Shown: piece after piece, positions 1-64,000 of the stretch
How the letters are laid out: the number at the start of each line of letters is the position of its first letter
Position numbering within the stretch: the first letter of the stretch is position 1
Source of the DNA: Sulfurovum sp. TSL6
Lineage (GTDB): Bacteria > Campylobacterota > Campylobacteria > Campylobacterales > Sulfurovaceae
Assembly: GCF_019972115.1 (NCBI RefSeq)
Contig: NZ_BPFJ01000002.1
Coordinates: 186,001-250,000, forward strand
Length of the DNA stretch: 64,000 nucleotides
Direction: 5' to 3'
Notes under the pieces: model-generated
The model's database searches: none
The model's input: only the letters and a program-made list of their open reading frames with translations
Told to the model about the DNA's origin: nothing
Translations under genes and position numbers: made by a program

Positions 1-185
1 TTGCCTTCACTCGGTCTTAACTTTCCGTACAATGCTTTAAGCAGTGTAGATTTACCTGAACCACTCGGTCCGGTAATAAAGACAAACTCACCCTTTTTAA
101 TGCTGAAATTGGCATCTTTAATGACTTCTTTCCCTGCATTACCATAGGTAAGGGTAAGATGTGAAGCGTGGATCACATTAGACAT
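1..185 (-). CDS. ftsE: FtsE-like ABC transporter ATPase, N-terminal part (runs off the window)
   Basis: The first 61 codons of an ABC ATPase read leftward from an ATG at 185 and are cut by the window edge. The Walker A motif GPSGSGKST is visible at about residues 40-48, after a typical ABC start. FtsE pairs with FtsX and couples septal peptidoglycan hydrolysis to division. The ftsE call rests on context: trmB, an FlpA-like lipoprotein and a RluD-like gene lie upstream, as I remember around ftsE in Campylobacter. Only 3 bases separate it from the trmB stop, so it is probably in the same operon. Without the rest, another ABC ATPase cannot be excluded. Confidence 0.75.
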   Translation of the reverse strand, partial: MSNVIHASHLTLTYGNAGKEVIKDANFSIKKGEFVFITGPSGSGKSTLLKALYGKLRPSEG

Positions 186-188
186 GTT

Positions 189-1373
189 CTACTCCCCTTT
201 ACCGAGCATCATCTGCTCAGCTAGTTTTTGATGTGCTTGAAAGTTGACTGTCGTCTTCACAGGCGGAGAGACAAAATATCTACAACTCTCTTTTTCTAAT
301 AAAATATATTTATGTTCCGGTCTATCAAAACTTCCAAAAGCACATTTTATAAGTATGCTCTCTTCAGATATTTTATACACCCGTTCAAAGTGTATAAAAT
401 ACCCTTCAAAAACCAATGCTTTTTTCGGTAAACGCTCTTCTATGCGTGGTGTATATTTTACATCATTAAAATTAAAATCTACAGTCAATAATCTAGGTGC
501 AGATTCCTGCGTACATTTGACATACACATCATAGATATCTTTTTCCTGTCTAAGCCATCTTGCTTCATACTTACTTGTTACATCCAAGGCTTCATTTTTA
601 CGTACTTCTACTTCAACCTTAGGTACAGAAAAGAAAGTTTCCAACGCATACCAAAAGTATTTGTCACTGTCTGTACGAAGCTCCAAACGTCCGCCTTTTC
701 TTAAGACTCTCATAGACTCATCTAAAAAACTGGGGCTGATCACCCTTCTGTGAGGTTTCTTGTCCCAAGGTACAGGGAAATGCACAAAGATCTGTTCACA
801 GACATTTGAAGGTAACATTTCCAAGAAGAGTCTTGCATCGTAATTCACGACCCAGATATTGTCAAGCTCTTGAAGTTCTATCTGCTTGAGGACCTGTTGT
901 GCAGAAGGTGTATGGATCTCTAACCCTATAAAAAGCGTATCAGGGTTCTTTTTTGCCTGATGAAGCAAATGTCTTCCACTCCCAAATCCTACCTCAACAG
1001 AGATCTTCTCTTTAGGATAGGTGATATGTTCAAAATCTTCTATCTTTTTAAAGTGTTCTGATGAGAGTGGACTTTTTGTATTTGATATAGCGATATTTGA
1101 AGAGAGTACCTCCAGGTTCAACTCTTTTGAAACACTCTCCAATGCTACTTTAAGCAGATTCACTTTAAGAGGTCTGGTCACTTTGTCATATTTGAGTAAG
1201 TAAGCATTTTCATCCGGTTTAAGTTGAAGTAAAAATTCTTCTCCTTCATGTTCAATACCAATGAGCATATCATTACGGTTCATTGCAGCGGCGCAAAAAG
1301 TCATCATAGGACTTCTTTTGATCTGTTGTTCTATTATGGACGTATCAAAGGGGGTAACTTTTAAGTGTGGCAT
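189..1373 (-). CDS. trmB: tRNA (guanine-N7)-methyltransferase TrmB, long epsilon-type
   Basis: This predicted SAM-dependent enzyme methylates G46 of tRNA to m7G. The SAM-binding motif VEVGFGSGRHLL begins near residue 127, and a TrmB-type HFPVPWDKKPHRR segment follows near 198. At 394 residues it is much longer than the roughly 220-240-residue family norm. About 110 extra residues precede the Rossmann core and about 100 follow it, which I recall as usual for Campylobacterota TrmB. The start at 1373 has an AGGAA site just upstream. It lies between flpA-like and ftsE genes with very short gaps. Confidence 0.92.
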   Translation of the reverse strand: MPHLKVTPFDTSIIEQQIKRSPMMTFCAAAMNRNDMLIGIEHEGEEFLLQLKPDENAYLLKYDKVTRPLKVNLLKVALESVSKELNLEVLSSNIAISNTKSPLSSEHFKKIEDFEHITYPKEKISVEVGFGSGRHLLHQAKKNPDTLFIGLEIHTPSAQQVLKQIELQELDNIWVVNYDARLFLEMLPSNVCEQIFVHFPVPWDKKPHRRVISPSFLDESMRVLRKGGRLELRTDSDKYFWYALETFFSVPKVEVEVRKNEALDVTSKYEARWLRQEKDIYDVYVKCTQESAPRLLTVDFNFNDVKYTPRIEERLPKKALVFEGYFIHFERVYKISEESILIKCAFGSFDRPEHKYILLEKESCRYFVSPPVKTTVNFQAHQKLAEQMMLGKGE

Positions 1374-1382
1374 TGTTCCTGC

Positions 1383-2048
1383 TTATAATGTAATTTTTGT
1401 TGCGTGGCTGGGATAAGCACGTATTTTGTCATAACTTTGTGCAATGATCCGATAGCTGTATGTATGTCCGATTCTTATGAATGTATCAATGTATTCAGCC
1501 ATCAATTGGCCTTGTACCTGTGAGATAAACTCCCATTCAGAACCATCTACTGATCGTTCTACGATATAGGTACTGATACTTGGATCTGCATGCGGTTTCC
1601 ACAGAAGTTTCACCACAGATGGTGCCACCCTATAGGCTTTCACGAACGAGACTGCCGAAAATGGAGGCAATGTGTTTACTTCTATCGGCTCACTGCGTCT
1701 AGACTCTTTCCCAAAAGAAAAGGTACTGAATGTATAACGATAGGTACTGTCTGCATTGACATGCGTGTCCACAAAGTGTGTTGCATAACGGTTCCCTACA
1801 GTACCTATACGTCTAAAACCTTGTGTTTCTTGCGAAGCATCACTTCTGTAAATATTGACACCATGTATACGATGGTCATTTATCTTTTCCCACTCAAATC
1901 CTACGGAATTCATCCTAGGTAAAACATGTACTTGTTCGATAGTATCTAATGAAGAGTCTGTACCGTAGGTCATCAATCCTTTAACAGCACCGCACCCGTT
2001 AAAGGTTATTAAAGCGACTGCCCAGAGTATGAGGATCGATTTTTTCAT
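1383..2048 (-). CDS. FlpA-like fibronectin type III lipoprotein
   Basis: A 221-residue exported lipoprotein: basic start, hydrophobic leader and lipobox FNGC, with the lipidated Cys near residue 19. Two fibronectin type III-like segments follow (about 35-125 and 130-221), with repeated beta-strand patterns such as VGFEWEKI and VKLLWKPH. Campylobacter FlpA, a fibronectin-binding surface lipoprotein, sits in the same place between trmB and rluD and is longer. Adhesion to host matrix is not implied for a free-living relative; an envelope role is the safer inference. Its start overlaps the end of the pseudouridine synthase gene by 50 bases. Confidence 0.8.
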   Translation of the reverse strand: MKKSILILWAVALITFNGCGAVKGLMTYGTDSSLDTIEQVHVLPRMNSVGFEWEKINDHRIHGVNIYRSDASQETQGFRRIGTVGNRYATHFVDTHVNADSTYRYTFSTFSFGKESRRSEPIEVNTLPPFSAVSFVKAYRVAPSVVKLLWKPHADPSISTYIVERSVDGSEWEFISQVQGQLMAEYIDTFIRIGHTYSYRIIAQSYDKIRAYPSHATKITL

Positions 2049-2952
2049 CTACTTCACCTTGATCGAAATTTTTAGATATATACATTTTCATATCATCAAA
2101 AAGTGGGGCGACAAACTCCATTCTTTCACCGCTTACAGGGTGGACCAGATACAGTAAATATGCATGCAAGTTAACTCTAGAAATTTTATCTCTTTTGCTC
2201 TTAAATCCATATAAATCATCACCTAAAATATGGCGGCCGAGCGTATTTAAATGCACCCGTATCTGATGGGTTCTTCCTGTAAACAATTTCGCTGCGATGA
2301 GTTCAACATTATGTGGGCTTGTCAGCAGTTTTACGAAGGCTGTTTTGGCATTTCTCCCCTCAGGGACCACGTCCATTTTGAGCCTATTTTTAGTGTTGCG
2401 TCCTATGGGTTTATCTACAACGATATCATCTTTAAGCGGGCAATCGATCAATGCCAGATAGTAGCGTCCCATACTCTTGTCTTGGAGTTGTAAGCTCAGC
2501 GCTTCATGCACCTTGTTGTCCTTAGCCACGACCAGTGCACCCGTCGTTTCTTTGTCTATACGGTGCACGATACCATAACGTTCTTCCCCACTGATAGTGG
2601 AAAGAGAGATACCTTTATGGATCAACCAATCTACCAGTGTAGGCTCTTTAACGGAAGGCGCAGGATGGACCACAAGTCCTGAAGGTTTATTCACCACCAA
2701 AAGATACTCATCTTCATACAGTATCTCAACATCAAAGTCTATAGGAGGTACTACCCTTTTCTCTGCTTCTTTAAAAATATAAGAAACGCTATCCCCTTCT
2801 TTTATTTTAAAACTGCTCTTTGTAATGGTCTGATCATTCACACTCACAAGCCCCTCTTTTACAAGCTTTTCAACTTGATTACGGCTTACGTCTAATTGGC
2901 TTGCGAGTATTTTGTCCAAACGTCCTGAGGCTGTGGCAGTAAATGTATTCAT
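1999..2952 (-). CDS. RluD/RluA-family rRNA pseudouridine synthase
   Basis: A 317-residue RluA-family pseudouridine synthase acting on rRNA. An N-terminal S4 RNA-binding domain covers about residues 8-60. The catalytic motif HRIDKETTG is at 130-138, with D133 the expected nucleophile, and the family motif GRTHQIRVH follows. The final residues are read through the start of the FlpA-like gene (50-base overlap), so the two are probably co-translated. RluD versus RluC specificity cannot be assigned from sequence alone. Confidence 0.9.
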   Translation of the reverse strand: MNTFTATASGRLDKILASQLDVSRNQVEKLVKEGLVSVNDQTITKSSFKIKEGDSVSYIFKEAEKRVVPPIDFDVEILYEDEYLLVVNKPSGLVVHPAPSVKEPTLVDWLIHKGISLSTISGEERYGIVHRIDKETTGALVVAKDNKVHEALSLQLQDKSMGRYYLALIDCPLKDDIVVDKPIGRNTKNRLKMDVVPEGRNAKTAFVKLLTSPHNVELIAAKLFTGRTHQIRVHLNTLGRHILGDDLYGFKSKRDKISRVNLHAYLLYLVHPVSGERMEFVAPLFDDMKMYISKNFDQGEVDEKIDPHTLGSRFNNL

Positions 2953-2969
2953 GTTTTTTTCAACAACGA

Positions 2970-3323
2970 TCAGTCTTGCTGCTTACACGGTTCAGCAGAG
3001 AGAAATTGCTTACGTACCCAGCCTCGTTTACCATTAGCATCTACTTTACACCATATCGGGTATTTCCAAGCCATATGGTTCCGTTTGGTCGTATTCATCT
3101 CATCCAGTTCTTTTTGCGTGACTTCTCTTAAGCAGCCGAGGTTTTGGACACACCCTTCTGTCCATACGCGTGTATAGATCTTTTCGGCTTTACGGTTAGG
3201 CTCTACACTTAATGCAAGCGCTTCGCATTTTTTGATGAGTTTGACGGTAAATTCTGAAGGCTGTATCTTATCATCAGCAAGTAAACCTGTAAACAAAAGG
3301 CTACTAAGCAAGAAGGATCTCAC
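2970..3323 (-). CDS. Small secreted SH3-like protein
   Basis: A 117-residue protein with a short signal peptide (about residues 1-16). The C-terminal half (KYPIWCKVDANGKRGWVRKQFL) resembles a bacterial SH3 domain. Five cysteines suggest disulphides after export. The start is GTG at 3323, overlapping the ttcA-like stop by four bases (GTGA), which implies translational coupling. Function unknown; a periplasmic or cell-wall binding role is inference only. Confidence 0.7.
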   Translation of the reverse strand: MRSFLLSSLLFTGLLADDKIQPSEFTVKLIKKCEALALSVEPNRKAEKIYTRVWTEGCVQNLGCLREVTQKELDEMNTTKRNHMAWKYPIWCKVDANGKRGWVRKQFLSAEPCKQQD

Positions 3324-4147
3324 ATCTCTTCCTTTATATCATCTATATCATCTCTGTTCCAACGCTCAGGATCAAAGAAAGTATCATCATGTATATGTTT
3401 AAATGAAGCCCTGAACATTTTAAAGATATCTTTATTCTCTTTTTCAAGTCCTGCCAACCACGCTTTGGTTGAAGCTCTGGCATGAGGCATCTTGACCTCT
3501 TTTAACATAGCAGGACAGGCTTCATCACCTATCACCTGTAGGTTATTTTCTTCAGCAAAGGCACGAAGCTGTGTCTCTCTGGCTTGTATCAGTGGACGTA
3601 TCAGGTGAAAGCCTCTGCTTGTTTTGTAAATAGGTGCCAAGGCTCTCATCGTCCCATTGTAGAACATATTCATAAAAAAGCTTTCGACTGTGTCATCAAA
3701 GTGATGCCCAAGTGCAACCTTGGTAAAACCGCCTTCCTCGGCAAAACTATAGAGTGCCCCTCTTCTCATACGTGAAAAATAGGAACAGAATGAAGAATTT
3801 TCCCTTATCGTGTCATTTGAAATTTCATAAATATTGGTGTCAAAAACTGTATGTTTGATACCATACTCTTTACAATGTGCTTCCAAAAAAGCATAATGTT
3901 CATCAGGCATACCATATTTAACTGTACAGGCTTCAAATTCAAAGTTAAAAGGAGCATGCCGCTGTATGTGTTTCAATATATGCACAAGCGCCAGAGAATC
4001 TTTACCCCCGCTGAGTCCTACCAGTACCTTGTCACCCTCACCTATCAGTTTGAACTCTGCATTGGTTTTACCCGCCAACTTGAGCAGTTTCTTGCTTATG
4101 GGTATGCTTTTAGAGGCAACACGTCTTTGATTATTGTCCAATTGCAT
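3320..4147 (-). CDS. ttcA: TtcA-like PP-loop tRNA thiolation ATPase with altered cluster cysteines
   Basis: A 275-residue PP-loop ATPase of the TtcA family, which makes 2-thiocytidine at tRNA position 32. The PP-loop SGGKDS is at 46-51, and GHHFDDTVESFFMNMFYNG matches the family core. TtcA normally binds a [4Fe-4S] cluster through a CxxC plus a further Cys. Here the CxxC reads C121-S-Y-F124, and the distal motif reads C211-P-A-M214, so each pair keeps only its first Cys. The fold and ATPase call is firm; the exact modification is uncertain. It overlaps the nucleosidase gene by 17 bases. Confidence 0.8.
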   Translation of the reverse strand: MQLDNNQRRVASKSIPISKKLLKLAGKTNAEFKLIGEGDKVLVGLSGGKDSLALVHILKHIQRHAPFNFEFEACTVKYGMPDEHYAFLEAHCKEYGIKHTVFDTNIYEISNDTIRENSSFCSYFSRMRRGALYSFAEEGGFTKVALGHHFDDTVESFFMNMFYNGTMRALAPIYKTSRGFHLIRPLIQARETQLRAFAEENNLQVIGDEACPAMLKEVKMPHARASTKAWLAGLEKENKDIFKMFRASFKHIHDDTFFDPERWNRDDIDDIKEEM

Positions 4148-4832
4148 CCACCATACTCAGAATGAAATCAGCAGATACCTTTGCTGAGCTTTCCAAGAAT
4201 TCATCAAAATTAAAACTTGCATCCATATCGGCACTATCCGAGATTGCACGTAAAATGAAGAAAGGTATGTTTAAAGCATTGCATACCACTGCAACACTTG
4301 CCCCTTCCATCTCTAAAGCATCTGCTCTAAAGGTAGTCTTTATCCACTCCTTACGTTCAATGTCTGCGATAAACTGATCTCCGGTTGCTATCACACCCTC
4401 TTTAAGGGTCAAACCTTTAGACTTTGCTATATCTTTAGCAATATTTCTTAAACCTACATCTGTAGGGATACACACTTCTCCTTCAGGTACATAACCAAAA
4501 GGATGACCAAAAGCCGTAATATCCAAATCATGCTGACACAAGCCATCTGCGATAATAAGATCTCCAATACTAAGCTCATTAGAAATAGCTCCTGCCACAC
4601 CTGAAAAAAGAAACATATCGCATCCAAATTTTTCTATGAGTGTTGTCGCAGTCAATGTAGCAAAAACTTTACCTATTTTAGAATAGGCTACAACGACTTC
4701 TTGCCCATGGTAAGAACCTTCATAGTATTTATTATCTCCATACACACTCGTTTGTACATTATCAAGTTTATCGATAATAGGTTCTATCTCTTCGGGCATT
4801 GCACCCATGATGGCAATTTTTTGACTTGTCAT
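4131..4832 (-). CDS. mtnN: MTA/SAH nucleosidase (probably also aminofutalosine nucleosidase)
   Basis: A 233-residue purine nucleoside phosphorylase-fold hydrolase. It starts with the family signature IAIMGAMPEEIEP and carries the catalytic segments ALEMEGASVA and ISDSAD. It should cleave adenine from methylthioadenosine and S-adenosylhomocysteine. In Campylobacterota the same enzyme commonly cleaves 6-amino-6-deoxyfutalosine for menaquinone synthesis (MqnB role); that is family knowledge, not shown here. It lies between fabD and ttcA, as I recall for Campylobacter. Confidence 0.93.
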   Translation of the reverse strand: MTSQKIAIMGAMPEEIEPIIDKLDNVQTSVYGDNKYYEGSYHGQEVVVAYSKIGKVFATLTATTLIEKFGCDMFLFSGVAGAISNELSIGDLIIADGLCQHDLDITAFGHPFGYVPEGEVCIPTDVGLRNIAKDIAKSKGLTLKEGVIATGDQFIADIERKEWIKTTFRADALEMEGASVAVVCNALNIPFFILRAISDSADMDASFNFDEFLESSAKVSADFILSMVDAIGQ

Positions 4833-4834
4833 GA

Positions 4835-5776
4835 TTATCCTAATTTACTGATCTCTTCGATCGCTGTTTCCAAAGATGCCATATCTGAAACAACAAAGTG
4901 AGGCTTGCTTGTTGCTTTACGGTTCAGTCCTTTAAGTACACCGCCATGTCCAAACTCAACATAACAATCTACAGAATCATCAAAATTGGCAATAGACTGC
5001 TTATAGAGTACAGGAGAGACCAATTGTTTAGGGAGAAGATCTAACGCTTCTTCTTTGGTATTGTATGTGTTTGCAGTGACATTCGATACCACTGGAGCGA
5101 TAAACTCATCTTTCAACATCTCTGTAAGTTTTTCAGACAATGGAGCAGTTGCTGATTCAAGAAGAGGACAGTGACTTGCCACGGACATATTAAGAAGCAT
5201 CGCTCTTTTTGCTTTAGCTTCTTTCAGAATCGGTGCCAATGTTTCAAGATCAGATTTGATCCCTGCGATCACTATCTGCCCTTCAGCATTGTAATTCACA
5301 GGCCATACTTTCAACCCTGCTTCTCTTTGTGCATCACAGATCTCTTCAACCACTTCATCTGCAAGACCAAGAGATACCATCATCCCCACATCTTGACCGG
5401 CACAGGCTTCAGCCATCAGTTTACCACGTAGATTCACCAGTTCTACCGCATCTATCGCATCTATCGCACCGACAGAGACCAGTGCAGAGAACTCACCCAG
5501 AGAGTGACCCAATGCATACACAGGCTTGATCGGCATTTCATTTTCAAAAAGCTTGTGTGCGATAGCAGATACAAGCAAAATAGCCGGTTGTGTAAATTCT
5601 GTTTTTTCAAGCTTATCATTCTCTTCAAAAAGCAGGTTTTCAAAATCGATACCTGTTCTTTCACTGGCATCAGCCACCATCTTTTTTGCAATATCAGAAT
5701 TGTTAAAAAAATCTTGACCCATCCCTACAGCTTGTGAACCTTGCCCCGGAAATAAAAATGCACATTTGATTGACAT
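4835..5776 (-). CDS. fabD: Malonyl-CoA:ACP transacylase FabD
   Basis: A 313-residue acyltransferase that loads malonyl groups onto acyl carrier protein for fatty acid synthesis. FPGQGSQ near residue 9, the nucleophile motif GHSLGE (Ser92) and the later VASHCPLLE histidine segment are all present. Length is normal. The stop lies two bases before the nucleosidase start, so fabD-mtnN-ttcA-SH3 protein probably forms one operon. Confidence 0.95.
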   Translation of the reverse strand: MSIKCAFLFPGQGSQAVGMGQDFFNNSDIAKKMVADASERTGIDFENLLFEENDKLEKTEFTQPAILLVSAIAHKLFENEMPIKPVYALGHSLGEFSALVSVGAIDAIDAVELVNLRGKLMAEACAGQDVGMMVSLGLADEVVEEICDAQREAGLKVWPVNYNAEGQIVIAGIKSDLETLAPILKEAKAKRAMLLNMSVASHCPLLESATAPLSEKLTEMLKDEFIAPVVSNVTANTYNTKEEALDLLPKQLVSPVLYKQSIANFDDSVDCYVEFGHGGVLKGLNRKATSKPHFVVSDMASLETAIEEISKLG

Positions 5777-5817
5777 ACGTGTCCTTTAGAAGTATTAAAA
5801 TATTTTCAGTATTTTAC

Positions 5818-5888
5818 CATCTTTAAATTATGATATGATAGTAATAGATAACATGCTGGAGAATTATCATCAGTAAAAAGTATATTTT
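5818..5888 (+). repeat. Broken second copy of the rubredoxin leader and start
   Basis: Twenty-nine bases at 5818-5846 are identical to 6877-6905. A second block, 5863-5887, repeats the rubredoxin start region 6923-6947 with one change: the ATG at 6929 reads ATC here. Only the first 6-7 codons are represented before similarity ends. This looks like a relic of duplication or of an insertion between two copies. It may still work as a promoter for the downstream small ORFs. Confidence 0.8.
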
Positions 5889-5911
5889 ATACTTTTTGAA
5901 AATGGTTAACT

Positions 5912-6073
5912 ATGCGTAAAGCAAAGTTTCCAGCAAAACTTCATGTACTGATTTCAAACAATAACTATAATGCAATTGATATTAGACATAGACCAGAAAA
6001 TCTACATGTTTTCAATGAGATCATTGGAGTAGAAAATATTATTATTGACATACTCATTATAGATATGATATGA
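5912..6073 (+). CDS. Small ORF of 53 codons, unknown (possible gene remnant)
   Basis: An ATG-initiated frame beginning MRKAKFPAKL and ending in a hydrophobic IIIDILIIDMI stretch. No recognisable family and no clear Shine-Dalgarno site. It overlaps the next small ORF by one base (TGATG), an arrangement typical of coupled genes. It lies just after the broken rubredoxin leader. It could be a real short gene, the front part of a disrupted longer gene, or chance. Confidence 0.35.
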   Translation: MRKAKFPAKLHVLISNNNYNAIDIRHRPENLHVFNEIIGVENIIIDILIIDMI

Positions 6074-6216
6074 TGAAATACTATAAAAAAGAAGAAGGCA
6101 AAATCATCTATCTACTTTGCCGTCATTCATGCAATAGAAAAGAAGATCAGATACGGTGGATTGAAATCTATACTATCAATGTCAACAAGTTAAAGTATGG
6201 ACACTGTCCAAATTAG
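6073..6216 (+). CDS. Small ORF of 47 codons, unknown (possible gene remnant)
   Basis: This frame begins MKYYKKEEGKIIYLL and contains three cysteines (CRHSC, then a C near the end). Its start codon shares one base with the previous stop. No family recognised and no evident ribosome site, so expression would rely on coupling. Together with 5912-6073 it fills the gap between fabD and the deaminase. It may be the tail of the same decayed gene. Confidence 0.33.
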   Translation: MKYYKKEEGKIIYLLCRHSCNRKEDQIRWIEIYTINVNKLKYGHCPN

Positions 6217-6278
6217 CAAAAATAGATTGGGGGATATAGGAATAAGCCTTTTCCCAGAGACAAAGGAACATTTTTTAG

Positions 6279-6755
6279 ATGAAGACCCAAGAGCATGAGA
6301 AATTTATTAGACGATGTATCGAGTTAGCACAGGACTCCCTATATTCAGGAGACAATCCTTTTGGTTCTGTTGTTGTCAAAGATAATGAGATAATAGCCGA
6401 AGCACGTAACTCTGCCATGCATGACGACATCACTGACCATGCAGAAGTGATCGCTATGAGAAGAGCCAAAAAAGCGCTCGGGACTTCTGATCTCTCAGAG
6501 TGTACACTCTACTCAAACTGTGAACCTTGTCCGATGTGCTCGTTTATGATGCGTGAACAACATATCAAAGAGGTTGTTTTTGCTCTTCGAACACCGCACA
6601 TGGGAGGATACTCACGGTGGGATATTCTCCAGGACCAAGGACTAGCACGATATACACCGGTATTTACCTCTCCTCCAAACGTCATCATAGGAATACTTGA
6701 AAAAGAAGCAGCAGAACAATTTGAAAAAGCGGGATGGACAATACATAGAGAATGA
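6279..6755 (+). CDS. Nucleoside/guanine deaminase-family zinc hydrolase
   Basis: A 158-residue cytidine-deaminase-fold protein. It has the zinc and catalytic motif HAEVIAMRRA near residue 53 and the zinc pair PCPMC near 88. The motifs match the tRNA-adenosine/guanine deaminase branch (COG0590). Its length and C-terminal part fit a free-base or nucleoside deaminase better than TadA; the substrate cannot be fixed. An AAGGAA site lies about 10 bases before the ATG. The gene sits alone on the plus strand inside a segment bounded by the rubredoxin-leader repeats. Confidence 0.85.
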   Translation: MKTQEHEKFIRRCIELAQDSLYSGDNPFGSVVVKDNEIIAEARNSAMHDDITDHAEVIAMRRAKKALGTSDLSECTLYSNCEPCPMCSFMMREQHIKEVVFALRTPHMGGYSRWDILQDQGLARYTPVFTSPPNVIIGILEKEAAEQFEKAGWTIHRE

Positions 6756-6784
6756 TCTCCAAATTCCAATGTTCTTCTGTTTAT

Positions 6785-6819
6785 AAAACCTTATAAGATA
6801 TATAACTTTATGAGGTTTT
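6785..6819 (+). terminator. Terminator-like hairpin after the deaminase
   Basis: Arms AAAACCTTATAA and TTATGAGGTTTT form a 12-bp stem with one mismatch, 30 bases after the deaminase stop. The left arm is identical to that of the hairpin at 14366. Confidence 0.6.
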
Positions 6820-6876
6820 AGCCCTTACTTCTTTATCATCTTTTAGGGTGAAGATTATAATTTTTATTTACTTTAG

Positions 6877-6928
6877 CATCTTTAAATTATGATATGATAG
6901 TAATACAAAAACAAGCAGAAGGATTATC
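6877..6928 (+). promoter_or_regulatory. Rubredoxin leader with probable promoter and ribosome site
   Basis: The segment has a TATGATATGATA stretch suitable as a -10 region and a strong AGAAGGA ribosome site six bases before the rubredoxin ATG. It is the intact counterpart of the repeat at 5818. Confidence 0.5.
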
Positions 6929-7099
6929 ATGAGTAAAAAGTATATTTGTATCGTATGCGACTATATTTATGACCCAGAAATAGGAGATCCTGATTCAGGT
7001 ATAGAACCGGGGACTGCATTTGAAGATATCCCTGATGATTGGGTCTGTCCGGATTGTAATGTGGGTAAAAGTGATTTTGAAGTGCTTTCAGAGACATAG
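6929..7099 (+). CDS. Rubredoxin
   Basis: A 56-residue rubredoxin: the two iron-binding knuckles CIVC (residues 7-10) and CPDC (40-43) hold one Fe(Cys)4 centre. The usual acidic surface and DDW aromatic core are present. It is a soluble one-electron carrier; partners may include oxygen- or peroxide-detoxifying enzymes (inference). ATG at 6929 follows AGAAGGA. The stop codon lies inside the terminator hairpin at 7088. Confidence 0.95.
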
Positions 7100-7106
7100 T
7101 CTCTGA
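7088..7106. terminator. Bidirectional terminator between rubredoxin and the phosphorelay-like gene
   Basis: A perfect 8-bp stem TCAGAGAC/GTCTCTGA with a 3-base loop sits between convergent genes and overlaps the rubredoxin stop codon. The U-tracts are short. Confidence 0.55.
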
Positions 7107-7108
7107 GA

Positions 7109-8407
7109 CTATTTCATCTGCAGCTCTTTCTTGATTTCTTCAATCAGTTTTTCGAGTTCTATATGGTACTTCCCAGGATAAATAGGCAGCATATCAAGTT
7201 TATCATAGACAAAAATCAGACTGAGTGTTTCGGCTAACCTAAATAGACTCTCAGCCCCAATAAGTTTTGCATGTCTTTCAAGATCTATACAGAATTCTTT
7301 CATTTTATGGATTGATTTTTCTTGTACGATCTCTCTAAAATACAGATCTGAACGCTCAAAAGTATCTAAAAAGTTTTTTAATTCATGGGTATAGCTCAAC
7401 CCCATGTTCTTTGTGTTTGCTTCTCCTATTGCTTTATCCAAGATAGGTAACTCCAGCCCTCTTCTTTTTTCAATCATAGACTCAAGACTCTCTTGTATCT
7501 TACTACTTTGATTTACAGGCATTTCATGATCTTTATTGACTTGAAGGACGTTTTCAAGATCAACTATATTCATCTTTGAGTGTGATCTCACTTCTCTGCG
7601 ACCGGTTTGATTTTTAAAAAGCGATATGATCAATTCATAGACACTCTCTTCTGTCACTGGTTTGACCAAATTGGTAGTCACACTGATCGTTTTAGACTCT
7701 ACGATATGCGCATCTTTAAGCAGTACATATTTAAGAGGTATGTTCTGCTGTATACGAGCGATAATATGTTCAAATTCTTCCGTATTCAAATGATCATCCA
7801 CAATTAAAATATCATAGGGTGTGAGATCATTTCCCTGTGCTTTAAAGGCATCAAATCCCACATCCACATCATACAGAAAATACTTAAACATTTTTTCGAT
7901 GCTGTGTGCTATTGTTTCATTCTCGCAGATCAATAAAACCTTTTTACCCAACATTGAGATATCTGGCAATCTATAATGTCTTCTATGTCCCAATTCACTG
8001 ATTTTGAAAGGTAGATCTAGATGTATATCCGCATCATTCTCATAAACAATCTTTCCCTCAAGTATCTTAAGCTCATAATTTATATTGGCATCTAAAAATT
8101 CCAGGATCTTGTCTTTTTCGATATGTGTATCTTTAATTGTAAAGGATATAAACTCTTCATACACAAAATCTTCAGGCGCATCCAGCGAGAGCACTATCTC
8201 TTTTTTATCGGTATTCTGACATACAAAAGTAAGTACTTTACTAAGCACTCGTAACAATACATCAGAATCACCTCTCAATTCCTTTGGTATTGTTGCTTCC
8301 ATATCATAAATCAGTTCGATATCTTTTTCTTCTCTTATTGTTTCTAAAGAAGAAAACAGAGTCATCAAAACGATATTAATATCAAAAAGTTTTTCTATCT
8401 TATGCAT
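7109..8407 (-). CDS. Degenerate hybrid-kinase-like protein (HATPase-REC-HPt remnants)
   Basis: I read three parts in 432 residues. Residues about 35-135 resemble a histidine-kinase ATPase domain (PKELRGDSDVLLRVLSKVL) but lack a convincing N-box Asn. Residues about 155-262 look like a receiver: phospho-acceptor candidate D204 in YDILIVDD and conserved K249 in LVKP, but CEN replaces the usual acidic pair. Residues about 340-430 resemble an HPt domain in which the phospho-His position appears to be I374. No HisKA domain is seen. It may be a signalling scaffold rather than an enzyme. No partner is adjacent, so this reading is moderately confident. Confidence 0.55.
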   Translation of the reverse strand: MHKIEKLFDINIVLMTLFSSLETIREEKDIELIYDMEATIPKELRGDSDVLLRVLSKVLTFVCQNTDKKEIVLSLDAPEDFVYEEFISFTIKDTHIEKDKILEFLDANINYELKILEGKIVYENDADIHLDLPFKISELGHRRHYRLPDISMLGKKVLLICENETIAHSIEKMFKYFLYDVDVGFDAFKAQGNDLTPYDILIVDDHLNTEEFEHIIARIQQNIPLKYVLLKDAHIVESKTISVTTNLVKPVTEESVYELIISLFKNQTGRREVRSHSKMNIVDLENVLQVNKDHEMPVNQSSKIQESLESMIEKRRGLELPILDKAIGEANTKNMGLSYTHELKNFLDTFERSDLYFREIVQEKSIHKMKEFCIDLERHAKLIGAESLFRLAETLSLIFVYDKLDMLPIYPGKYHIELEKLIEEIKKELQMK

Positions 8408-8565
8408 GCTATTCCTTCAAAAAATCGTCAAAACTATCATATCAAAATATCACATAAATGCCCATTGTTTTAGAATATATTCTACTCTGTAAGTGGTTAA
8501 TGTTGTATAAAAAGTTGATTTAAAATGAAGGAGTGAAAAAGTTATTTACGCATATATAAGCGAAA

Positions 8566-8597
8566 TAGCGCCTATCTTTGAGACAAAGATGACGCTA
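8566..8597 (-). terminator. Hairpin downstream of slyD
   Basis: Arms TAGCG/CGCTA and ATCTTT/AAAGAT form an interrupted 11-bp stem with a 5-base loop, 15 bases past the slyD stop. It is a likely 3' end. The rest of 8408-8565 holds no ORF I can support. Confidence 0.55.
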
Positions 8598-8611
8598 AAT
8601 AAAATGAAGGA

Positions 8612-9127
8612 TTAGTGACAACCACATCCTGTACCACAGCTACCACCAGCTTCAGGTGCACCACCAACTACACCAGATGTTACTTCATCTGCAGTTGCTT
8701 CTCTTGCACTTAAAACAGTCACTGAGAACATAAGGTCTTTACCAGCCAATGGGTGGTTAAAGTCAACATTCACTTCTTTATCATCAAATGATTTTACTGT
8801 TACTTGTACAGTCTGACCATCTTGCCCTTGACCATAAAGTGTCATACCTTCTACAAGATCAACACCCTCGAACTGTTCGATAGGAAGTGTTTGCATTGCT
8901 TCTGGGTTTACATCACCATATGCATCTGCCGCTGCAACCATAATGTCTCCGCTTTCACCTTGAGACATACCTACAAGTGCGTTCTCAAGACCTGGAATGA
9001 TCTGTCCTTTTCCAATAATAAACTCTAGTGGCGCCCCACCTTTGTTACTATCCACAACGTCTGTTGTACCTGCTTGTTTTACTTCGTATTCGATACCGAC
9101 TACACAATTTTCATTTGTTACTGTCAT
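8612..9127 (-). CDS. slyD: SlyD-type FKBP peptidyl-prolyl isomerase and metallochaperone
   Basis: A 171-residue FKBP-type cis-trans prolyl isomerase with the SlyD layout. The FKBP core is interrupted by an insert-in-flap chaperone domain (about residues 70-125). The short C-terminal tail SCGTGCGCH is rich in Cys and His and can bind nickel or zinc. It is a cytosolic folding factor that may feed nickel enzymes such as hydrogenase (family knowledge). The tail is shorter than in E. coli. It has its own ribosome site (ATAGGAAAC) and follows the tol-pal genes, as in Campylobacter. Confidence 0.94.
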   Translation of the reverse strand: MTVTNENCVVGIEYEVKQAGTTDVVDSNKGGAPLEFIIGKGQIIPGLENALVGMSQGESGDIMVAAADAYGDVNPEAMQTLPIEQFEGVDLVEGMTLYGQGQDGQTVQVTVKSFDDKEVNVDFNHPLAGKDLMFSVTVLSAREATADEVTSGVVGGAPEAGGSCGTGCGCH

Positions 9128-9204
9128 AATGTTTCCTATATATTAGATTTCTGCTATTCTAGCCAATCAAACTTTAGTGAGGCTTAGGCATGGGAAAAAC
9201 ACTT

Positions 9205-9783
9205 TTACTTTTTTCCGTAAATTTTTCTCAAGTCCTCTTTGGCAAAAGGCATGTAGGTATGTCTGGTAATGACCACTTTTGTTTTAAAAGTGGACCAATG
9301 ATAGATAACAGGTACATCCTTAGGGTCAATGTGTATACAGCCATGAGACATCCAGTCCACACTTCCCTTGTGCAAAGCATGTCCCCTTTTTGTAAACTTC
9401 ATCATATAATCCATGTTATTCACACCGCTTTCATCAGGGAAATCTTTAGACATATGGTAACGCTTCTTCTGGATAATAGGGAAAATACCTGAAGGACTTC
9501 TAAACTCTGGGGCACCAGAAGTGACTGGACCGCTCCACCAGACAGTACCATCACGATCCACTGCATAAAAACGTCCATCACTTCCACGTTCGCGTACAGA
9601 GACCAAAATAAAATCTTTTCCTGTGAGATCGACGATCTTTTCACTGTCATCTTTGATCAGTTTAAAGACCGTTTTAGCGATAGGCATCGTCTCTGTACCT
9701 ATGGGTGGCAATATTTCAACCTCTTCACTTGTCATGCCTGCAGTAAAAAGAGTCATGAGTATGAAGAGGATTTTAAACATCAT
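9205..9783 (-). CDS. L,D-transpeptidase (YkuD) family protein in the tol-pal operon
   Basis: A 192-residue secreted protein with a signal peptide (about 1-18) and a YkuD catalytic domain. The motif HKGSVDWMSHGCIHI carries the expected nucleophilic Cys. It should form or edit L,D-crosslinks or attach groups to meso-diaminopimelate in periplasmic peptidoglycan. It starts six bases after the CpoB gene stop, so it is almost certainly co-transcribed with tolB-pal-cpoB. I do not recall an L,D-transpeptidase at this place in Campylobacter. Confidence 0.88.
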   Translation of the reverse strand: MMFKILFILMTLFTAGMTSEEVEILPPIGTETMPIAKTVFKLIKDDSEKIVDLTGKDFILVSVRERGSDGRFYAVDRDGTVWWSGPVTSGAPEFRSPSGIFPIIQKKRYHMSKDFPDESGVNNMDYMMKFTKRGHALHKGSVDWMSHGCIHIDPKDVPVIYHWSTFKTKVVITRHTYMPFAKEDLRKIYGKK

Positions 9784-9789
9784 TTTGTC

Positions 9790-10602
9790 CTAAAGTTTTT
9801 TCAATCTTTCTTTAGCGATCTTTGCCGTTTTTTTACCCTTATAGTTCTCTATAATATTCTCATAGAATGCTTTTGCCTGCCCCTTATCTCCAGTTTCTTC
9901 AAGTGATACTGCAGTATGAAGAAGCAGAGTATCTATATAAGAAGCCTTGTCATAAATACCAGCACTCTTTTTAAAATAAAATATCGCATCTTCATACTTC
10001 TTCGTATAATAGGCTATTTCACCCAAATAATAGTTTGATGCTGCAGGCTTATAGCCTTTTGTATCGGTTATCGTAAATCTTTTTTGTGCTTCATCATAAC
10101 GTTTTTTTACAAAAAATCGTACAGCTTCACTGTAAAGTTTTGCATTGCTCTTACCCTGAATGGATGCATTCTCTGTAGTGGTTTTCTTTATAGAACTTTT
10201 TACCTGACTTTTATGACCCAAGGCATTTTTCAACTCTTCTTTACTGACATAGTTTGCATTGATCTCGTCGATCATAGCCGCTAACTTTTTAAGCAATGCG
10301 GTGTTGGATGCATCATTCGTCTCCATAGAAGAGGTGTTAGCTCCTCTAGACTGTTGCAACTCATGGATGGATGCACTCAAACCCTCTATGATCGTAGTCA
10401 GTCCGTCTAGCCTTTCCTCTTGCTGGGCTATTTGTTGCTGTAAAGAAGCCAAGCTTCTATTGCTGCTTCCTGTGGTTTGTACATTTACTGTAGGTTCCTC
10501 ACTTCCAAAACCATACACAGAAGGTTCAGCATGTACCAATAAAGTGCTTGCAAAAATCATACAAACACACTGTGCTACAACCCTATTTACTATATTTGTC
10601 AT
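9790..10602 (-). CDS. cpoB: Tol-Pal coordinator CpoB (YbgF)
   Basis: A 270-residue periplasmic protein with a signal peptide (about 1-25), a coiled coil (about 48-80: ASLQQQIAQQEERLDGL) and C-terminal tetratricopeptide repeats from about residue 150. This is the CpoB/YbgF architecture, which links Tol to septal peptidoglycan synthesis in model bacteria. It follows pal by seven bases. Confidence 0.9.
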   Translation of the reverse strand: MTNIVNRVVAQCVCMIFASTLLVHAEPSVYGFGSEEPTVNVQTTGSSNRSLASLQQQIAQQEERLDGLTTIIEGLSASIHELQQSRGANTSSMETNDASNTALLKKLAAMIDEINANYVSKEELKNALGHKSQVKSSIKKTTTENASIQGKSNAKLYSEAVRFFVKKRYDEAQKRFTITDTKGYKPAASNYYLGEIAYYTKKYEDAIFYFKKSAGIYDKASYIDTLLLHTAVSLEETGDKGQAKAFYENIIENYKGKKTAKIAKERLKKL

Positions 10603-10609
10603 CTCTATC

Positions 10610-11125
10610 CTACTTTATTAAACGAATGTCAACTCTTCTGTTTCTTTGATAACAACTGTCACTAGATTCAGTACATACAGCATTGCTCTCACCAAAACTT
10701 ACCAGTACCATTTTACTTGGATCAATACCTTGTGCTGCAATACTGTCTTTTACTGCTTTGGCACGCTTTAAACCCAGGGCATAATTGTACTCATCCGTAC
10801 CAAACTCATCACAGTTCCCTTCTATTTTTATTTTGTAAGCTGCTGTATTGGCTACCTCTATATTCTGATTCATATTGTTTTCCATATCTGGAGCGATCGA
10901 ATAATCCGCAAAACCAAAATAGATACTTTTGAAACCATCACTGCTACTGTTATAATTTCCAGTAGAGTCTGTGCCATAACTATTTTCATCTATGCTGACT
11001 GTGTCACCTTCGATATGGTCAGCATCAGAGATATTGTTTTTACCTGCTAAATCCGGTGCAGGTTGTGCACATCCGATCAAAAGTAATGAAATGAGTGATG
11101 TAGTTAAAAGTAGTTTGTGTGTCAT
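10610..11125 (-). CDS. pal: Peptidoglycan-associated lipoprotein Pal
   Basis: A 171-residue lipoprotein (lipobox LIGC, Cys near residue 19) with a C-terminal OmpA domain (about 65-171). The domain has the expected peptidoglycan-binding segments NCDEFGTDEYNYALGLKRA and YQRNRRVDI. It anchors the outer membrane to the wall and binds TolB. The Campylobacter counterpart is Omp18. Order tolB-pal-cpoB is conserved. Confidence 0.95.
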   Translation of the reverse strand: MTHKLLLTTSLISLLLIGCAQPAPDLAGKNNISDADHIEGDTVSIDENSYGTDSTGNYNSSSDGFKSIYFGFADYSIAPDMENNMNQNIEVANTAAYKIKIEGNCDEFGTDEYNYALGLKRAKAVKDSIAAQGIDPSKMVLVSFGESNAVCTESSDSCYQRNRRVDIRLIK

Positions 11126-11189
11126 TGTGTATCCTTTTTTATTAAAATAGTATCAGAGTAGTCACTAAATGACTGCTTGAAAAAATGTA

Positions 11190-12443
11190 TTACCAATCAA
11201 TGGATTGCACTTTTCTGTCGTTGAACGGGAAAAGTAAACTCTGATGACTTGACAAATTCGCATATCCTATGGAAGAGCTTCGACCCCTCTGCTTCAGAAA
11301 GAGTATCACAGATCCATCCGTAGAAAAACGAGGAAACTGGTTTGACCCGGTTGTGGTGATCGGTCTTGTGTCTGAACTTCCTGTAGAGGTAAGGTAAAGA
11401 TTAAAGGTATTATCCCCAAATGCATTATGGCTTTCTCTACTGGAGTAGACTATTTTATCTCCATGTGCATCACAGGCATTATTGTTACGTCCATGATAGA
11501 CTACCTGAGAAGTCGGTCCCCCATCTATAGACTTTTTAAATACATTTGCATAGCCCAAGCGATTAGAAACAAAGACTATACGACTCTCATCATCTACATA
11601 CCTTCCGTTTACATCAATCCCTTTAAAGTTCGTGATTCGTCTCTTCGATTTTGATGCAAGATCGAATTCATAGATATCTGCCTGTCCTTCAGGTGCCATA
11701 GTAAGTAAAAGTTTTGAACCATCATTCTTAACATCAGAACAAACCAGCATTCCTTCAGAACTTGCTATCTTCGTTTTCGTTCCGTTATAGATATTAAGTT
11801 TATAGAGTGTAGGCAGTGTTCCTTTATAAGAGGTATAATAAATATTTCTTTGTGCTCTATCCGCCCATTTAGGGAATAGGTTCAATCCGCCTTTGATAAT
11901 GGTTTTTTTATAACTGAACGTATAATCAGCCAAGCGTATTTCACTGCGCCCAGGTGTAGTATAGACAGCATAGGCAACATAACGATTGATCCAGGAGATA
12001 CTTGGGTATTGTAAAATATTGTTAATGTCGCTTATCGCTTTATGTATGAGAAATGGCATTTTTGCTTTTGAGGAAATGGCATAGCTTTTTTTAAAGATCT
12101 GTGTACCGTCGGATGCTTTTAAAAGTCGTACCAGAAGCTTTGCACCTGATCGTTGATCCATTGCATACTTAATGACATATTCCTGGCTTTTCAGAGCCGG
12201 TATAATATAGTTGGAAGAGAGATCACCTATATGGTGTGTACTGTCTGGCAAAAAATGTCCGGATATTTTAAGGTCTGAAAGTAAAATCTTAAACACTTTA
12301 CTGCTCTGTTCAGATGAACCATCCATAAGCGCTATACGTGCACGCTGTTCTACATCTTTCTCTATCTTAAGTGTTGCATCTACGCCAAAAAGATTTAATG
12401 CAAAAATGCTTATTGATACTACTGCTAATAATAACTGTCTCAA
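11190..12443 (-). CDS. tolB: Tol-Pal translocation protein TolB
   Basis: A 417-residue periplasmic protein: signal peptide (about 1-20), N-terminal alpha/beta domain, and from about residue 170 a WD40-like beta-propeller with repeats such as FPKWADR, FVSNRLGYANVF and FPRFSTDGSVILF. It binds Pal. First gene of tolB-pal-cpoB-ldt, divergent from the AMMECR1 gene; its promoter must lie in 12444-12563. Confidence 0.94.
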   Translation of the reverse strand: MRQLLLAVVSISIFALNLFGVDATLKIEKDVEQRARIALMDGSSEQSSKVFKILLSDLKISGHFLPDSTHHIGDLSSNYIIPALKSQEYVIKYAMDQRSGAKLLVRLLKASDGTQIFKKSYAISSKAKMPFLIHKAISDINNILQYPSISWINRYVAYAVYTTPGRSEIRLADYTFSYKKTIIKGGLNLFPKWADRAQRNIYYTSYKGTLPTLYKLNIYNGTKTKIASSEGMLVCSDVKNDGSKLLLTMAPEGQADIYEFDLASKSKRRITNFKGIDVNGRYVDDESRIVFVSNRLGYANVFKKSIDGGPTSQVVYHGRNNNACDAHGDKIVYSSRESHNAFGDNTFNLYLTSTGSSDTRPITTTGSNQFPRFSTDGSVILFLKQRGRSSSIGYANLSSHQSLLFPFNDRKVQSIDW

Positions 12444-12563
12444 TCATCTACCTCGATTTTTAGTGTTTGGTTTAGTCTGTATTGTATCAAGGTATTCATT
12501 AATAAATATTAAAAGTTTTTTGATTATTCAATTTATGCTAAAATAGAAACCAAGGAGTCTAAA

Positions 12564-13118
12564 GTGAATGATATAGTGATAGCCTTAGCCAAAGCTGCTA
12601 TTTTAGTGGCATTGAATCAACCTGAAGATTTTGACCTGGAACATGCTTTAAAAACCTATCCCATTCTTAAAGAGAATGGTGCTGTTTTTGTCACCATTAA
12701 CACAAAGCCAAATGAACAACTTCGAGGATGTATAGGTTCACTACAGGCCTACCGTCCACTCTATGAAGACATTATACATAATGCACAGGCTGCTGCCTTG
12801 CGTGACCCCCGATTTGTACCGCTAAGAGTAGAAGAGTTGGATCATATTACCCTGGAGGTCTCTATTCTTTCAGAGCCTCAAATATTACATTATACGGATA
12901 GTGAAGACCTGAAAAGTAAAGTCGTTCCTTTCCAAGATGGTATCGTACTGAAACTAAACGGTAAACAGGCGACCTATTTGCCACAGGTCTGGGAACAATT
13001 ACCCAAGTTTGATGATTTCTTCTCTAGTCTATGCATGAAAGCCAACTTGGGTAGGGACTGCCTCTCTCATCATCCTGAGATCTCTACCTATAGGGTCAAA
13101 GAATATAAAGAGAAATAA
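12564..13118 (+). CDS. AMMECR1-domain protein (AmmeMemoRadiSam system protein A type)
   Basis: A 184-residue AMMECR1-fold protein. The family core GAVFVTINTKPNEQLRGCIGS (about residues 34-54) includes the near-invariant LRGCIG with its Cys. PRFVPLRVEELDHITLEVSILSEP and the PQVWEQLP stretch also match. The start is GTG at 12564 with AAGGAG seven bases upstream. Its TAA shares one base with the ATG of the MEMO gene. The biochemical role of the family is not established; it is often found with MEMO and a radical SAM protein. Confidence 0.9.
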   Translation: MNDIVIALAKAAILVALNQPEDFDLEHALKTYPILKENGAVFVTINTKPNEQLRGCIGSLQAYRPLYEDIIHNAQAAALRDPRFVPLRVEELDHITLEVSILSEPQILHYTDSEDLKSKVVPFQDGIVLKLNGKQATYLPQVWEQLPKFDDFFSSLCMKANLGRDCLSHHPEISTYRVKEYKEK

Positions 13119-13924
13119 TGGAAAATGCTGTACGAAAAGCTTCTGTACAAGGCCAGTTTTATCCGAAGGAGTGTGCCAAAGTAAAAACGTATTTCCAAGC
13201 GTTCAATCATACATTTGATACGATGAACATTCCTCAGAACATAAAGAACATCGTTCCCCGAGCCATCATAGTCCCGCATGCCGGATATATCTATAGCGGA
13301 TTTACAGCCAACTTTGCCTACCAGTTTTTAAAGCAGACAAGAGCCAAACGCATTATTGTCATTGGGCCTAGTCATTATCGCTATTTCAAAGGGATATCCG
13401 GAAGCTATTATGAACAGTATGAGACTCCGTGTGGTCTACTAGAGATAGACAGTGCCTACCTTTTTGCTCTAGCCAAACGATTTAATATAGGATTTGAGCC
13501 TACAGCACATCAAAAAGAACATTCCACTGAAGTGCAAATGCCTTTTCTAGAACACTATTTCCCAAAAACAAAAGTGATAGAATTGATCTATGGTGAGATC
13601 AGAGCCAAAACATTGGCAAATATTATAAGTGCTCTTCTACAAAACCAAGATAATGCTCTCATCATCAGTTCAGACCTAAGTCATTTTCATAACCTCAAAG
13701 AAGCAAATGCATTGGATAAAAACTGTTTAAAAGGTGTTGAAAAACTTGATTTAAATGAACTTGAAAAAGGATGTAAAGCTTGTGGACTTACAGGAATCCA
13801 AGCGATGATACTTGCAGCCAAACACCTGAAACTCTCATCAAAGTTATTAGACTACCGCACTTCTGCAGATACAAGTGGTGACAAAAGTTCTGTGGTTGGG
13901 TATATGTCTGCCATGTTTTATTGA
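13118..13924 (+). CDS. MEMO1-family protein (AmmeMemoRadiSam system protein B type)
   Basis: A 268-residue MEMO-family protein, structurally related to class III extradiol dioxygenases. The metal-site and family motifs VPHAGYIYSGF, IGPSHYRYF, EHSTEVQMPF, SSDLSHFH and CGLTGIQAM are all present, so the metal site looks intact. Translation is coupled to the AMMECR1 gene by a one-base overlap. The radical SAM member often found with these two is not in the window. Substrate unknown. Confidence 0.92.
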   Translation: MENAVRKASVQGQFYPKECAKVKTYFQAFNHTFDTMNIPQNIKNIVPRAIIVPHAGYIYSGFTANFAYQFLKQTRAKRIIVIGPSHYRYFKGISGSYYEQYETPCGLLEIDSAYLFALAKRFNIGFEPTAHQKEHSTEVQMPFLEHYFPKTKVIELIYGEIRAKTLANIISALLQNQDNALIISSDLSHFHNLKEANALDKNCLKGVEKLDLNELEKGCKACGLTGIQAMILAAKHLKLSSKLLDYRTSADTSGDKSSVVGYMSAMFY

Positions 13925-13927
13925 ATG

Positions 13928-14230
13928 TTATTTATTAGATTTGGCGTTAGACTCTAAAGACCACTTATCAGTAGCGCTACAGCCAACATCACAACTCACA
14001 TGAGGTGTAATGCCCACAGCCTCAGGATTAATTACCATTGTTATGAGAAAGTAGTCACCATCCCCTTTTTGTGCAGTAAAGTTATGTGTACCACAAAACT
14101 CTTCATTCATAAGTTCAGCTACTGTGGTTGCATATTTGTAGGCATCTTGTTGTGTTTCAAAGGTCACATTATTAGTGTATTCACTTTTTTTAAAACATCC
14201 ACACTCTTTTTCCATTTGTACTGTATACAT
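13928..14230 (-). CDS. Small cysteine-rich conserved-looking protein
   Basis: A 100-residue protein read from the ATG at 14230. I prefer it to the upstream ATG at 14272 because AAAGGA lies about ten bases before it. Cysteines occur as CGC near the start, FCG in the middle and CDVGC near the end, suggesting a metal site. No signal peptide. No family recognised. It ends only three bases from the MEMO stop on the opposite strand. Confidence 0.7.
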   Translation of the reverse strand: MYTVQMEKECGCFKKSEYTNNVTFETQQDAYKYATTVAELMNEEFCGTHNFTAQKGDGDYFLITMVINPEAVGITPHVSCDVGCSATDKWSLESNAKSNK

Positions 14231-14365
14231 AGGTGGGTATCCTTTTAGATATGAGATAATTCTTTTTGGCATAATAACATTATTTGCTTATTCTCATACA
14301 AAAGATAAATAATACTTTTTCTCGATGGGATCGAGACGATAAGAACAAGACAAAGAAGAAAATAG

Positions 14366-14402
14366 AAAACCTTATAAAAAATATAATATTATAAGGTTTT
14401 TT
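14366..14402. terminator. Intrinsic terminator hairpin near the pheA end
   Basis: A perfect 12-bp stem AAAACCTTATAA/TTATAAGGTTTT with an 11-base A/T loop, followed by TTTTTTG on the plus strand. It sits between the pheA 3' end (60 bases away) and the Cys-rich gene, so it probably ends pheA transcripts. Confidence 0.65.
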
Positions 14403-14462
14403 GAGGAATAAAATTGACAAGTTTTACGCTATGGTATTTTATGAATCAAATAAGAAAGTTTT

Positions 14463-15314
14463 TTAAATCATATACTCAATTTGTTTATCTCTATGACTCT
14501 CATAAACACCCAGTATTCTTACATCTTCTGCAAAAAATGAGACTTCCTTTAAGGCAAGTCTCATAATATCTGAATCCATGTGCCCATCAATATCAATGTG
14601 GAATTGGCTTCCTGGAAGCATTTGGGTTCCCATGTAACTTTCTATCTTTAAAAGGTTAATGCCATTGCTTGCAAAACCGCCAAGCACTTTATAGAGGGCA
14701 GCGGGTATATTTTGTACCTGAAATATCAATGAAGTAATGTATTTTTTAGACGGTTCATATAAGGGTACTTTATTTTCTCTTGATAGTATAAAAAACCGTG
14801 TTGTATTGCCATGTTTATCTTCAAAGTTTTCTTTTAATATCTGTAATCCATATATATCAGCTGCTAATTTCGATGCAATAGCCGCTCTTTGAGGATCATT
14901 TAGCTCAACCAACTCTTTTGCTGCACCGGCAGTATCGAGTTTTGCTTCTGCTTTTAAACCTAAGGAGAGTATATGGTTATGACACTGTGCTAATGCCTGA
15001 GGATGGGAAGCAACATATTTCAAATCTTCAATTTTAACACCTGGTAGTGCAAGAAGACAATGTACAATAGGTTCAAAATGCTCAGCAATGACATGCAGTG
15101 ACATTTTAGGTATGAGTCTATATATCTCTTCTACTCTCCCTGCTGTAGAGTTTTCCAAAGGAATCATAGCAAGGTCTGCATCTCCCTCCTCTACCATCCA
15201 CATCGCTTCTTGAAATGTATCACATGCAATCGTTTGATAGTCTGGATATGCACTTTTACACGCTTGTTCCGAATATGCACCCTGAACACCCTGGTATGCA
15301 ATTTTTTTATTCAT
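14463..15314 (-). CDS. pheA: Prephenate dehydratase PheA without chorismate mutase domain
   Basis: A 283-residue enzyme converting prephenate to phenylpyruvate for phenylalanine synthesis. The dehydratase domain begins IAYQGVQGAYSEQA and has the catalytic GNTTRFFIL. A C-terminal ACT domain (about 195-275, with ESYMG) should bind phenylalanine for feedback. No N-terminal chorismate mutase is present, so that activity must be encoded elsewhere. Eight bases separate it from the tolA stop, making it the last gene of the tolQRA transcript. Confidence 0.94.
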   Translation of the reverse strand: MNKKIAYQGVQGAYSEQACKSAYPDYQTIACDTFQEAMWMVEEGDADLAMIPLENSTAGRVEEIYRLIPKMSLHVIAEHFEPIVHCLLALPGVKIEDLKYVASHPQALAQCHNHILSLGLKAEAKLDTAGAAKELVELNDPQRAAIASKLAADIYGLQILKENFEDKHGNTTRFFILSRENKVPLYEPSKKYITSLIFQVQNIPAALYKVLGGFASNGINLLKIESYMGTQMLPGSQFHIDIDGHMDSDIMRLALKEVSFFAEDVRILGVYESHRDKQIEYMI

Positions 15315-15322
15315 CTTATACT

Positions 15323-16144
15323 CTACTCTTTCGCGATAAACTCTACATCTAACTCATAAGGCCTGTTACCCTTGTGCGGACCAAAACCGATCTTCTGCAA
15401 CTGTTTTAAATACGATATCAAACCTGCATTGAATGCATCATTTCCTGATGCAGTCACTACTTTATATTGAAATCTGCCATTAGGTTCTACTTTGATCCAT
15501 ACCCTTGCCTTCTCTCCGGCATACTCGCTTTGTGCAGGCCACCCCTTGAGTTTCTCTTCTATCATGGCCAAATAGGTATTCTCTATACCCACATCACTCT
15601 TTTTCTGTTTCTTTAATGAATCAGAGACCAAATCACTTGCACTAGTTTTATTTGGAACCTTGGCAATATGCGTTTTTTTAGGCTTCACAGGTGTTGTCTT
15701 GATAGGCTTAGGCTTTTCAATTTTCTTTTTAGACGTGATATTGGCAAAAAGATCTTTTGGCATGTTCACTTTTTTAGGTTTCGTAGTATTGACGTCTTTT
15801 TTCTTTTTTACAACCTTTGCTTTTTTAACCACCTTTTCTTTAATCACTTTTTTCTTGACTACTTTCTTTTTCACTGTTTTTTTCACTGTTTTTTTAGGTT
15901 TTGGTTTTGGCTTAGTTTTAGGCTTAGATTTTACCACTTTTTTCGGTTGTTCTTTGATCTCTTTTTTAACCTGTGGTTTAGGTGTGTTCATGGAGACACG
16001 TATACGCTCTTCATTTTTTTTGACATAATGTACCGGTTTTTGCTGATCGCGTGTATTGAAATAAAAGAGTAGTAAAGCAATCACACTAAAGTAGATGCCA
16101 AAGGCCAATAATCCTGAAATAAGTGTAGAAGACTTTTTGATCAT
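15323..16144 (-). CDS. tolA: TolA/TonB-like energy-transducing protein
   Basis: A 273-residue inner-membrane protein. One transmembrane helix (about 9-28) is followed by a long Lys/Pro-rich periplasmic stretch (about 44-175) with KPKPKPKK-type runs. A C-terminal TonB/TolA-type domain covers about 190-273 (ARVWIKVEPNGRFQYKVV). It bridges TolQR to Pal and TolB. The Lys-rich stretch is low-complexity at DNA level (15800-15960) and produces long spurious frames on the other strand. It overlaps tolR by four bases. Confidence 0.88.
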   Translation of the reverse strand: MIKKSSTLISGLLAFGIYFSVIALLLFYFNTRDQQKPVHYVKKNEERIRVSMNTPKPQVKKEIKEQPKKVVKSKPKTKPKPKPKKTVKKTVKKKVVKKKVIKEKVVKKAKVVKKKKDVNTTKPKKVNMPKDLFANITSKKKIEKPKPIKTTPVKPKKTHIAKVPNKTSASDLVSDSLKKQKKSDVGIENTYLAMIEEKLKGWPAQSEYAGEKARVWIKVEPNGRFQYKVVTASGNDAFNAGLISYLKQLQKIGFGPHKGNRPYELDVEFIAKE

Positions 16145-16527
16145 AATGTTATAAGTGAAACCTTCTCGAAACCTGCTGCTTTGACACTTTTAAGAAGATA
16201 CATCACATTTTTATACTGCAGTGCTTCATCTGCCCGTATATAGACTTCTGAATTTTTATCAAATTTCACAGACTGATTCACAAAATCATCTGCAAATGTA
16301 TCTAAGGCATAGGTGTCTTTACCCAGATAGATCTTTTTATTTTTGTCCATACGAATAGTAAGTGTTTTGGGTTTTTCTACCTTAATGGTCTTAGAACCTT
16401 GTGGCAGTGTTATCTGCTCTTGAAAAGTAATAGTTGGTGCAGTGACCATAAGTATGGCCATCAATACCAGCATAACATCTACAAGAGGTGTAATGTTCAA
16501 GTCTGGATCATCATCCCAACCAAACAT
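16141..16527 (-). CDS. tolR: TolR/ExbD-family proton-channel subunit
   Basis: A 128-residue ExbD/TolR protein with one transmembrane helix that contains the proton-path Asp in LNITPLVDVMLVLM. The periplasmic domain follows (about 45-128). With TolQ it converts proton motive force into TolA movement. Placement next to tolB-pal-cpoB supports Tol rather than Exb function. Confidence 0.92.
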   Translation of the reverse strand: MFGWDDDPDLNITPLVDVMLVLMAILMVTAPTITFQEQITLPQGSKTIKVEKPKTLTIRMDKNKKIYLGKDTYALDTFADDFVNQSVKFDKNSEVYIRADEALQYKNVMYLLKSVKAAGFEKVSLITL

Positions 16528-16528
16528 C

Positions 16529-17104
16529 TTAGTCTCCGTTAACCTGAGATAGGATCACTTCCGATTGAGAAGAGAGCAGTGAACTTAATTCATAAGCCTT
16601 ACGTTTAAGTATCAGATGAAATGAATAGGCAAATATAGCTACAGCTATACCTGCGGCTGTAGCTATCAGTGCTTCAGATATGGCTGGAGCCACTACACTT
16701 AAAGAAGCACTTGATTGTGCTCCTAATTTTGTAAAAGTTTCAAGTATACCAACAACCGTACCAAAAAGACCGATAAACGGAGAAGTAGAGGCGATGATAG
16801 AGAGCCAGGTGAGACCTTTCGTAGATACACGTATCGCGTCAGAAGAGGCTGCTTCAAGTATCGCTTTGTTGGGTGTATTCACACGAGACAGATAAGTAAA
16901 AATAAGTGAATTACTGGCCACTGATTTTGACTGACCTGTATAGAGTGATTTAAGTGATTTAGCTTCAGAAGCAATACGTGCGTTTAAGATATAAAATCTG
17001 TCTAAAAATACCCAAAAGGTAGCAATAAAATAAACTGAGAGTAAAAGCAGTACAAATATAGTGATTGCACTGCTTTCAAAGAAATAAGTAGCGAGAGAGT
17101 TCAA
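16529..17104 (-). CDS. tolQ: TolQ/ExbB-family proton-channel subunit
   Basis: A 191-residue protein with three predicted transmembrane helices (about 12-35, 105-130, 142-165). The conserved core TSPFIGLFGTVVGILETF and AISEALIATAAGIAVAI is typical of TolQ/ExbB. It starts one base after the atpC stop, so tolQRA-pheA may be read through from the ATP synthase operon. Confidence 0.93.
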   Translation of the reverse strand: MNSLATYFFESSAITIFVLLLLSVYFIATFWVFLDRFYILNARIASEAKSLKSLYTGQSKSVASNSLIFTYLSRVNTPNKAILEAASSDAIRVSTKGLTWLSIIASTSPFIGLFGTVVGILETFTKLGAQSSASLSVVAPAISEALIATAAGIAVAIFAYSFHLILKRKAYELSSLLSSQSEVILSQVNGD

Positions 17105-17105
17105 A

Positions 17106-17492
17106 TTAGAAAGACTTTCCGATTTGTTCTACTTTGCTTACCGCTGCTGCGATAGCTGTACTAGAAGATTCAGTACTCTTGAGTAACTCTTTTGCTGCTT
17201 CAAGTGCCTGAGCAATATCACTATCTGCACCAGAAAGAGCAACAGCACCATCTACGATACAAGTTGTCTTCTCTTCATCGACTTTAACATACCCAGAATT
17301 AATAGCTACTGCTACTTCACTCCCGTCTGCATTATCGATCACAATTACACCTGTATCAAGTAATGATACCAAAGTAGCGTGATTGGCTAAAACACCAAAT
17401 TCACCCTCTGACCCTGGTAATGTTACCTGTTTTACTTCAGCGTCAAAAATCACACCGTTCGGTGTGACTATTTCTAGCTTCATAAGTTCCAT
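17106..17492 (-). CDS. atpC: ATP synthase F1 epsilon subunit
   Basis: A 128-residue epsilon subunit of F1. The beta-sandwich domain is complete (EIVTPNGVIFDAEVKQVTLPGSEGE and GEFGVLANHATLVSLL patterns), with a short C-terminal helical part. It sits on the rotor and limits ATP hydrolysis. Last gene of the seven-gene atp cluster. A second ATG four codons in (MKLEIVTPN) is an equally good start. Confidence 0.95.
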   Translation of the reverse strand: MELMKLEIVTPNGVIFDAEVKQVTLPGSEGEFGVLANHATLVSLLDTGVIVIDNADGSEVAVAINSGYVKVDEEKTTCIVDGAVALSGADSDIAQALEAAKELLKSTESSSTAIAAAVSKVEQIGKSF

Positions 17493-17521
17493 AATTATCC
17501 TTTATAAGACAAGAACTAAGA

Positions 17522-19824
<2,303 letters not shown>

Positions 19825-19836
19825 TTTAAGCCTTTC

Positions 19837-21351
19837 TTATCCAGCAAATGAAGCTTTGAAATCTTCGATAGCTTTACGTAATTCTCCGTCTGTATCATCA
19901 GAGATTTTCTTCTCAGTTCTGATCGCATCAAGAATATTTGCATATTTTGCTTCCATAAATGGCATAAGATCTGCTTCAAATTTTGTTACAGAAGATGCAG
20001 CAATATCATCAAGGTATCCATTTGCACCTGCAAAGATAATTACAACTTGTTTTTCAATTGCAACTGGTTGGTAAGGTCCCTGTTTAAGTACCTCTACCAT
20101 TCTTTGACCACGCTCAAGCTGACCTCTTGTATAGTCATCAAGATCAGATGCGAATTGTGCAAATGCCTGAAGCTCTCTAAATGAAGCAAGATCAAGTCTC
20201 AATGTACCAGAAACTTGTTTCGTTGCTTTGATTTGTGCAGCACCACCAACTCTTGATACAGAAAGACCTACGTTAATTGCTGGTCTGATACCTGAGTTGA
20301 ATAGATCAGTCTCTAAGAAGATCTGACCATCTGTAATAGAAATAACGTTTGTCGGAATATACGCCGCAACATCACCCGCTTGAGTTTCAATGATAGGGAA
20401 TGCAGTAATAGAACCAGCACCTAGATCATCAGAAAGCTTTGCCGCTCTTTCAAGAAGTCTTGAGTGAAGATAGAAAACATCACCTGGGTATGCTTCTCTA
20501 CCTGGAGGTCTTCTAAGGATCAATGACATCTCTCTATATGCAACAGCGTGCTTAGAAAGGTCATCATAGAAGATGACTGCATGTCTACCATTGTCTCTGA
20601 AGTATTCAGCCATTGTTACACCAGCATAAGGAGCTAAGAACTGAAGTGCTGAAGAATCAGCTGCACCAGCAGTTACAATAATTGTGTAATCCATTGCACC
20701 GTGCTCTTCAAGCTTCTTCACAGTAGCCGCTACTGTTGATTGTTTTTGACCGATCGCAACATAGATACATACGACATCTTGACCTTTTTGGTTGATGATC
20801 GTATCGATAGCCAATGTTGTTTTACCCGTTTGTCTATCTCCAATGATAAGCTCTCTTTGTCCTCTACCAACTGGTACAAGTGCATCAATCGCTTTGATAC
20901 CTGTTTGAAGTGGCTCATGTACTGATTTTCTAGCCATGATCCCTGGTGCTTTCTCTTCGATAAATCTATGCTCAGTTGCTTCAACTGCACCTTTACCGTC
21001 AATTGGCTCACCAAGTGGGTTCACAACTCTACCAATCATACCGTCACCTACTGGTGTTTTAAGAAGGTCTCCTGCTCTTTTAACGCTCATACCTTCTTTG
21101 ATCCCTGCACTTGAACCAAGAACAACAACACCAACGTTTGCCTCTTCAAGGTTTAATACAAGTCCTCTAGCACCATTATCAAACTCTACAACTTCACCAG
21201 CCATAACATTGTTAAGACCATATACTGTTGAAATACCGTCTGCGATACCTACTACTTTTCCTACTTCATTGATGTCAACATCAATTTCAAAATTCTCAAT
21301 TCTTTCTTTGATGATCGAACTTATCTCATCTGCTTGCAATTTAACTGCCAC
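19837..21351 (-). CDS. atpA: ATP synthase F1 alpha subunit
   Basis: A 504-residue non-catalytic nucleotide-binding subunit. It has the P-loop GDRQTGKT, the arginine-finger region [13 protein letters not shown] and the signature [13 protein letters not shown]. Normal length. Confidence 0.98.
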
Positions 21352-21374
21352 TGATACTCCTTTCTATTAGATAA

Positions 21375-21899
21375 CTACAAAGATTTCTTAATGAAATCAA
21401 TTAATTGTTCTTTAACTCTCTGCTTAGAGAAGTTTACCTCTATACCCAAATCATCCACTGAAACGCGTAGCCCTTCAAGGTCACTCTTTTCTTGTGTCAA
21501 TTTAATCGTTGAACCTGTATACTTTTTAAGTGTCTCTTCAAGATCAGCCAATACCCCTTCATCAAGTGATGATGTGCTTTTCAATACACCTTCATACTCA
21601 TTTGAAACCCTTTGCTGATCTGAATTCAATACTTTTGTAATAGCAGGTATAAGATCCAATCTTCCGTTTTCACCTAAAATCTTAATGAAGTTTACAAGTG
21701 TTACATCTTTATCACTAAATGCAGATAAGATCATTGCTGTCTTATTTTCACTTGAAATGATCGGAGATGTCAATGTGGACTTGATCTCTGCACTGCTTAC
21801 AACTTCACTAAGTACATTAAGTACTTCTAAAATACCTGGGAGGTCTTTAGATACCGAAGAAAGTGCTTTTGCATATCTTTTAGCAATTAACTCTTCCAT
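21375..21899 (-). CDS. atpH: ATP synthase F1 delta subunit
   Basis: A 174-residue delta (OSCP-like) subunit that links the F1 head to the peripheral stalk. It starts IAKRYAKALSSV and ends with the family pattern GLRVSVDDLGIEVNFSKQRVKEQL. It overlaps the atpF stop by one base. Confidence 0.95.
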   Translation of the reverse strand: MEELIAKRYAKALSSVSKDLPGILEVLNVLSEVVSSAEIKSTLTSPIISSENKTAMILSAFSDKDVTLVNFIKILGENGRLDLIPAITKVLNSDQQRVSNEYEGVLKSTSSLDEGVLADLEETLKKYTGSTIKLTQEKSDLEGLRVSVDDLGIEVNFSKQRVKEQLIDFIKKSL

Positions 21900-22441
21900 T
21901 ACGCCACCTTCTTAGAAATAATTTCAACAACTTTAGCTTCATCTAACATGATGTCATCTGCAGTGATATTCTCACTTAATATCTCATCGATTGCTTCTCT
22001 TGCTGATCTTCTCTCTTCTAGAGATATTTTCTCTTCAAGTTGCTTATCTAAAAGAGCCAAGTCATTTTGATTTGCATTTGCGATCTTTTCTGCTAAGAGC
22101 GTAGCTTCTGCTTTTGCATCAGCAAGAATTTCTTCTGCTCTCTTTTTGCTTTCATCTAAACGATTCTGTGCTTCTTTTTTCTCATCTTTGGCTGCTTGAA
22201 GTTTCTTTTCAATCTCATTTAACTGCATTGCAATACCTTCACTTCTACCTTTAAAGAAGTTTTTGATCGGGTTGGCGATCAAATAGTAAAGCAAAGCTGC
22301 AAAGATTGTAAAGTTAACTACTCTTGGCCAAAAGTCTGATTCTCTACCAGTTTGAGCAAAGTAACGGCTTGATTCAGCATCAGTACTAGCCAAAAGAATT
22401 GCAGGTACCATAAGCAAAGACAATAGTACTATTTTTTTCAT
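21899..22441 (-). CDS. atpF: ATP synthase Fo b subunit
   Basis: A peripheral-stalk subunit of about 180 residues with a leader-like hydrophobic N-terminus, a second membrane segment (about 42-62) and a long charged coiled coil. I place the start at the ATG at 22441 because AAGAAGGGA lies six bases upstream. The ATG at 22447 abuts that site too closely. The beginning is covered by the end of atpF' (56-62 bases). The a and c subunit genes are not in the window, as usual for this phylum. Confidence 0.93.
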   Translation of the reverse strand: MKKIVLLSLLMVPAILLASTDAESSRYFAQTGRESDFWPRVVNFTIFAALLYYLIANPIKNFFKGRSEGIAMQLNEIEKKLQAAKDEKKEAQNRLDESKKRAEEILADAKAEATLLAEKIANANQNDLALLDKQLEEKISLEERRSAREAIDEILSENITADDIMLDEAKVVEIISKKVA

Positions 22442-22877
22442 ATTCATCCCTTCTTATTAATTTGCTAAATTTAGCTTTTAGGCTCTCTTTAAAAAGAGGC
22501 ATTTGAGAAAGAAGAGAGTTTTTAAGGTTCTCTTTGTCAGAGTTTAGCTTTTCTACGAATTTGTTATACTCAGTTTCTAATTCATTTTGTTTGGTCTCAA
22601 TTTTACTTGCAGCCAATGTTTTTTCATCATCAATTGCTTTCTGTCTGATTCCCGCAGCTTCATTTTTAGCATTGCTAATAATTTCATCTGCCTTTGCATT
22701 TAGTTCGTCGCTGTTACCACTAAGACCTTTTGCAGCTTCTAAATCTTTTGCTATAGAGTGATCTCTGTCATCCATAAATTTCACCAATGGCTGAAATAGC
22801 ATATTATTTAAAAGAACAAGTAGGGTTAGGAACAAAGCCAATACGAACAACATCAATGGTAAATGTATGTCAAGCAT
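22386..22877 (-). CDS. atpF': ATP synthase Fo b' subunit with extended C-terminus
   Basis: A 163-residue second stalk subunit: one N-terminal membrane helix (about 8-28) and a long charged helix. I recall about 140 residues for the family. Here roughly 20 extra residues (RRDEYEKNSTIVFAYGT...) are read through the start region of atpF in another frame. The extra stretch does not look like stalk helix, suggesting loss of an earlier stop or a sequencing change. GAGGAG lies just before the ATG and can pair with an upstream arm (22884-22927). Confidence 0.88.
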   Translation of the reverse strand: MLDIHLPLMLFVLALFLTLLVLLNNMLFQPLVKFMDDRDHSIAKDLEAAKGLSGNSDELNAKADEIISNAKNEAAGIRQKAIDDEKTLAASKIETKQNELETEYNKFVEKLNSDKENLKNSLLSQMPLFKESLKAKFSKLIRRDEYEKNSTIVFAYGTCNSFG

Positions 22878-22883
22878 TAAAAC

Positions 22884-22927
22884 TCCTCATGTAATTTCGC
22901 GTTATTTTAACATTATTGTCATGAGGA
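22884..22927 (-). promoter_or_regulatory. Leader hairpin that can cover the atpF' ribosome site
   Basis: On the minus strand, TCCTCATG (22927-22920) is perfectly complementary to CATGAGGA (22891-22884), which contains most of the GAGGAG ribosome site of atpF'. The loop is 28 bases. If formed in mRNA, it would hide the first ribosome site of the ATP synthase operon. Confidence 0.45.
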
Positions 22928-23003
22928 TATGATTAAAATCTAAGAGTATTTTAAATATAAAGAGGAATTATAGATTTTATTTGTAGATTTGTTTCAAAAA
23001 GTA

Positions 23004-23885
23004 TTATTTCTTCGTATTCAGTGCATGAAACTGAGTTAAAAAGTCTTCAACTTCTTTTTCGTTATCAAAACTGATTTCAATACTTTTTGCTTTGAGCTTA
23101 TACTTAAAAGGTAAAAGTTCTGCTAACATATCAGTATATTTTTCCAATAGCGTTGATTTTTCTTTTTTGGGTACATTTGCAGACACATCTCCTTTATGAT
23201 TCTTCACCATATTTTCTGTATCACGTACACTGAGTTTCTGACCTATCACACTATCTATCACAATTTTTTGTTTCTTTTCATCAAGTCCGACCAGAACCTT
23301 TGCATGTCCCTGTGATATCTTTCCTTCAACAAGTTGTTCCTGAACATAAGGAGAGAGGCTTAGAAGACGCATTGTATTGGTGATCTGTGAACGGCTTTTG
23401 TGCACAATAGAAGAGAGGTCATCATGTGTGATATTATGGACTTCTATCAATTCTGCATAAGAGTTTGCAAGTTCAATAGCATTGAGGTTTTCTCTTTGTA
23501 TATTTTCGATAAGTGCAAGCTCACGGAGTCTGACTTCATCGATATCTACATTCGCAATAATTGCTTTTATCTTGGTGATTTTTGCAAGTTTATGTGCTCT
23601 AAGACGACGTTCACCGGCGATAAGAAGATACCCATCTTCTTTTTCTATAACAACGATAGGCTGAAGCAGTCCATGCTCTGCAATAGACTGGCTTAACTCT
23701 TTGAGGGCTTGCTCATCAAAATGTTTACGTGGTTGAAAAGGGTTTGCAGCAATACGATTAACAGCTATTTCCTCTACCCTAGCCCCTTGTGATTCAAGCT
23801 CAAAACTATCAATATCGCTTAAATCTTTTTCATAAGCCTCTTCTACTTCCGAAAGGATCTCTCCCAGTCCTCTGCCTAATGCCAT
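23004..23885 (-). CDS. parB: Chromosome-partitioning protein ParB
   Basis: A 293-residue ParB/Spo0J protein. It has the NTPase/ParB box ANPFQPRKHF and LIAGERRLRAHKLA, the helix-turn-helix region (KSRSQITNTMRLL) and a C-terminal dimerisation domain. It would load on parS and act with ParA. I saw no full TGTTTCACGTGAAACA-type parS in the window. Confidence 0.96.
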   Translation of the reverse strand: MALGRGLGEILSEVEEAYEKDLSDIDSFELESQGARVEEIAVNRIAANPFQPRKHFDEQALKELSQSIAEHGLLQPIVVIEKEDGYLLIAGERRLRAHKLAKITKIKAIIANVDIDEVRLRELALIENIQRENLNAIELANSYAELIEVHNITHDDLSSIVHKSRSQITNTMRLLSLSPYVQEQLVEGKISQGHAKVLVGLDEKKQKIVIDSVIGQKLSVRDTENMVKNHKGDVSANVPKKEKSTLLEKYTDMLAELLPFKYKLKAKSIEISFDNEKEVEDFLTQFHALNTKK

Positions 23886-23887
23886 AC

Positions 23888-24673
23888 CTAACCTCTTGCT
23901 ATGACTGTTGCAAGGTCTCTATAGGCTACAGAACCTTTTGAACTTGCAGCATATGAAGTCACTGGTTTACCAAAACTTGGACTCTCTGCGATCTTTACAT
24001 TTCGTGGTACAACGATACACTGTTTCCCTTTTTTAATGTGAAAAAGTTTATCTTTAAAATGATGACTCAAATCAGCAAGTACCTGTTTAGAAAGGTTATT
24101 TTGACCTGAATACATCGTAGGTAAAAAACCTTTGATCTTGAGTTTTGGATTGATCGTTTTTTTCAAAAGACCTACAGTATTGAGCAGCTGTGCCAATCCT
24201 TCCAATGCGAAAAACTCACACTGAATAGGTATAATCACAGAATCAGATGCACTCAAAGCATTAATGGTAATAGGCCCCAATGCCGGAGGTGAATCTATAA
24301 TAATAAAATCAAATTTTGAAACAACTTCTTGAAGTTTTCCTTTAAGAAACAACTCTCTATTTTTTGCCTTAGGATTATAAAACTCTTTTTCTATACCTAC
24401 CAAACCAATGTTAGAAGGCACAAGTTGAAGATTTTTAACTTCTGTTTTAAGGATAACTTCTGAAATCTTTTTACTTCCGATAAGTACATGATAGATATTA
24501 TATTCATAATCACCTCTACTAAAGCCTAAACTTGTTGTTGCATTGGACTGCGGATCAATGTCAAGAAGTAAGACTTTCTTTCCTTTTTCAGCCAAAGAGG
24601 CTGCCAAATTTACTGCTGTTGTTGTTTTTCCTACGCCACCTTTTTGGTTGGCAATGCTAATTATTTCGCTCAT
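23888..24673 (-). CDS. parA: Chromosome-partitioning ATPase ParA/Soj
   Basis: A 261-residue ParA. It has the deviant Walker A KGGVGKTT at 11-18, the Walker A' region LLLDIDPQSNATTSLG, and IIIDSPPALGPITINAL. Two bases separate it from parB. It overlaps the birA end by four bases. Confidence 0.97.
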   Translation of the reverse strand: MSEIISIANQKGGVGKTTTAVNLAASLAEKGKKVLLLDIDPQSNATTSLGFSRGDYEYNIYHVLIGSKKISEVILKTEVKNLQLVPSNIGLVGIEKEFYNPKAKNRELFLKGKLQEVVSKFDFIIIDSPPALGPITINALSASDSVIIPIQCEFFALEGLAQLLNTVGLLKKTINPKLKIKGFLPTMYSGQNNLSKQVLADLSHHFKDKLFHIKKGKQCIVVPRNVKIAESPSFGKPVTSYAASSKGSVAYRDLATVIARG

Positions 24674-25305
24674 CGTAAACTAAACACCCTCTTCCCCTCT
24701 ATAATTAAAGAGCCATCTTCACATAAAGTCGCATCTGCGAGGCTCTTTTTATCGTTTTCAATATGCACTGAAAACTTTCTACTTTGCTCAAATTCTATCT
24801 CATACTCTCTAAAGATTTGCTTCCATTTTGGAAGTTTTTCAAATTTCTCAAGATACTTTTCTAATAGATTTTGGGCTGAAATATCGCATTCCAAGGCTCT
24901 ATAGCCATTTTGAGAATCTTTTAAATTAATCCCCATTCCACATATTAGCGTATTATTTAATTTTTGGGTAATTGTTCCGCCTATTTTTTCATCATTTAAA
25001 TAGAAATCATTGGGCCACTTTAACCAAATATTTTCATCAAGTGCCTCAAGTGTCTGTTTCATGATAAAAGAAAAATAGATAGAAGCAGAGCCAAGTGATA
25101 AATCTTCAGGAAGTGTATCGAGATCTAGTGCAATAGAAGCAAAAAAATTTCCTTCTCCCCCCGACCAAGTATTGTCGCGACTCCCGATACCGGCATCTTG
25201 CTGATTTGCAATAACTGCTACAGGGGTTTGCAGCTTTTTCTTCTTTAATTGTTCCAGAAGATACTTTTGTGTAGAGGGAAGCGTATTAAAGTAGAGTATC
25301 TCCAA
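24670..25305 (-). CDS. birA: Biotin--[acetyl-CoA carboxylase] ligase BirA (short type)
   Basis: A 211-residue class I biotin protein ligase without the N-terminal DNA-binding domain, so it is not a repressor. Ligase motifs GIGSRDNTWSGGEGNFFASI and LKWPNDFYLNDEKIGG (catalytic Lys) are present. It biotinylates acetyl-CoA carboxylase BCCP. It overlaps fmt by 20 bases. Confidence 0.94.
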   Translation of the reverse strand: MEILYFNTLPSTQKYLLEQLKKKKLQTPVAVIANQQDAGIGSRDNTWSGGEGNFFASIALDLDTLPEDLSLGSASIYFSFIMKQTLEALDENIWLKWPNDFYLNDEKIGGTITQKLNNTLICGMGINLKDSQNGYRALECDISAQNLLEKYLEKFEKLPKWKQIFREYEIEFEQSRKFSVHIENDKKSLADATLCEDGSLIIEGKRVFSLR

Positions 25306-26200
25306 CTTTCAGCCCCCTTCCTACGCAATATGCTTTTGCAGACATCGCTTTTTTAGATGCAGGTTGCAAGGTGGCTATCTTCAATGCTCCTTTTCTACAT
25401 CCGACCACTACACTCTCTTCATCAAAGGAAAGGATCTCTAACACTCTATTATCAGATGTTGTATCTATGAGATTCACTCCATCCAATTTTGTACCATTTG
25501 TCGTAAAAATTCCCGGCCAACCTTCAAACGCGCGGTATTTATTATAGATCAGACCGGCATCTTCAAAATCTATTTCTCCATCACTCTTTTTGATCTTTTT
25601 ACAAAGTGTTGCCTCAGCTTCATTTTGCATTTGAGGTGTGATATTCTCATAATTTCTAATGGTACTGAGTGTCAGTGTACATGCATCCAAAGTCAATTGT
25701 GCCATCAGAGCATGAAGACGCATATCTGCTGGTATGACAAACTCTATTTTTTCAAGCATAGGACCCGTATCTAACCCCTCTTCCATCAGCATGGAAGTAA
25801 CACCTGTTTTTTTATCGCCGTTCAGTAAAGATTGTTGTACAGGAGAAGCACCTCTATACTGGGGTAAGAGTGAAGCATGTAAGTTAATGCAAGGTGCAAT
25901 ATCCAAGATACTTTTAGGCAAGATCTGCCCAAATGCTGCCACCACTATAAAATCAGGTTTCAACTCTTTGATAGCATCTTCGATACCTTCATCACTTAAA
26001 CGATGAGGCTGCAAGACAGGGATACCATGTTGTAATGCTAATTCTTTTACTGGAGGTGCAGTCAAAACTTTCTTACGTCCTACAGGACGGTCTGGTTGTG
26101 TGAGAACCAACGACACTTCCATATCATCAGCCTGAATCAGTGTATCTAAGATCTCTTTTGCGTAATGGGGTGTACCCATGTAGACTATTTTGTATTTCAT
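25286..26200 (-). CDS. fmt: Methionyl-tRNA formyltransferase
   Basis: A 304-residue Fmt that formylates initiator Met-tRNA. The folate-binding catalytic motif INLHASLLPQYRGASPVQ and the N-terminal YMGTPHYAKEIL match. The C-terminal OB-like domain is complete. Confidence 0.96.
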   Translation of the reverse strand: MKYKIVYMGTPHYAKEILDTLIQADDMEVSLVLTQPDRPVGRKKVLTAPPVKELALQHGIPVLQPHRLSDEGIEDAIKELKPDFIVVAAFGQILPKSILDIAPCINLHASLLPQYRGASPVQQSLLNGDKKTGVTSMLMEEGLDTGPMLEKIEFVIPADMRLHALMAQLTLDACTLTLSTIRNYENITPQMQNEAEATLCKKIKKSDGEIDFEDAGLIYNKYRAFEGWPGIFTTNGTKLDGVNLIDTTSDNRVLEILSFDEESVVVGCRKGALKIATLQPASKKAMSAKAYCVGRGLKVGDTLL

Positions 26201-26228
26201 TCTATACTTCTTATGTGTAAATTAAATG

Positions 26229-26993
26229 CTATAAGGCTTTAAACAGTGTGCCGCCTTTATGTTCCTCTTTTATAAGAAAAGCGCTCACATCCTTAAGATC
26301 AAACCCACTTGCCAAAAACATCTCTCTACCCTGTCTCATTAAAAAATCTGCAGATTGAAGTTTCGTTACGATACCTCCAGTAGCAAACTCATTGTTGGGT
26401 GTATGTTCTGCGTTAAGTTCGTCCTCTTCTATCGTATGGACCACTGCTCTGCGTTTGGCATCGTCATATTTGTTTGGATCTTTGTCATAGAATGCATCTA
26501 TATCAGAAAGTATGACCAACAGCGAGGCATCAAAATAATGTGCCACATGTGCAGAGAGTCTGTCATTATCACCAAAAACAAGCTCTTCAATACTCACGGT
26601 GTCATTCTCGTTGATAATGGGTACTACATTATTTTCCAGGAGTGTGTCTATGGCATTTTTGGCATGATCTACATGCTCTTTAAACTTAAAAACATCTGCA
26701 CTCAAAAGTACCTGCGAACAGAGTAAATTAAATCTTGCAAACTTTTCCTGATACATTTTGAGTAAATAGGGCTGTCCGATAGCTGCAAGTGCCTGTTTAT
26801 TGGCCACAATACTTCTATCCAATGGCAACTGTGTATATCCTGCAGATACCGCACCTGAACTCACTAAGATAACTTCATAGTGATGTGTTTTTAATTCTGC
26901 TATCAATTGAACCAATGCCAACATACGTGGTTTGGCAATACTGCCATTTTCCGTTATCACATGTGAACCGACTTTAATCACAACTCTTTTCAT
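26229..26993 (-). CDS. proB: Glutamate 5-kinase, PUA-less type
   Basis: A predicted 254-residue amino-acid kinase making glutamyl-5-phosphate for proline. It starts [17 protein letters not shown] and has the motif [12 protein letters not shown]. The C-terminal PUA domain of the E. coli enzyme is absent, as in Campylobacter. A GTG three codons upstream (27002) is an alternative start, one base before the obg stop. Confidence 0.94.
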
Positions 26994-27002
26994 AAGCCCC
27001 AC

Positions 27003-28118
27003 TTACTCAGCTTCTTGTTCTGCTTTAACCATTTTGACAAAATCACCAATAGCATAACGTAATGCTTCAGTATTTAAATGTGCTACAGATGAGATAGGAA
27101 GTACAAAAAATGGTTTCTCTTCTGGTAATAGTACACCAAAATCTGTCTTAAATCCATAACTTAGATAGTTTGTATCTGCTTTATATTTATATAATGTACC
27201 ATTCGCTTCCAAACCTATATCCGCTAAGAATGTTTCTGTCAAAGCATTCACTTCATCTTGTGAAAGTGAATCAATTTTGGTAATGGCGATCGCATGCTTT
27301 CGTGTGGCGAGTGTTTCAGAGTAACGTTTTAACTCAACCAGAAGCGTCTCATACTGATACTTCATCTCTCTGTAATTTGCCGCATCGATCATAAGAAGCA
27401 ATGTTTTTGTTCTTTCAATATGCTTCAAAAATTCTAATCCCAAGCCTCTACCGTCACTCGCACCTTCGATAATACCAGGTATATCTGCCATCATAAAAGA
27501 ATCATAATCACCCATATGTACGACACCGAGTTTCGGTGTCAAAGTGGTGAACTCATAGTTGGCCACTTGGGGTCTTGCATTGGAAAGCGTAGAGATAAGT
27601 GTAGATTTTCCTACATTTGGATATCCCACTAAACCAACATCTGCAATGAGTTTCATTTCAAGTCTTACATGCTTGGTTATCCCTGGCAGTCCTGGCTGTG
27701 CATACGTTGGCCTTTGGTTACTTGAACTCTTAAAGTGCATATTTCCCAAACCACCTTTTCCCCCTTCAATGAAGAGAACAACATCACCTTCATTGACCAG
27801 GTCAAGCAGCTCTTCACCTGTCTCTATATCGACAACTGTCGTACCAGGAGGCACCGTTATGGTCGTATCGTGTCCTTTACGACCATAACACTTGCGCCCT
27901 TCTCCAGGACGACCATTTTCTGCTTTAATGTGGTTACGGCCACGAAGTCCGGAGAGTGTATCTGTATTATTATCTACTTTAAAATATACAGAACCTCCAC
28001 GACCACCATCACCACCATCAGGACCACCTTTAGAGACAAACTTCTCTGTCCAAAAAGAGATGGCACCTGCACCACCTTTACCAGAACTAATTGTTAGTTC
28101 TACACTATCTACAAACAT
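27003..28118 (-). CDS. obg: Ribosome-assembly GTPase Obg
   Basis: A 371-residue Obg GTPase. The glycine-rich Obg domain ([13 protein letters not shown] and [10 protein letters not shown]) precedes the G domain with [25 protein letters not shown] and the later TKID. It acts in 50S ribosome maturation and the stringent response. The position next to rpmA-rplU is conserved, though a lipoprotein gene intervenes here. Confidence 0.97.
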
Positions 28119-28145
28119 TTATAACCTTTACTCTTATGAAAAAAA

Positions 28146-28178
28146 CTATGGTATATACCCTAACGTATATAACCATAG
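28146..28178. promoter_or_regulatory. 13-bp dyad between obg and the lipoprotein gene
   Basis: CTATGGTATATAC and GTATATAACCATAG form a 13-bp stem with one bulged A around a 6-base spacer. It lies in the divergent promoter region, 27 bases before obg and 77 before the lipoprotein. An operator site is the likeliest meaning. Confidence 0.4.
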
Positions 28179-28255
28179 TATATGAATTACGAAATTATAC
28201 CTAAATTAGGGGAAGAATCGCTATAATTTTTATATTTGATCTAAAAGGTGAAGTT

Positions 28256-28564
28256 ATGTTTCCTCGAAAACCTGTATCATTATTAGTCATAAGTGGTACA
28301 TTATTCTATTTAACTGGCTGTGGCCATGGGAAAGAACCTGTGTATCAAAATGGATATTATCATAGCGGTGTCTATTTTGGTAAAAACTTACCTACAAACT
28401 ATCAACAAGGTATTGCAGATGGGTGTACTACATCTAAAGGTACGTATACAAAATCACATACACTCTTTAATAATGATCAAAACTATAATAATGGCTGGTT
28501 CTTGGGCCGTAATAGATGTAAACATTTATTAATTGTTGAAGATGAAAAAAATGAGGAAAAATAA
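28256..28564 (+). CDS. Small outer-membrane-type lipoprotein, unknown
   Basis: A 102-residue lipoprotein with lipobox LTGC (Cys near residue 22). The mature part is rich in Tyr, Asn and Gly and holds two motifs, QQGIADGCTTSKGTYTK and NNGWFLGRNRC, each with one Cys that could form a disulphide. The gene is in opposite orientation between obg and rpmA. Function unknown. Confidence 0.75.
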   Translation: MFPRKPVSLLVISGTLFYLTGCGHGKEPVYQNGYYHSGVYFGKNLPTNYQQGIADGCTTSKGTYTKSHTLFNNDQNYNNGWFLGRNRCKHLLIVEDEKNEEK

Positions 28565-28583
28565 GCCCGAACTTGTCGGACTT
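28563..28583 (-). terminator. Intrinsic terminator of rplU-rpmA
   Basis: On the minus strand AAGTCCGA/TCGGGCTT forms an 8-bp stem (one G-U) with a 5-base loop, followed by ATTTTT. It ends the L21-L27 transcript and overlaps the lipoprotein stop codon on the plus strand. Confidence 0.75.
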
Positions 28584-28592
28584 ATAAAGGGA

Positions 28593-28847
28593 TTATGCAG
28601 GTACTACTGAAACTTTCTTTTGAGTAGCAGATTTGTTGTCAAACTTCACTACACCTTCTACAAGTGCAAATATAGTATGGTCTTTACCCATTCCTACACC
28701 ATTACCTGGATGTACTTTTGTTCCTCTTTGTCTGATGATAATGTTACCTGGGATAACTGTTTCACCACCAAATTTTTTAACGCCTAAACGACGTCCAGCT
28801 GAATCACGGTTATTTTGAGTGGACCCTTGTCCTTTCTTGTGTGCCAT
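28593..28847 (-). CDS. rpmA: Ribosomal protein L27
   Basis: An 84-residue L27. It starts [20 protein letters not shown] with no N-terminal extension needing cleavage, and [15 protein letters not shown] follows. It contributes to the peptidyl-transferase centre. Confidence 0.98.
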
Positions 28848-28856
28848 CTGAGCTCC

Positions 28857-29162
28857 TTATGCTATTTTAGTAATTCTAACTCTTGTAAAGCTTCTTCTGA
28901 AACCTCTTTTAAGTTTTGAATCTTTTCTTCTTCTTTTTTTGTAGATGATAACTTTTTTATCTCTACCTTCATTGATCACTTCACCTTTAACTACAGCACC
29001 CTCTACGAAAGGAGCTCCTACAGTTAATTCACCGTTGTCTACGGCTAGAACTTCTTTAAATTCTACCGCTGCTTTTGGCTCAAGATTCATGTTGTCAAAA
29101 CAGATGATATCACCCTCTTGAACTTTAAATTGTTGGCCACTTGCTTTAATGATTGCGTACAT
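28857..29162 (-). CDS. rplU: Ribosomal protein L21
   Basis: A 101-residue L21 ([18 protein letters not shown]). The start is set at 29162 because AAAGGG lies seven bases upstream and homologues begin here. The frame stays open 17 codons further without a ribosome site. The C-terminal [16 protein letters not shown] is typical. In operon with rpmA. Confidence 0.97.
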
Positions 29163-29273
29163 TGCAAACCCTTTGTATCTATTGTTTTTTAAAAAGTTCG
29201 TGATTATACCCAAACTTGTTTTAATATTTTTTTAAACTAAACCACTTTCCTCAAGTATTCTCTACTTTTGTCT

Positions 29274-29663
29274 TTAATATGTATAATCCGCTCCGGCAAG
29301 TGCGATACAATCTATCTCAACCAGTGCATTTTTTGGAAGTGTTTTCACAGCAACCGTACTACGTACTGGCTTATGTGTACCAAAATAATGTGCATAGATC
29401 GCATTGACTTTTTCGAAGTCATTCATATCTGCCAAGAAAATCGTTGTTTTGATCACATCATTGAAGTGTGCACCTGATGCTTCAAGTACATAAAAAAGGT
29501 TCTTCATAACTTGATGTGTTTGATTCTCTACATCATCTGCAGCCATGACACCTTCTGGTGTGAGTGCGATCTGTCCTGAAGTATAGATCAACCCCTTTGC
29601 TACAACTGCTTGTGAATATGGTCCTATTGCTGCGGGTGCTTCTTCTGTCGAAATAAATTTCAT
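29274..29663 (-). CDS. ridA: RidA-family enamine/imine deaminase
   Basis: A 129-residue YjgF/RidA protein. It has APAAIGPYSQAV, YTSGQIAL, the catalytic Arg segment KPVRSTVAVKTLP, and LVEIDCIAL. It hydrolyses reactive 2-aminoacrylate formed by PLP enzymes such as the IlvA encoded at 59371-60582. Confidence 0.94.
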   Translation of the reverse strand: MKFISTEEAPAAIGPYSQAVVAKGLIYTSGQIALTPEGVMAADDVENQTHQVMKNLFYVLEASGAHFNDVIKTTIFLADMNDFEKVNAIYAHYFGTHKPVRSTVAVKTLPKNALVEIDCIALAGADYTY

Positions 29664-29676
29664 TTACTTGTCCTCC

Positions 29677-30018
29677 TTAATTTCTTTCATAAAATACATA
29701 CGATGTTGAATAGTCAGAAAATTCAAAATAGACTTTCTTCTCTCCCTCATCTTTTTTACCGTTAAAGTTTAAATCATCAACTCCATAGCCGTAACGATAA
29801 GGTCTTTGCTTACTGTCACTGCTTCCATATGCTGTTGAAAGTTTATCTATTTTGATAAATTTATGTACCAGTTTATCACCTGCATAGATATCAAGTACAC
29901 CATTGGTACCCGTCCAGTTTTGCAGTGAACGACTCAAACTGTTCTGAGTCTCTTGTGTACATCCGGCAAAGAACAAAATCATTCCAGATAAAAGGAATAT
30001 TTTTAATTTCATTTTCAT
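29677..30018 (-). CDS. Small lipoprotein, unknown
   Basis: A 113-residue protein with a signal peptide and lipobox FAGC (Cys near residue 20). The mature part has a beta-rich pattern with DIYAGDKLVHKFIKIDKLST and a calcium-like acidic DDLNFNGKKDEGEKK. An AAAGGATC site precedes the ATG at 30018. No family recognised. It is 13 bases before ridA. Confidence 0.7.
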   Translation of the reverse strand: MKMKLKIFLLSGMILFFAGCTQETQNSLSRSLQNWTGTNGVLDIYAGDKLVHKFIKIDKLSTAYGSSDSKQRPYRYGYGVDDLNFNGKKDEGEKKVYFEFSDYSTSYVFYERN

Positions 30019-30065
30019 AGTGATCCTTTATTCTTTATCATATTTTAGCACTATTTGTTTTAGAT

Positions 30066-30740
30066 TTACGCCTCTGGCATACCAAATTTTTGTGTCATTA
30101 ATTCACCTTCATCATTAAAATAAAGATAATAGAGTTTATCTTTTGTCACAGAAAGCCCGGCAAGATAGCGTAATGCCAAATTTGCCTGCAAAGATCCGAT
30201 ATGCATCACGATAGGTGCAGTAATACCGCCGGGTTTGTGGTCAGAAATATTAAAAACTTGAAAATTTGCTTGATCAAAGAAACAAACCTGCCCGTTAAAC
30301 TCTTCAACACTTGCATATATCCAAGGTGTATTTGTCTCTTTGGCATGTTTATCTATCTCCCCTCTTACAGGAAGATTATCTGTAGCATCAAGTATGAGAT
30401 CATACGTGTTTCCCAACGCTTTGAATGCATCAAAATCCATATCAAAAGCAAGTGCTTTGACAAAAGGATTTTTAGACTCTATCAGTGTGGCTACAGCTTT
30501 GGCTTTGTTTTTTCCTTCATCATTGAGTGTAAATGCTATTTGTCTATGGATGTTATGATTGGAAACTGTATCGAAATCCACCATATGTATCTCACCTATA
30601 CCTGAAGTACCGAGTGCCATCGCTAAAGTAGATCCTAAACCGCCAGAACCGATGATTGCTATCTTTTTATTTTGAAGCGCCTTTTGTGTAGCCTCACCCC
30701 ATAATTGTATCTGTCTGTTAAAGTATTGTTCTGGTGTCAT
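30066..30740 (-). CDS. ThiF/MoeB/HesA-like adenylating protein, short and cysteine-poor
   Basis: A 224-residue E1-like protein with the nucleotide-binding GSGGLGSTLA, the acidic VDFDTVS and Arg segment NIHRQ, and DATDN. MoeB/ThiF enzymes usually carry two zinc CxxC pairs and often a catalytic Cys. This protein has a single Cys (GQVCFF), so the zinc site is missing. It may adenylate a carrier without forming a thioester, or be a diverged paralogue. No ThiS/MoaD-like gene is adjacent. Confidence 0.8.
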   Translation of the reverse strand: MTPEQYFNRQIQLWGEATQKALQNKKIAIIGSGGLGSTLAMALGTSGIGEIHMVDFDTVSNHNIHRQIAFTLNDEGKNKAKAVATLIESKNPFVKALAFDMDFDAFKALGNTYDLILDATDNLPVRGEIDKHAKETNTPWIYASVEEFNGQVCFFDQANFQVFNISDHKPGGITAPIVMHIGSLQANLALRYLAGLSVTKDKLYYLYFNDEGELMTQKFGMPEA

Positions 30741-30793
30741 ATCAAATCCTTTTTATACATTTTTATCAAACTGTTTCTCTTGACAAGAAAGCA

Positions 30794-31597
30794 CTACTGC
30801 ATTCTTAACTGCAACTCTTTCTCAAATGCCCATGCTTTTCTGTGTTCCAGCACATCTGCTTTATCTATCACCTCAACCAGCATAGACTCTTTATCTTCAA
30901 GCATCATCTCTATTTCACCTTCTGGTGATACGAGCATCGTATCACCGTAAAATTTCCATTTGACTTCATTGTCACTGTATTCACCTAAACGATTAGCCCT
31001 CAGTATATAACATCCGTGTAAAAAAGCTTTAGTTTTGATGATCTCTCTCCAACGGTTATGAGATCCAAATGTTGAAGCAGTAGGGAGCAGTACAAGATCG
31101 ATCTTTTTTTCAGTTGCCCTTTGCCAGAAATGGTCAAAATGAAGTTCAAATCCAGCCATGACCATCACTTTGAAGCCTTTTATATTGAAAGTCATAGGAT
31201 CTTTAAGTGCATTGATAGGATTGGCAAAAAACTTTTTTTCATTCCAATGCGCATAAGGAAGAAGAATTTGCTGTTCATAATATCTTGTGGTCTTAGGCGT
31301 GATCTTCATAATGGTTTTATGATATCCATCTTTTTTCGTGACAATGATAGGTGCAACAAACACAATATCATATTTTGCTGCAAGGTGTTTAAGAAGCTCT
31401 GTATGTTTACGTGTCTGTTCTTTCACCATATTTGGTGACATTGTGGCAAACTCTTTAAAAAAATGATTCAGCACATACTCACCAAGAAGCATTACCTCTG
31501 CATTTCTTTGCTTGGCTTGCTTCAAATAAAACTCTAGCCTTGTTGCATTCATACCCAATGTTGGTAATTGGAGTGCTGCTACAACAAGTTGTGCCAT
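30794..31597 (-). CDS. Nitrilase-fold protein lacking the catalytic Cys and Lys
   Basis: A 267-residue carbon-nitrogen hydrolase homologue. The Glu of the Glu-Lys-Cys triad appears kept (E40 in MLLGEYVL). The Lys position (family YRKxH) reads YEQQ, with Q109. The nucleophile segment (family ICWDxxFP) reads AGFELHF, putting G149 where Cys is expected. The rest of the fold (VLLPTASTFGSHNRW) is well kept. It is therefore probably not an amidase. In operon with xseB; Campylobacter has a nitrilase gene next to this locus. Confidence 0.85.
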   Translation of the reverse strand: MAQLVVAALQLPTLGMNATRLEFYLKQAKQRNAEVMLLGEYVLNHFFKEFATMSPNMVKEQTRKHTELLKHLAAKYDIVFVAPIIVTKKDGYHKTIMKITPKTTRYYEQQILLPYAHWNEKKFFANPINALKDPMTFNIKGFKVMVMAGFELHFDHFWQRATEKKIDLVLLPTASTFGSHNRWREIIKTKAFLHGCYILRANRLGEYSDNEVKWKFYGDTMLVSPEGEIEMMLEDKESMLVEVIDKADVLEHRKAWAFEKELQLRMQ

Positions 31598-31806
31598 TAC
31601 AGAGTATCTCCAGTATTTTGATTGGCCTGTTCTATCACTGTGATTTTCGTTTTGGCTTCTTCTATGAGTGTTTGTGCCTCTTTGATATTTTTTAAACCCT
31701 CTTCATACAGCTTGACTGACTCTTCAAGTGTGATCTCCGGATTCATCAATTTTTCAAGTAATTCTTTTGAATGTGCGAGTTTCTCTTCAAATGTTTCATT
31801 TTTCAT
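31597..31806 (-). CDS. xseB: Exodeoxyribonuclease VII small subunit
   Basis: A 69-residue XseB with the family pattern TFEEKLAHSKELLEKLMNPE and LEESVKLYEEGLKNIKEAQ. It forms a complex with XseA (not in the window). It overlaps metX by four bases and touches the nitrilase-like gene. Confidence 0.93.
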   Translation of the reverse strand: MKNETFEEKLAHSKELLEKLMNPEITLEESVKLYEEGLKNIKEAQTLIEEAKTKITVIEQANQNTGDTL

Positions 31807-32897
31807 TGTAATACGTCCTTAATATGGTCTTCAAATTTATCTAACTCTACTAAAAAGGCATCATGTCCATAATTACTCTGAACTTCTAAATAGGTATGCG
31901 ACTGTCCATTACGTTCCATCATCTTAGCAATATGTTCCATCTCACAAGGGAAAAACAGATAATCAGTTGAAAAACTGATCAAATGCACATTTGCTTTGAT
32001 ACGTAAAATAGCCTCATGCAAAGAGTCATATCCACGACTTAAATTAAAGGTATTGATCGCTTTTACTATATATAGGTAAGAAAGCGGATCAAATATACGT
32101 GAAAAGTTATTGGTATTGTACTCCATATATCTTTCAACTTCATAACGTCCGAAGAGTTCAAAAAGTCCATCGTTATTCACATAATTACGTCCAAACTTAT
32201 TATCCATAGAGTCTGGTGACAGGTAAGAGATGTGTCCTGCGATACGTCCTATAGCTAATCCATCCAATCCCTCTTCCTGAAAGGCACCTTTTTCATAGTT
32301 TCCATGTTTAAATCGCGGATCTCTACGTATCGCTTCTACAGCCACTTTGTTGAATGCTATGGTCCAGGGTCTTGTAGCGTACGTAGCAGCAAGAGAAATG
32401 ATATCATCTGAAAAGTTCGGGTAATCTACTGCGAATTGAAGTGCTTGCATACCCCCCATAGAACCACCCACTATAGCACGTACATGGTAGATACCCAATT
32501 GAGAAAGAAGATGCATTTGTGCACGTACCATATCTTTAACGGTCACTACAGGAAATCGAAGTCTATAAGGATCTTCACTGGGGTAATTGTTGCTCATCGG
32601 TCCTGTCGACCCGAAACATGAACCTATCACATTGGTACAGATCACAAAATATTTACTGGTATCAATCGCTTTACCGTCACCAATCAATCCATCCCACCAG
32701 CCGGCTTTTCGCTCACCTTCATAGGTCCCGGCTGCATGATGGGAACCACTCAGGGCATGACAGACTAAAATAACATTAGACTTGTCTTCGTTTAACTCTC
32801 CGTATGTCTCATAGGCGATCTCATACGGTTCTAAGATACGCCCACTCTCTAAGTAGAGAGGAGAGCTAAACTGTGCTGTTTTAGTTGTGATTTCCAT
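31803..32897 (-). CDS. metX: Homoserine O-acetyltransferase
   Basis: A 364-residue alpha/beta-hydrolase of the MetX family. It has the nucleophile elbow GGSMGGMQAL, early NVILVCHALSGS, and a C-terminal NYGHDAFLVE holding the catalytic His. It makes O-acetylhomoserine (the succinyl form cannot be excluded) for the MetY gene upstream. The two are separated by a 191-base gap that holds a palindrome but no ORF. Confidence 0.94.
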   Translation of the reverse strand: MEITTKTAQFSSPLYLESGRILEPYEIAYETYGELNEDKSNVILVCHALSGSHHAAGTYEGERKAGWWDGLIGDGKAIDTSKYFVICTNVIGSCFGSTGPMSNNYPSEDPYRLRFPVVTVKDMVRAQMHLLSQLGIYHVRAIVGGSMGGMQALQFAVDYPNFSDDIISLAATYATRPWTIAFNKVAVEAIRRDPRFKHGNYEKGAFQEEGLDGLAIGRIAGHISYLSPDSMDNKFGRNYVNNDGLFELFGRYEVERYMEYNTNNFSRIFDPLSYLYIVKAINTFNLSRGYDSLHEAILRIKANVHLISFSTDYLFFPCEMEHIAKMMERNGQSHTYLEVQSNYGHDAFLVELDKFEDHIKDVLQ

Positions 32898-32955
32898 AGA
32901 CTGCTTTTTTATTTATAAGACATTTTTTGAGCTCAGCCAAAATCTACATTATCAC

Positions 32956-32972
32956 TATGGCATACCCAAGGG
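32956..32972. promoter_or_regulatory. Short palindrome between metY and metX
   Basis: ATACCC-AA-GGGTAT at about 32962-32975 is a perfect 6-bp dyad in the 191-base gap upstream of metX. The gap also holds a GGCTCATGCGAC stretch at about 33000 resembling parts of 41031 and 43235. It is a possible operator; weak evidence. Confidence 0.25.
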
Positions 32973-33088
32973 TATACACTAACGATAAACTCAACTCTTG
33001 GCTCATGCGACGGGGTCACATACAAGCACAATGTCCATTATTATATTATTTGTAGTATTTTATCTAATTTGGGCTTTTATTCTATCTA

Positions 33089-34354
33089 TTAACCTAAGGC
33101 CTTTGCTAAATCATCGATAAGGTCTTGTGTATCTTCTATACCCACACTCAATCTCACTAACCCTCCAGGAACACCAGCCTCTTCAAGCTCTTTAGCTGAA
33201 AGTTGTTGGTGTGTTGTACTTGCCGGATGCGTGATGATCGACTTAGAATCCCCAATATTTACAACCACAGCAAAAATATCTGTAGCATCTGCAATACTTT
33301 GTGCTAATTCTTTACTCTCTACTTCAAAGGAAAGAAGACCACTAGCCATCCCCTCTTTAAAGTACTTTTGAACCAGTGGGTTTTGGGCACTGGACTTTAG
33401 ACCCGGGTAATTTACCTTTTTGACCTTTGGATGTGCTTCCAAGAACTCTGCTATAGCCAATGCTGACGCAGAATGCTGTTTCATGCGAAGTGGTAATGTC
33501 TCTAATCCCTGAATGTATAACCAAGAGTTAAAAGGTGAAGGTGCAGCACCCAGGTCACGAAGCAACGATAAACGTGTTCGAAGTGTAAATAGTGGTAGTG
33601 GGACATCAGAGTATACAAGCCCATGATAACTTGCATCTGGCTCATTAAAGTGTGCGTAACGCGCATTTCCTTTGATCTTCTCTACCAGATTGTGACGTTC
33701 TACGATGACACCACCGATTGCCAGTCCCTGACCCGTCGTATATTTACTTGCAGAGTGTACCGCGATATCTACACCATGTTCCAATGGTTTACATAAAATA
33801 GGGGTTGCAACCGTATTGTCTACACAAGTTAAAATATTATGTTTATCGGCGATAGCAACGATAGCATCAAAATCAGCCACATCGATACTCGGATTTGTAA
33901 TACTCTCAAAGAGTATGATCTTCGTTCTATCATCTACCAATGCTTCTATCTCAGAGGGATTTCTTACATCAAAGTAACGTGTCTCTATACCAAAACGTTT
34001 GATCGTATGCCCGGTAAGTGTCGTCGTTCCACCATACACTTGTTTTGCAACGATGATATTATCTCCGGCTTCTGCTACATTCGCAATAGCATAAAAAATA
34101 GCCGACATTCCAGAGGCAGTCCCGATAGCAGCTACACCGCCTTCAAGTGCCGCAAAACGTTTTTCAAACACATCTGTAGTCGGGTTCATTAATCTTGAAT
34201 AGATATTACCCAACTCTTTAAGTGCAAAGAGGTTTGCTGCATGTTCCGTATCTCTAAACTCATACGCTGTACTCTGATAGATAGGTACTGCCATAGTCCC
34301 TTGTGCATCTTTCTCATATCCTGCATGGACGGCTAGTGTTTGTTCGTGCATCAC
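33089..34354 (-). CDS. metY: O-acetylhomoserine sulfhydrylase
   Basis: A 421-residue Cys/Met-metabolism PLP enzyme. The PLP lysine is in HSASKYTTGQGLAIGG, with YSRLMNPTTDVFEKR and VDNTVATPILCKP. Length and sequence fit MetY, which joins sulfide to O-acetylhomoserine to give homocysteine, rather than shorter cystathionine synthases. With metX and metH here, most of methionine synthesis is in the window. Confidence 0.94.
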   Translation of the reverse strand: MMHEQTLAVHAGYEKDAQGTMAVPIYQSTAYEFRDTEHAANLFALKELGNIYSRLMNPTTDVFEKRFAALEGGVAAIGTASGMSAIFYAIANVAEAGDNIIVAKQVYGGTTTLTGHTIKRFGIETRYFDVRNPSEIEALVDDRTKIILFESITNPSIDVADFDAIVAIADKHNILTCVDNTVATPILCKPLEHGVDIAVHSASKYTTGQGLAIGGVIVERHNLVEKIKGNARYAHFNEPDASYHGLVYSDVPLPLFTLRTRLSLLRDLGAAPSPFNSWLYIQGLETLPLRMKQHSASALAIAEFLEAHPKVKKVNYPGLKSSAQNPLVQKYFKEGMASGLLSFEVESKELAQSIADATDIFAVVVNIGDSKSIITHPASTTHQQLSAKELEEAGVPGGLVRLSVGIEDTQDLIDDLAKALG

Positions 34355-34452
34355 AATTCCTTATTTTATTATATAGGTAAATTATAGCTTGTGCTTGCTT
34401 GAAGAGAAGATTGATTGAAAGAAAAGATATCGTATTTACTAATGAAAGGAAT

Positions 34453-34471
34453 CCCCGTATCACATACGGGG
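34453..34471 (-). terminator. Terminator after guaB
   Basis: A perfect 8-bp stem CCCCGTAT/ATACGGGG with a 3-base loop lies 17 bases past the guaB stop. On the minus strand it is followed by ATTCCTTT. Confidence 0.7.
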
Positions 34472-34487
34472 AGTTTGATGAGAATGT

Positions 34488-37287
<2,800 letters not shown>

Positions 37288-37291
<4 letters not shown>

Positions 37292-37413
37292 GACTTGCTT
37301 CCTTTCCTTTTATAATATTCTACCATTGCCAATCCTATACCCACCAATCCAAAGATAAAAATGATCGAACCAATGATCACTTCCATTTGTATAGGTTGAG
37401 ACATGTCAAACAT
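37288..37413 (-). CDS. 41-residue single-span membrane protein between ileS and gatA
   Basis: This short frame starts at 37413 (ATG sharing one base with the ileS stop) and ends with a TGA overlapping the gatA GTG start. It encodes one hydrophobic helix (about residues 11-31, [20 protein letters not shown]) and a basic tail YYKRKGSKS. Tight overlaps on both sides argue it is real. I recall a similar tiny gene here in Campylobacter (between ileS and gatA). Function unknown. Confidence 0.75.
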
Positions 37414-40181
37414 TAGGCAACATCTCCATTACCGACAACATTCGCACATCTCTCACAGGCACACTCATCACTGCTACTAGTAAATCTCCAACATCTTGGG
37501 CATTTTGAAGCAGTTGCCTTATGTACAGTATAAGTTGATCCATCCACTTCAAAAGAAGCAACTTGTTCACCCTCGCTGCTTGATTTCATCGCTGAAACTA
37601 CAAACCAGTCTTCAAGGTCTTTACTGTCTTTGATTTCAAATACACTCATATCCCCTGCGATCTCCACTTCAAGTGTTGACTTCATCAGTTTCTCTTTTTT
37701 GAGTTTATCTACGGCTTCAGAGAATTTCACTCTTGCTTCCAAAAGAACCTTATCATCAAAACTTGCTTCAACTTCCGGTACTTCAACATACACAAGGTCA
37801 AATACATTTTCCATATCACCTTTGAAAAGTGCCGGTGCATACTCCAGGATCTCATCGGCTGTATAAGTCAATACTGGAGCTATGAGTCCCAACATCGCTT
37901 TGGCAATATGTGCCATTGCGGACTGTGTTGCTCTTCTGACAGGATCATTTTTATCTTCACAGTAGAGTCGGTCTTTGGTGATATCCATATAGATACCTGA
38001 AAGCTCATTGGTAATGAAGTGGTTCAATGTTGCAAATCCTCTAAGGAAATCATAGGCATCAAAGTTTGCTTTGACCGATGCAAATACCTCTGCTGCCTTC
38101 GTAAGTATCCATCTGTCCAGTTCTCCATACGCATCATTGGTCACATAGGTTTCAAGATCATCTACATTCGCAAGTAGGAATCTAAACGTATTTCTTATCT
38201 TTCTATACTGTTCAGCCGTCTGTTTCAAAATACCGTCAGAAATTTTCAAGTCTGACTGATAGTCAGAAAGTGCCACCCACAGTCTGAGAATTTCTGAACC
38301 ATACTCTTTGATGACTTTGTCCGGTGCCACAACGTTACCTTTGGACTTACTCATCTTCTCGCCCTTCTCATCCACAGTAAACCCGTGAGTGATCAGTGTT
38401 TTATAAGGTGAAACTTCATTCACGGCTGCTGAAAGCAATAATGAAGACTGGAACCAGCCTCTGTGTTGGTCACTTCCTTCAATGTAAAGAGACGCCGGAT
38501 ACTCACCCGCATCATAATTACCGCTTTTGATCACCGAGTTCCAAGTCGAACCTGAGTCAAACCATACATCCAGGATATCATCGATCTTTTCCAGATCATC
38601 GGCGTTATAACCCGAGTTCTCAGGAAGAAGCGCTTCGATACTCATTGAGTACCAGGCATCTGCACCCTGTGCATCAAAAAGAGTCGCTACATGGTCCAAT
38701 ACCTTTTTATCAAAGATCACTTCTTTGGTACTCTTATTTCTAAAAAATGCTATCGGAACACCCCAAGAACGCTGACGAGAAATACACCAGTCAGGTCTTC
38801 CTTCTATCATCGGTTTGAGACGGTTCTTAGATGTCTTAGGATAAAAGTCCACACCTTCAATAGCATGAAGTGCTGTATCTCTCAGTGTATCTTTGGCACC
38901 TTGAGCTGTGTCATCTATAGAGATGAACCACTGATTCGTTGCTCTATAGATCAACGGTTTTTTCGTTCTCCAGCAGTGTGGATAAGAGTGAACAAATTTA
39001 CTCTCTTTTAACAAGGCATCACCCAAGATCTCCAAGATAGGCTCATTGGCTTTAAAGATATGCATGCCGATAAACTCATCTGCATTAGGAAGAAGATTTA
39101 AACCTTTGACACTCTCATCATAACATCCACGCTCATCTACAGGCATCACGACTTCAAGACCATATTTCAGTCCTACTTTGTAGTCATCCTCACCATGTCC
39201 CGGAGCGGTATGTACACAACCCGTACCACCATCCATAAGTACGTGTTCACCGAGGATCACTTTAGATGTACGACCATTTACAGGGTTAATAGCTAAAAGG
39301 TTTTCCATCTCCGTTGCAGCGATCTTTCTACTTGAATGCCCAGAGACCACACCCTCTTCTATCATCGCTTCGTAACGTGCATCTGCTACGATATGACCAT
39401 CATCAGTCAAGACATACATCTCATCAGGATTAAGAGAGATACCTGTATTTGCAGGTAGTGTCCAAGGTGTTGTCGTCCAGATCACAAGACCTGCTTTACC
39501 TTCTATACCTAACTTCTCTTTGGCTGCATCACTGAGTTCAAAGTGTACATAGATAGAGTAATCTTCTTTATCTTCGTACTCTACTTCTGCATCAGCAAGT
39601 GCTGTTCTTGCAGCCCATGACCAGAAAATAGGTTTATGTCTTTCGACCAAAAGACCTTTTTGTGCTAATTCACAAAGTGTTCTATAGATATTTGCTTCAA
39701 ATTTAAAATCCATCGTTACATACGGGTTTTCCCAATCTGCAATCACACCTAAAGCTTTAAATCCGTCTCTTTGGATGTCTACAAACTTCGCAGCATGTGC
39801 ACGACAAAGTTCTCTAAACTTCTCTGTAGGCATCGCTTCTTTTTTGCTTTTGCCCAGTTTCTCTTCAACTTTCTGCTCGATAGGCAAACCATGACAGTCC
39901 CAGCCCGGAGTCATACGTACCGCTTTCCCTTGGAAATAGTTATACTTTAAAATGATATCTTTGAGTACTTTGTTCAGTGCATGTCCAATGTGAATGTCAC
40001 CGTTGGCATACGGAGGTCCATCATGAAGTGTAAACATTTCAGCATCTGCACGTTTTGCTTTCATCTGTTCATAAATATCGGCATCAAACCATGCATTATA
40101 CTTTTTAGGCTCATTGTTTGGAAGATTCCCACGCATTGGAAAATCTGTTTTTGGGAGGAGGAGTGTGTCTTTAAAATCCAT
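37413..40181 (-). CDS. ileS: Isoleucyl-tRNA synthetase
   Basis: A class I synthetase of about 922 residues. It has HIGH (GDIHIGHALNK), the editing domain, KMSKS (GEKMSKSKGNV), and a C-terminal zinc finger CPRCWRF with CERC. The start is set at 40181 (MDFKDTLLLPKTDFPMRG) because AAGG lies about 10 bases upstream. A GTG four codons earlier (40193) is less likely. Confidence 0.97.
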   Translation of the reverse strand: MDFKDTLLLPKTDFPMRGNLPNNEPKKYNAWFDADIYEQMKAKRADAEMFTLHDGPPYANGDIHIGHALNKVLKDIILKYNYFQGKAVRMTPGWDCHGLPIEQKVEEKLGKSKKEAMPTEKFRELCRAHAAKFVDIQRDGFKALGVIADWENPYVTMDFKFEANIYRTLCELAQKGLLVERHKPIFWSWAARTALADAEVEYEDKEDYSIYVHFELSDAAKEKLGIEGKAGLVIWTTTPWTLPANTGISLNPDEMYVLTDDGHIVADARYEAMIEEGVVSGHSSRKIAATEMENLLAINPVNGRTSKVILGEHVLMDGGTGCVHTAPGHGEDDYKVGLKYGLEVVMPVDERGCYDESVKGLNLLPNADEFIGMHIFKANEPILEILGDALLKESKFVHSYPHCWRTKKPLIYRATNQWFISIDDTAQGAKDTLRDTALHAIEGVDFYPKTSKNRLKPMIEGRPDWCISRQRSWGVPIAFFRNKSTKEVIFDKKVLDHVATLFDAQGADAWYSMSIEALLPENSGYNADDLEKIDDILDVWFDSGSTWNSVIKSGNYDAGEYPASLYIEGSDQHRGWFQSSLLLSAAVNEVSPYKTLITHGFTVDEKGEKMSKSKGNVVAPDKVIKEYGSEILRLWVALSDYQSDLKISDGILKQTAEQYRKIRNTFRFLLANVDDLETYVTNDAYGELDRWILTKAAEVFASVKANFDAYDFLRGFATLNHFITNELSGIYMDITKDRLYCEDKNDPVRRATQSAMAHIAKAMLGLIAPVLTYTADEILEYAPALFKGDMENVFDLVYVEVPEVEASFDDKVLLEARVKFSEAVDKLKKEKLMKSTLEVEIAGDMSVFEIKDSKDLEDWFVVSAMKSSSEGEQVASFEVDGSTYTVHKATASKCPRCWRFTSSSDECACERCANVVGNGDVA

Positions 40182-40275
40182 AGTCGATAACACCTTAATG
40201 AGGGTCGCCCCTGTTATATTATCCCGTGATTGTATCTAAAAGAGCATTAGAAGCTACTTTCGGTACAATTATCTT

Positions 40276-40758
40276 ATGAAAAATATCCAAGATCTAGTAG
40301 AAAAAATTATTCAGAAGCTGACTAAAGAGGGACAAACGATCTCTTTTGCAGAGAGTTGTACAGGCGGTCGTATCGCTGCAGCATTCACTGCTATATCTGG
40401 TGCATCAGAGGTCCTGCATGGTTCTTGTGTCACTTACTCAAATGACATTAAACATCTTTGGCTGGGAGTCAGAAACGAAGTTCTTGAAACCCAGGGTGCA
40501 GTAAGTCGGGCCTGTGTCTCACAAATGCTGGATGGCATACAAAAAATGGCAGGATCTGACTATGCTATAGCTGTTTCAGGGATCGCAGGGCCCACCGGTG
40601 GTACAGAATTCAAACCTGTAGGAACTGTATATATAGGGTTGCAAACACCATTTTCCAAAGAGGTGTTTCATTGTAACTTCAAAGGTCCACGTGAGGCAGT
40701 TCAGGAACAATCTACCGTATTTGCTATCGAGAAATTAGCTGAAGTGTTGAAAATTTAA
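40276..40758 (+). CDS. CinA C-terminal-domain protein, probable NMN deamidase PncC
   Basis: A 160-residue stand-alone CinA-C domain with the family motifs ISFAESCTGGRIAAAFTAISGAS and AVSGIAGPTGGT. Such proteins deamidate nicotinamide mononucleotide (PncC) in NAD recycling. No N-terminal MoCF domain, so it is not full CinA. Plus strand, divergent from ileS, immediately before the tRNA cluster. Confidence 0.9.
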   Translation: MKNIQDLVEKIIQKLTKEGQTISFAESCTGGRIAAAFTAISGASEVLHGSCVTYSNDIKHLWLGVRNEVLETQGAVSRACVSQMLDGIQKMAGSDYAIAVSGIAGPTGGTEFKPVGTVYIGLQTPFSKEVFHCNFKGPREAVQEQSTVFAIEKLAEVLKI

Positions 40759-40778
40759 AAACATTTCCCAAAATTCTC

Positions 40779-40807
40779 TTGACAATCAAAGGTTTCTGAG
40801 CTATAAT
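40779..40807 (+). promoter_or_regulatory. Consensus sigma-70 promoter for the tRNA cluster
   Basis: TTGACA (40779-40784) and TATAAT (40802-40807) are separated by exactly 17 bases, 38 bases before the first tRNA. This full consensus is rare in this AT-rich phylum, where the -35 box is usually weak, and fits strong stable-RNA transcription. Confidence 0.85.
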
Positions 40808-40845
40808 TCCGTCCACTTATTCAAGTAATGAGTGCAAAAATGTGT

Positions 40846-40921
40846 GACCTTTTAGCTCAGTTGGTAGAGCAACTCCCTTTTAAGGAGTGGGCCCATGGTT
40901 CGAATCCATGAAGGGTCACCA
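40846..40921 (+). tRNA. tRNA-Lys (anticodon TTT), copy 1
   Basis: 76 nt including encoded CCA. Acceptor GACCTTT pairs with AAGGGTC. Anticodon stem ACTCC/GGAGT holds loop CTTTTAA. TTCGAAT T-loop present. Identical to the copy at 41070. Confidence 0.97.
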
Positions 40922-40938
40922 CTATTATTTTTTTAGGT

Positions 40939-41015
40939 GCGGTGGTAGTTCAGTTGGTTAGAATACCTGCCTGTCACGCAGGGGGTCGCGAGTTCGAGTC
41001 TCGTCCACCGCGCCA
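40939..41015 (+). tRNA. tRNA-Asp (anticodon GTC), copy 1
   Basis: 77 nt with encoded CCA. Acceptor GCGGTGG pairs with CCACCGC. Anticodon loop CTGTCAC. TTCGAGT T-loop. Identical to the copy at 41509, including a short upstream TTAGGT. Confidence 0.97.
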
Positions 41016-41069
41016 TTATATTTGAAGCAGACTTCAGCAGTCGGCTCATGAAACCAAGTTTCATTTTAT

Positions 41070-41145
41070 GACCTTTTAGCTCAGTTGGTAGAGCAACTCC
41101 CTTTTAAGGAGTGGGCCCATGGTTCGAATCCATGAAGGGTCACCA
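41070..41145 (+). tRNA. tRNA-Lys (anticodon TTT), copy 2
   Basis: Identical over its 76 nt to the first tRNA-Lys. Different 5' flank: a 54-base spacer containing a CTTCAGCAG stretch shared with 43239. Confidence 0.97.
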
Positions 41146-41160
41146 CTATATATATTCTTT

Positions 41161-41236
41161 GGTCGCTTAGCTCAGTTGGTAGAGCGCTACCCTTACAAGG
41201 TAGATGTCACAAGTTCGAGTCTTGTAGCGACCACCA
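41161..41236 (+). tRNA. tRNA-Val (anticodon TAC), copy 1
   Basis: 76 nt with CCA. Acceptor GGTCGCT pairs with AGCGACC. Anticodon stem CTACC/GGTAG holds loop CTTACAA. Confidence 0.97.
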
Positions 41237-41268
41237 TTTTTAACAATTTTATGTTTATGGTTCTTGAT

Positions 41269-41344
41269 GACCCTTTCATCTAGTGGCCAAGGATATTACG
41301 TTTTCAACGTAAAAACAGAGGTTCAAATCCTTTAGGGGTCGCCA
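41269..41344 (+). tRNA. tRNA-Glu (anticodon TTC)
   Basis: 76 nt with CCA. Acceptor GACCCTT pairs with AGGGGTC (one G-U). Anticodon stem TTACG/CGTAA holds loop TTTTCAA. Discriminator base G. The only single-copy gene of the cluster. Confidence 0.95.
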
Positions 41345-41375
41345 ATCTTTCCCCAAAAATAAACATTAAAACTAT

Positions 41376-41451
41376 GGTCGCTTAGCTCAGTTGGTAGAGC
41401 GCTACCCTTACAAGGTAGATGTCACAAGTTCGAGTCTTGTAGCGACCACCA
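41376..41451 (+). tRNA. tRNA-Val (anticodon TAC), copy 2
   Basis: Identical over 76 nt to the tRNA-Val at 41161. Confidence 0.97.
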
Positions 41452-41508
41452 TGTACATTTAAGTAAATTTATGTACAATTCTTTTCAACCATTTAGTTGG
41501 TCTTAGGT

Positions 41509-41585
41509 GCGGTGGTAGTTCAGTTGGTTAGAATACCTGCCTGTCACGCAGGGGGTCGCGAGTTCGAGTCTCGTCCACCGCGCCA
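41509..41585 (+). tRNA. tRNA-Asp (anticodon GTC), copy 2
   Basis: Identical over 77 nt to the tRNA-Asp at 40939. Last gene of the array; no strong terminator seen immediately after it. Confidence 0.97.
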
Positions 41586-41706
41586 TATTTACTTTTTTAA
41601 ACAATCAAATAATTTTTAATATCGAATCTATCTTCACAAAAATAATATCATACTCTTTAAAATTCTTGAAGTAATTCAAAAGTTCAATAACATAAGGGAA
41701 TTATTT

Positions 41707-41796
41707 ATGGACGACAGTTCTTTGCATTTTGTTCTTTTGGGTTCGTTTTCTTGTTTGTTGCATCAACAAAGAAGAAAAGGAATGAAAAAAAGTTAA
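41707..41796 (+). CDS. Possible 29-residue small protein after the tRNA array
   Basis: An ATG-TAA frame starting MDDSSLHFVLLGSFSCLLHQ and ending in a basic QQRRKGMKKS tail. AAGGGA lies eight bases before the ATG. A short hydrophobic stretch followed by Lys/Arg is typical of tiny membrane-associated peptides, but chance cannot be excluded at this length. It lies in the gap 41586-41858 between the tRNAs and hisD. Confidence 0.35.
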   Translation: MDDSSLHFVLLGSFSCLLHQQRRKGMKKS

Positions 41797-41811
41797 AGTA
41801 TAGTTTTAAAG

Positions 41812-41844
41812 TCTATGTTCCCCAACAATGTTCGGGAATATAGA
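41812..41844. terminator. Terminator hairpin between the tRNA region and hisD
   Basis: TCTATGTTCCC pairs with GGGAATATAGA (11 bp with one G-T), around an 11-base loop, 15 bases past the hisD stop. It can serve the convergent transcripts. Confidence 0.6.
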
Positions 41845-41858
41845 TATAAAGGGAAAGA

Positions 41859-43151
41859 TTAATCTCTCAGTCGAATACGCACAGATTCTTCGTGTGCAGT
41901 CAAACCTTCAGTATTTGCTATCATTGCACACGCACCGCCAATCTCCTGCATCCCCTCTTTACTCATAGAGATAATAGAAGATTTCTTCAAAAAGTGTTCT
42001 ACACTTAAAGGTGAATAGAATTTTGCAGTTCCGCCTGTAGGCAGTGTATGGTTTGGTCCTGCCACATAGTCACCTATCGGTTCTGGTGTATTTTCACCCA
42101 GGAAGATGGCACCAGCATGTTTAATTTTATCTAGTAAAGACATAGGGTCATTCGTGACCACTTCTAAGTGTTCAGGCGCAATCTCATTCATCAGATCGAT
42201 CGCTTCATCCATATCTTGAGTCACGATGATCGCACCTCTCTCCTCGATAGACTTACGTGCGATCTCTTCACGTGAAAGTGTACCAAGGAACTCTTCTACC
42301 TTGTCACTTACTCTGTTTGCAAGTTCGCCATCGGTTGTAATGAGAATAGAACTTGCCATTTCGTCATGCTCAGCCTGGGAAAGAAGGTCAATGGCTAGGT
42401 AGTCTTCTCTAGCACTCTCATCTGCAAGTATCCCTATTTCGGATGGACCTGCTATCATGTCTATGTTGACTTCGCCATAGACCAGTTTTTTAGCGGTAGC
42501 TACGAAAATGTTTCCAGGACCGGTAATGACATCTACTTTGGGGATGGTCTCTGTTCCGTATGCCATCGCACCGATCGCAGAAGCACCGCCCACTTTAAAG
42601 ACTTTTGTCACTTTACAAAGATGACATGCAGCCAGTAACAGTTCATTGATCTCATCATCTGGTGTAGGCGTACAGACCACGATCTCTTCTACACCAGCCA
42701 CTTGCGCAGGGATCACATTCATAAGCAGTGAACTTGGGTAGGCAGCTTTTCCGCCAGGAATGTAAAGTCCTGCTCTGTCTACAGCAGTGACTTTTTGTCC
42801 GAGGATCGTTCCATTGGCTTCTTTGTCCATCCATGTTTTTGGCATAAGTTTTTGATGATAACTTTCTATACGGTCATAAGCAAGGTGCAGTGCATCACGA
42901 AGTTCAGGATCTATGGCATCATAGGCTTTTGCCATCTCTTCTGTAGAAACCAAAAGTGCTTCATCATTGGCCGGTTCCCATCTGTCAAATTTCGCTATCT
43001 GACTTTTAACGGCACTGTTACCTTCGGTCTGTATCTCTTTAAGTAACCCAGATACGATGCTTGTCACACCTTCTATGTCCATTTTACCACGCTGAAGCAA
43101 TTCATCAAAATTTGCTTCAAATGTATCGTCACTACTGTAAAATATCTTCAC
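41859..43151 (-). CDS. hisD: Histidinol dehydrogenase
   Basis: A 430-residue zinc enzyme for the last two steps of histidine synthesis. Family motifs GLYIPGGKAAYPSSLLMN, VDVITGPGN, IDMIAGPSEI and GPNHTLPTGGTAKF are all seen. No other his genes are adjacent. Confidence 0.97.
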   Translation of the reverse strand: MKIFYSSDDTFEANFDELLQRGKMDIEGVTSIVSGLLKEIQTEGNSAVKSQIAKFDRWEPANDEALLVSTEEMAKAYDAIDPELRDALHLAYDRIESYHQKLMPKTWMDKEANGTILGQKVTAVDRAGLYIPGGKAAYPSSLLMNVIPAQVAGVEEIVVCTPTPDDEINELLLAACHLCKVTKVFKVGGASAIGAMAYGTETIPKVDVITGPGNIFVATAKKLVYGEVNIDMIAGPSEIGILADESAREDYLAIDLLSQAEHDEMASSILITTDGELANRVSDKVEEFLGTLSREEIARKSIEERGAIIVTQDMDEAIDLMNEIAPEHLEVVTNDPMSLLDKIKHAGAIFLGENTPEPIGDYVAGPNHTLPTGGTAKFYSPLSVEHFLKKSSIISMSKEGMQEIGGACAMIANTEGLTAHEESVRIRLRD

Positions 43152-43230
43152 AATATATCCTTATCTATCTCTTTGTATTTTGTTAACAGAACGCTTTTTG
43201 AACAAAGTCCAAAAAACTACGCTAATGCTG

Positions 43231-43267
43231 AGTTAACTTCAGCAGTTAGCTCATACGACTAGTCGTA
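43231..43267. repeat. Palindromic segment at the 3' end of the PLP-enzyme gene
   Basis: TACGACTAGTCGTA at 43254-43267 is a perfect 14-bp palindrome that contains the PLP-gene stop codon. Just beside it, AACTTCAGCAGTTAGCTCAT (43235-43254) closely matches ACTTCAGCAGTCGGCTCATG at 41031-41050 in the tRNA cluster. Confidence 0.5.
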
Positions 43268-44122
43268 TTTTCTTTTATATCTTGGGAGCATACTCTCATT
43301 GCCTAACACGCCACCTTGATGGATGTAGAGTGTTGGTACAGAAAAGACCTCAGGATGTGCAAGTAGGACTCTCCATCCAAGGGGGTCATATAGGAGGTCA
43401 AACTCCACTCCCGTTTGTTGTTGTAATTTTAGCCAAATTTTATAGTTTTCTTTATAAAGTTTAGCAAAATGGTGTTTTTTCTCCAAACTCAAGATCTCAG
43501 GATGATGATTTTCATCCTTTTCTAACGCTAAAAACTGTTTTTTGAGATAGTTCTCATCTCCTACACATGCTGTCGTATATACCCTGTTTGAAGGAAGATA
43601 TTTTTGCAAAAAAAGTGCCGTTGTACCGGTACCTGAAGGTAGAAATATATTTAATGCTCTTACATCATTCTCTTCTTGCCATGCTGCAATTTCTTCAGCC
43701 AATGCCCGTAATCCAAACTCTGCTTCTTTTTGCCGTCCACCCTCTTCTATAAAAAGAACATTCTTCGGGTAGTCAGAAGAAACGCTCTCTTCTTCAATGA
43801 TCTTCATGCCATTATCCAGTGCAGCCTTGTAATTTCCATGAGGGTGTTCTTTCAAATAGTCAGCAACGTGGTCTACGACATACTCAAACTCCCATCCTTT
43901 CATCTTGGCCAATACAGAGAGTGAATACATGGCATTAGACTGTGCAGAACCATAAGAGACAAGTTTATTGACATCAGGAAAATCATGCTGAAGAAAATAG
44001 TAAAATTTTCGTGCTTTGTTACCAGAGAAATCGGCATCTATCAGATCATCTCGTTTCAGATAAAAATGATGTTTTTCAAAAGTAATGGATTGTATGGGAG
44101 AGGGAAAATGTAAAGTTTTCAT
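43259..44122 (-). CDS. ACC deaminase / D-cysteine desulfhydrase-like PLP enzyme
   Basis: A 287-residue fold-type II PLP protein. The PLP lysine lies in DADFSGNKARKFYY, and the serine segment YGSAQSNAMYSLS follows. A Gly/Thr-rich phosphate loop PSGTGTTALF is present. It is shorter than typical ACC deaminase (about 335 residues), and substrate assignment is open. It lies between hisD and fba. Confidence 0.8.
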   Translation of the reverse strand: MKTLHFPSPIQSITFEKHHFYLKRDDLIDADFSGNKARKFYYFLQHDFPDVNKLVSYGSAQSNAMYSLSVLAKMKGWEFEYVVDHVADYLKEHPHGNYKAALDNGMKIIEEESVSSDYPKNVLFIEEGGRQKEAEFGLRALAEEIAAWQEENDVRALNIFLPSGTGTTALFLQKYLPSNRVYTTACVGDENYLKKQFLALEKDENHHPEILSLEKKHHFAKLYKENYKIWLKLQQQTGVEFDLLYDPLGWRVLLAHPEVFSVPTLYIHQGGVLGNESMLPRYKRKYD

Positions 44123-44164
44123 TGGTAGACTCCCGGGCAGAACCCCGGAATAATGAACTCTGTA

Positions 44165-45238
44165 TTAGTTTCTATTTAAGCAGTTAAGGTCATCAAATGC
44201 TCTCTCAAGTCTCACAATAGTTGACTCTTCTGCAGCACGTAACCATTTTCTTGGATCATAATACTTTTTGTTTGGCTTATCTTCACCCTCCGGGTTACCT
44301 ATCTGTCCCTGTAAATAATCATGATACTTTGCAACATAGTTACGTACACCATCCCAGAATGACCACTGGGTATCGGTATCTATGTTCATTTTTATCACAC
44401 CGTAACTTATGGCTTCTCTGATGTCAGGGAGTTCAGAACCTGAACCACCGTGGAAGACAAAATTTACAGGTTTTTTGGCGGTATTGTACTTCTCTTCGAT
44501 ATACGTTTGAGAATTATCAAGGATCTTAGGCGTAAGTGAAACATTGCCCGGTTTATACACCCCATGTACATTACCAAAAGAAGCGGCAATCGTAAACTTG
44601 TCAGAGATCTTTGAAAGCTCTTCATAGGCATATGCGACCTCTTCAGGCTGCGTATAAAGAAGTGCGTTATCGATATGGGTATTGTCTACACCGTCTTCTT
44701 CTCCCCCTGTTACACCTAATTCTATTTCAAGTGTCATACCGATCTTTGACATACGTTCCAAATACGCTTTACATGTAGCGATATTCTCTTCAATAGGCTC
44801 TTCAGACAGGTCGATCATATGAGAAGAAAAAAGAGGAACCCCATGCGCCTCGTAATGCGCTTCACTTGCATCAAGCAGTGCATCTATCCAAGGCAGAAGT
44901 TTTCTAGCTGCATGGTCGGTATGAAGCACAACCGGTATACCATAAGCTTTAGCTACCGTATGTACATGCTGTGCACCCGAGATACACCCTAAGATAGCTG
45001 CCTCGTCTGATGGCAATCCTTTACCTGCATAGTATGCACCGCCACCGTTTGAAAACTGGACCATTACAGGAGAATTTACTTTTTTTGCAGCTTCAAGTAC
45101 AGCATTCACTGAAGAGGTACTCACCACATTCACCGCAGGTAAAGCAAACCCTTCCTCTTTTGCAATTTTAAATAACTTTTGAAGGTCATCCCCTGTCACG
45201 ACACCTGCTGGCACTACATCTAGAACTTTTGTAGACAT
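44165..45238 (-). CDS. fba: Fructose-bisphosphate aldolase, class II
   Basis: A 357-residue zinc aldolase of gluconeogenesis and glycolysis. It has HTDHAARKLLPW with the metal His, the LEIELGVTGGEEDG segment, and NFVFHGGSGS. Length and motifs fit the long class IIA type. Its position next to a PEB4-type chaperone is as in Campylobacter. Confidence 0.96.
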   Translation of the reverse strand: MSTKVLDVVPAGVVTGDDLQKLFKIAKEEGFALPAVNVVSTSSVNAVLEAAKKVNSPVMVQFSNGGGAYYAGKGLPSDEAAILGCISGAQHVHTVAKAYGIPVVLHTDHAARKLLPWIDALLDASEAHYEAHGVPLFSSHMIDLSEEPIEENIATCKAYLERMSKIGMTLEIELGVTGGEEDGVDNTHIDNALLYTQPEEVAYAYEELSKISDKFTIAASFGNVHGVYKPGNVSLTPKILDNSQTYIEEKYNTAKKPVNFVFHGGSGSELPDIREAISYGVIKMNIDTDTQWSFWDGVRNYVAKYHDYLQGQIGNPEGEDKPNKKYYDPRKWLRAAEESTIVRLERAFDDLNCLNRN

Positions 45239-45260
45239 TTACAATTTCCTTTTTATGAAA

Positions 45261-45752
45261 TTATTTTACTTTTATTTTTGCATTTTTCATCAATTGACCC
45301 ACAACTTTTTCTTGTGCAAGTTGCATTTTAATGTTATTTTTCACTGCATCAAATGCCGGTATTGTTTGTGTACTTTTTGCTGCTTCTGCTGCTTTTTTCA
45401 TTTTATTATATGCATCTTGGGCTTCTTTGTCAGTCACTTCCGTTGTTGCCATTTTTTTCTGCATCCAGAAACCTGCAAGTGCAGCTTCTTTTTCTTTATC
45501 CGTTAAAGATTTTTTTGATTCTGCCGCTACCAGTTTAGCTGGTGCCATCATTTCAATCAGTTGTTTTTTACCATCAGCTGGAAGTTTTTCCCACGTCATC
45601 TTACCTTTTGTAAGTGTATTAAGCGCAGTATTTGCCTCTTCAACAGTAATCGTCATACCGTTCACTTTACCCGCAGCAGTTGCAGCTACAGCATAATGTG
45701 TTGTGAATGCCAACGTGAGACCTAATAGTACAAGCATTTTTTTCATTCTCAA
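45261..45752 (-). CDS. PEB4/SurA-like periplasmic protein without parvulin domain (short paralogue 1)
   Basis: A 163-residue secreted protein with a signal peptide (about 1-24). The body keeps the N-terminal chaperone pattern of PEB4 (GKVNGMTITVEEA, WMQKKMATTEVTDKEAQDAY) and the C-terminal helix (IPAFDAVKNNIKMQL ... AKIKV). The region between, where PEB4 has a parvulin PPIase domain, is replaced by a short Ala/Lys helix. It could be a holdase. Second of two shortened copies in tandem. Confidence 0.75.
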   Translation of the reverse strand: MRMKKMLVLLGLTLAFTTHYAVAATAAGKVNGMTITVEEANTALNTLTKGKMTWEKLPADGKKQLIEMMAPAKLVAAESKKSLTDKEKEAALAGFWMQKKMATTEVTDKEAQDAYNKMKKAAEAAKSTQTIPAFDAVKNNIKMQLAQEKVVGQLMKNAKIKVK

Positions 45753-45817
45753 TTTCCTTTTGTATAATGTTATGTGTATTTTACCTAATATTTACCAATT
45801 ACTAATTAATAAACATT

Positions 45818-46423
45818 TTACAATACTTCTATCTTTGCATCTTTTATCAGTTTATCGATCAAAGTCTTCTCAATGATTTGGATTTTAAGTTTATCCTTAA
45901 TGCTGTCAAATGGTGGGATCTTTTGGGTAGCATTATTCTCTTGGGCTTGTAGTTTTAACTGATTATAGACTGTCAAAGCCTGTTCATTAGTGACATTGAT
46001 CTTACGTGCTTCTTTTTGCATCCATGTACGTGTATAGACTGCCTGTTTCTCTTCTTCAGACAACTCTTTTTTTGCCGCATCCAGTACCATGACAGGAAGT
46101 ACCAACTCTTGAATGAGTCGTGAACGTTGTTCTGGCGGTAAGTGGTCAAAATCGCTGATTTTACCCTGTGTACGCTGTTTAAGATAACTGTCCGCCTCTT
46201 TTTTGATGATCTTATGCCCATTGACCGTAGCGATCACTGCTTTAGAAGATCTTGTTTTGGGTTGTTTAGGCTTTGCATCTAAATTGATATTACCTAGGTC
46301 CACTATCCCTGATGTCTCTTTCGTATTTAACATATTTGTTAAACTGTTTTTTAAATCATCTGCAGATACTGAAGTGATCATTACACTAAACGATAACCCC
46401 AACAACGTAAAAATTTTTGTCAT
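45818..46423 (-). CDS. PEB4/SurA-like periplasmic protein without parvulin domain (short paralogue 2)
   Basis: A 201-residue secreted protein with a signal peptide (about 1-22) and an extra ~35-residue linker. The same chaperone pattern then follows (ATVNGHKIIKKEADSYL; WMQKEARKINVTNEQALTVY) and closes IPPFDSIKDKLKIQI ... AKIEVL. It has no parvulin domain. It aligns closely with the 45261 protein and with the ends of the 46452 protein, indicating tandem duplication followed by domain loss. Confidence 0.75.
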   Translation of the reverse strand: MTKIFTLLGLSFSVMITSVSADDLKNSLTNMLNTKETSGIVDLGNINLDAKPKQPKTRSSKAVIATVNGHKIIKKEADSYLKQRTQGKISDFDHLPPEQRSRLIQELVLPVMVLDAAKKELSEEEKQAVYTRTWMQKEARKINVTNEQALTVYNQLKLQAQENNATQKIPPFDSIKDKLKIQIIEKTLIDKLIKDAKIEVL

Positions 46424-46451
46424 ATTCTTTTCCCTATTTTTTACTTAAAAA

Positions 46452-47300
46452 TTACTTTTTATTTGTATTCACTTCTTCTGTCATATCTACAATTTTAGCT
46501 TTACTCTTAAGTTCTTTTGCCACTTCTTTAATTTTAACAGTAAACTGCTGTTGCTTGAGTGAAGTAACGATCTTATCTTTCACTTTTTCGTAAGAAGCCG
46601 GTTTCGCTTCTGTCTTTGTTTCAAGGTAGATCACATGGTAACCAAACTGTGTTTTCACAGGTTTTGTTGTGATTTGACCATTCTCAAGTGCCCACACTGC
46701 TTTTGAAAACTCCGGTACCATCTGACCTTTACTAAACGTACCAAGATCTCCACCATTTGGTGCAGAAGGTCCTGTAGATTTAGCTTTAGCCAATTCGATA
46801 AACTTTGCTTTGAGTGCCTCACCTTTAAGTGGCTTTAGCGTATCAATAATATCTTGTGCATCTTTTTCATTTTTAAGTAAGATATGTCTTGCATGCATAG
46901 AAGCTTTTTCCATAAATTTTTCAGCGTTTTTATCATAAAATGCTTTTGCTTCACTCTCACTTACAATCGCATTATCCATCTGTTCTTTCATCCACATGTT
47001 GACTAAAAGTTCATCTCTGATCTTTTCCATGTTTCTTTTAAATTCAGGCTTTTTATCTATGCCCTCTTGTGCTGCAAGTTCTGTAAAAAGGACTTTTTCT
47101 ATCAGTCTCTCTGTAACCATTTTTTTCTCATCAGGAGCAAGTTCCATGAAGTTTGCCTGAGGTGCAGAGGCAGACACAAATGCTTGTGCATCCTGTTTGG
47201 TGATGTTTTTACCATTGACGGTTACGAGTATGTCTGACGCCACTACTGATGTTGCCATGACAGCCACAGCGAGAAGTGAAGTTTTTGCTAGTTTTAACAT
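46452..47300 (-). CDS. peb4: PEB4/CBF2-type periplasmic peptidyl-prolyl isomerase and chaperone
   Basis: A 282-residue SurA-like protein: signal peptide (1-22), N-terminal chaperone helices (about 25-130), one parvulin domain (about 134-228, ASMHARHILLK, GGDLGTFSKGQMVPEF, TQFGYHVIYLE), and a C-terminal helix that completes the chaperone fold. It assists outer-membrane protein folding. First gene of the three-gene peb4-like series before fba; nth is divergent. Confidence 0.93.
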   Translation of the reverse strand: MLKLAKTSLLAVAVMATSVVASDILVTVNGKNITKQDAQAFVSASAPQANFMELAPDEKKMVTERLIEKVLFTELAAQEGIDKKPEFKRNMEKIRDELLVNMWMKEQMDNAIVSESEAKAFYDKNAEKFMEKASMHARHILLKNEKDAQDIIDTLKPLKGEALKAKFIELAKAKSTGPSAPNGGDLGTFSKGQMVPEFSKAVWALENGQITTKPVKTQFGYHVIYLETKTEAKPASYEKVKDKIVTSLKQQQFTVKIKEVAKELKSKAKIVDMTEEVNTNKK

Positions 47301-47414
47301 TTCGAATAATCCTTAATTACTTAAATTTTAAGAAGAAGTATATCCCTCTTGGGTAAATCATTTATTAATGTGCTAATATTCTATTTAGTATTTTATTAGA
47401 GGAAGGCAATAAGT

Positions 47415-48065
47415 ATGGCAAAAGTCAAAAAAGCAACCAAAAAAGAGATAGAAGAGATAAAAAGTATCTTTCTTGAACACTATCCTGATTCTGTCACTGA
47501 ATTAGAGTATCGTAATCTTTATGAACTGCTTATTGCAGTTATGCTCTCTGCCCAATGTACAGATAAACGTGTGAATATCATCACCCCTGCTCTATTTAAA
47601 GCATATCCAGACCCAGTATCTCTTGCCAATGCCGACTTGGATGAAGTCAAATCATACATTAATACCTGTTCATTTTTTAACAACAAAGCCAAAAACCTCA
47701 TCAAAATGGCACAGAGTGTGGTAGAATACTATGGCAATGAAGTCCCGCTGGAACGAGATGAGCTGGTCAAGCTTGCAGGGGTAGGTCAAAAAACAGCCAA
47801 CGTCGTCATGATAGAGTATACCGGTGCCAATCTCATGGCGGTGGATACCCATGTATACAGGGTCGCACACCGTTTAGGACTCTCTGATGCCAAAACCGCT
47901 GTAAAATGTGAAGAAGAATTAAGTAAAAAATTCAAAACAGACCTACACTTACTTCATCAAGCGATGGTACTGTTTGGACGCTACAGATGTAAAGCGGTCA
48001 AACCTGAGTGTGAAGGATGCTTTATGGAAGCCCATTGCAAAACAAAACAAACCTTTAAAGTGTAA
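47415..48065 (+). CDS. nth: Endonuclease III
   Basis: A 216-residue DNA glycosylase/AP lyase. It has the helix-hairpin-helix LVKLAGVGQKTANVV followed by the catalytic Asp of VDTHVYRVAHRLG. The [4Fe-4S] cluster motif is Cx6Cx2Cx5C at the C-terminus (CKAVKPECEGCFMEAHC). Removes oxidised pyrimidines. Confidence 0.97.
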   Translation: MAKVKKATKKEIEEIKSIFLEHYPDSVTELEYRNLYELLIAVMLSAQCTDKRVNIITPALFKAYPDPVSLANADLDEVKSYINTCSFFNNKAKNLIKMAQSVVEYYGNEVPLERDELVKLAGVGQKTANVVMIEYTGANLMAVDTHVYRVAHRLGLSDAKTAVKCEEELSKKFKTDLHLLHQAMVLFGRYRCKAVKPECEGCFMEAHCKTKQTFKV

Positions 48066-48088
48066 GGATTATCTTAGCACTATTTACT

Positions 48089-49381
48089 TCAATACCTCTT
48101 CTGCTCTTCATTCACTGATCTTATGATCTGTTTCACTACTTCAAACGTACGTTCAACGGATTCCAAATCCACCATCTCTCTAGTAGAATGAGGGTAACGG
48201 ATCGTTGGACCGATGGAAGCAAACTTCATAGCAGGGTATTTCTCTGCAATCACACCGCATTCAAGTCCTGCATGTATCGCCATCATCTTTGTTTTACCGA
48301 ACACAGATTGCATCTCTTGACTGACAAGATTTGTAAAATCACTGATGTCTGGTTTCCATGCAGGGTATTTATCTTCAAGTTTTACTTGATAACCGTAAGC
48401 ATTAAAAAATGCCAATGTCTCTTTTGAAATATTTTCAAGCTTCACTGCATCCATGGCACGTGCACTTGTTTCTACAAGAAGTCCGCCTTTCTCATCTGCT
48501 GTAATAATAGCCAGATTGATACTGACATCAGGAATACCCAGCTCCTCATTTTGTGCATGTACGCCATGCTTAAATCTATGTAACATCTCTATGGTTTTAT
48601 CACCCTCACGCAATACTTTCGGTCTCTCGGTGAGTTCACGTACTTTGACCAACTCTGTATTCTCCAACTTCGATTCACTACGTACAATGGCCACTGCATT
48701 CGCCGGAATAGAATTACGTCGTTCTCCTGCATACATACTTGCTAGCTGTGTGATCTTCTGTTCATATAAATACTCACCCAGTACTTTTATCGCAGAAGGA
48801 ATACCTTTATCTATATCTACACCTGAATGTCCACCCACCAGTCCTTTGACTGCCACTTCATAACAATACCCAGTTCCATCCACATAACTGTCTTGTTTTG
48901 AAGCTGTAATATCGACGCCGCCTGCACACCCTATATAGACTTCTGCTTCATCTTCACTGTCCAGGTTTAGCATGTATGGACTTTTAAGATCAAAAGCAAC
49001 TTTGTTTGCCCCTATGAGTCCCACCTCTTCATCAGAAGTAAATAGAAACTCTAACTCTTGGCCTTCATCCATAAGCTGCATCATCATCGCTATGGCCATA
49101 CCGTTATCTGCACCCAATGAAGAATCTTTGGCTTTCATCCAGCCATCTTCTATATAGGTTTCCAAAACAGGAGCCTTGCCCATACAGACCATGTCATAAT
49201 GTGCTTGAAGACAAAGTGTCGGTTTCCCTTTTGATAGGTAAATATTTTTAACGTCGTCTACTTCAACGTCATACCCTCTTTCTTTAGAAAACGTAACTAA
49301 AAATTCCAATAATCTATCTGCTATTTTACTGCAGTGTGGGATCTGTGTCAGGGTTTGAAAGTGTTCGATGATGGATGACAT
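48089..49381 (-). CDS. pepD: Aminoacyl-histidine dipeptidase PepD (M20 family)
   Basis: A zinc dipeptidase of about 430 residues. It has LCLQAHYDMVCMG, the bridging Asp segment SLGADNGMAIAMM, the catalytic TSDEEVGLIGA and late AIHAGLECGVIAEK. I start at 49381 (MSSIIEHFQ). An open TTG ten codons earlier overlaps the divergent promoter and has no ribosome site. Confidence 0.94.
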   Translation of the reverse strand: MSSIIEHFQTLTQIPHCSKIADRLLEFLVTFSKERGYDVEVDDVKNIYLSKGKPTLCLQAHYDMVCMGKAPVLETYIEDGWMKAKDSSLGADNGMAIAMMMQLMDEGQELEFLFTSDEEVGLIGANKVAFDLKSPYMLNLDSEDEAEVYIGCAGGVDITASKQDSYVDGTGYCYEVAVKGLVGGHSGVDIDKGIPSAIKVLGEYLYEQKITQLASMYAGERRNSIPANAVAIVRSESKLENTELVKVRELTERPKVLREGDKTIEMLHRFKHGVHAQNEELGIPDVSINLAIITADEKGGLLVETSARAMDAVKLENISKETLAFFNAYGYQVKLEDKYPAWKPDISDFTNLVSQEMQSVFGKTKMMAIHAGLECGVIAEKYPAMKFASIGPTIRYPHSTREMVDLESVERTFEVVKQIIRSVNEEQKRY

Positions 49382-49435
49382 ATATACTCTTTTTTGCAAA
49401 TTATAGTACAATCACATAAAAAATTAGGACCATTC

Positions 49436-49618
49436 ATGGAACATTTCTTTACCTGTCCCTACTGCTGGGAACGTATCTCTATGATACTGGACAGTTCTGA
49501 GGAAGAAAGCGATTATATAGAAGACTGTGAAGTATGCTGTCGTCCCATAGAACTTCTTTTTAGGTTTTCTGGAGAGAATTTAGTGAGTTTTGAGGCGAAA
49601 AAAATGGAAGGGATCTAA
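49436..49618 (+). CDS. CPXCG-type cysteine-rich small protein
   Basis: A 60-residue protein starting MEHFFTCPYCWERISMIL. Two zinc-knuckle-like pairs are visible: CPYC near the start and DCEVCCRPI in the middle. TTAGGA lies seven bases before this ATG, so the upstream in-frame extension is rejected. The family is small, presumably zinc-binding, and of unknown function. Convergent with the DUF1653 gene, overlapping it by four bases. Confidence 0.82.
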   Translation: MEHFFTCPYCWERISMILDSSEEESDYIEDCEVCCRPIELLFRFSGENLVSFEAKKMEGI

Positions 49619-49833
49619 CCTTCACCGTCTATCTTTTCAAAGCGAGGTATAAAGACACCCTCTACCTCAACTTTTTCCACAAACATCTCATAGGGACGTA
49701 CCCACATTCCTTCATCACCATACAAAGCCTTATAGACCACCATCCACTCTTCAGTCTCTGAGTGTTGTGCTGTCATGAAAACCTCATAAAGATTCCCTTT
49801 ATAGTGTCTATACACTCCTTTTTCTAATTTCAT
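49615..49833 (-). CDS. DUF1653-family small protein
   Basis: A 72-residue protein with the DUF1653 pattern GVYRHYKGNLYEVFMTAQHSE and VVYKALYGDEGMWVRPYEMF. The start at 49833 follows AGAAGGA by about nine bases; the ATG seven codons upstream has none. Function unknown. Confidence 0.88.
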   Translation of the reverse strand: MKLEKGVYRHYKGNLYEVFMTAQHSETEEWMVVYKALYGDEGMWVRPYEMFVEKVEVEGVFIPRFEKIDGEG

Positions 49834-49904
49834 TTTAGACGTCCTTCTCTTCATATATTTAATCTAGTATATAAAAATTTTCATAAAGCTACTATAATAT
49901 AATT

Positions 49905-50522
49905 ATGATTATAGATTTTAACCCAAAAGGATCAAATGTGAAACAATGGCGTTTAGATTTTAGAGTTTGGCACTGGGTACATGCAACAGTCATTTTAGGT
50001 CTGTTAGGAACAGTATTTTTACGAAAAACCTTTTTAAGTTGGAGAGCCAATGCTGAACTTCTTACTCAAAAACTTTCAGAGATAAACATTGCAGTCACGG
50101 CTGATCAAGCCAAAGGACTTGCCACAGCCATCCGTGCTCCTATGTGGGAGTGGCACATCCTCTTAGGATATGCATTGGCCGCTTTGCTCCTTTGGAGACT
50201 CCTGCTCTTTTTTACCCAAAGTGGGAAAATGAACTACCTGAACTACAAAGAAAAGACGCTACATAAAAAAATGGTAACTCTGAGTTATGTCTTTCTCTAT
50301 GCTGGCCTTCTATTTATGGCAATGACAGGATTGACCATTCACTTTTATGAAGCACTTTCTCTTACAAAAGATACAGCCCATGACATCAAAGAAACCCATG
50401 AACTTGTTTACAATGCCATATTGATCTTTGTACCCCTGCATATTATCGGGGTTATTGTTGCTGAGAGCAGAGATGAAAAAGGGATTATTTCAGATATGAT
50501 CCATGGAGGGAACAGAACTTGA
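49905..50522 (+). CDS. Di-heme cytochrome b561-type membrane protein
   Basis: A 205-residue integral membrane protein with four likely helices. Candidate heme-ligand histidines: VWHWVHA near residue 25, EWHILLGY near 84, ETHELVY near 165 and VPLHIIGV near 177. This matches b-type cytochromes of hydrogenases, formate dehydrogenases and thiosulfate reductases that pass electrons to or from menaquinone. No partner enzyme is adjacent, so it is an orphan subunit or a stand-alone cytochrome. Confidence 0.85.
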   Translation: MIIDFNPKGSNVKQWRLDFRVWHWVHATVILGLLGTVFLRKTFLSWRANAELLTQKLSEINIAVTADQAKGLATAIRAPMWEWHILLGYALAALLLWRLLLFFTQSGKMNYLNYKEKTLHKKMVTLSYVFLYAGLLFMAMTGLTIHFYEALSLTKDTAHDIKETHELVYNAILIFVPLHIIGVIVAESRDEKGIISDMIHGGNRT

Positions 50523-50551
50523 TCTGTTTTTAACCCGATATATATGTGACT

Positions 50552-50575
50552 AAACCAACATGAGATGTTGGGTTT
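50552..50575 (+). terminator. Hairpin after the cytochrome b gene
   Basis: AAACCAACAT pairs with ATGTTGGGTTT (one bulge) around GAG, 30 bases past the stop. Confidence 0.5.
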
Positions 50576-50613
50576 GGCATATAACATTACTAAGATATTT
50601 AACCATGAAGTTT

Positions 50614-50648
50614 AACCCTTGTTCCCATATAGATCACAGGAACAGGTT
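50614..50648 (-). terminator. Hairpin after metH
   Basis: AACC-TTGTTCC and GGAACA-GGTT form a bulged 10-bp stem ending six bases from the metH stop on the 3' side. Confidence 0.45.
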
Positions 50649-50654
50649 AAGATC

Positions 50655-53600
50655 CTATAACGAATAATACGTCGCACTTTTATGGTGCACCACCAAGGCA
50701 GTAGTACTCTGTTCGGGAACTATCTGGAATGTTTCAGAGAGTTCTATACCAAACTCTTCAGGTTTTAACATATCAAACAACTCTCTGCTCTGTTCCAGAT
50801 CGGGACATGCTGGGTACCCGAACGAATATCTAGCCCCCTGGTAACGGTTCATACGTACATCACGTAAAGTATGACCTTCATCTTCGGCAGTGATGTTGAG
50901 ATCCAAACGTATCTGTTTGTGTACCACTTCAGCCAGTGCTTCAGCAAGTTCCACTGAGAGCCCGTGTACCATATTATACTCCAGGTATTTACCTGCATCG
51001 TAAAGCTCTTTTTCATAGGCAGAGAATTTCGCACCTGCACTCACACAGGTAAGTGCAATGACATCGTGTCTGTCATGTCTGTAAAAGTCGGAAAGTGCCC
51101 GGTGAGGTTTTCTGCCTTGTCTAGGAAAAGAGAATTTTGTGACTGCCCTACCGATGACTTTGTTTAAAGGTTCACGGTTGGCATTGGCATCGACATTCCA
51201 CCCTTCACTCTCATCGAACAAGAACAATTCCTGATCATCACTCCTACAAGGATAATATCCGTAGATGATCGTCGGTTCAAAAAGATCTTTTTCGATAAAC
51301 TCTTTTTTCAAACGTTCAAAAGCAGGATAGACGGTCTCGTCTATGAGCTTTTGATAGGCTTCTTTATCCATACCTTTGCTCTTATAACCCCAGTGCATCT
51401 TAAAGACAGAACGTGTATTGATCCACTCGTAGATCATAGAGAGATCCAAGTCTTCTTTTTGAAGGACTCTTCTTCCCCAGAATGGCGGTGTGGGTATCTC
51501 TACCTTCTCAGGCATTTCTATCTCTTCAAACGGTGGTATCACAACCTCTTTTTTTACTTTTTCAACACGTTCTTCCATATCTCCGGCCAGACGCGTATCC
51601 AATCCTACAGCGTTATCTTCATTATACTTCTCGATACGACTCATAGCGATAACGCCGTCAAATGCATCACGACAGTAGAATATAGGGCCTTTATAAATAG
51701 GTCTGCAGAAATCATCTACAAAAGCGCGTGTAAGTGCTGCTCCTCCTAAAAGTACCGGTATCTCCATACCCATCTCGGCCATCGTTTCAAGATTCTCTCT
51801 CATCACCGCCGTGGACTTCACCAACAGTCCGGACATACCGATCGCCTGGATAGATTGTTTCTCTACAATGTCGAGATACTCCTGCAGTTCGGTTTTTATC
51901 CCGACGTTCACTACTTTAAATCCATTATTTGAAAGGATAATATCTACAAGATTTTTACCCACATCATGTACATCACCTTTCACAGTACCTATGACCAGTG
52001 TGGTATCTGTCTCTTTTTCTTGCTTGGTCAAATGGGGATTGAGGTAATCTACCGTTGCTTTCATCGTCTCAGCACTTTGAAGCACAAATGGTAACTGCAT
52101 CTGCCCTGAACCAAAGAGTTCACCCACCACTTTCATCGCGTCTATAAGGATTTCATTTACGATCACATCCGGGTGTATTTCATGACGTGCCTCTTCTACC
52201 AAAGGTATCATCCGTTCTTTGTCACCATCCATAAGAAGTTTTTTGATCTTCTCTTCATTGCTCATAGCTTCATAGGCTTCATCTGCACCTTCATCTTCTA
52301 CCACAGCATCTGCAAAATGGTCGATGAATTTAAAGAGTGATTTCTCATCTGGTGTAAAAAGTAATTCTTCACAAATAGCAATGTCCTCGGCTGTCATTTT
52401 AGCCAGTGGAATAATGTGCTTCACATTAATGATCACAGAGGTCATACCTGCCTGCACACAGTGATGCAAGAAAACAGAATTCAAATAGAATCTCGCATGT
52501 TTTTCCAAACCAAATGAAATGTTTGAAAGTCCAAGTGTCGAACCTACTTCAGGGTAGATCTCATGTATCTCTTTAATGGCTTCATAGGCATTCTTTCCCG
52601 CTAACCTATCTTCTTCTTCACCCGTACCCACAGTAAAGGCCAGCATATCGAACATAATGTTTTGAGGTTCCAGTCCATGTTTGTGCACGGCAAGTTCGTA
52701 CATTCGTTTAGCCACTGCGACTTTCTTCTCTTTGCTTCTTGCCATCCCCTCTTCATCTATCACAAGACAGACAAGCACAGCCCCATACTTTTTGGCTAAC
52801 TTACAATAGGTTTCAAAGTTCTCTTCTCCATCTTCCAGGTTCGTTGAGTTGATGATAGGCTTTCCACCGATACACTTAAGCCCCTCTTCTATGGTATTGG
52901 GTCGTGTTGCATCGGGCATCAGAGGAAGCGGTATCTTCTGGTTATAGAGCTCCATGACCGCTCGCATATCCTTAGCCCCGTCACGCCCTGCGAACTCCAC
53001 ATTGACATCAAGCATATGCGCCCCATCACGCACCTGTGCCTGGCCTACAGTCAGTGTACCTTCATAATCACTGGCTAAGATAAGCTCTCTAAATGCTTTA
53101 GAACCCGTAGCATTACTTCGTTCACCTATGAGCAGTGGTGCTGGTTCCTGGAAAAGTTCTACCGTATTAAAAAGTGAAGCAATAGAAGGTTCTATGCTAC
53201 CCGTAGGTTTTTTGGGTACTAAAGCTTCCACTGCTTTTTTGAGTGCTTGAATGTGTTGAGGCGTTGTACCACAACATCCACCAAGAAAACTTACGCCGTC
53301 ATACCCTGTAAACTCCAGTTGTTTTTCGGTGAATTCATCCGGCCCCATAGGATAGTAGGTATACCCTCCACGGTTTTGAGGAAGTCCCGCATTCGCATGT
53401 ACCGAGATAGGTATAGCACAAAGCTCAGAGAGTGTTTTGAGATGCTTTTTAACCTGATCCGGACCTGTACCACAGTTCAATCCTAAAGAGAGAATATCAA
53501 ATGGCTCCAAGATAGTAACAATAGTCTCAGCATTGGTACCTATCAGCATAGATCCACTAAGCTCTATCGTTACGGATACCATGATAGGAAGTTGAACATT

Positions 53601-54179
53601 TCTCTCTTCATTTGCGTCCTGGCAGGCATGTAAAGCAGCTTTGATCTGTAGAGGATCTTGACATGTTTCTAAAAGAAAGACATCACATCCCCCATCTATA
53701 AGCCCAAGTGCAACAAGTTTATATCCCTCATACATTTCGTCATAATGAATGTGTCCCAGAGAGGGAAGCTTTGTCCCCGGTCCTATTGAACCTAAGACAA
53801 ACTTCGGTGACTCTTGCGTGCCATATTCATTACAGACCTCTTTGACAAGCTGAGCGCCTTTTTTGGAAAGTTCATAGGCACGTTCACCCATCTGATACTC
53901 ATCCAGTACCCATGGCATCGTACCAAAAGTATTCGTTTTGAGTAGATCAGCACCCGCCATAGCATACCGCTTATGGATACGCCCTATAAGCTCTGGTGCT
54001 GTATGGTTAAGCAGTTCATTACATCCCTCCTGATCCACACCTTTATCATCTATCCATGCTTCAGCTGGAACTGTAAGGTCTTGTATCTGTGTACCCATCG
54101 CACCATCGATGACGAGTATACGCTCTTGTAAAAGTGATTTGATTGTTTCTGTAATAGACAAAAAACGCCCCTTTATCAT
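50655..54179 (-). CDS. metH: Cobalamin-dependent methionine synthase
   Basis: A 1174-residue four-module enzyme: homocysteine domain (about 15-330, zinc cysteines in GGCCGTTP), pterin domain (about 345-620, GERSNATGSK), cobalamin cap and binding domain (about 640-890, with VKGDVHDVGKNLV whose His ligates cobalt), and SAM reactivation domain (about 920-1174). It makes methionine from homocysteine. The ATG at 54179 has no clear ribosome site. A TTG at 54161 has AAAGGGG seven bases before it, so the true start may be six codons in. Confidence 0.96.
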   Translation of the reverse strand: MIKGRFLSITETIKSLLQERILVIDGAMGTQIQDLTVPAEAWIDDKGVDQEGCNELLNHTAPELIGRIHKRYAMAGADLLKTNTFGTMPWVLDEYQMGERAYELSKKGAQLVKEVCNEYGTQESPKFVLGSIGPGTKLPSLGHIHYDEMYEGYKLVALGLIDGGCDVFLLETCQDPLQIKAALHACQDANEERNVQLPIMVSVTIELSGSMLIGTNAETIVTILEPFDILSLGLNCGTGPDQVKKHLKTLSELCAIPISVHANAGLPQNRGGYTYYPMGPDEFTEKQLEFTGYDGVSFLGGCCGTTPQHIQALKKAVEALVPKKPTGSIEPSIASLFNTVELFQEPAPLLIGERSNATGSKAFRELILASDYEGTLTVGQAQVRDGAHMLDVNVEFAGRDGAKDMRAVMELYNQKIPLPLMPDATRPNTIEEGLKCIGGKPIINSTNLEDGEENFETYCKLAKKYGAVLVCLVIDEEGMARSKEKKVAVAKRMYELAVHKHGLEPQNIMFDMLAFTVGTGEEEDRLAGKNAYEAIKEIHEIYPEVGSTLGLSNISFGLEKHARFYLNSVFLHHCVQAGMTSVIINVKHIIPLAKMTAEDIAICEELLFTPDEKSLFKFIDHFADAVVEDEGADEAYEAMSNEEKIKKLLMDGDKERMIPLVEEARHEIHPDVIVNEILIDAMKVVGELFGSGQMQLPFVLQSAETMKATVDYLNPHLTKQEKETDTTLVIGTVKGDVHDVGKNLVDIILSNNGFKVVNVGIKTELQEYLDIVEKQSIQAIGMSGLLVKSTAVMRENLETMAEMGMEIPVLLGGAALTRAFVDDFCRPIYKGPIFYCRDAFDGVIAMSRIEKYNEDNAVGLDTRLAGDMEERVEKVKKEVVIPPFEEIEMPEKVEIPTPPFWGRRVLQKEDLDLSMIYEWINTRSVFKMHWGYKSKGMDKEAYQKLIDETVYPAFERLKKEFIEKDLFEPTIIYGYYPCRSDDQELFLFDESEGWNVDANANREPLNKVIGRAVTKFSFPRQGRKPHRALSDFYRHDRHDVIALTCVSAGAKFSAYEKELYDAGKYLEYNMVHGLSVELAEALAEVVHKQIRLDLNITAEDEGHTLRDVRMNRYQGARYSFGYPACPDLEQSRELFDMLKPEEFGIELSETFQIVPEQSTTALVVHHKSATYYSL

Positions 54180-54313
54180 AATTCTGTAATTGTAGCAAAG
54201 TATGAAGAAAATATGATTAAATCTTAGTCCTAAGCTATAGTATCATGTTCATATAAGCGATAGATAGATATTATATTATCTATTATATTTAAGGCTAAAC
54301 TCATTGTGAAGTG

Positions 54314-54394
54314 AGGACAGAAAGTGATGGGTCTCAATGTAGATTGCCAAACTGCCAAATGTGCTTGATCTGCATTTGTACTTCTTTCTGTCCT
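54314..54394. ncRNA. 81-nt two-stem structured element between metH and the PAS gene
   Basis: A perfect 11-bp outer stem AGGACAGAAAG (54314-54324) / CTTTCTGTCCT (54384-54394) encloses a 12/8-base internal loop. An 8-bp inner stem ATGTAGAT (54337-54344) / ATCTGCAT (54368-54375) follows. The 23-base terminal loop contains GCCAAACTGCCAAA, a short direct repeat. It lies in a 258-base gap between divergent starts, so it is a leader element of one or both genes, a small RNA, or a short mobile hairpin. It matches no riboswitch I recognise. Confidence 0.5.
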
Positions 54395-54437
54395 ATAACA
54401 CTTTTAATGTAACATATCTATTGTCCATGGAGAAAAA

Positions 54438-54890
54438 ATGGGAAAAACAGTTAAAAACACTATTACCGGTAAAGAAATCACAAAACCAGATCCTGTAGAT
54501 ATAGAGGTACCATTTGATGGTGGTGTGATGATTACGGAAACAGATACGGCAGGTATCATTACTTATGCTAACCGTAAATTTCGTGAACTTACCGGTTATA
54601 CAAAAGAAGAACTCATTGGATCACCACACAGTATAAACAGACATCCGGATATGCCAAAAGCAGCGTTCAAAGAGTTATGGGAAACAATAAAAGGTGGTAA
54701 CTACTGGGAAGGTTTTGTAAAAAATATGACCAGTGAAGGCAAATATTACAATGTTGTTGTGTGGATAAAACCTAAATTAGACGATGATGGCAATATCATC
54801 GGATATATTGCAGGAAGAAAAATTCCTGATAAAGACCTCATGCAAAGAGCTTTCGACAAATACAAGGTCATGAAGAATAATGAAATATAG
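54438..54890 (+). CDS. CetB/Aer-like PAS domain protein (energy or redox sensing)
   Basis: A 150-residue cytosolic protein that is essentially one PAS domain (about 28-130). The segments ITYANRKFRELTGYTKEELIG, NRHPDMPKAAFKELWETIKGG and WEGFVKNMTSEGKYY are those of the Aer FAD-binding PAS family. Campylobacter CetB, which signals with membrane protein CetA in energy taxis, has the same single-domain form. No CetA-like receptor is adjacent here. GGAG precedes the ATG by 6-7 bases. Confidence 0.85.
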   Translation: MGKTVKNTITGKEITKPDPVDIEVPFDGGVMITETDTAGIITYANRKFRELTGYTKEELIGSPHSINRHPDMPKAAFKELWETIKGGNYWEGFVKNMTSEGKYYNVVVWIKPKLDDDGNIIGYIAGRKIPDKDLMQRAFDKYKVMKNNEI

Positions 54891-54911
54891 TTAATGGGTC
54901 AAGCCCATTAA
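54891..54911 (+). terminator. Terminator of the PAS gene
   Basis: Perfect stem TTAATGGG/CCCATTAA with a 5-base loop directly after the stop, followed by CGTTTCTTT. Confidence 0.65.
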
Positions 54912-54926
54912 CGTTTCTTTCGAAAA

Positions 54927-55157
54927 CTATAAACTTTTTTTCGCTTCTTCCAATGCTTCGATCACTGCATCGATATTTGCTTTAGGAATATGTACTTTCC
55001 AATCTGGTTCTTCAGCTCCTGCTTGCAGGGAAATACCGATACTTGCTACACTTTCACTCTTTGGACCATAAGGTTCTGATACCGTCGTAACAGTGATCTT
55101 CCCATCTTTTGTACCACTCAAGGTCATTTCATCTATTTTTGTTACTGTGCCACTCAT
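54927..55157 (-). CDS. Small hypothetical protein, 76 residues
   Basis: An acidic soluble protein beginning MSGTVTKIDEMTLSGTKDGK. It has alternating beta-strand patterns followed by a C-terminal helix (IDAVIEALEEAKKSL). A WKVHIPK strand precedes the helix, vaguely like PC4/YdbC-type small DNA-binding proteins, too weak to assign. ATTC TCC-complement (GGAG) ribosome site upstream. It is 51 bases before lpxD. Confidence 0.7.
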   Translation of the reverse strand: MSGTVTKIDEMTLSGTKDGKITVTTVSEPYGPKSESVASIGISLQAGAEEPDWKVHIPKANIDAVIEALEEAKKSL

Positions 55158-55207
55158 ATATTCTCCTTTAAATTTTTAATATCAATGATTATATTACAAT
55201 GACTTAA

Positions 55208-56167
55208 CTATTTTTTACCTTTGACCAACCCCATTATTTTAGCTTGCAAACGCAACCACATTTTATGATCAATAGCAGGAAAACCTGCATAGGTTTTGCC
55301 ACCTTCAAGAGACTTGGTAACACCGCCTTTCCCTGCGATAGTTGCAAAGTCACCCACTTCCAAATGTCCTGCAGTGGCACTTTGTCCACCCATGACTACA
55401 TTTCTGCCTAAAGTCGTAGAACCTGCAAGACCCACTTGAGCAGCACAAAGGGTATGCTCACCGACATCACAGTTATGTGCGATCTGTATAAGGTTATCGA
55501 GTTTGGTACCTTTACGGATATATGTTGTACCGAATACGGCTCTGTCTATGGCACAGTTTGCACCGATCTCTACATCATTTTCTACAACAACATTACCATT
55601 CTGATAGATCTTCACATGTTCACCAAGCTTTGTATGTGCAAAACCGTACCCATCACAACCGATCACTGTACCACTATGAATGATACACTCAGAACCTATT
55701 TCTGTATGATGATACAGGGTCACATTTGGATGGAGAAGTGTCCCTGAACCAATCGTCACATTATCACCCACATAGCAACCTGCCAAGAGTGTAACATTGT
55801 CGCCCAGTTTGACATTTTTACCAAAAGAGACGCTCTTATCTATATCACATGCCTCACCGACAGTAGGCTGTGAGGCCTCACTCCCAAGTTTATGTGCGAA
55901 GAACTTAGAGGCCAGTGCCAATTTAAGATACGCTTCATCTGTAATCAGCGCAATCGTTCCAGAAGGCAGTAACCCTGCATGCTTTTCATCGATCAGTACC
56001 GCAGCAGCCTTGGTATCTGCCAATTGTGAAGCATATTTACTATCCGTAAAAAAACTAAGTTGTGTGGATGTAGCTTCACTCAGTGTGTGTATCCCTTCTA
56101 TAATGAGATCTTCACCTTGAAAGTCTAAGCCAATATGTTCTGTTATTTCTGAGAGTGGGTAAGTCAT
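55208..56167 (-). CDS. lpxD: UDP-3-O-acylglucosamine N-acyltransferase
   Basis: A 319-residue lipid A enzyme. The N-terminal uridine-binding domain (about 1-100) is followed by a left-handed beta-helix of hexapeptide repeats (from [11 protein letters not shown]) with the catalytic His in [11 protein letters not shown], and a C-terminal helix. Confirms a Gram-negative outer membrane. Follows ilvH as in Campylobacter. Confidence 0.96.
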
Positions 56168-56236
56168 AAAGTGGTCCTTTTAACTTAAAGTAGATATCAC
56201 TCTCCTTACAGGAAAGTGACAGAAGTAGAGTATCTT

Positions 56237-56716
56237 TTATCTTTCTATAGCGACAACACCGCCACGTACAATCTCAAAAGGGTTGTAACGTTGTGCTGCT
56301 TCTATGAAATGCTGTGTACGTTTTGGATCATCCGCTACCATGGCGATGATCATCTCTTTACCCACATTTGCGATACCACCATTATAAGCCGCACACAATG
56401 CTCCGATATCACTTAAGTGTTCTGTAATAGGAAACTTCACTAATACCATCTCTTTTTCAACCATCTCTTCATGCTCAATAACCTTATATACAGGGATCAG
56501 CTTATGCAGTTGCTTAGTGATCTGCTCCATGACTTTGGCAGAACCATTCGTTTCGATCGTAATATGTGACATTTCACTCTCAGGTATAGGTGCCACAGTG
56601 AGTGATGCGATGTTATACCCACGTGCTGCAAAAAGTGATGTGACACGTGCAAGAACAGAACTCTCATTCAATACGATCACAGAAATAACACGTCTTTTAT
56701 TCATAGAACTTTCCAT
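56237..56716 (-). CDS. ilvH: Acetolactate synthase small (regulatory) subunit
   Basis: A 159-residue ACT-domain protein with VLNESSVLARVTSLFAARGYNIASLTVAP. It confers valine feedback on IlvB. Its start shares one base with the ilvB stop, so the two are coupled. Confidence 0.96.
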   Translation of the reverse strand: MESSMNKRRVISVIVLNESSVLARVTSLFAARGYNIASLTVAPIPESEMSHITIETNGSAKVMEQITKQLHKLIPVYKVIEHEEMVEKEMVLVKFPITEHLSDIGALCAAYNGGIANVGKEMIIAMVADDPKRTQHFIEAAQRYNPFEIVRGGVVAIER

Positions 56717-58410
56717 TATTTCTCTCCTTTTTGCGGTAACATCATGTTAAAGAGTGCACCGCCGGCAGGTACCATAGGAAGTACATCTTCAAAACGGTTC
56801 ACGGCAACATTCATAAAACATACCTTATCTTGTTCTATAGCATCTTTGATAGCCGCATCAAACTCTTCTTTAGTGGTAACGTCATACCCTATTCCACCAC
56901 ATGCCTCAGCCAAGGCTTTCCAATTTGGTTGGAATGTCAAGTCTGTCTCAGAGTAGCGTTTCTCATAGAAGAACGTTTGCCACTGTCTAACCATCCCCAG
57001 GAAGTGGTTATTGAGTATAAGGTTGATGACGGGTATTTTATACTCAGCCGCGGTTACAAGTTCTTGCATATTCATCAGGATCGAACCGTCTCCTGTAACA
57101 TTGATAACGGTTTTATCCGGGAAGGCTCTTTTAGCACCCAGTGCTGCAGGAAAACCAAAGCCCATTGTTCCCAATCCACCCGAATTGATCCATTGGCGTG
57201 GTCTGTCAAACGGATAATGCTGTGCTGCCCACATTTGATGCTGACCCACATCTGAAGTAATGATGGCATTTTCACCTACCAGTTCACCGATACGTTCTAT
57301 GGCCCATTGCGGCTTGATAACCTCATCAGAGTCTACATAGGATTGAGGGTGAAGCTCATCATAACGATTCAATATCTCTCTCCATGCCTGGAATCTGTCT
57401 GTATCTATACCATCAAGAAGCGGTAACATCGCTTCAAGTACCTCCGTTACATCACCTACGATAGGATAATCAACATCAACAAGTTTACCAATATTCGCAG
57501 CATCAATATCTACATGAATGATATCCGCATATTTGGCAAACTCAGAAAGTTTACCTGTAACCCTGTCATCAAATCTGGCACCCAAAGAGATAACCAGGTC
57601 TGTCTCTGACATTGCCATATTGGATGCATAGTTTCCATGCATTCCCAACATACCAAGAAGTAATGGATTCTTTGCACCCAATACACCTCTCGCCATCAAT
57701 GTTTCAACTGCTGGTATCTGTGTTTTTACTGCTAATTCACGTACAAGATCACTTGCATTTGAAAGCACAACACCACCACCGATATAAAGTAAAGGTTTCT
57801 TTGCTTTTTTTATCGCTTCGACCGCTTTGTCTATCTGTCTTTTATTTCCTTTGTATGTCGGCTTATACGTAGGGATGTCTACAGAATCAGGATAGACAAA
57901 CTCACCGATATCTACAGTGATATCTTTAGGAATGTCGATAAGTACCGGTCCCGGTCTTCCAGAACGCGCGATATAAAATGCTTCTTTCAATAAACGAGGA
58001 AGTTCTTCTAGCGAACGTACCAAAAAGTTATGTTTTGTACAGGGTCTGGATATACCTACAGCATCTATCTCTTGAAATCCATCTGTACCGATAAGCGCTA
58101 AAGGCACCTGTCCAGAGATAACGACCATAGGAATTGAATCCATATAAGCTGTAGCCAGTCCAGTGACTGCGTTTGTAAATCCTGGTCCACTTGTAACCAT
58201 CGCAACACCTACTTCACCCGTAGCTCTTGCATAACCATCTGCTGCGTGAACAGACGCTTGTTCGTGACGGTTCAAGACATGCTCAAACCCCTCTTGTTTG
58301 TAAATTTCATCATAAACGTGCATGATAGCCCCGCCAGGGTAACCAAATACGGTCTTAACACCCTCGGCGATAATCGCTTCACACACCATTTGTGCACCAC
58401 TCATCTGCAT
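56716..58410 (-). CDS. ilvB: Acetolactate synthase large subunit
   Basis: A 564-residue thiamine-diphosphate enzyme. It has the N-terminal FGYPGGAIMHVYDEIY segment, the FAD-binding middle domain, and the ThDP motif GDGSILMNMQEL ... NNHFLGMVRQWQ. Makes acetolactate/acetohydroxybutyrate for Val, Leu and Ile. The ATG two codons in (58404) is an equal alternative start. Confidence 0.97.
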   Translation of the reverse strand: MQMSGAQMVCEAIIAEGVKTVFGYPGGAIMHVYDEIYKQEGFEHVLNRHEQASVHAADGYARATGEVGVAMVTSGPGFTNAVTGLATAYMDSIPMVVISGQVPLALIGTDGFQEIDAVGISRPCTKHNFLVRSLEELPRLLKEAFYIARSGRPGPVLIDIPKDITVDIGEFVYPDSVDIPTYKPTYKGNKRQIDKAVEAIKKAKKPLLYIGGGVVLSNASDLVRELAVKTQIPAVETLMARGVLGAKNPLLLGMLGMHGNYASNMAMSETDLVISLGARFDDRVTGKLSEFAKYADIIHVDIDAANIGKLVDVDYPIVGDVTEVLEAMLPLLDGIDTDRFQAWREILNRYDELHPQSYVDSDEVIKPQWAIERIGELVGENAIITSDVGQHQMWAAQHYPFDRPRQWINSGGLGTMGFGFPAALGAKRAFPDKTVINVTGDGSILMNMQELVTAAEYKIPVINLILNNHFLGMVRQWQTFFYEKRYSETDLTFQPNWKALAEACGGIGYDVTTKEEFDAAIKDAIEQDKVCFMNVAVNRFEDVLPMVPAGGALFNMMLPQKGEK

Positions 58411-58462
58411 GGTTTACACTCCATTTAAATTTTTTTTGATTATATCTAAAAAAGATTAGAGT

Positions 58463-59371
58463 TTAATGGGTCTCATTCCCGCAAGCTTCTATCGCAACAC
58501 CCTCACGTAAGCCATCATCGATCACTACACAACTTTTAAATCCCAACAATATAAAAAGTTGTTTATAGATAAGTATACCTGCAGCGATAAGGTCAGAACG
58601 TCCCGTACCCACAGCGATTTCTCTCTCTTCAAATGGCATGGAGAGTAATTTTTTTAAGTAAAAATCTAACTCACCTATTTCAAGAGAAGTACCGTTTATC
58701 TTCGATGCATCGTAGGTTTCGTAGTTTTGTCCAAGTTTCATAGCTGCTACAGTCGTAGGGGTTCCAGCTGTGGCCACAAAGGTATTTACTTTACCTTTTC
58801 TCTTATAGAGTTGGTCACAAAATATTTGCATCTCAGCCATCTCTTTATGAAGTACTTTTTCTATGTTCTCCAGTGTTTCATGGGTTTGGGCAATGGTCAC
58901 TATCCCCAAGGGAAAACTTTTAGAAACTGTTTCCTTTTCATAATGAAAGATAAGTTCAGTAGAGCCCCCGCCTATGTCTATAAGTACAAAACTATCCGAA
59001 GTATGTTGCAGTGTTAGGAGTCTATGCTTCACAGCGAGTAAGGTAAGTCTTGCTTCTTCTTCTCCAGAGATGATCTCAAAAGTCACACCTGTCTCTTTTT
59101 TGATCTGAGAAAGGACTTCATCTGAATTCACTGCTCTGCGTACAGCTTCAGTTGTCACCGCCCTCACTAGTGAAGAGGAAAAATCTATCTGCTCTTGTGC
59201 TTCTTGTATCGCTGAGATGACCCTCTTTACAGCGTCATTATTGATAACCCCATACTGCACTAAACCATCTGCTGTTTTAACGGTCTTTTCATACTCTGCT
59301 ATCTGTGAACCTGTTGTGCAGTCATACTCTAAGACACGTAAAGTATTTGAACCTAGATCTATCGCTATCAT
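58463..59371 (-). CDS. ppx: Ppx/GppA-family phosphatase
   Basis: A 302-residue ASKHA-fold phosphatase: AIDLGSNTLRVLEYD, SGEEEARLTL, IDIGGGSTELIF. Only the N-terminal two-lobe domain is present, as usual in this phylum. It probably hydrolyses polyphosphate and/or pppGpp. It begins at the base where ilvA ends. Confidence 0.93.
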   Translation of the reverse strand: MIAIDLGSNTLRVLEYDCTTGSQIAEYEKTVKTADGLVQYGVINNDAVKRVISAIQEAQEQIDFSSSLVRAVTTEAVRRAVNSDEVLSQIKKETGVTFEIISGEEEARLTLLAVKHRLLTLQHTSDSFVLIDIGGGSTELIFHYEKETVSKSFPLGIVTIAQTHETLENIEKVLHKEMAEMQIFCDQLYKRKGKVNTFVATAGTPTTVAAMKLGQNYETYDASKINGTSLEIGELDFYLKKLLSMPFEEREIAVGTGRSDLIAAGILIYKQLFILLGFKSCVVIDDGLREGVAIEACGNETH

Positions 59372-60582
59372 TAATGCTCTTCTTTAAAAGAAAATCCGCC
59401 CTCTTTGAGTTGTGCTCTTATCTCTTCCTGATGCTCCACACCCTTGGTCTCCAAAGATACAGAGACATGAGCATCACCAAACTCCAGATCTATAGAAGTT
59501 CTATCATACCCTATCTGTACAATGTTTGCACCTATTTGGGTAAGTATCTCGGTAAATGACTGTAGGGCACCTGGTTTATCTACCAGTGTGACAAGAAGTT
59601 TCATCTTACGTGCAGACTTCATAAGCCCCTTTTCAATGATAAGCGAAAGCATCGTCACATCTATATTTCCTCCACTCAGTACTATAGCTACTTTTGAACC
59701 TTTAGGTAAGTCTATCTTCCCATGTAAAAGTGCAGCAACACCTACAGCACCTGCCCCCTCTACCAATACTTTTTGTTTTTCCAGCAAAAAGAGTATAGCT
59801 GCAGCGATCTCATCTTCACCCACTGTCTCAAATACATCCACGTTATCTAAAATATACCCTAAGGTGATCGGTGAAGTATCTCGCACTGCTATACCGTCTG
59901 CTATGGTTCTCACCGAAGTTGTATCGATAGGTGTTTTTGCATCGTAAGACTGTTTCATTGCAGGTGCGCCTTCTGCTGAAATACCTATGATCTTACACTC
60001 AGGATTCAAGGCTTTACTGGCTACAGACATACCCGAGATCAGTCCTCCTCCACCTACGCATACAACCATAGCATCAAGATCATCGATATCTTCAAACATT
60101 TCAAGGGTTACAGTACCTTGACCTGACATGACTTCATCATCTTCAAAAGGGTGTACAAATGTATAATTGTTTTCTTCCCCGAATTTCACGGCATAGGCAT
60201 AGGCTTCATCATAGTTAGATCCATATAGTATCACATTGGCACCAAACTCTTTCACACCCATAACTTTCGTAAGCGGTGTTGATTCTGGCATTACAATGGT
60301 TGCTTCGATACCAAAATGTTTTGCTGAAAAAGCTACCCCCTGTGCATGATTACCCGCAGATGAAGCGACAACTCCACCTCTGTCACCCGCTTCTATCAGA
60401 GAAGCAATTTTATTAAAAGCCCCTCTGAGTTTAAATGCACCGGTACGTTGAAGGTTCTCTTTTTTAAGGTACACTTCATAGCCACTCATCTGGCTTAAAA
60501 TAGGGGCATAGGAAAAGGGTGTACGATGCACAACATCCGATACTCTTTCATAGGCTTTCTCTATACTTTTTAAGTCTAACAT
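59371..60582 (-). CDS. ilvA: Threonine dehydratase (ACT-containing)
   Basis: A 403-residue PLP enzyme turning threonine to 2-oxobutyrate for isoleucine. The PLP lysine lies in RTGAFKLRGAFNK, with SSAGNHAQGVA and a glycine-rich VCVGGGGLISG. One C-terminal ACT domain (about 328-400) should sense amino acids; this is shorter than the 514-residue E. coli IlvA. Confidence 0.95.
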   Translation of the reverse strand: MLDLKSIEKAYERVSDVVHRTPFSYAPILSQMSGYEVYLKKENLQRTGAFKLRGAFNKIASLIEAGDRGGVVASSAGNHAQGVAFSAKHFGIEATIVMPESTPLTKVMGVKEFGANVILYGSNYDEAYAYAVKFGEENNYTFVHPFEDDEVMSGQGTVTLEMFEDIDDLDAMVVCVGGGGLISGMSVASKALNPECKIIGISAEGAPAMKQSYDAKTPIDTTSVRTIADGIAVRDTSPITLGYILDNVDVFETVGEDEIAAAILFLLEKQKVLVEGAGAVGVAALLHGKIDLPKGSKVAIVLSGGNIDVTMLSLIIEKGLMKSARKMKLLVTLVDKPGALQSFTEILTQIGANIVQIGYDRTSIDLEFGDAHVSVSLETKGVEHQEEIRAQLKEGGFSFKEEH

Positions 60583-60635
60583 TATCTTTCCTAGCTATTA
60601 TATTGACAGAATTATATCAGAATTAAGGATAAAGC

Positions 60636-61067
60636 ATGGAATGTGAAATGCCACGCGTCAACTCTAACCGTGAAGAGATGAAAGAAATATTTGAAAGTGT
60701 CAAGACAATCGCAATACTTGGTCTTTCACCGGATGAAAGCAAAGCAAGCAATATGGTTGCAAGATATCTTAAAAATGCAGGGTATAAAATAGTCCCGGTG
60801 TACCCTAAAGAAGAGAAAATATTAGGAGAGAAAGTATACCGTTCACTTGAAGAGATCCCTTTCGAGATCGATATGGTGAATATCTTTAGAAAACCCGCTG
60901 CATTTGATGCTATTGCAGATGCTTGTATTAAAAGAGGTGACATCAAAGTATTTTGGGGGCAACTCGGACTGGTGAATAATGCAGCAGCACAAAAAGCTAA
61001 AGATGCAGGTATGAAAGTGGTACAGAATTACTGTTCTAAAATTGAACATCAAGCCTTAATAGCATAA
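60636..61067 (+). CDS. CoA-binding (YccU-type) Rossmann protein
   Basis: A 143-residue single-domain CoA-binding protein with TIAILGLSPDESKASNMVARYLKNAGYKI-type core (residues about 24-50), VYPKEEKILG, and VFWGQLGLVNNAAA. Its physiological role is not known. A plus-strand gene divergent from ilvA, 17 bases before the MORN-repeat gene. Confidence 0.9.
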   Translation: MECEMPRVNSNREEMKEIFESVKTIAILGLSPDESKASNMVARYLKNAGYKIVPVYPKEEKILGEKVYRSLEEIPFEIDMVNIFRKPAAFDAIADACIKRGDIKVFWGQLGLVNNAAAQKAKDAGMKVVQNYCSKIEHQALIA

Positions 61068-61084
61068 CATTTATTTGGATAAAC

Positions 61085-61765
61085 ATGAAAAAAATACTTT
61101 CAATCACACTGACCTTACTTGGTACAGCTACACTACATGCAGAACTTTTTACAGATCATTTTGAAAATGGTGTAGTCAAAACAAAAATAGAATATATAAA
61201 AGGTACAAGAACAGAGACTACAGAAGGTGTCAAAGATGGACTTGAAAAAGTCTATTATAACACTGGTCAACTGGCATTTGAAGTAAACAATGTTAAAGGA
61301 TTAAGAGATGGTCCGCTCAACTGGTATGACAGAGATGGAAATCATCTTGAAGTGATCCATTATCAAAAAGGTAAACGTCATGGTATGAATAAGGTATTCT
61401 TTGCTGACGGTACACTACGTATAGAAGTCAATTATATCAATGATCATAAAGAGGGTCCTGAGAAATACTATTTCAGTACAGGGCAACTTGCCTCTGAGGT
61501 CATTTTTAAAAATGGTCAAAAGGAAGGATTACAAAAAGAGTATAATGAAGACGGGACACTTAACAATGATGTGATGTACACGCATGGATATAAAGAGGGT
61601 AATAAGCGATGGTATGACAAAAATGGAAAAGTGATCAGAACAGAACTCTATAAAATGGACAGACCTATTAATGTGATGAAAAAAACACAGGCTAAAAAAC
61701 CGGATGCGACCATAGAAGCACTTCATGGTTTAGATTTTAATCCTAACAATAGAAAAGTGCAATAG
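61085..61765 (+). CDS. Secreted MORN-repeat (YwqK-like) protein
   Basis: A 226-residue exported protein: signal peptide (about 1-19), then about six repeats of roughly 23 residues of the form KxGxxxxYYxTGQLxxEVxxxNG (clear copies near 55, 78, 100, 123, 147, 168). A basic, unstructured tail follows. MORN_2 repeats are beta-hairpins of unknown role in bacteria, also seen in some antitoxin-like proteins; no toxin is adjacent. Confidence 0.85.
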   Translation: MKKILSITLTLLGTATLHAELFTDHFENGVVKTKIEYIKGTRTETTEGVKDGLEKVYYNTGQLAFEVNNVKGLRDGPLNWYDRDGNHLEVIHYQKGKRHGMNKVFFADGTLRIEVNYINDHKEGPEKYYFSTGQLASEVIFKNGQKEGLQKEYNEDGTLNNDVMYTHGYKEGNKRWYDKNGKVIRTELYKMDRPINVMKKTQAKKPDATIEALHGLDFNPNNRKVQ

Positions 61766-61985
61766 TACAGGACATGTAAACTCAACTCTATCAAATGATG
61801 CAAAAGGTACATGTTACTGAGTAATTTTACCTTTGCATATGCTTTACTCTCTAGCCATCAACAGTTAATTTATCAGAGGTCTACATACACTTTTTTTCCT
61901 CTTTAAATTGACGTACTTACTCCTCCATTAAAACCTCATATTTTCGCATTTATTCGTAAAAATTATAATAACTATTCTTTACCAA

Positions 61986-62004
61986 AATAATAATCATTAA
62001 TTAT
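61986..62004. promoter_or_regulatory. Fur-box-like site upstream of the multiheme cytochrome
   Basis: AATAATAATCATTAATTAT resembles the 19-bp Fur box around its TAATCATTA core, 93 bases before the cytochrome ATG. The flanks are AT-rich, so chance similarity is possible. The rest of 61766-62096 (331 bases) holds no supportable ORF; it is AT-rich and presumably promoter. Confidence 0.4.
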
Positions 62005-62096
62005 ATTAAAATATTTGTATTTTTATGAAATTTTAAAGTTCTCTTAACAACAGACATGCAAAAATGAATGGTAATCAAATTTAAAAGGAGACTAAA

Positions 62097-64000
62097 ATGA
62101 TTTCAAAAATTGTAAAAAGCACTGTAGCCTTGTCACTACTTACTACTGCTGTTTTTTCTGCTGCTGACTATGACAAAACGCCACCGTTTTCGATGGATAA
62201 ATTAGAAGCAGTAAAAATAAAAGGGAAAACTGTTTATCAACCAAAAGCAGACTATAGCATGTTCGTGAACTACGAACTTGGTATGCACTGTGTTGGTTTT
62301 GATATGAGCTACTGTTGTGTAATTCCTCCATACAACTCAATCCAATCACAAGCGATCAAGGTGGGTAAAGGGGATAACCTTCCTAAACTCATGACACCAG
62401 ATGATAATGTAAAAGTTTTTGCTTACACAAGAGACAATTCATTCTCAGAAGGGAATAAAATGAAGTACTGGACGGTACCTAAAGATGCCGATGGGGATGG
62501 TCACCTGGACAGCCCGGGTGATAATGTTGCCAACTACGTTTGGACACACCTCTTTATCTATAAAGACCTTGAAGGTACGATGCCTGCAGGTGTAACAGAA
62601 AAAGACAGACTTAGAGTGGGTCGTCAGATCCAGGTTAAAGTGGATCATGGTCCTTCAGGTGCACCTATGACCGGATACATGACATATGCTGGTAAAGATG
62701 GTGGAAATGTTGTGATGACAGATACCCTAGTGCCTCCTGTGAAAGATGTAAAACTTGTCCTTACAGCTTCACACTTATGGGATGCACTGGGACTTCCGTT
62801 AACTGCATTTAACGACAGTACAAGAAAAGGTTCACTTCGTACAGTCACAGAAAGAGATTTCCAACCATTCCAATACTCAACCGTTGAACTTCATACTGGT
62901 GCAGGACAGCAAATAAAACAACCTGATGGAAGCGCGGTTTCTTACTTCGGTACAAACCCTGTAGATATTCCTAACTGTTATGCCTGTCACTCACGTACTG
63001 GTAAAGCAGCTCAAATGGCCAGAGATGAAGGTTTGACACAGGGGGATGAAGAGTATACGTATTGGAAATCATATCCAGATACATCTGAGTATATGGCGAG
63101 ACTTTCCGAAGGTTCTATCAATATTCTTGCACTTCATGATAAGCATCATGGAACCACATTCCTCTCTGACTATCGTAATGATGCACCTGCACAGCGTTTA
63201 GGTAAGGTCGGTTTTGTTAACTGTACTGACTGTCATGGTGACAACGTTTCGGGTAACCTTCAGGAGCCAAGAGTCACAGCTATGGGTTACAAAACGGTGA
63301 AAGCAAAACCTCTTTCAGAGGCGGTCCACGGATTCCACCTTGCGATGGTACCTATGCCTGATGCTGCCGGTAGATCACAGTCATGTCAATCATGTCACCC
63401 GACACACTTCCAAAACCCTAATATGAATGATGATACGAACCCGTTCCGTGTAACAGACAGATATGGTGAAGCAAGATTCTCTAAAGGTGATATCAGAAAT
63501 TCTGGTGGTGGATGTTATGTAAGACGTGATGCACACTCCAACCCTAATGCAAAACCTCCATTCTTCCTCAATGCCTATGGTAAGTGGCAGCTCGAAAATG
63601 TTGCAACTAAAGATGAGCATGGTAAAGATGCTGGTGAACTTAGAGGTCTGTACTGTACAAACTGTCACACAAAAGTGGCACAAGCACTTTATGCTGCGGA
63701 TGACTTGACACATGATTCCAAACAAGAGGGGAAAACACTTAGAAATAAATCTCTTAAAGAACTTGTAGCAGGTCTAACAGGTGGAGACATGAAGAAGTTT
63801 GCTTCTTGGGCAGACCCTAAATCAACAGGTGAGACGGATGAAGTACTCAGTTACTATGCAGATCATAAATCCGCAACATTGGTTAAAAATGTGGGCAAAG
63901 ATGGTAAACTGGATCTTAAGCCTTGGAACCATAAAACAGGTGGAGATGTACCGTACTTGGCAGCTTCTGCTGGTAATGACTGGTGGTTGTCAGCTTCTGA
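62097..64000 (+). CDS. Large multiheme cytochrome c, N-terminal 634 residues (runs off the window)
   Basis: An open frame from ATG 62097, with AAAAGGAG seven bases upstream, to the window end. It has a signal peptide (about 1-22). Four CxxCH heme sites are visible: C294-H298, C376-H380, C430-H434 and C520-H524. Near residue 60 the segment ELGMHCVGFDMSYCC then VIPPYNSIQSQ is a conserved-looking non-heme motif. I believe it occurs in other anaerobes' large cytochromes as LGMHC...PPYN. Many His residues lie between sites. Probably a periplasmic or outer-surface electron-transfer or reductase protein; substrate unknown. The C-terminus is missing. Confidence 0.88.
   Translation, partial: MISKIVKSTVALSLLTTAVFSAADYDKTPPFSMDKLEAVKIKGKTVYQPKADYSMFVNYELGMHCVGFDMSYCCVIPPYNSIQSQAIKVGKGDNLPKLMTPDDNVKVFAYTRDNSFSEGNKMKYWTVPKDADGDGHLDSPGDNVANYVWTHLFIYKDLEGTMPAGVTEKDRLRVGRQIQVKVDHGPSGAPMTGYMTYAGKDGGNVVMTDTLVPPVKDVKLVLTASHLWDALGLPLTAFNDSTRKGSLRTVTERDFQPFQYSTVELHTGAGQQIKQPDGSAVSYFGTNPVDIPNCYACHSRTGKAAQMARDEGLTQGDEEYTYWKSYPDTSEYMARLSEGSINILALHDKHHGTTFLSDYRNDAPAQRLGKVGFVNCTDCHGDNVSGNLQEPRVTAMGYKTVKAKPLSEAVHGFHLAMVPMPDAAGRSQSCQSCHPTHFQNPNMNDDTNPFRVTDRYGEARFSKGDIRNSGGGCYVRRDAHSNPNAKPPFFLNAYGKWQLENVATKDEHGKDAGELRGLYCTNCHTKVAQALYAADDLTHDSKQEGKTLRNKSLKELVAGLTGGDMKKFASWADPKSTGETDEVLSYYADHKSATLVKNVGKDGKLDLKPWNHKTGGDVPYLAASAGNDWWLSAS

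Follow-up and report, generated by a model that had tools for sequence, protein, structure and literature searches.

The window analysed here, a 64,000-nucleotide (64-kb) stretch of DNA from Sulfurovum sp. TSL6, contains a gap between two divergent genes: metH on the opposite strand and, on the plus strand, a gene for a small, redox-sensor-like PAS protein whose nearest named record is from Sulfurovum sp. AR (94% identity) and which matches the Aer PAS domain structure 8dik with an E-value of 1.5e-23. The gap holds a structured RNA that, judged by sequence and on the question of identity alone, is almost certainly a c-di-GMP-I riboswitch, lying upstream of the PAS gene and co-oriented with it (Table 1). 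Near the gap, the strongest promoter-like match is TTCACA-17-TATAAT (11/12) at 54282-54310; it is on the minus strand, as is metH, and falls within the sequence complementary to the aptamer. Elsewhere in the window a cluster of seven tRNA genes occupies 40846-41582.

Table 1. Features of the PAS gene leader, in window coordinates; Vc2 equivalents follow the numbering given in the text.
Feature	Position	Strand	Basis
c-di-GMP-I (GEMM-I) aptamer	54284..54362	+	RF01051 match 54284-54359 plus possible A-U-rich P1
Possible P1	54285-54290 / 54357-54362	+	free fold
Ligand-contact G54294 (Vc2 G20 equivalent), then C54295/U54296	54294..54296	+	alignment to Rfam model
2-bp core helix, C54295/U54296 with G54320/A54319	54295-54296/54319-54320	+	model mapping; U-A/C-G covariation
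Aptamer hairpin CUCAUU-GUGA-AGUGAG, 6 bp, GNRA tetraloop (GUGA)	54300..54315	+	model mapping; 4 of 6 pairs changed on both sides
Anti-aptamer hairpin: 11-bp outer stem 54314-54324/54384-54394 plus inner stem	54314..54394	+	folding; 0/500 shuffles as good for core-to-downstream pairing
A54321 (Vc2 A47 equivalent), ligand-contact	54321	+	model alignment; column invariant; sequestered in alternative hairpin
Second aptamer helix	54323-54325/54351-54353, 54328-54330/54347-54349, 54331-54333/54342-54344	+	model mapping; covariation
C54355 (Vc2 C92 equivalent)	54355	+	model alignment; invariant column
AUAACACUUUUAAUGU: terminator-like end, with a stem extension (CACUU paired to AAGUG) and a weak U tail	54395..54410	+	sequence, fold
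Shine-Dalgarno-like GGAG of the PAS gene, with spacer	54429..54437	+	sequence
Controlled gene, 150-aa single-domain PAS protein	54438..54890	+	closest solved structure: PAS domain of the aerotaxis receptor Aer

The identity of the aptamer is established computationally by a plus-strand match of positions 54284-54359 to the Rfam c-di-GMP-I (GEMM-I) model RF01051 at 53.7 bits (gathering score 35; E-value 1.1e-7 over 64 kb), the sole riboswitch family matched in an Rfam search of the window, with the PAS start codon 79 nt past the end of the match. The likeness to RF01051 extends to the two-helix aptamer, the GNRA tetraloop, the G, A and C ligand-contact bases and the same-strand position upstream of a gene; the differences reside in P1, which is A-U-rich and off the consensus pairs (two of three mismatched, although AUAUUU/AAAUGU pairing can still form in the free fold), and in an expression platform that invades the aptamer core. 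Model alignment gives G54294, A54321 and C54355 as the ligand-contact bases, all of the c-di-GMP type, at positions that we take to be G20, A47 and C92 in Vc2 numbering. GEMM-I riboswitches selective for cGAMP carry an A in place of the G at the G20 position, and the cGAMP variant was rejected on the G at this selectivity position (G54294). Assignment to c-di-GMP-I-GGC (RF03167), a family of the same clan, was also rejected: the window aligns to that model over its full length and some orthologues pass its cut-off, but the window's score of 53.1 bits falls below the cut-off of 59, with A, not G, at model position 37. From its sequence, the RNA would be expected to bind c-di-GMP.

The sequence-only reading that had noted an 81-nt hairpin at this site had not foreseen c-di-GMP as the ligand class. 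The two hairpins of the aptamer are present, as is its 2-bp core helix, all with covariation; across 21 aligned sequences, 98.6% of helix cells are paired over the three helices, with slid-partner controls at 27-51%, and nine of 17 aptamer pairs have changes on both sides. Scans of public genomes placed an aptamer above a gathering score upstream of the PAS gene in 23 of 43 orthologue loci, the others being without one. Four PAS orthologues lacking the c-di-GMP aptamer (L085:1340-1505, L088:1340-1505, L090:872-1037 and L094:1340-1505) share another leader, 85% conserved (GGCGGGAGAUAC...AUCUCUUGUUAC), which matched no Rfam family and is predicted to form a long stem with little covariation.

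The hairpin itself, as described earlier, is a real structure but only half of the object, the structured RNA starting upstream of it, at ~54284, with the aptamer. Its perfect outer stem was correctly placed, 54314-54324 (AGGACAGAAAG) being complementary to 54384-54394 (CTTTCTGTCCT) over exactly 11 bp, and the inner stem is seen in the fold; the folding energy of the 81-nt segment is -27.3 kcal/mol, compared with a mean of -16.0 over 200 dinucleotide shuffles (z -4.2), none of which does as well. With 11 perfect stems of at least 10 bp spanning at most 90 nt in the window, little can be concluded from the stem by itself. The stem can be extended by AAGUG (54309-54313) with CACUU (54399-54403), and its 5′ arm takes in the last part of the tetraloop hairpin, the core partners A54319 and G54320, and A54321 to G54324, such that the outer stem engages both the A47 equivalent and the partners of the 2-bp core helix. 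Because this arm lies in the aptamer core, the hairpin is, by computation, incompatible with the bound aptamer and constitutes the alternative fold of the riboswitch, which accounts for the earlier impression that it is too elaborate for a terminator. As the anti-aptamer fold, it belongs to an expression platform that serves the PAS gene (54438) and not metH; cis-regulation of the PAS gene by RNA had been among the options offered. The terminator features in the window are a strong stem and a weak U tail (CACUUUUAAUG), and a simple pattern scan for terminators finds no match there.

Beyond the aptamer, the DNA of the window and its eight closest orthologues has diverged greatly in length and sequence, and is ~16 nt shorter in three of them. 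Pairing between the core and the downstream strand was equalled by 0 of 500 shuffles in the window, 5 in L053, 22 in L054, 11 in L082, 4 in L056, 5 in L089 and 7 in L092, was kept weakly in L084 (43) and was not kept in L083 (207); seven of these nine beat 95% of shuffles, in counts that are not independent, the sequences being related. The inner stem of L089 has changed on both sides, from AAUGUAGAU:AUCUGCAUU to AAGUAGA:UCUACUU, and in several of the nine sequences ACUUUU closes the extended stem. In orthologues further away (L103, L095, L097, L087 and L117), the aptamer supplies the 5′ arm of a hairpin that is followed by a clearer U tract than in the window (UUUUUC or the like), a layout that resembles, on predicted folds, a terminator which the bound aptamer would prevent; only clear cases were used here, as the automatic search for hairpins with U tails forces the choice of tail and its ends are non-comparable for the window and some relatives.

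On balance, we favour as probable, direction included, a c-di-GMP-I riboswitch in the 5′ leader of the PAS mRNA that acts as a co-transcriptional ON switch through a terminator-like hairpin. Once the polymerase has passed 54362, the aptamer could form and bind c-di-GMP; without ligand, strand 54384-54394 would invade the aptamer core at 54314-54324 to give the long hairpin, which, extended to ...CACUUUU, most likely would stop the polymerase short of the PAS start codon. With c-di-GMP bound, the core would be locked and the hairpin blocked, allowing read-through and turning the gene ON, with the outcome decided during transcription. The minimum free energy of the leader is -36.1 kcal/mol when folded freely versus -12.1 with the aptamer pairs enforced, tertiary contacts and ligand lying outside the model; with so large a gap, any action of the ligand has to precede the hairpin, and modelling suggests that the fold is most likely chosen as transcription proceeds through the ~21 nt between the aptamer end and the 3′ arm. 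A comparable arrangement has been described in the pilM riboswitch of Geobacter metallireducens, a cGAMP-sensing GEMM-I ON switch with a mutually exclusive aptamer/terminator pair (PMC9262584). In both, the terminator fold uses a strand inside the aptamer and excludes the ligand-bound fold; they differ in ligand, pilM sensing cGAMP whereas the window has the G at the selectivity position, and in that the termination step of the window is predicted. For the window, we infer both termination by the hairpin and the ON direction.

The folding model also holds evidence against the ON direction, with a predicted opening of the Shine-Dalgarno site of 0.93 without ligand versus 0.45 with it, as would fit a translational OFF switch built on the same c-di-GMP-I riboswitch: the bound aptamer would free the pyrimidine strand 54383-54394 to pair, through UUUC-UG-UCC, with the Shine-Dalgarno region GGAGAAA, and without ligand the long hairpin would hold that strand away, leaving the gene on. 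Opening is likewise predicted to fall from 0.82 to 0.14 in L053 and from 0.26 to 0.02 in L054, but L083, L084, L087 and L117 show no such fall and most others a small one, the energy gained in the window is at most ~2.7 kcal/mol, and the U tracts that follow the hairpin in the more distant orthologues speak for termination over translational control. We consider the OFF switch unlikely and clearly prefer the ON switch to it.

That the aptamer has lost its function at the PAS gene, or answers to another cyclic dinucleotide, with the hairpin acting as a plain attenuator, appears improbable; a weak P1, the complete lack of a leader in several orthologues and a merely degenerate one in L109 are in keeping with such decay. 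Against it, each of the three ligand-contact bases is of the kind seen in c-di-GMP sensors, and close orthologues share a nearly constant aptamer core even as the remainder drifts. The position of the element in a gap between divergent genes had also raised the prospects of a metH control element responding to SAM, SAH, B12 or methionine, a free small RNA, or a miniature mobile hairpin, all of which we now hold to be very improbable. A metH riboswitch was discarded, as no SAM, SAH or B12 family, nor any other of the kind proposed, was matched by Rfam models in the window and the aptamer strand reads away from metH towards the PAS gene, which the leader accompanies in orthologues. The genomic copy number, proposed earlier as a check, dismissed the mobile hairpin, the entire element being present once, with diverged paralogues of the aptamer part only.

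Seventeen RF01051 matches, all above the cut-off, are present in the genome, which is 99.98% complete by a tool estimate and encodes 13 GGDEF and 10 EAL domain matches. At least one match was found in 56 of 61 genomes of the same genus (source genome included) and in 15 of 200 genomes sampled from the class, again including the source genome (14 of the 199 others), both multi-genome searches having used stricter filters by which weak matches are lost. Among the first open frames downstream of the other riboswitches are those for lipoprotein-like proteins, an outer-membrane-barrel-like protein, an FG-GAP repeat protein, a NIT-domain histidine kinase, a GGDEF-EAL protein and a second PAS protein, the aptamer of the last being 87% identical to that of the window over 67 nt. 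The idea that the same core-invading hairpin recurs at every riboswitch of the genome was rejected, since just one of the 16 others beats 95% of shuffles and the design is not significant in the remaining 15.

Flagellin and the MCP signalling (chemoreceptor) domain had no match in the genome, and an aerotaxis role for the PAS protein was set aside on these grounds, making a taxis role in Sulfurovum sp. TSL6 unlikely. Tentatively, Sulfurovum, in a genome without detected flagellin or chemoreceptor domain, may run a c-di-GMP riboswitch regulon of unusual size, one that sets the level of stand-alone Aer-like PAS proteins and so would link c-di-GMP to redox sensing via RNA, not to flagellar motility. 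The switch type is well known; its abundance in Sulfurovum and its use on a PAS gene look to have been little noticed, no report of c-di-GMP riboswitches in Sulfurovum, Sulfurimonas or Campylobacterota having been found in the open-access literature. What stands out here is how many c-di-GMP-I riboswitches are carried by Sulfurovum, a genus common in vents and sediments, and that they are used on stand-alone PAS genes; a previously unexplained hairpin now stands as a precise, testable regulator.

Other c-di-GMP-I loci have arrangements of their own. Tandem aptamer pairs lie upstream of one gene each at G000:C1:999782-1000086 (L039), C1:792094-792319 (L042) and C2:493685-493904 (L044), the second copy of the last being weak (38.3 bits). 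At L049:1118-1192, ~250 nt separate an aptamer from a downstream threonine synthase gene, a long gap that makes the link uncertain, and the riboswitch at L050:2016-2113 stands directly upstream of a GGDEF-EAL gene, where a feedback loop is possible.
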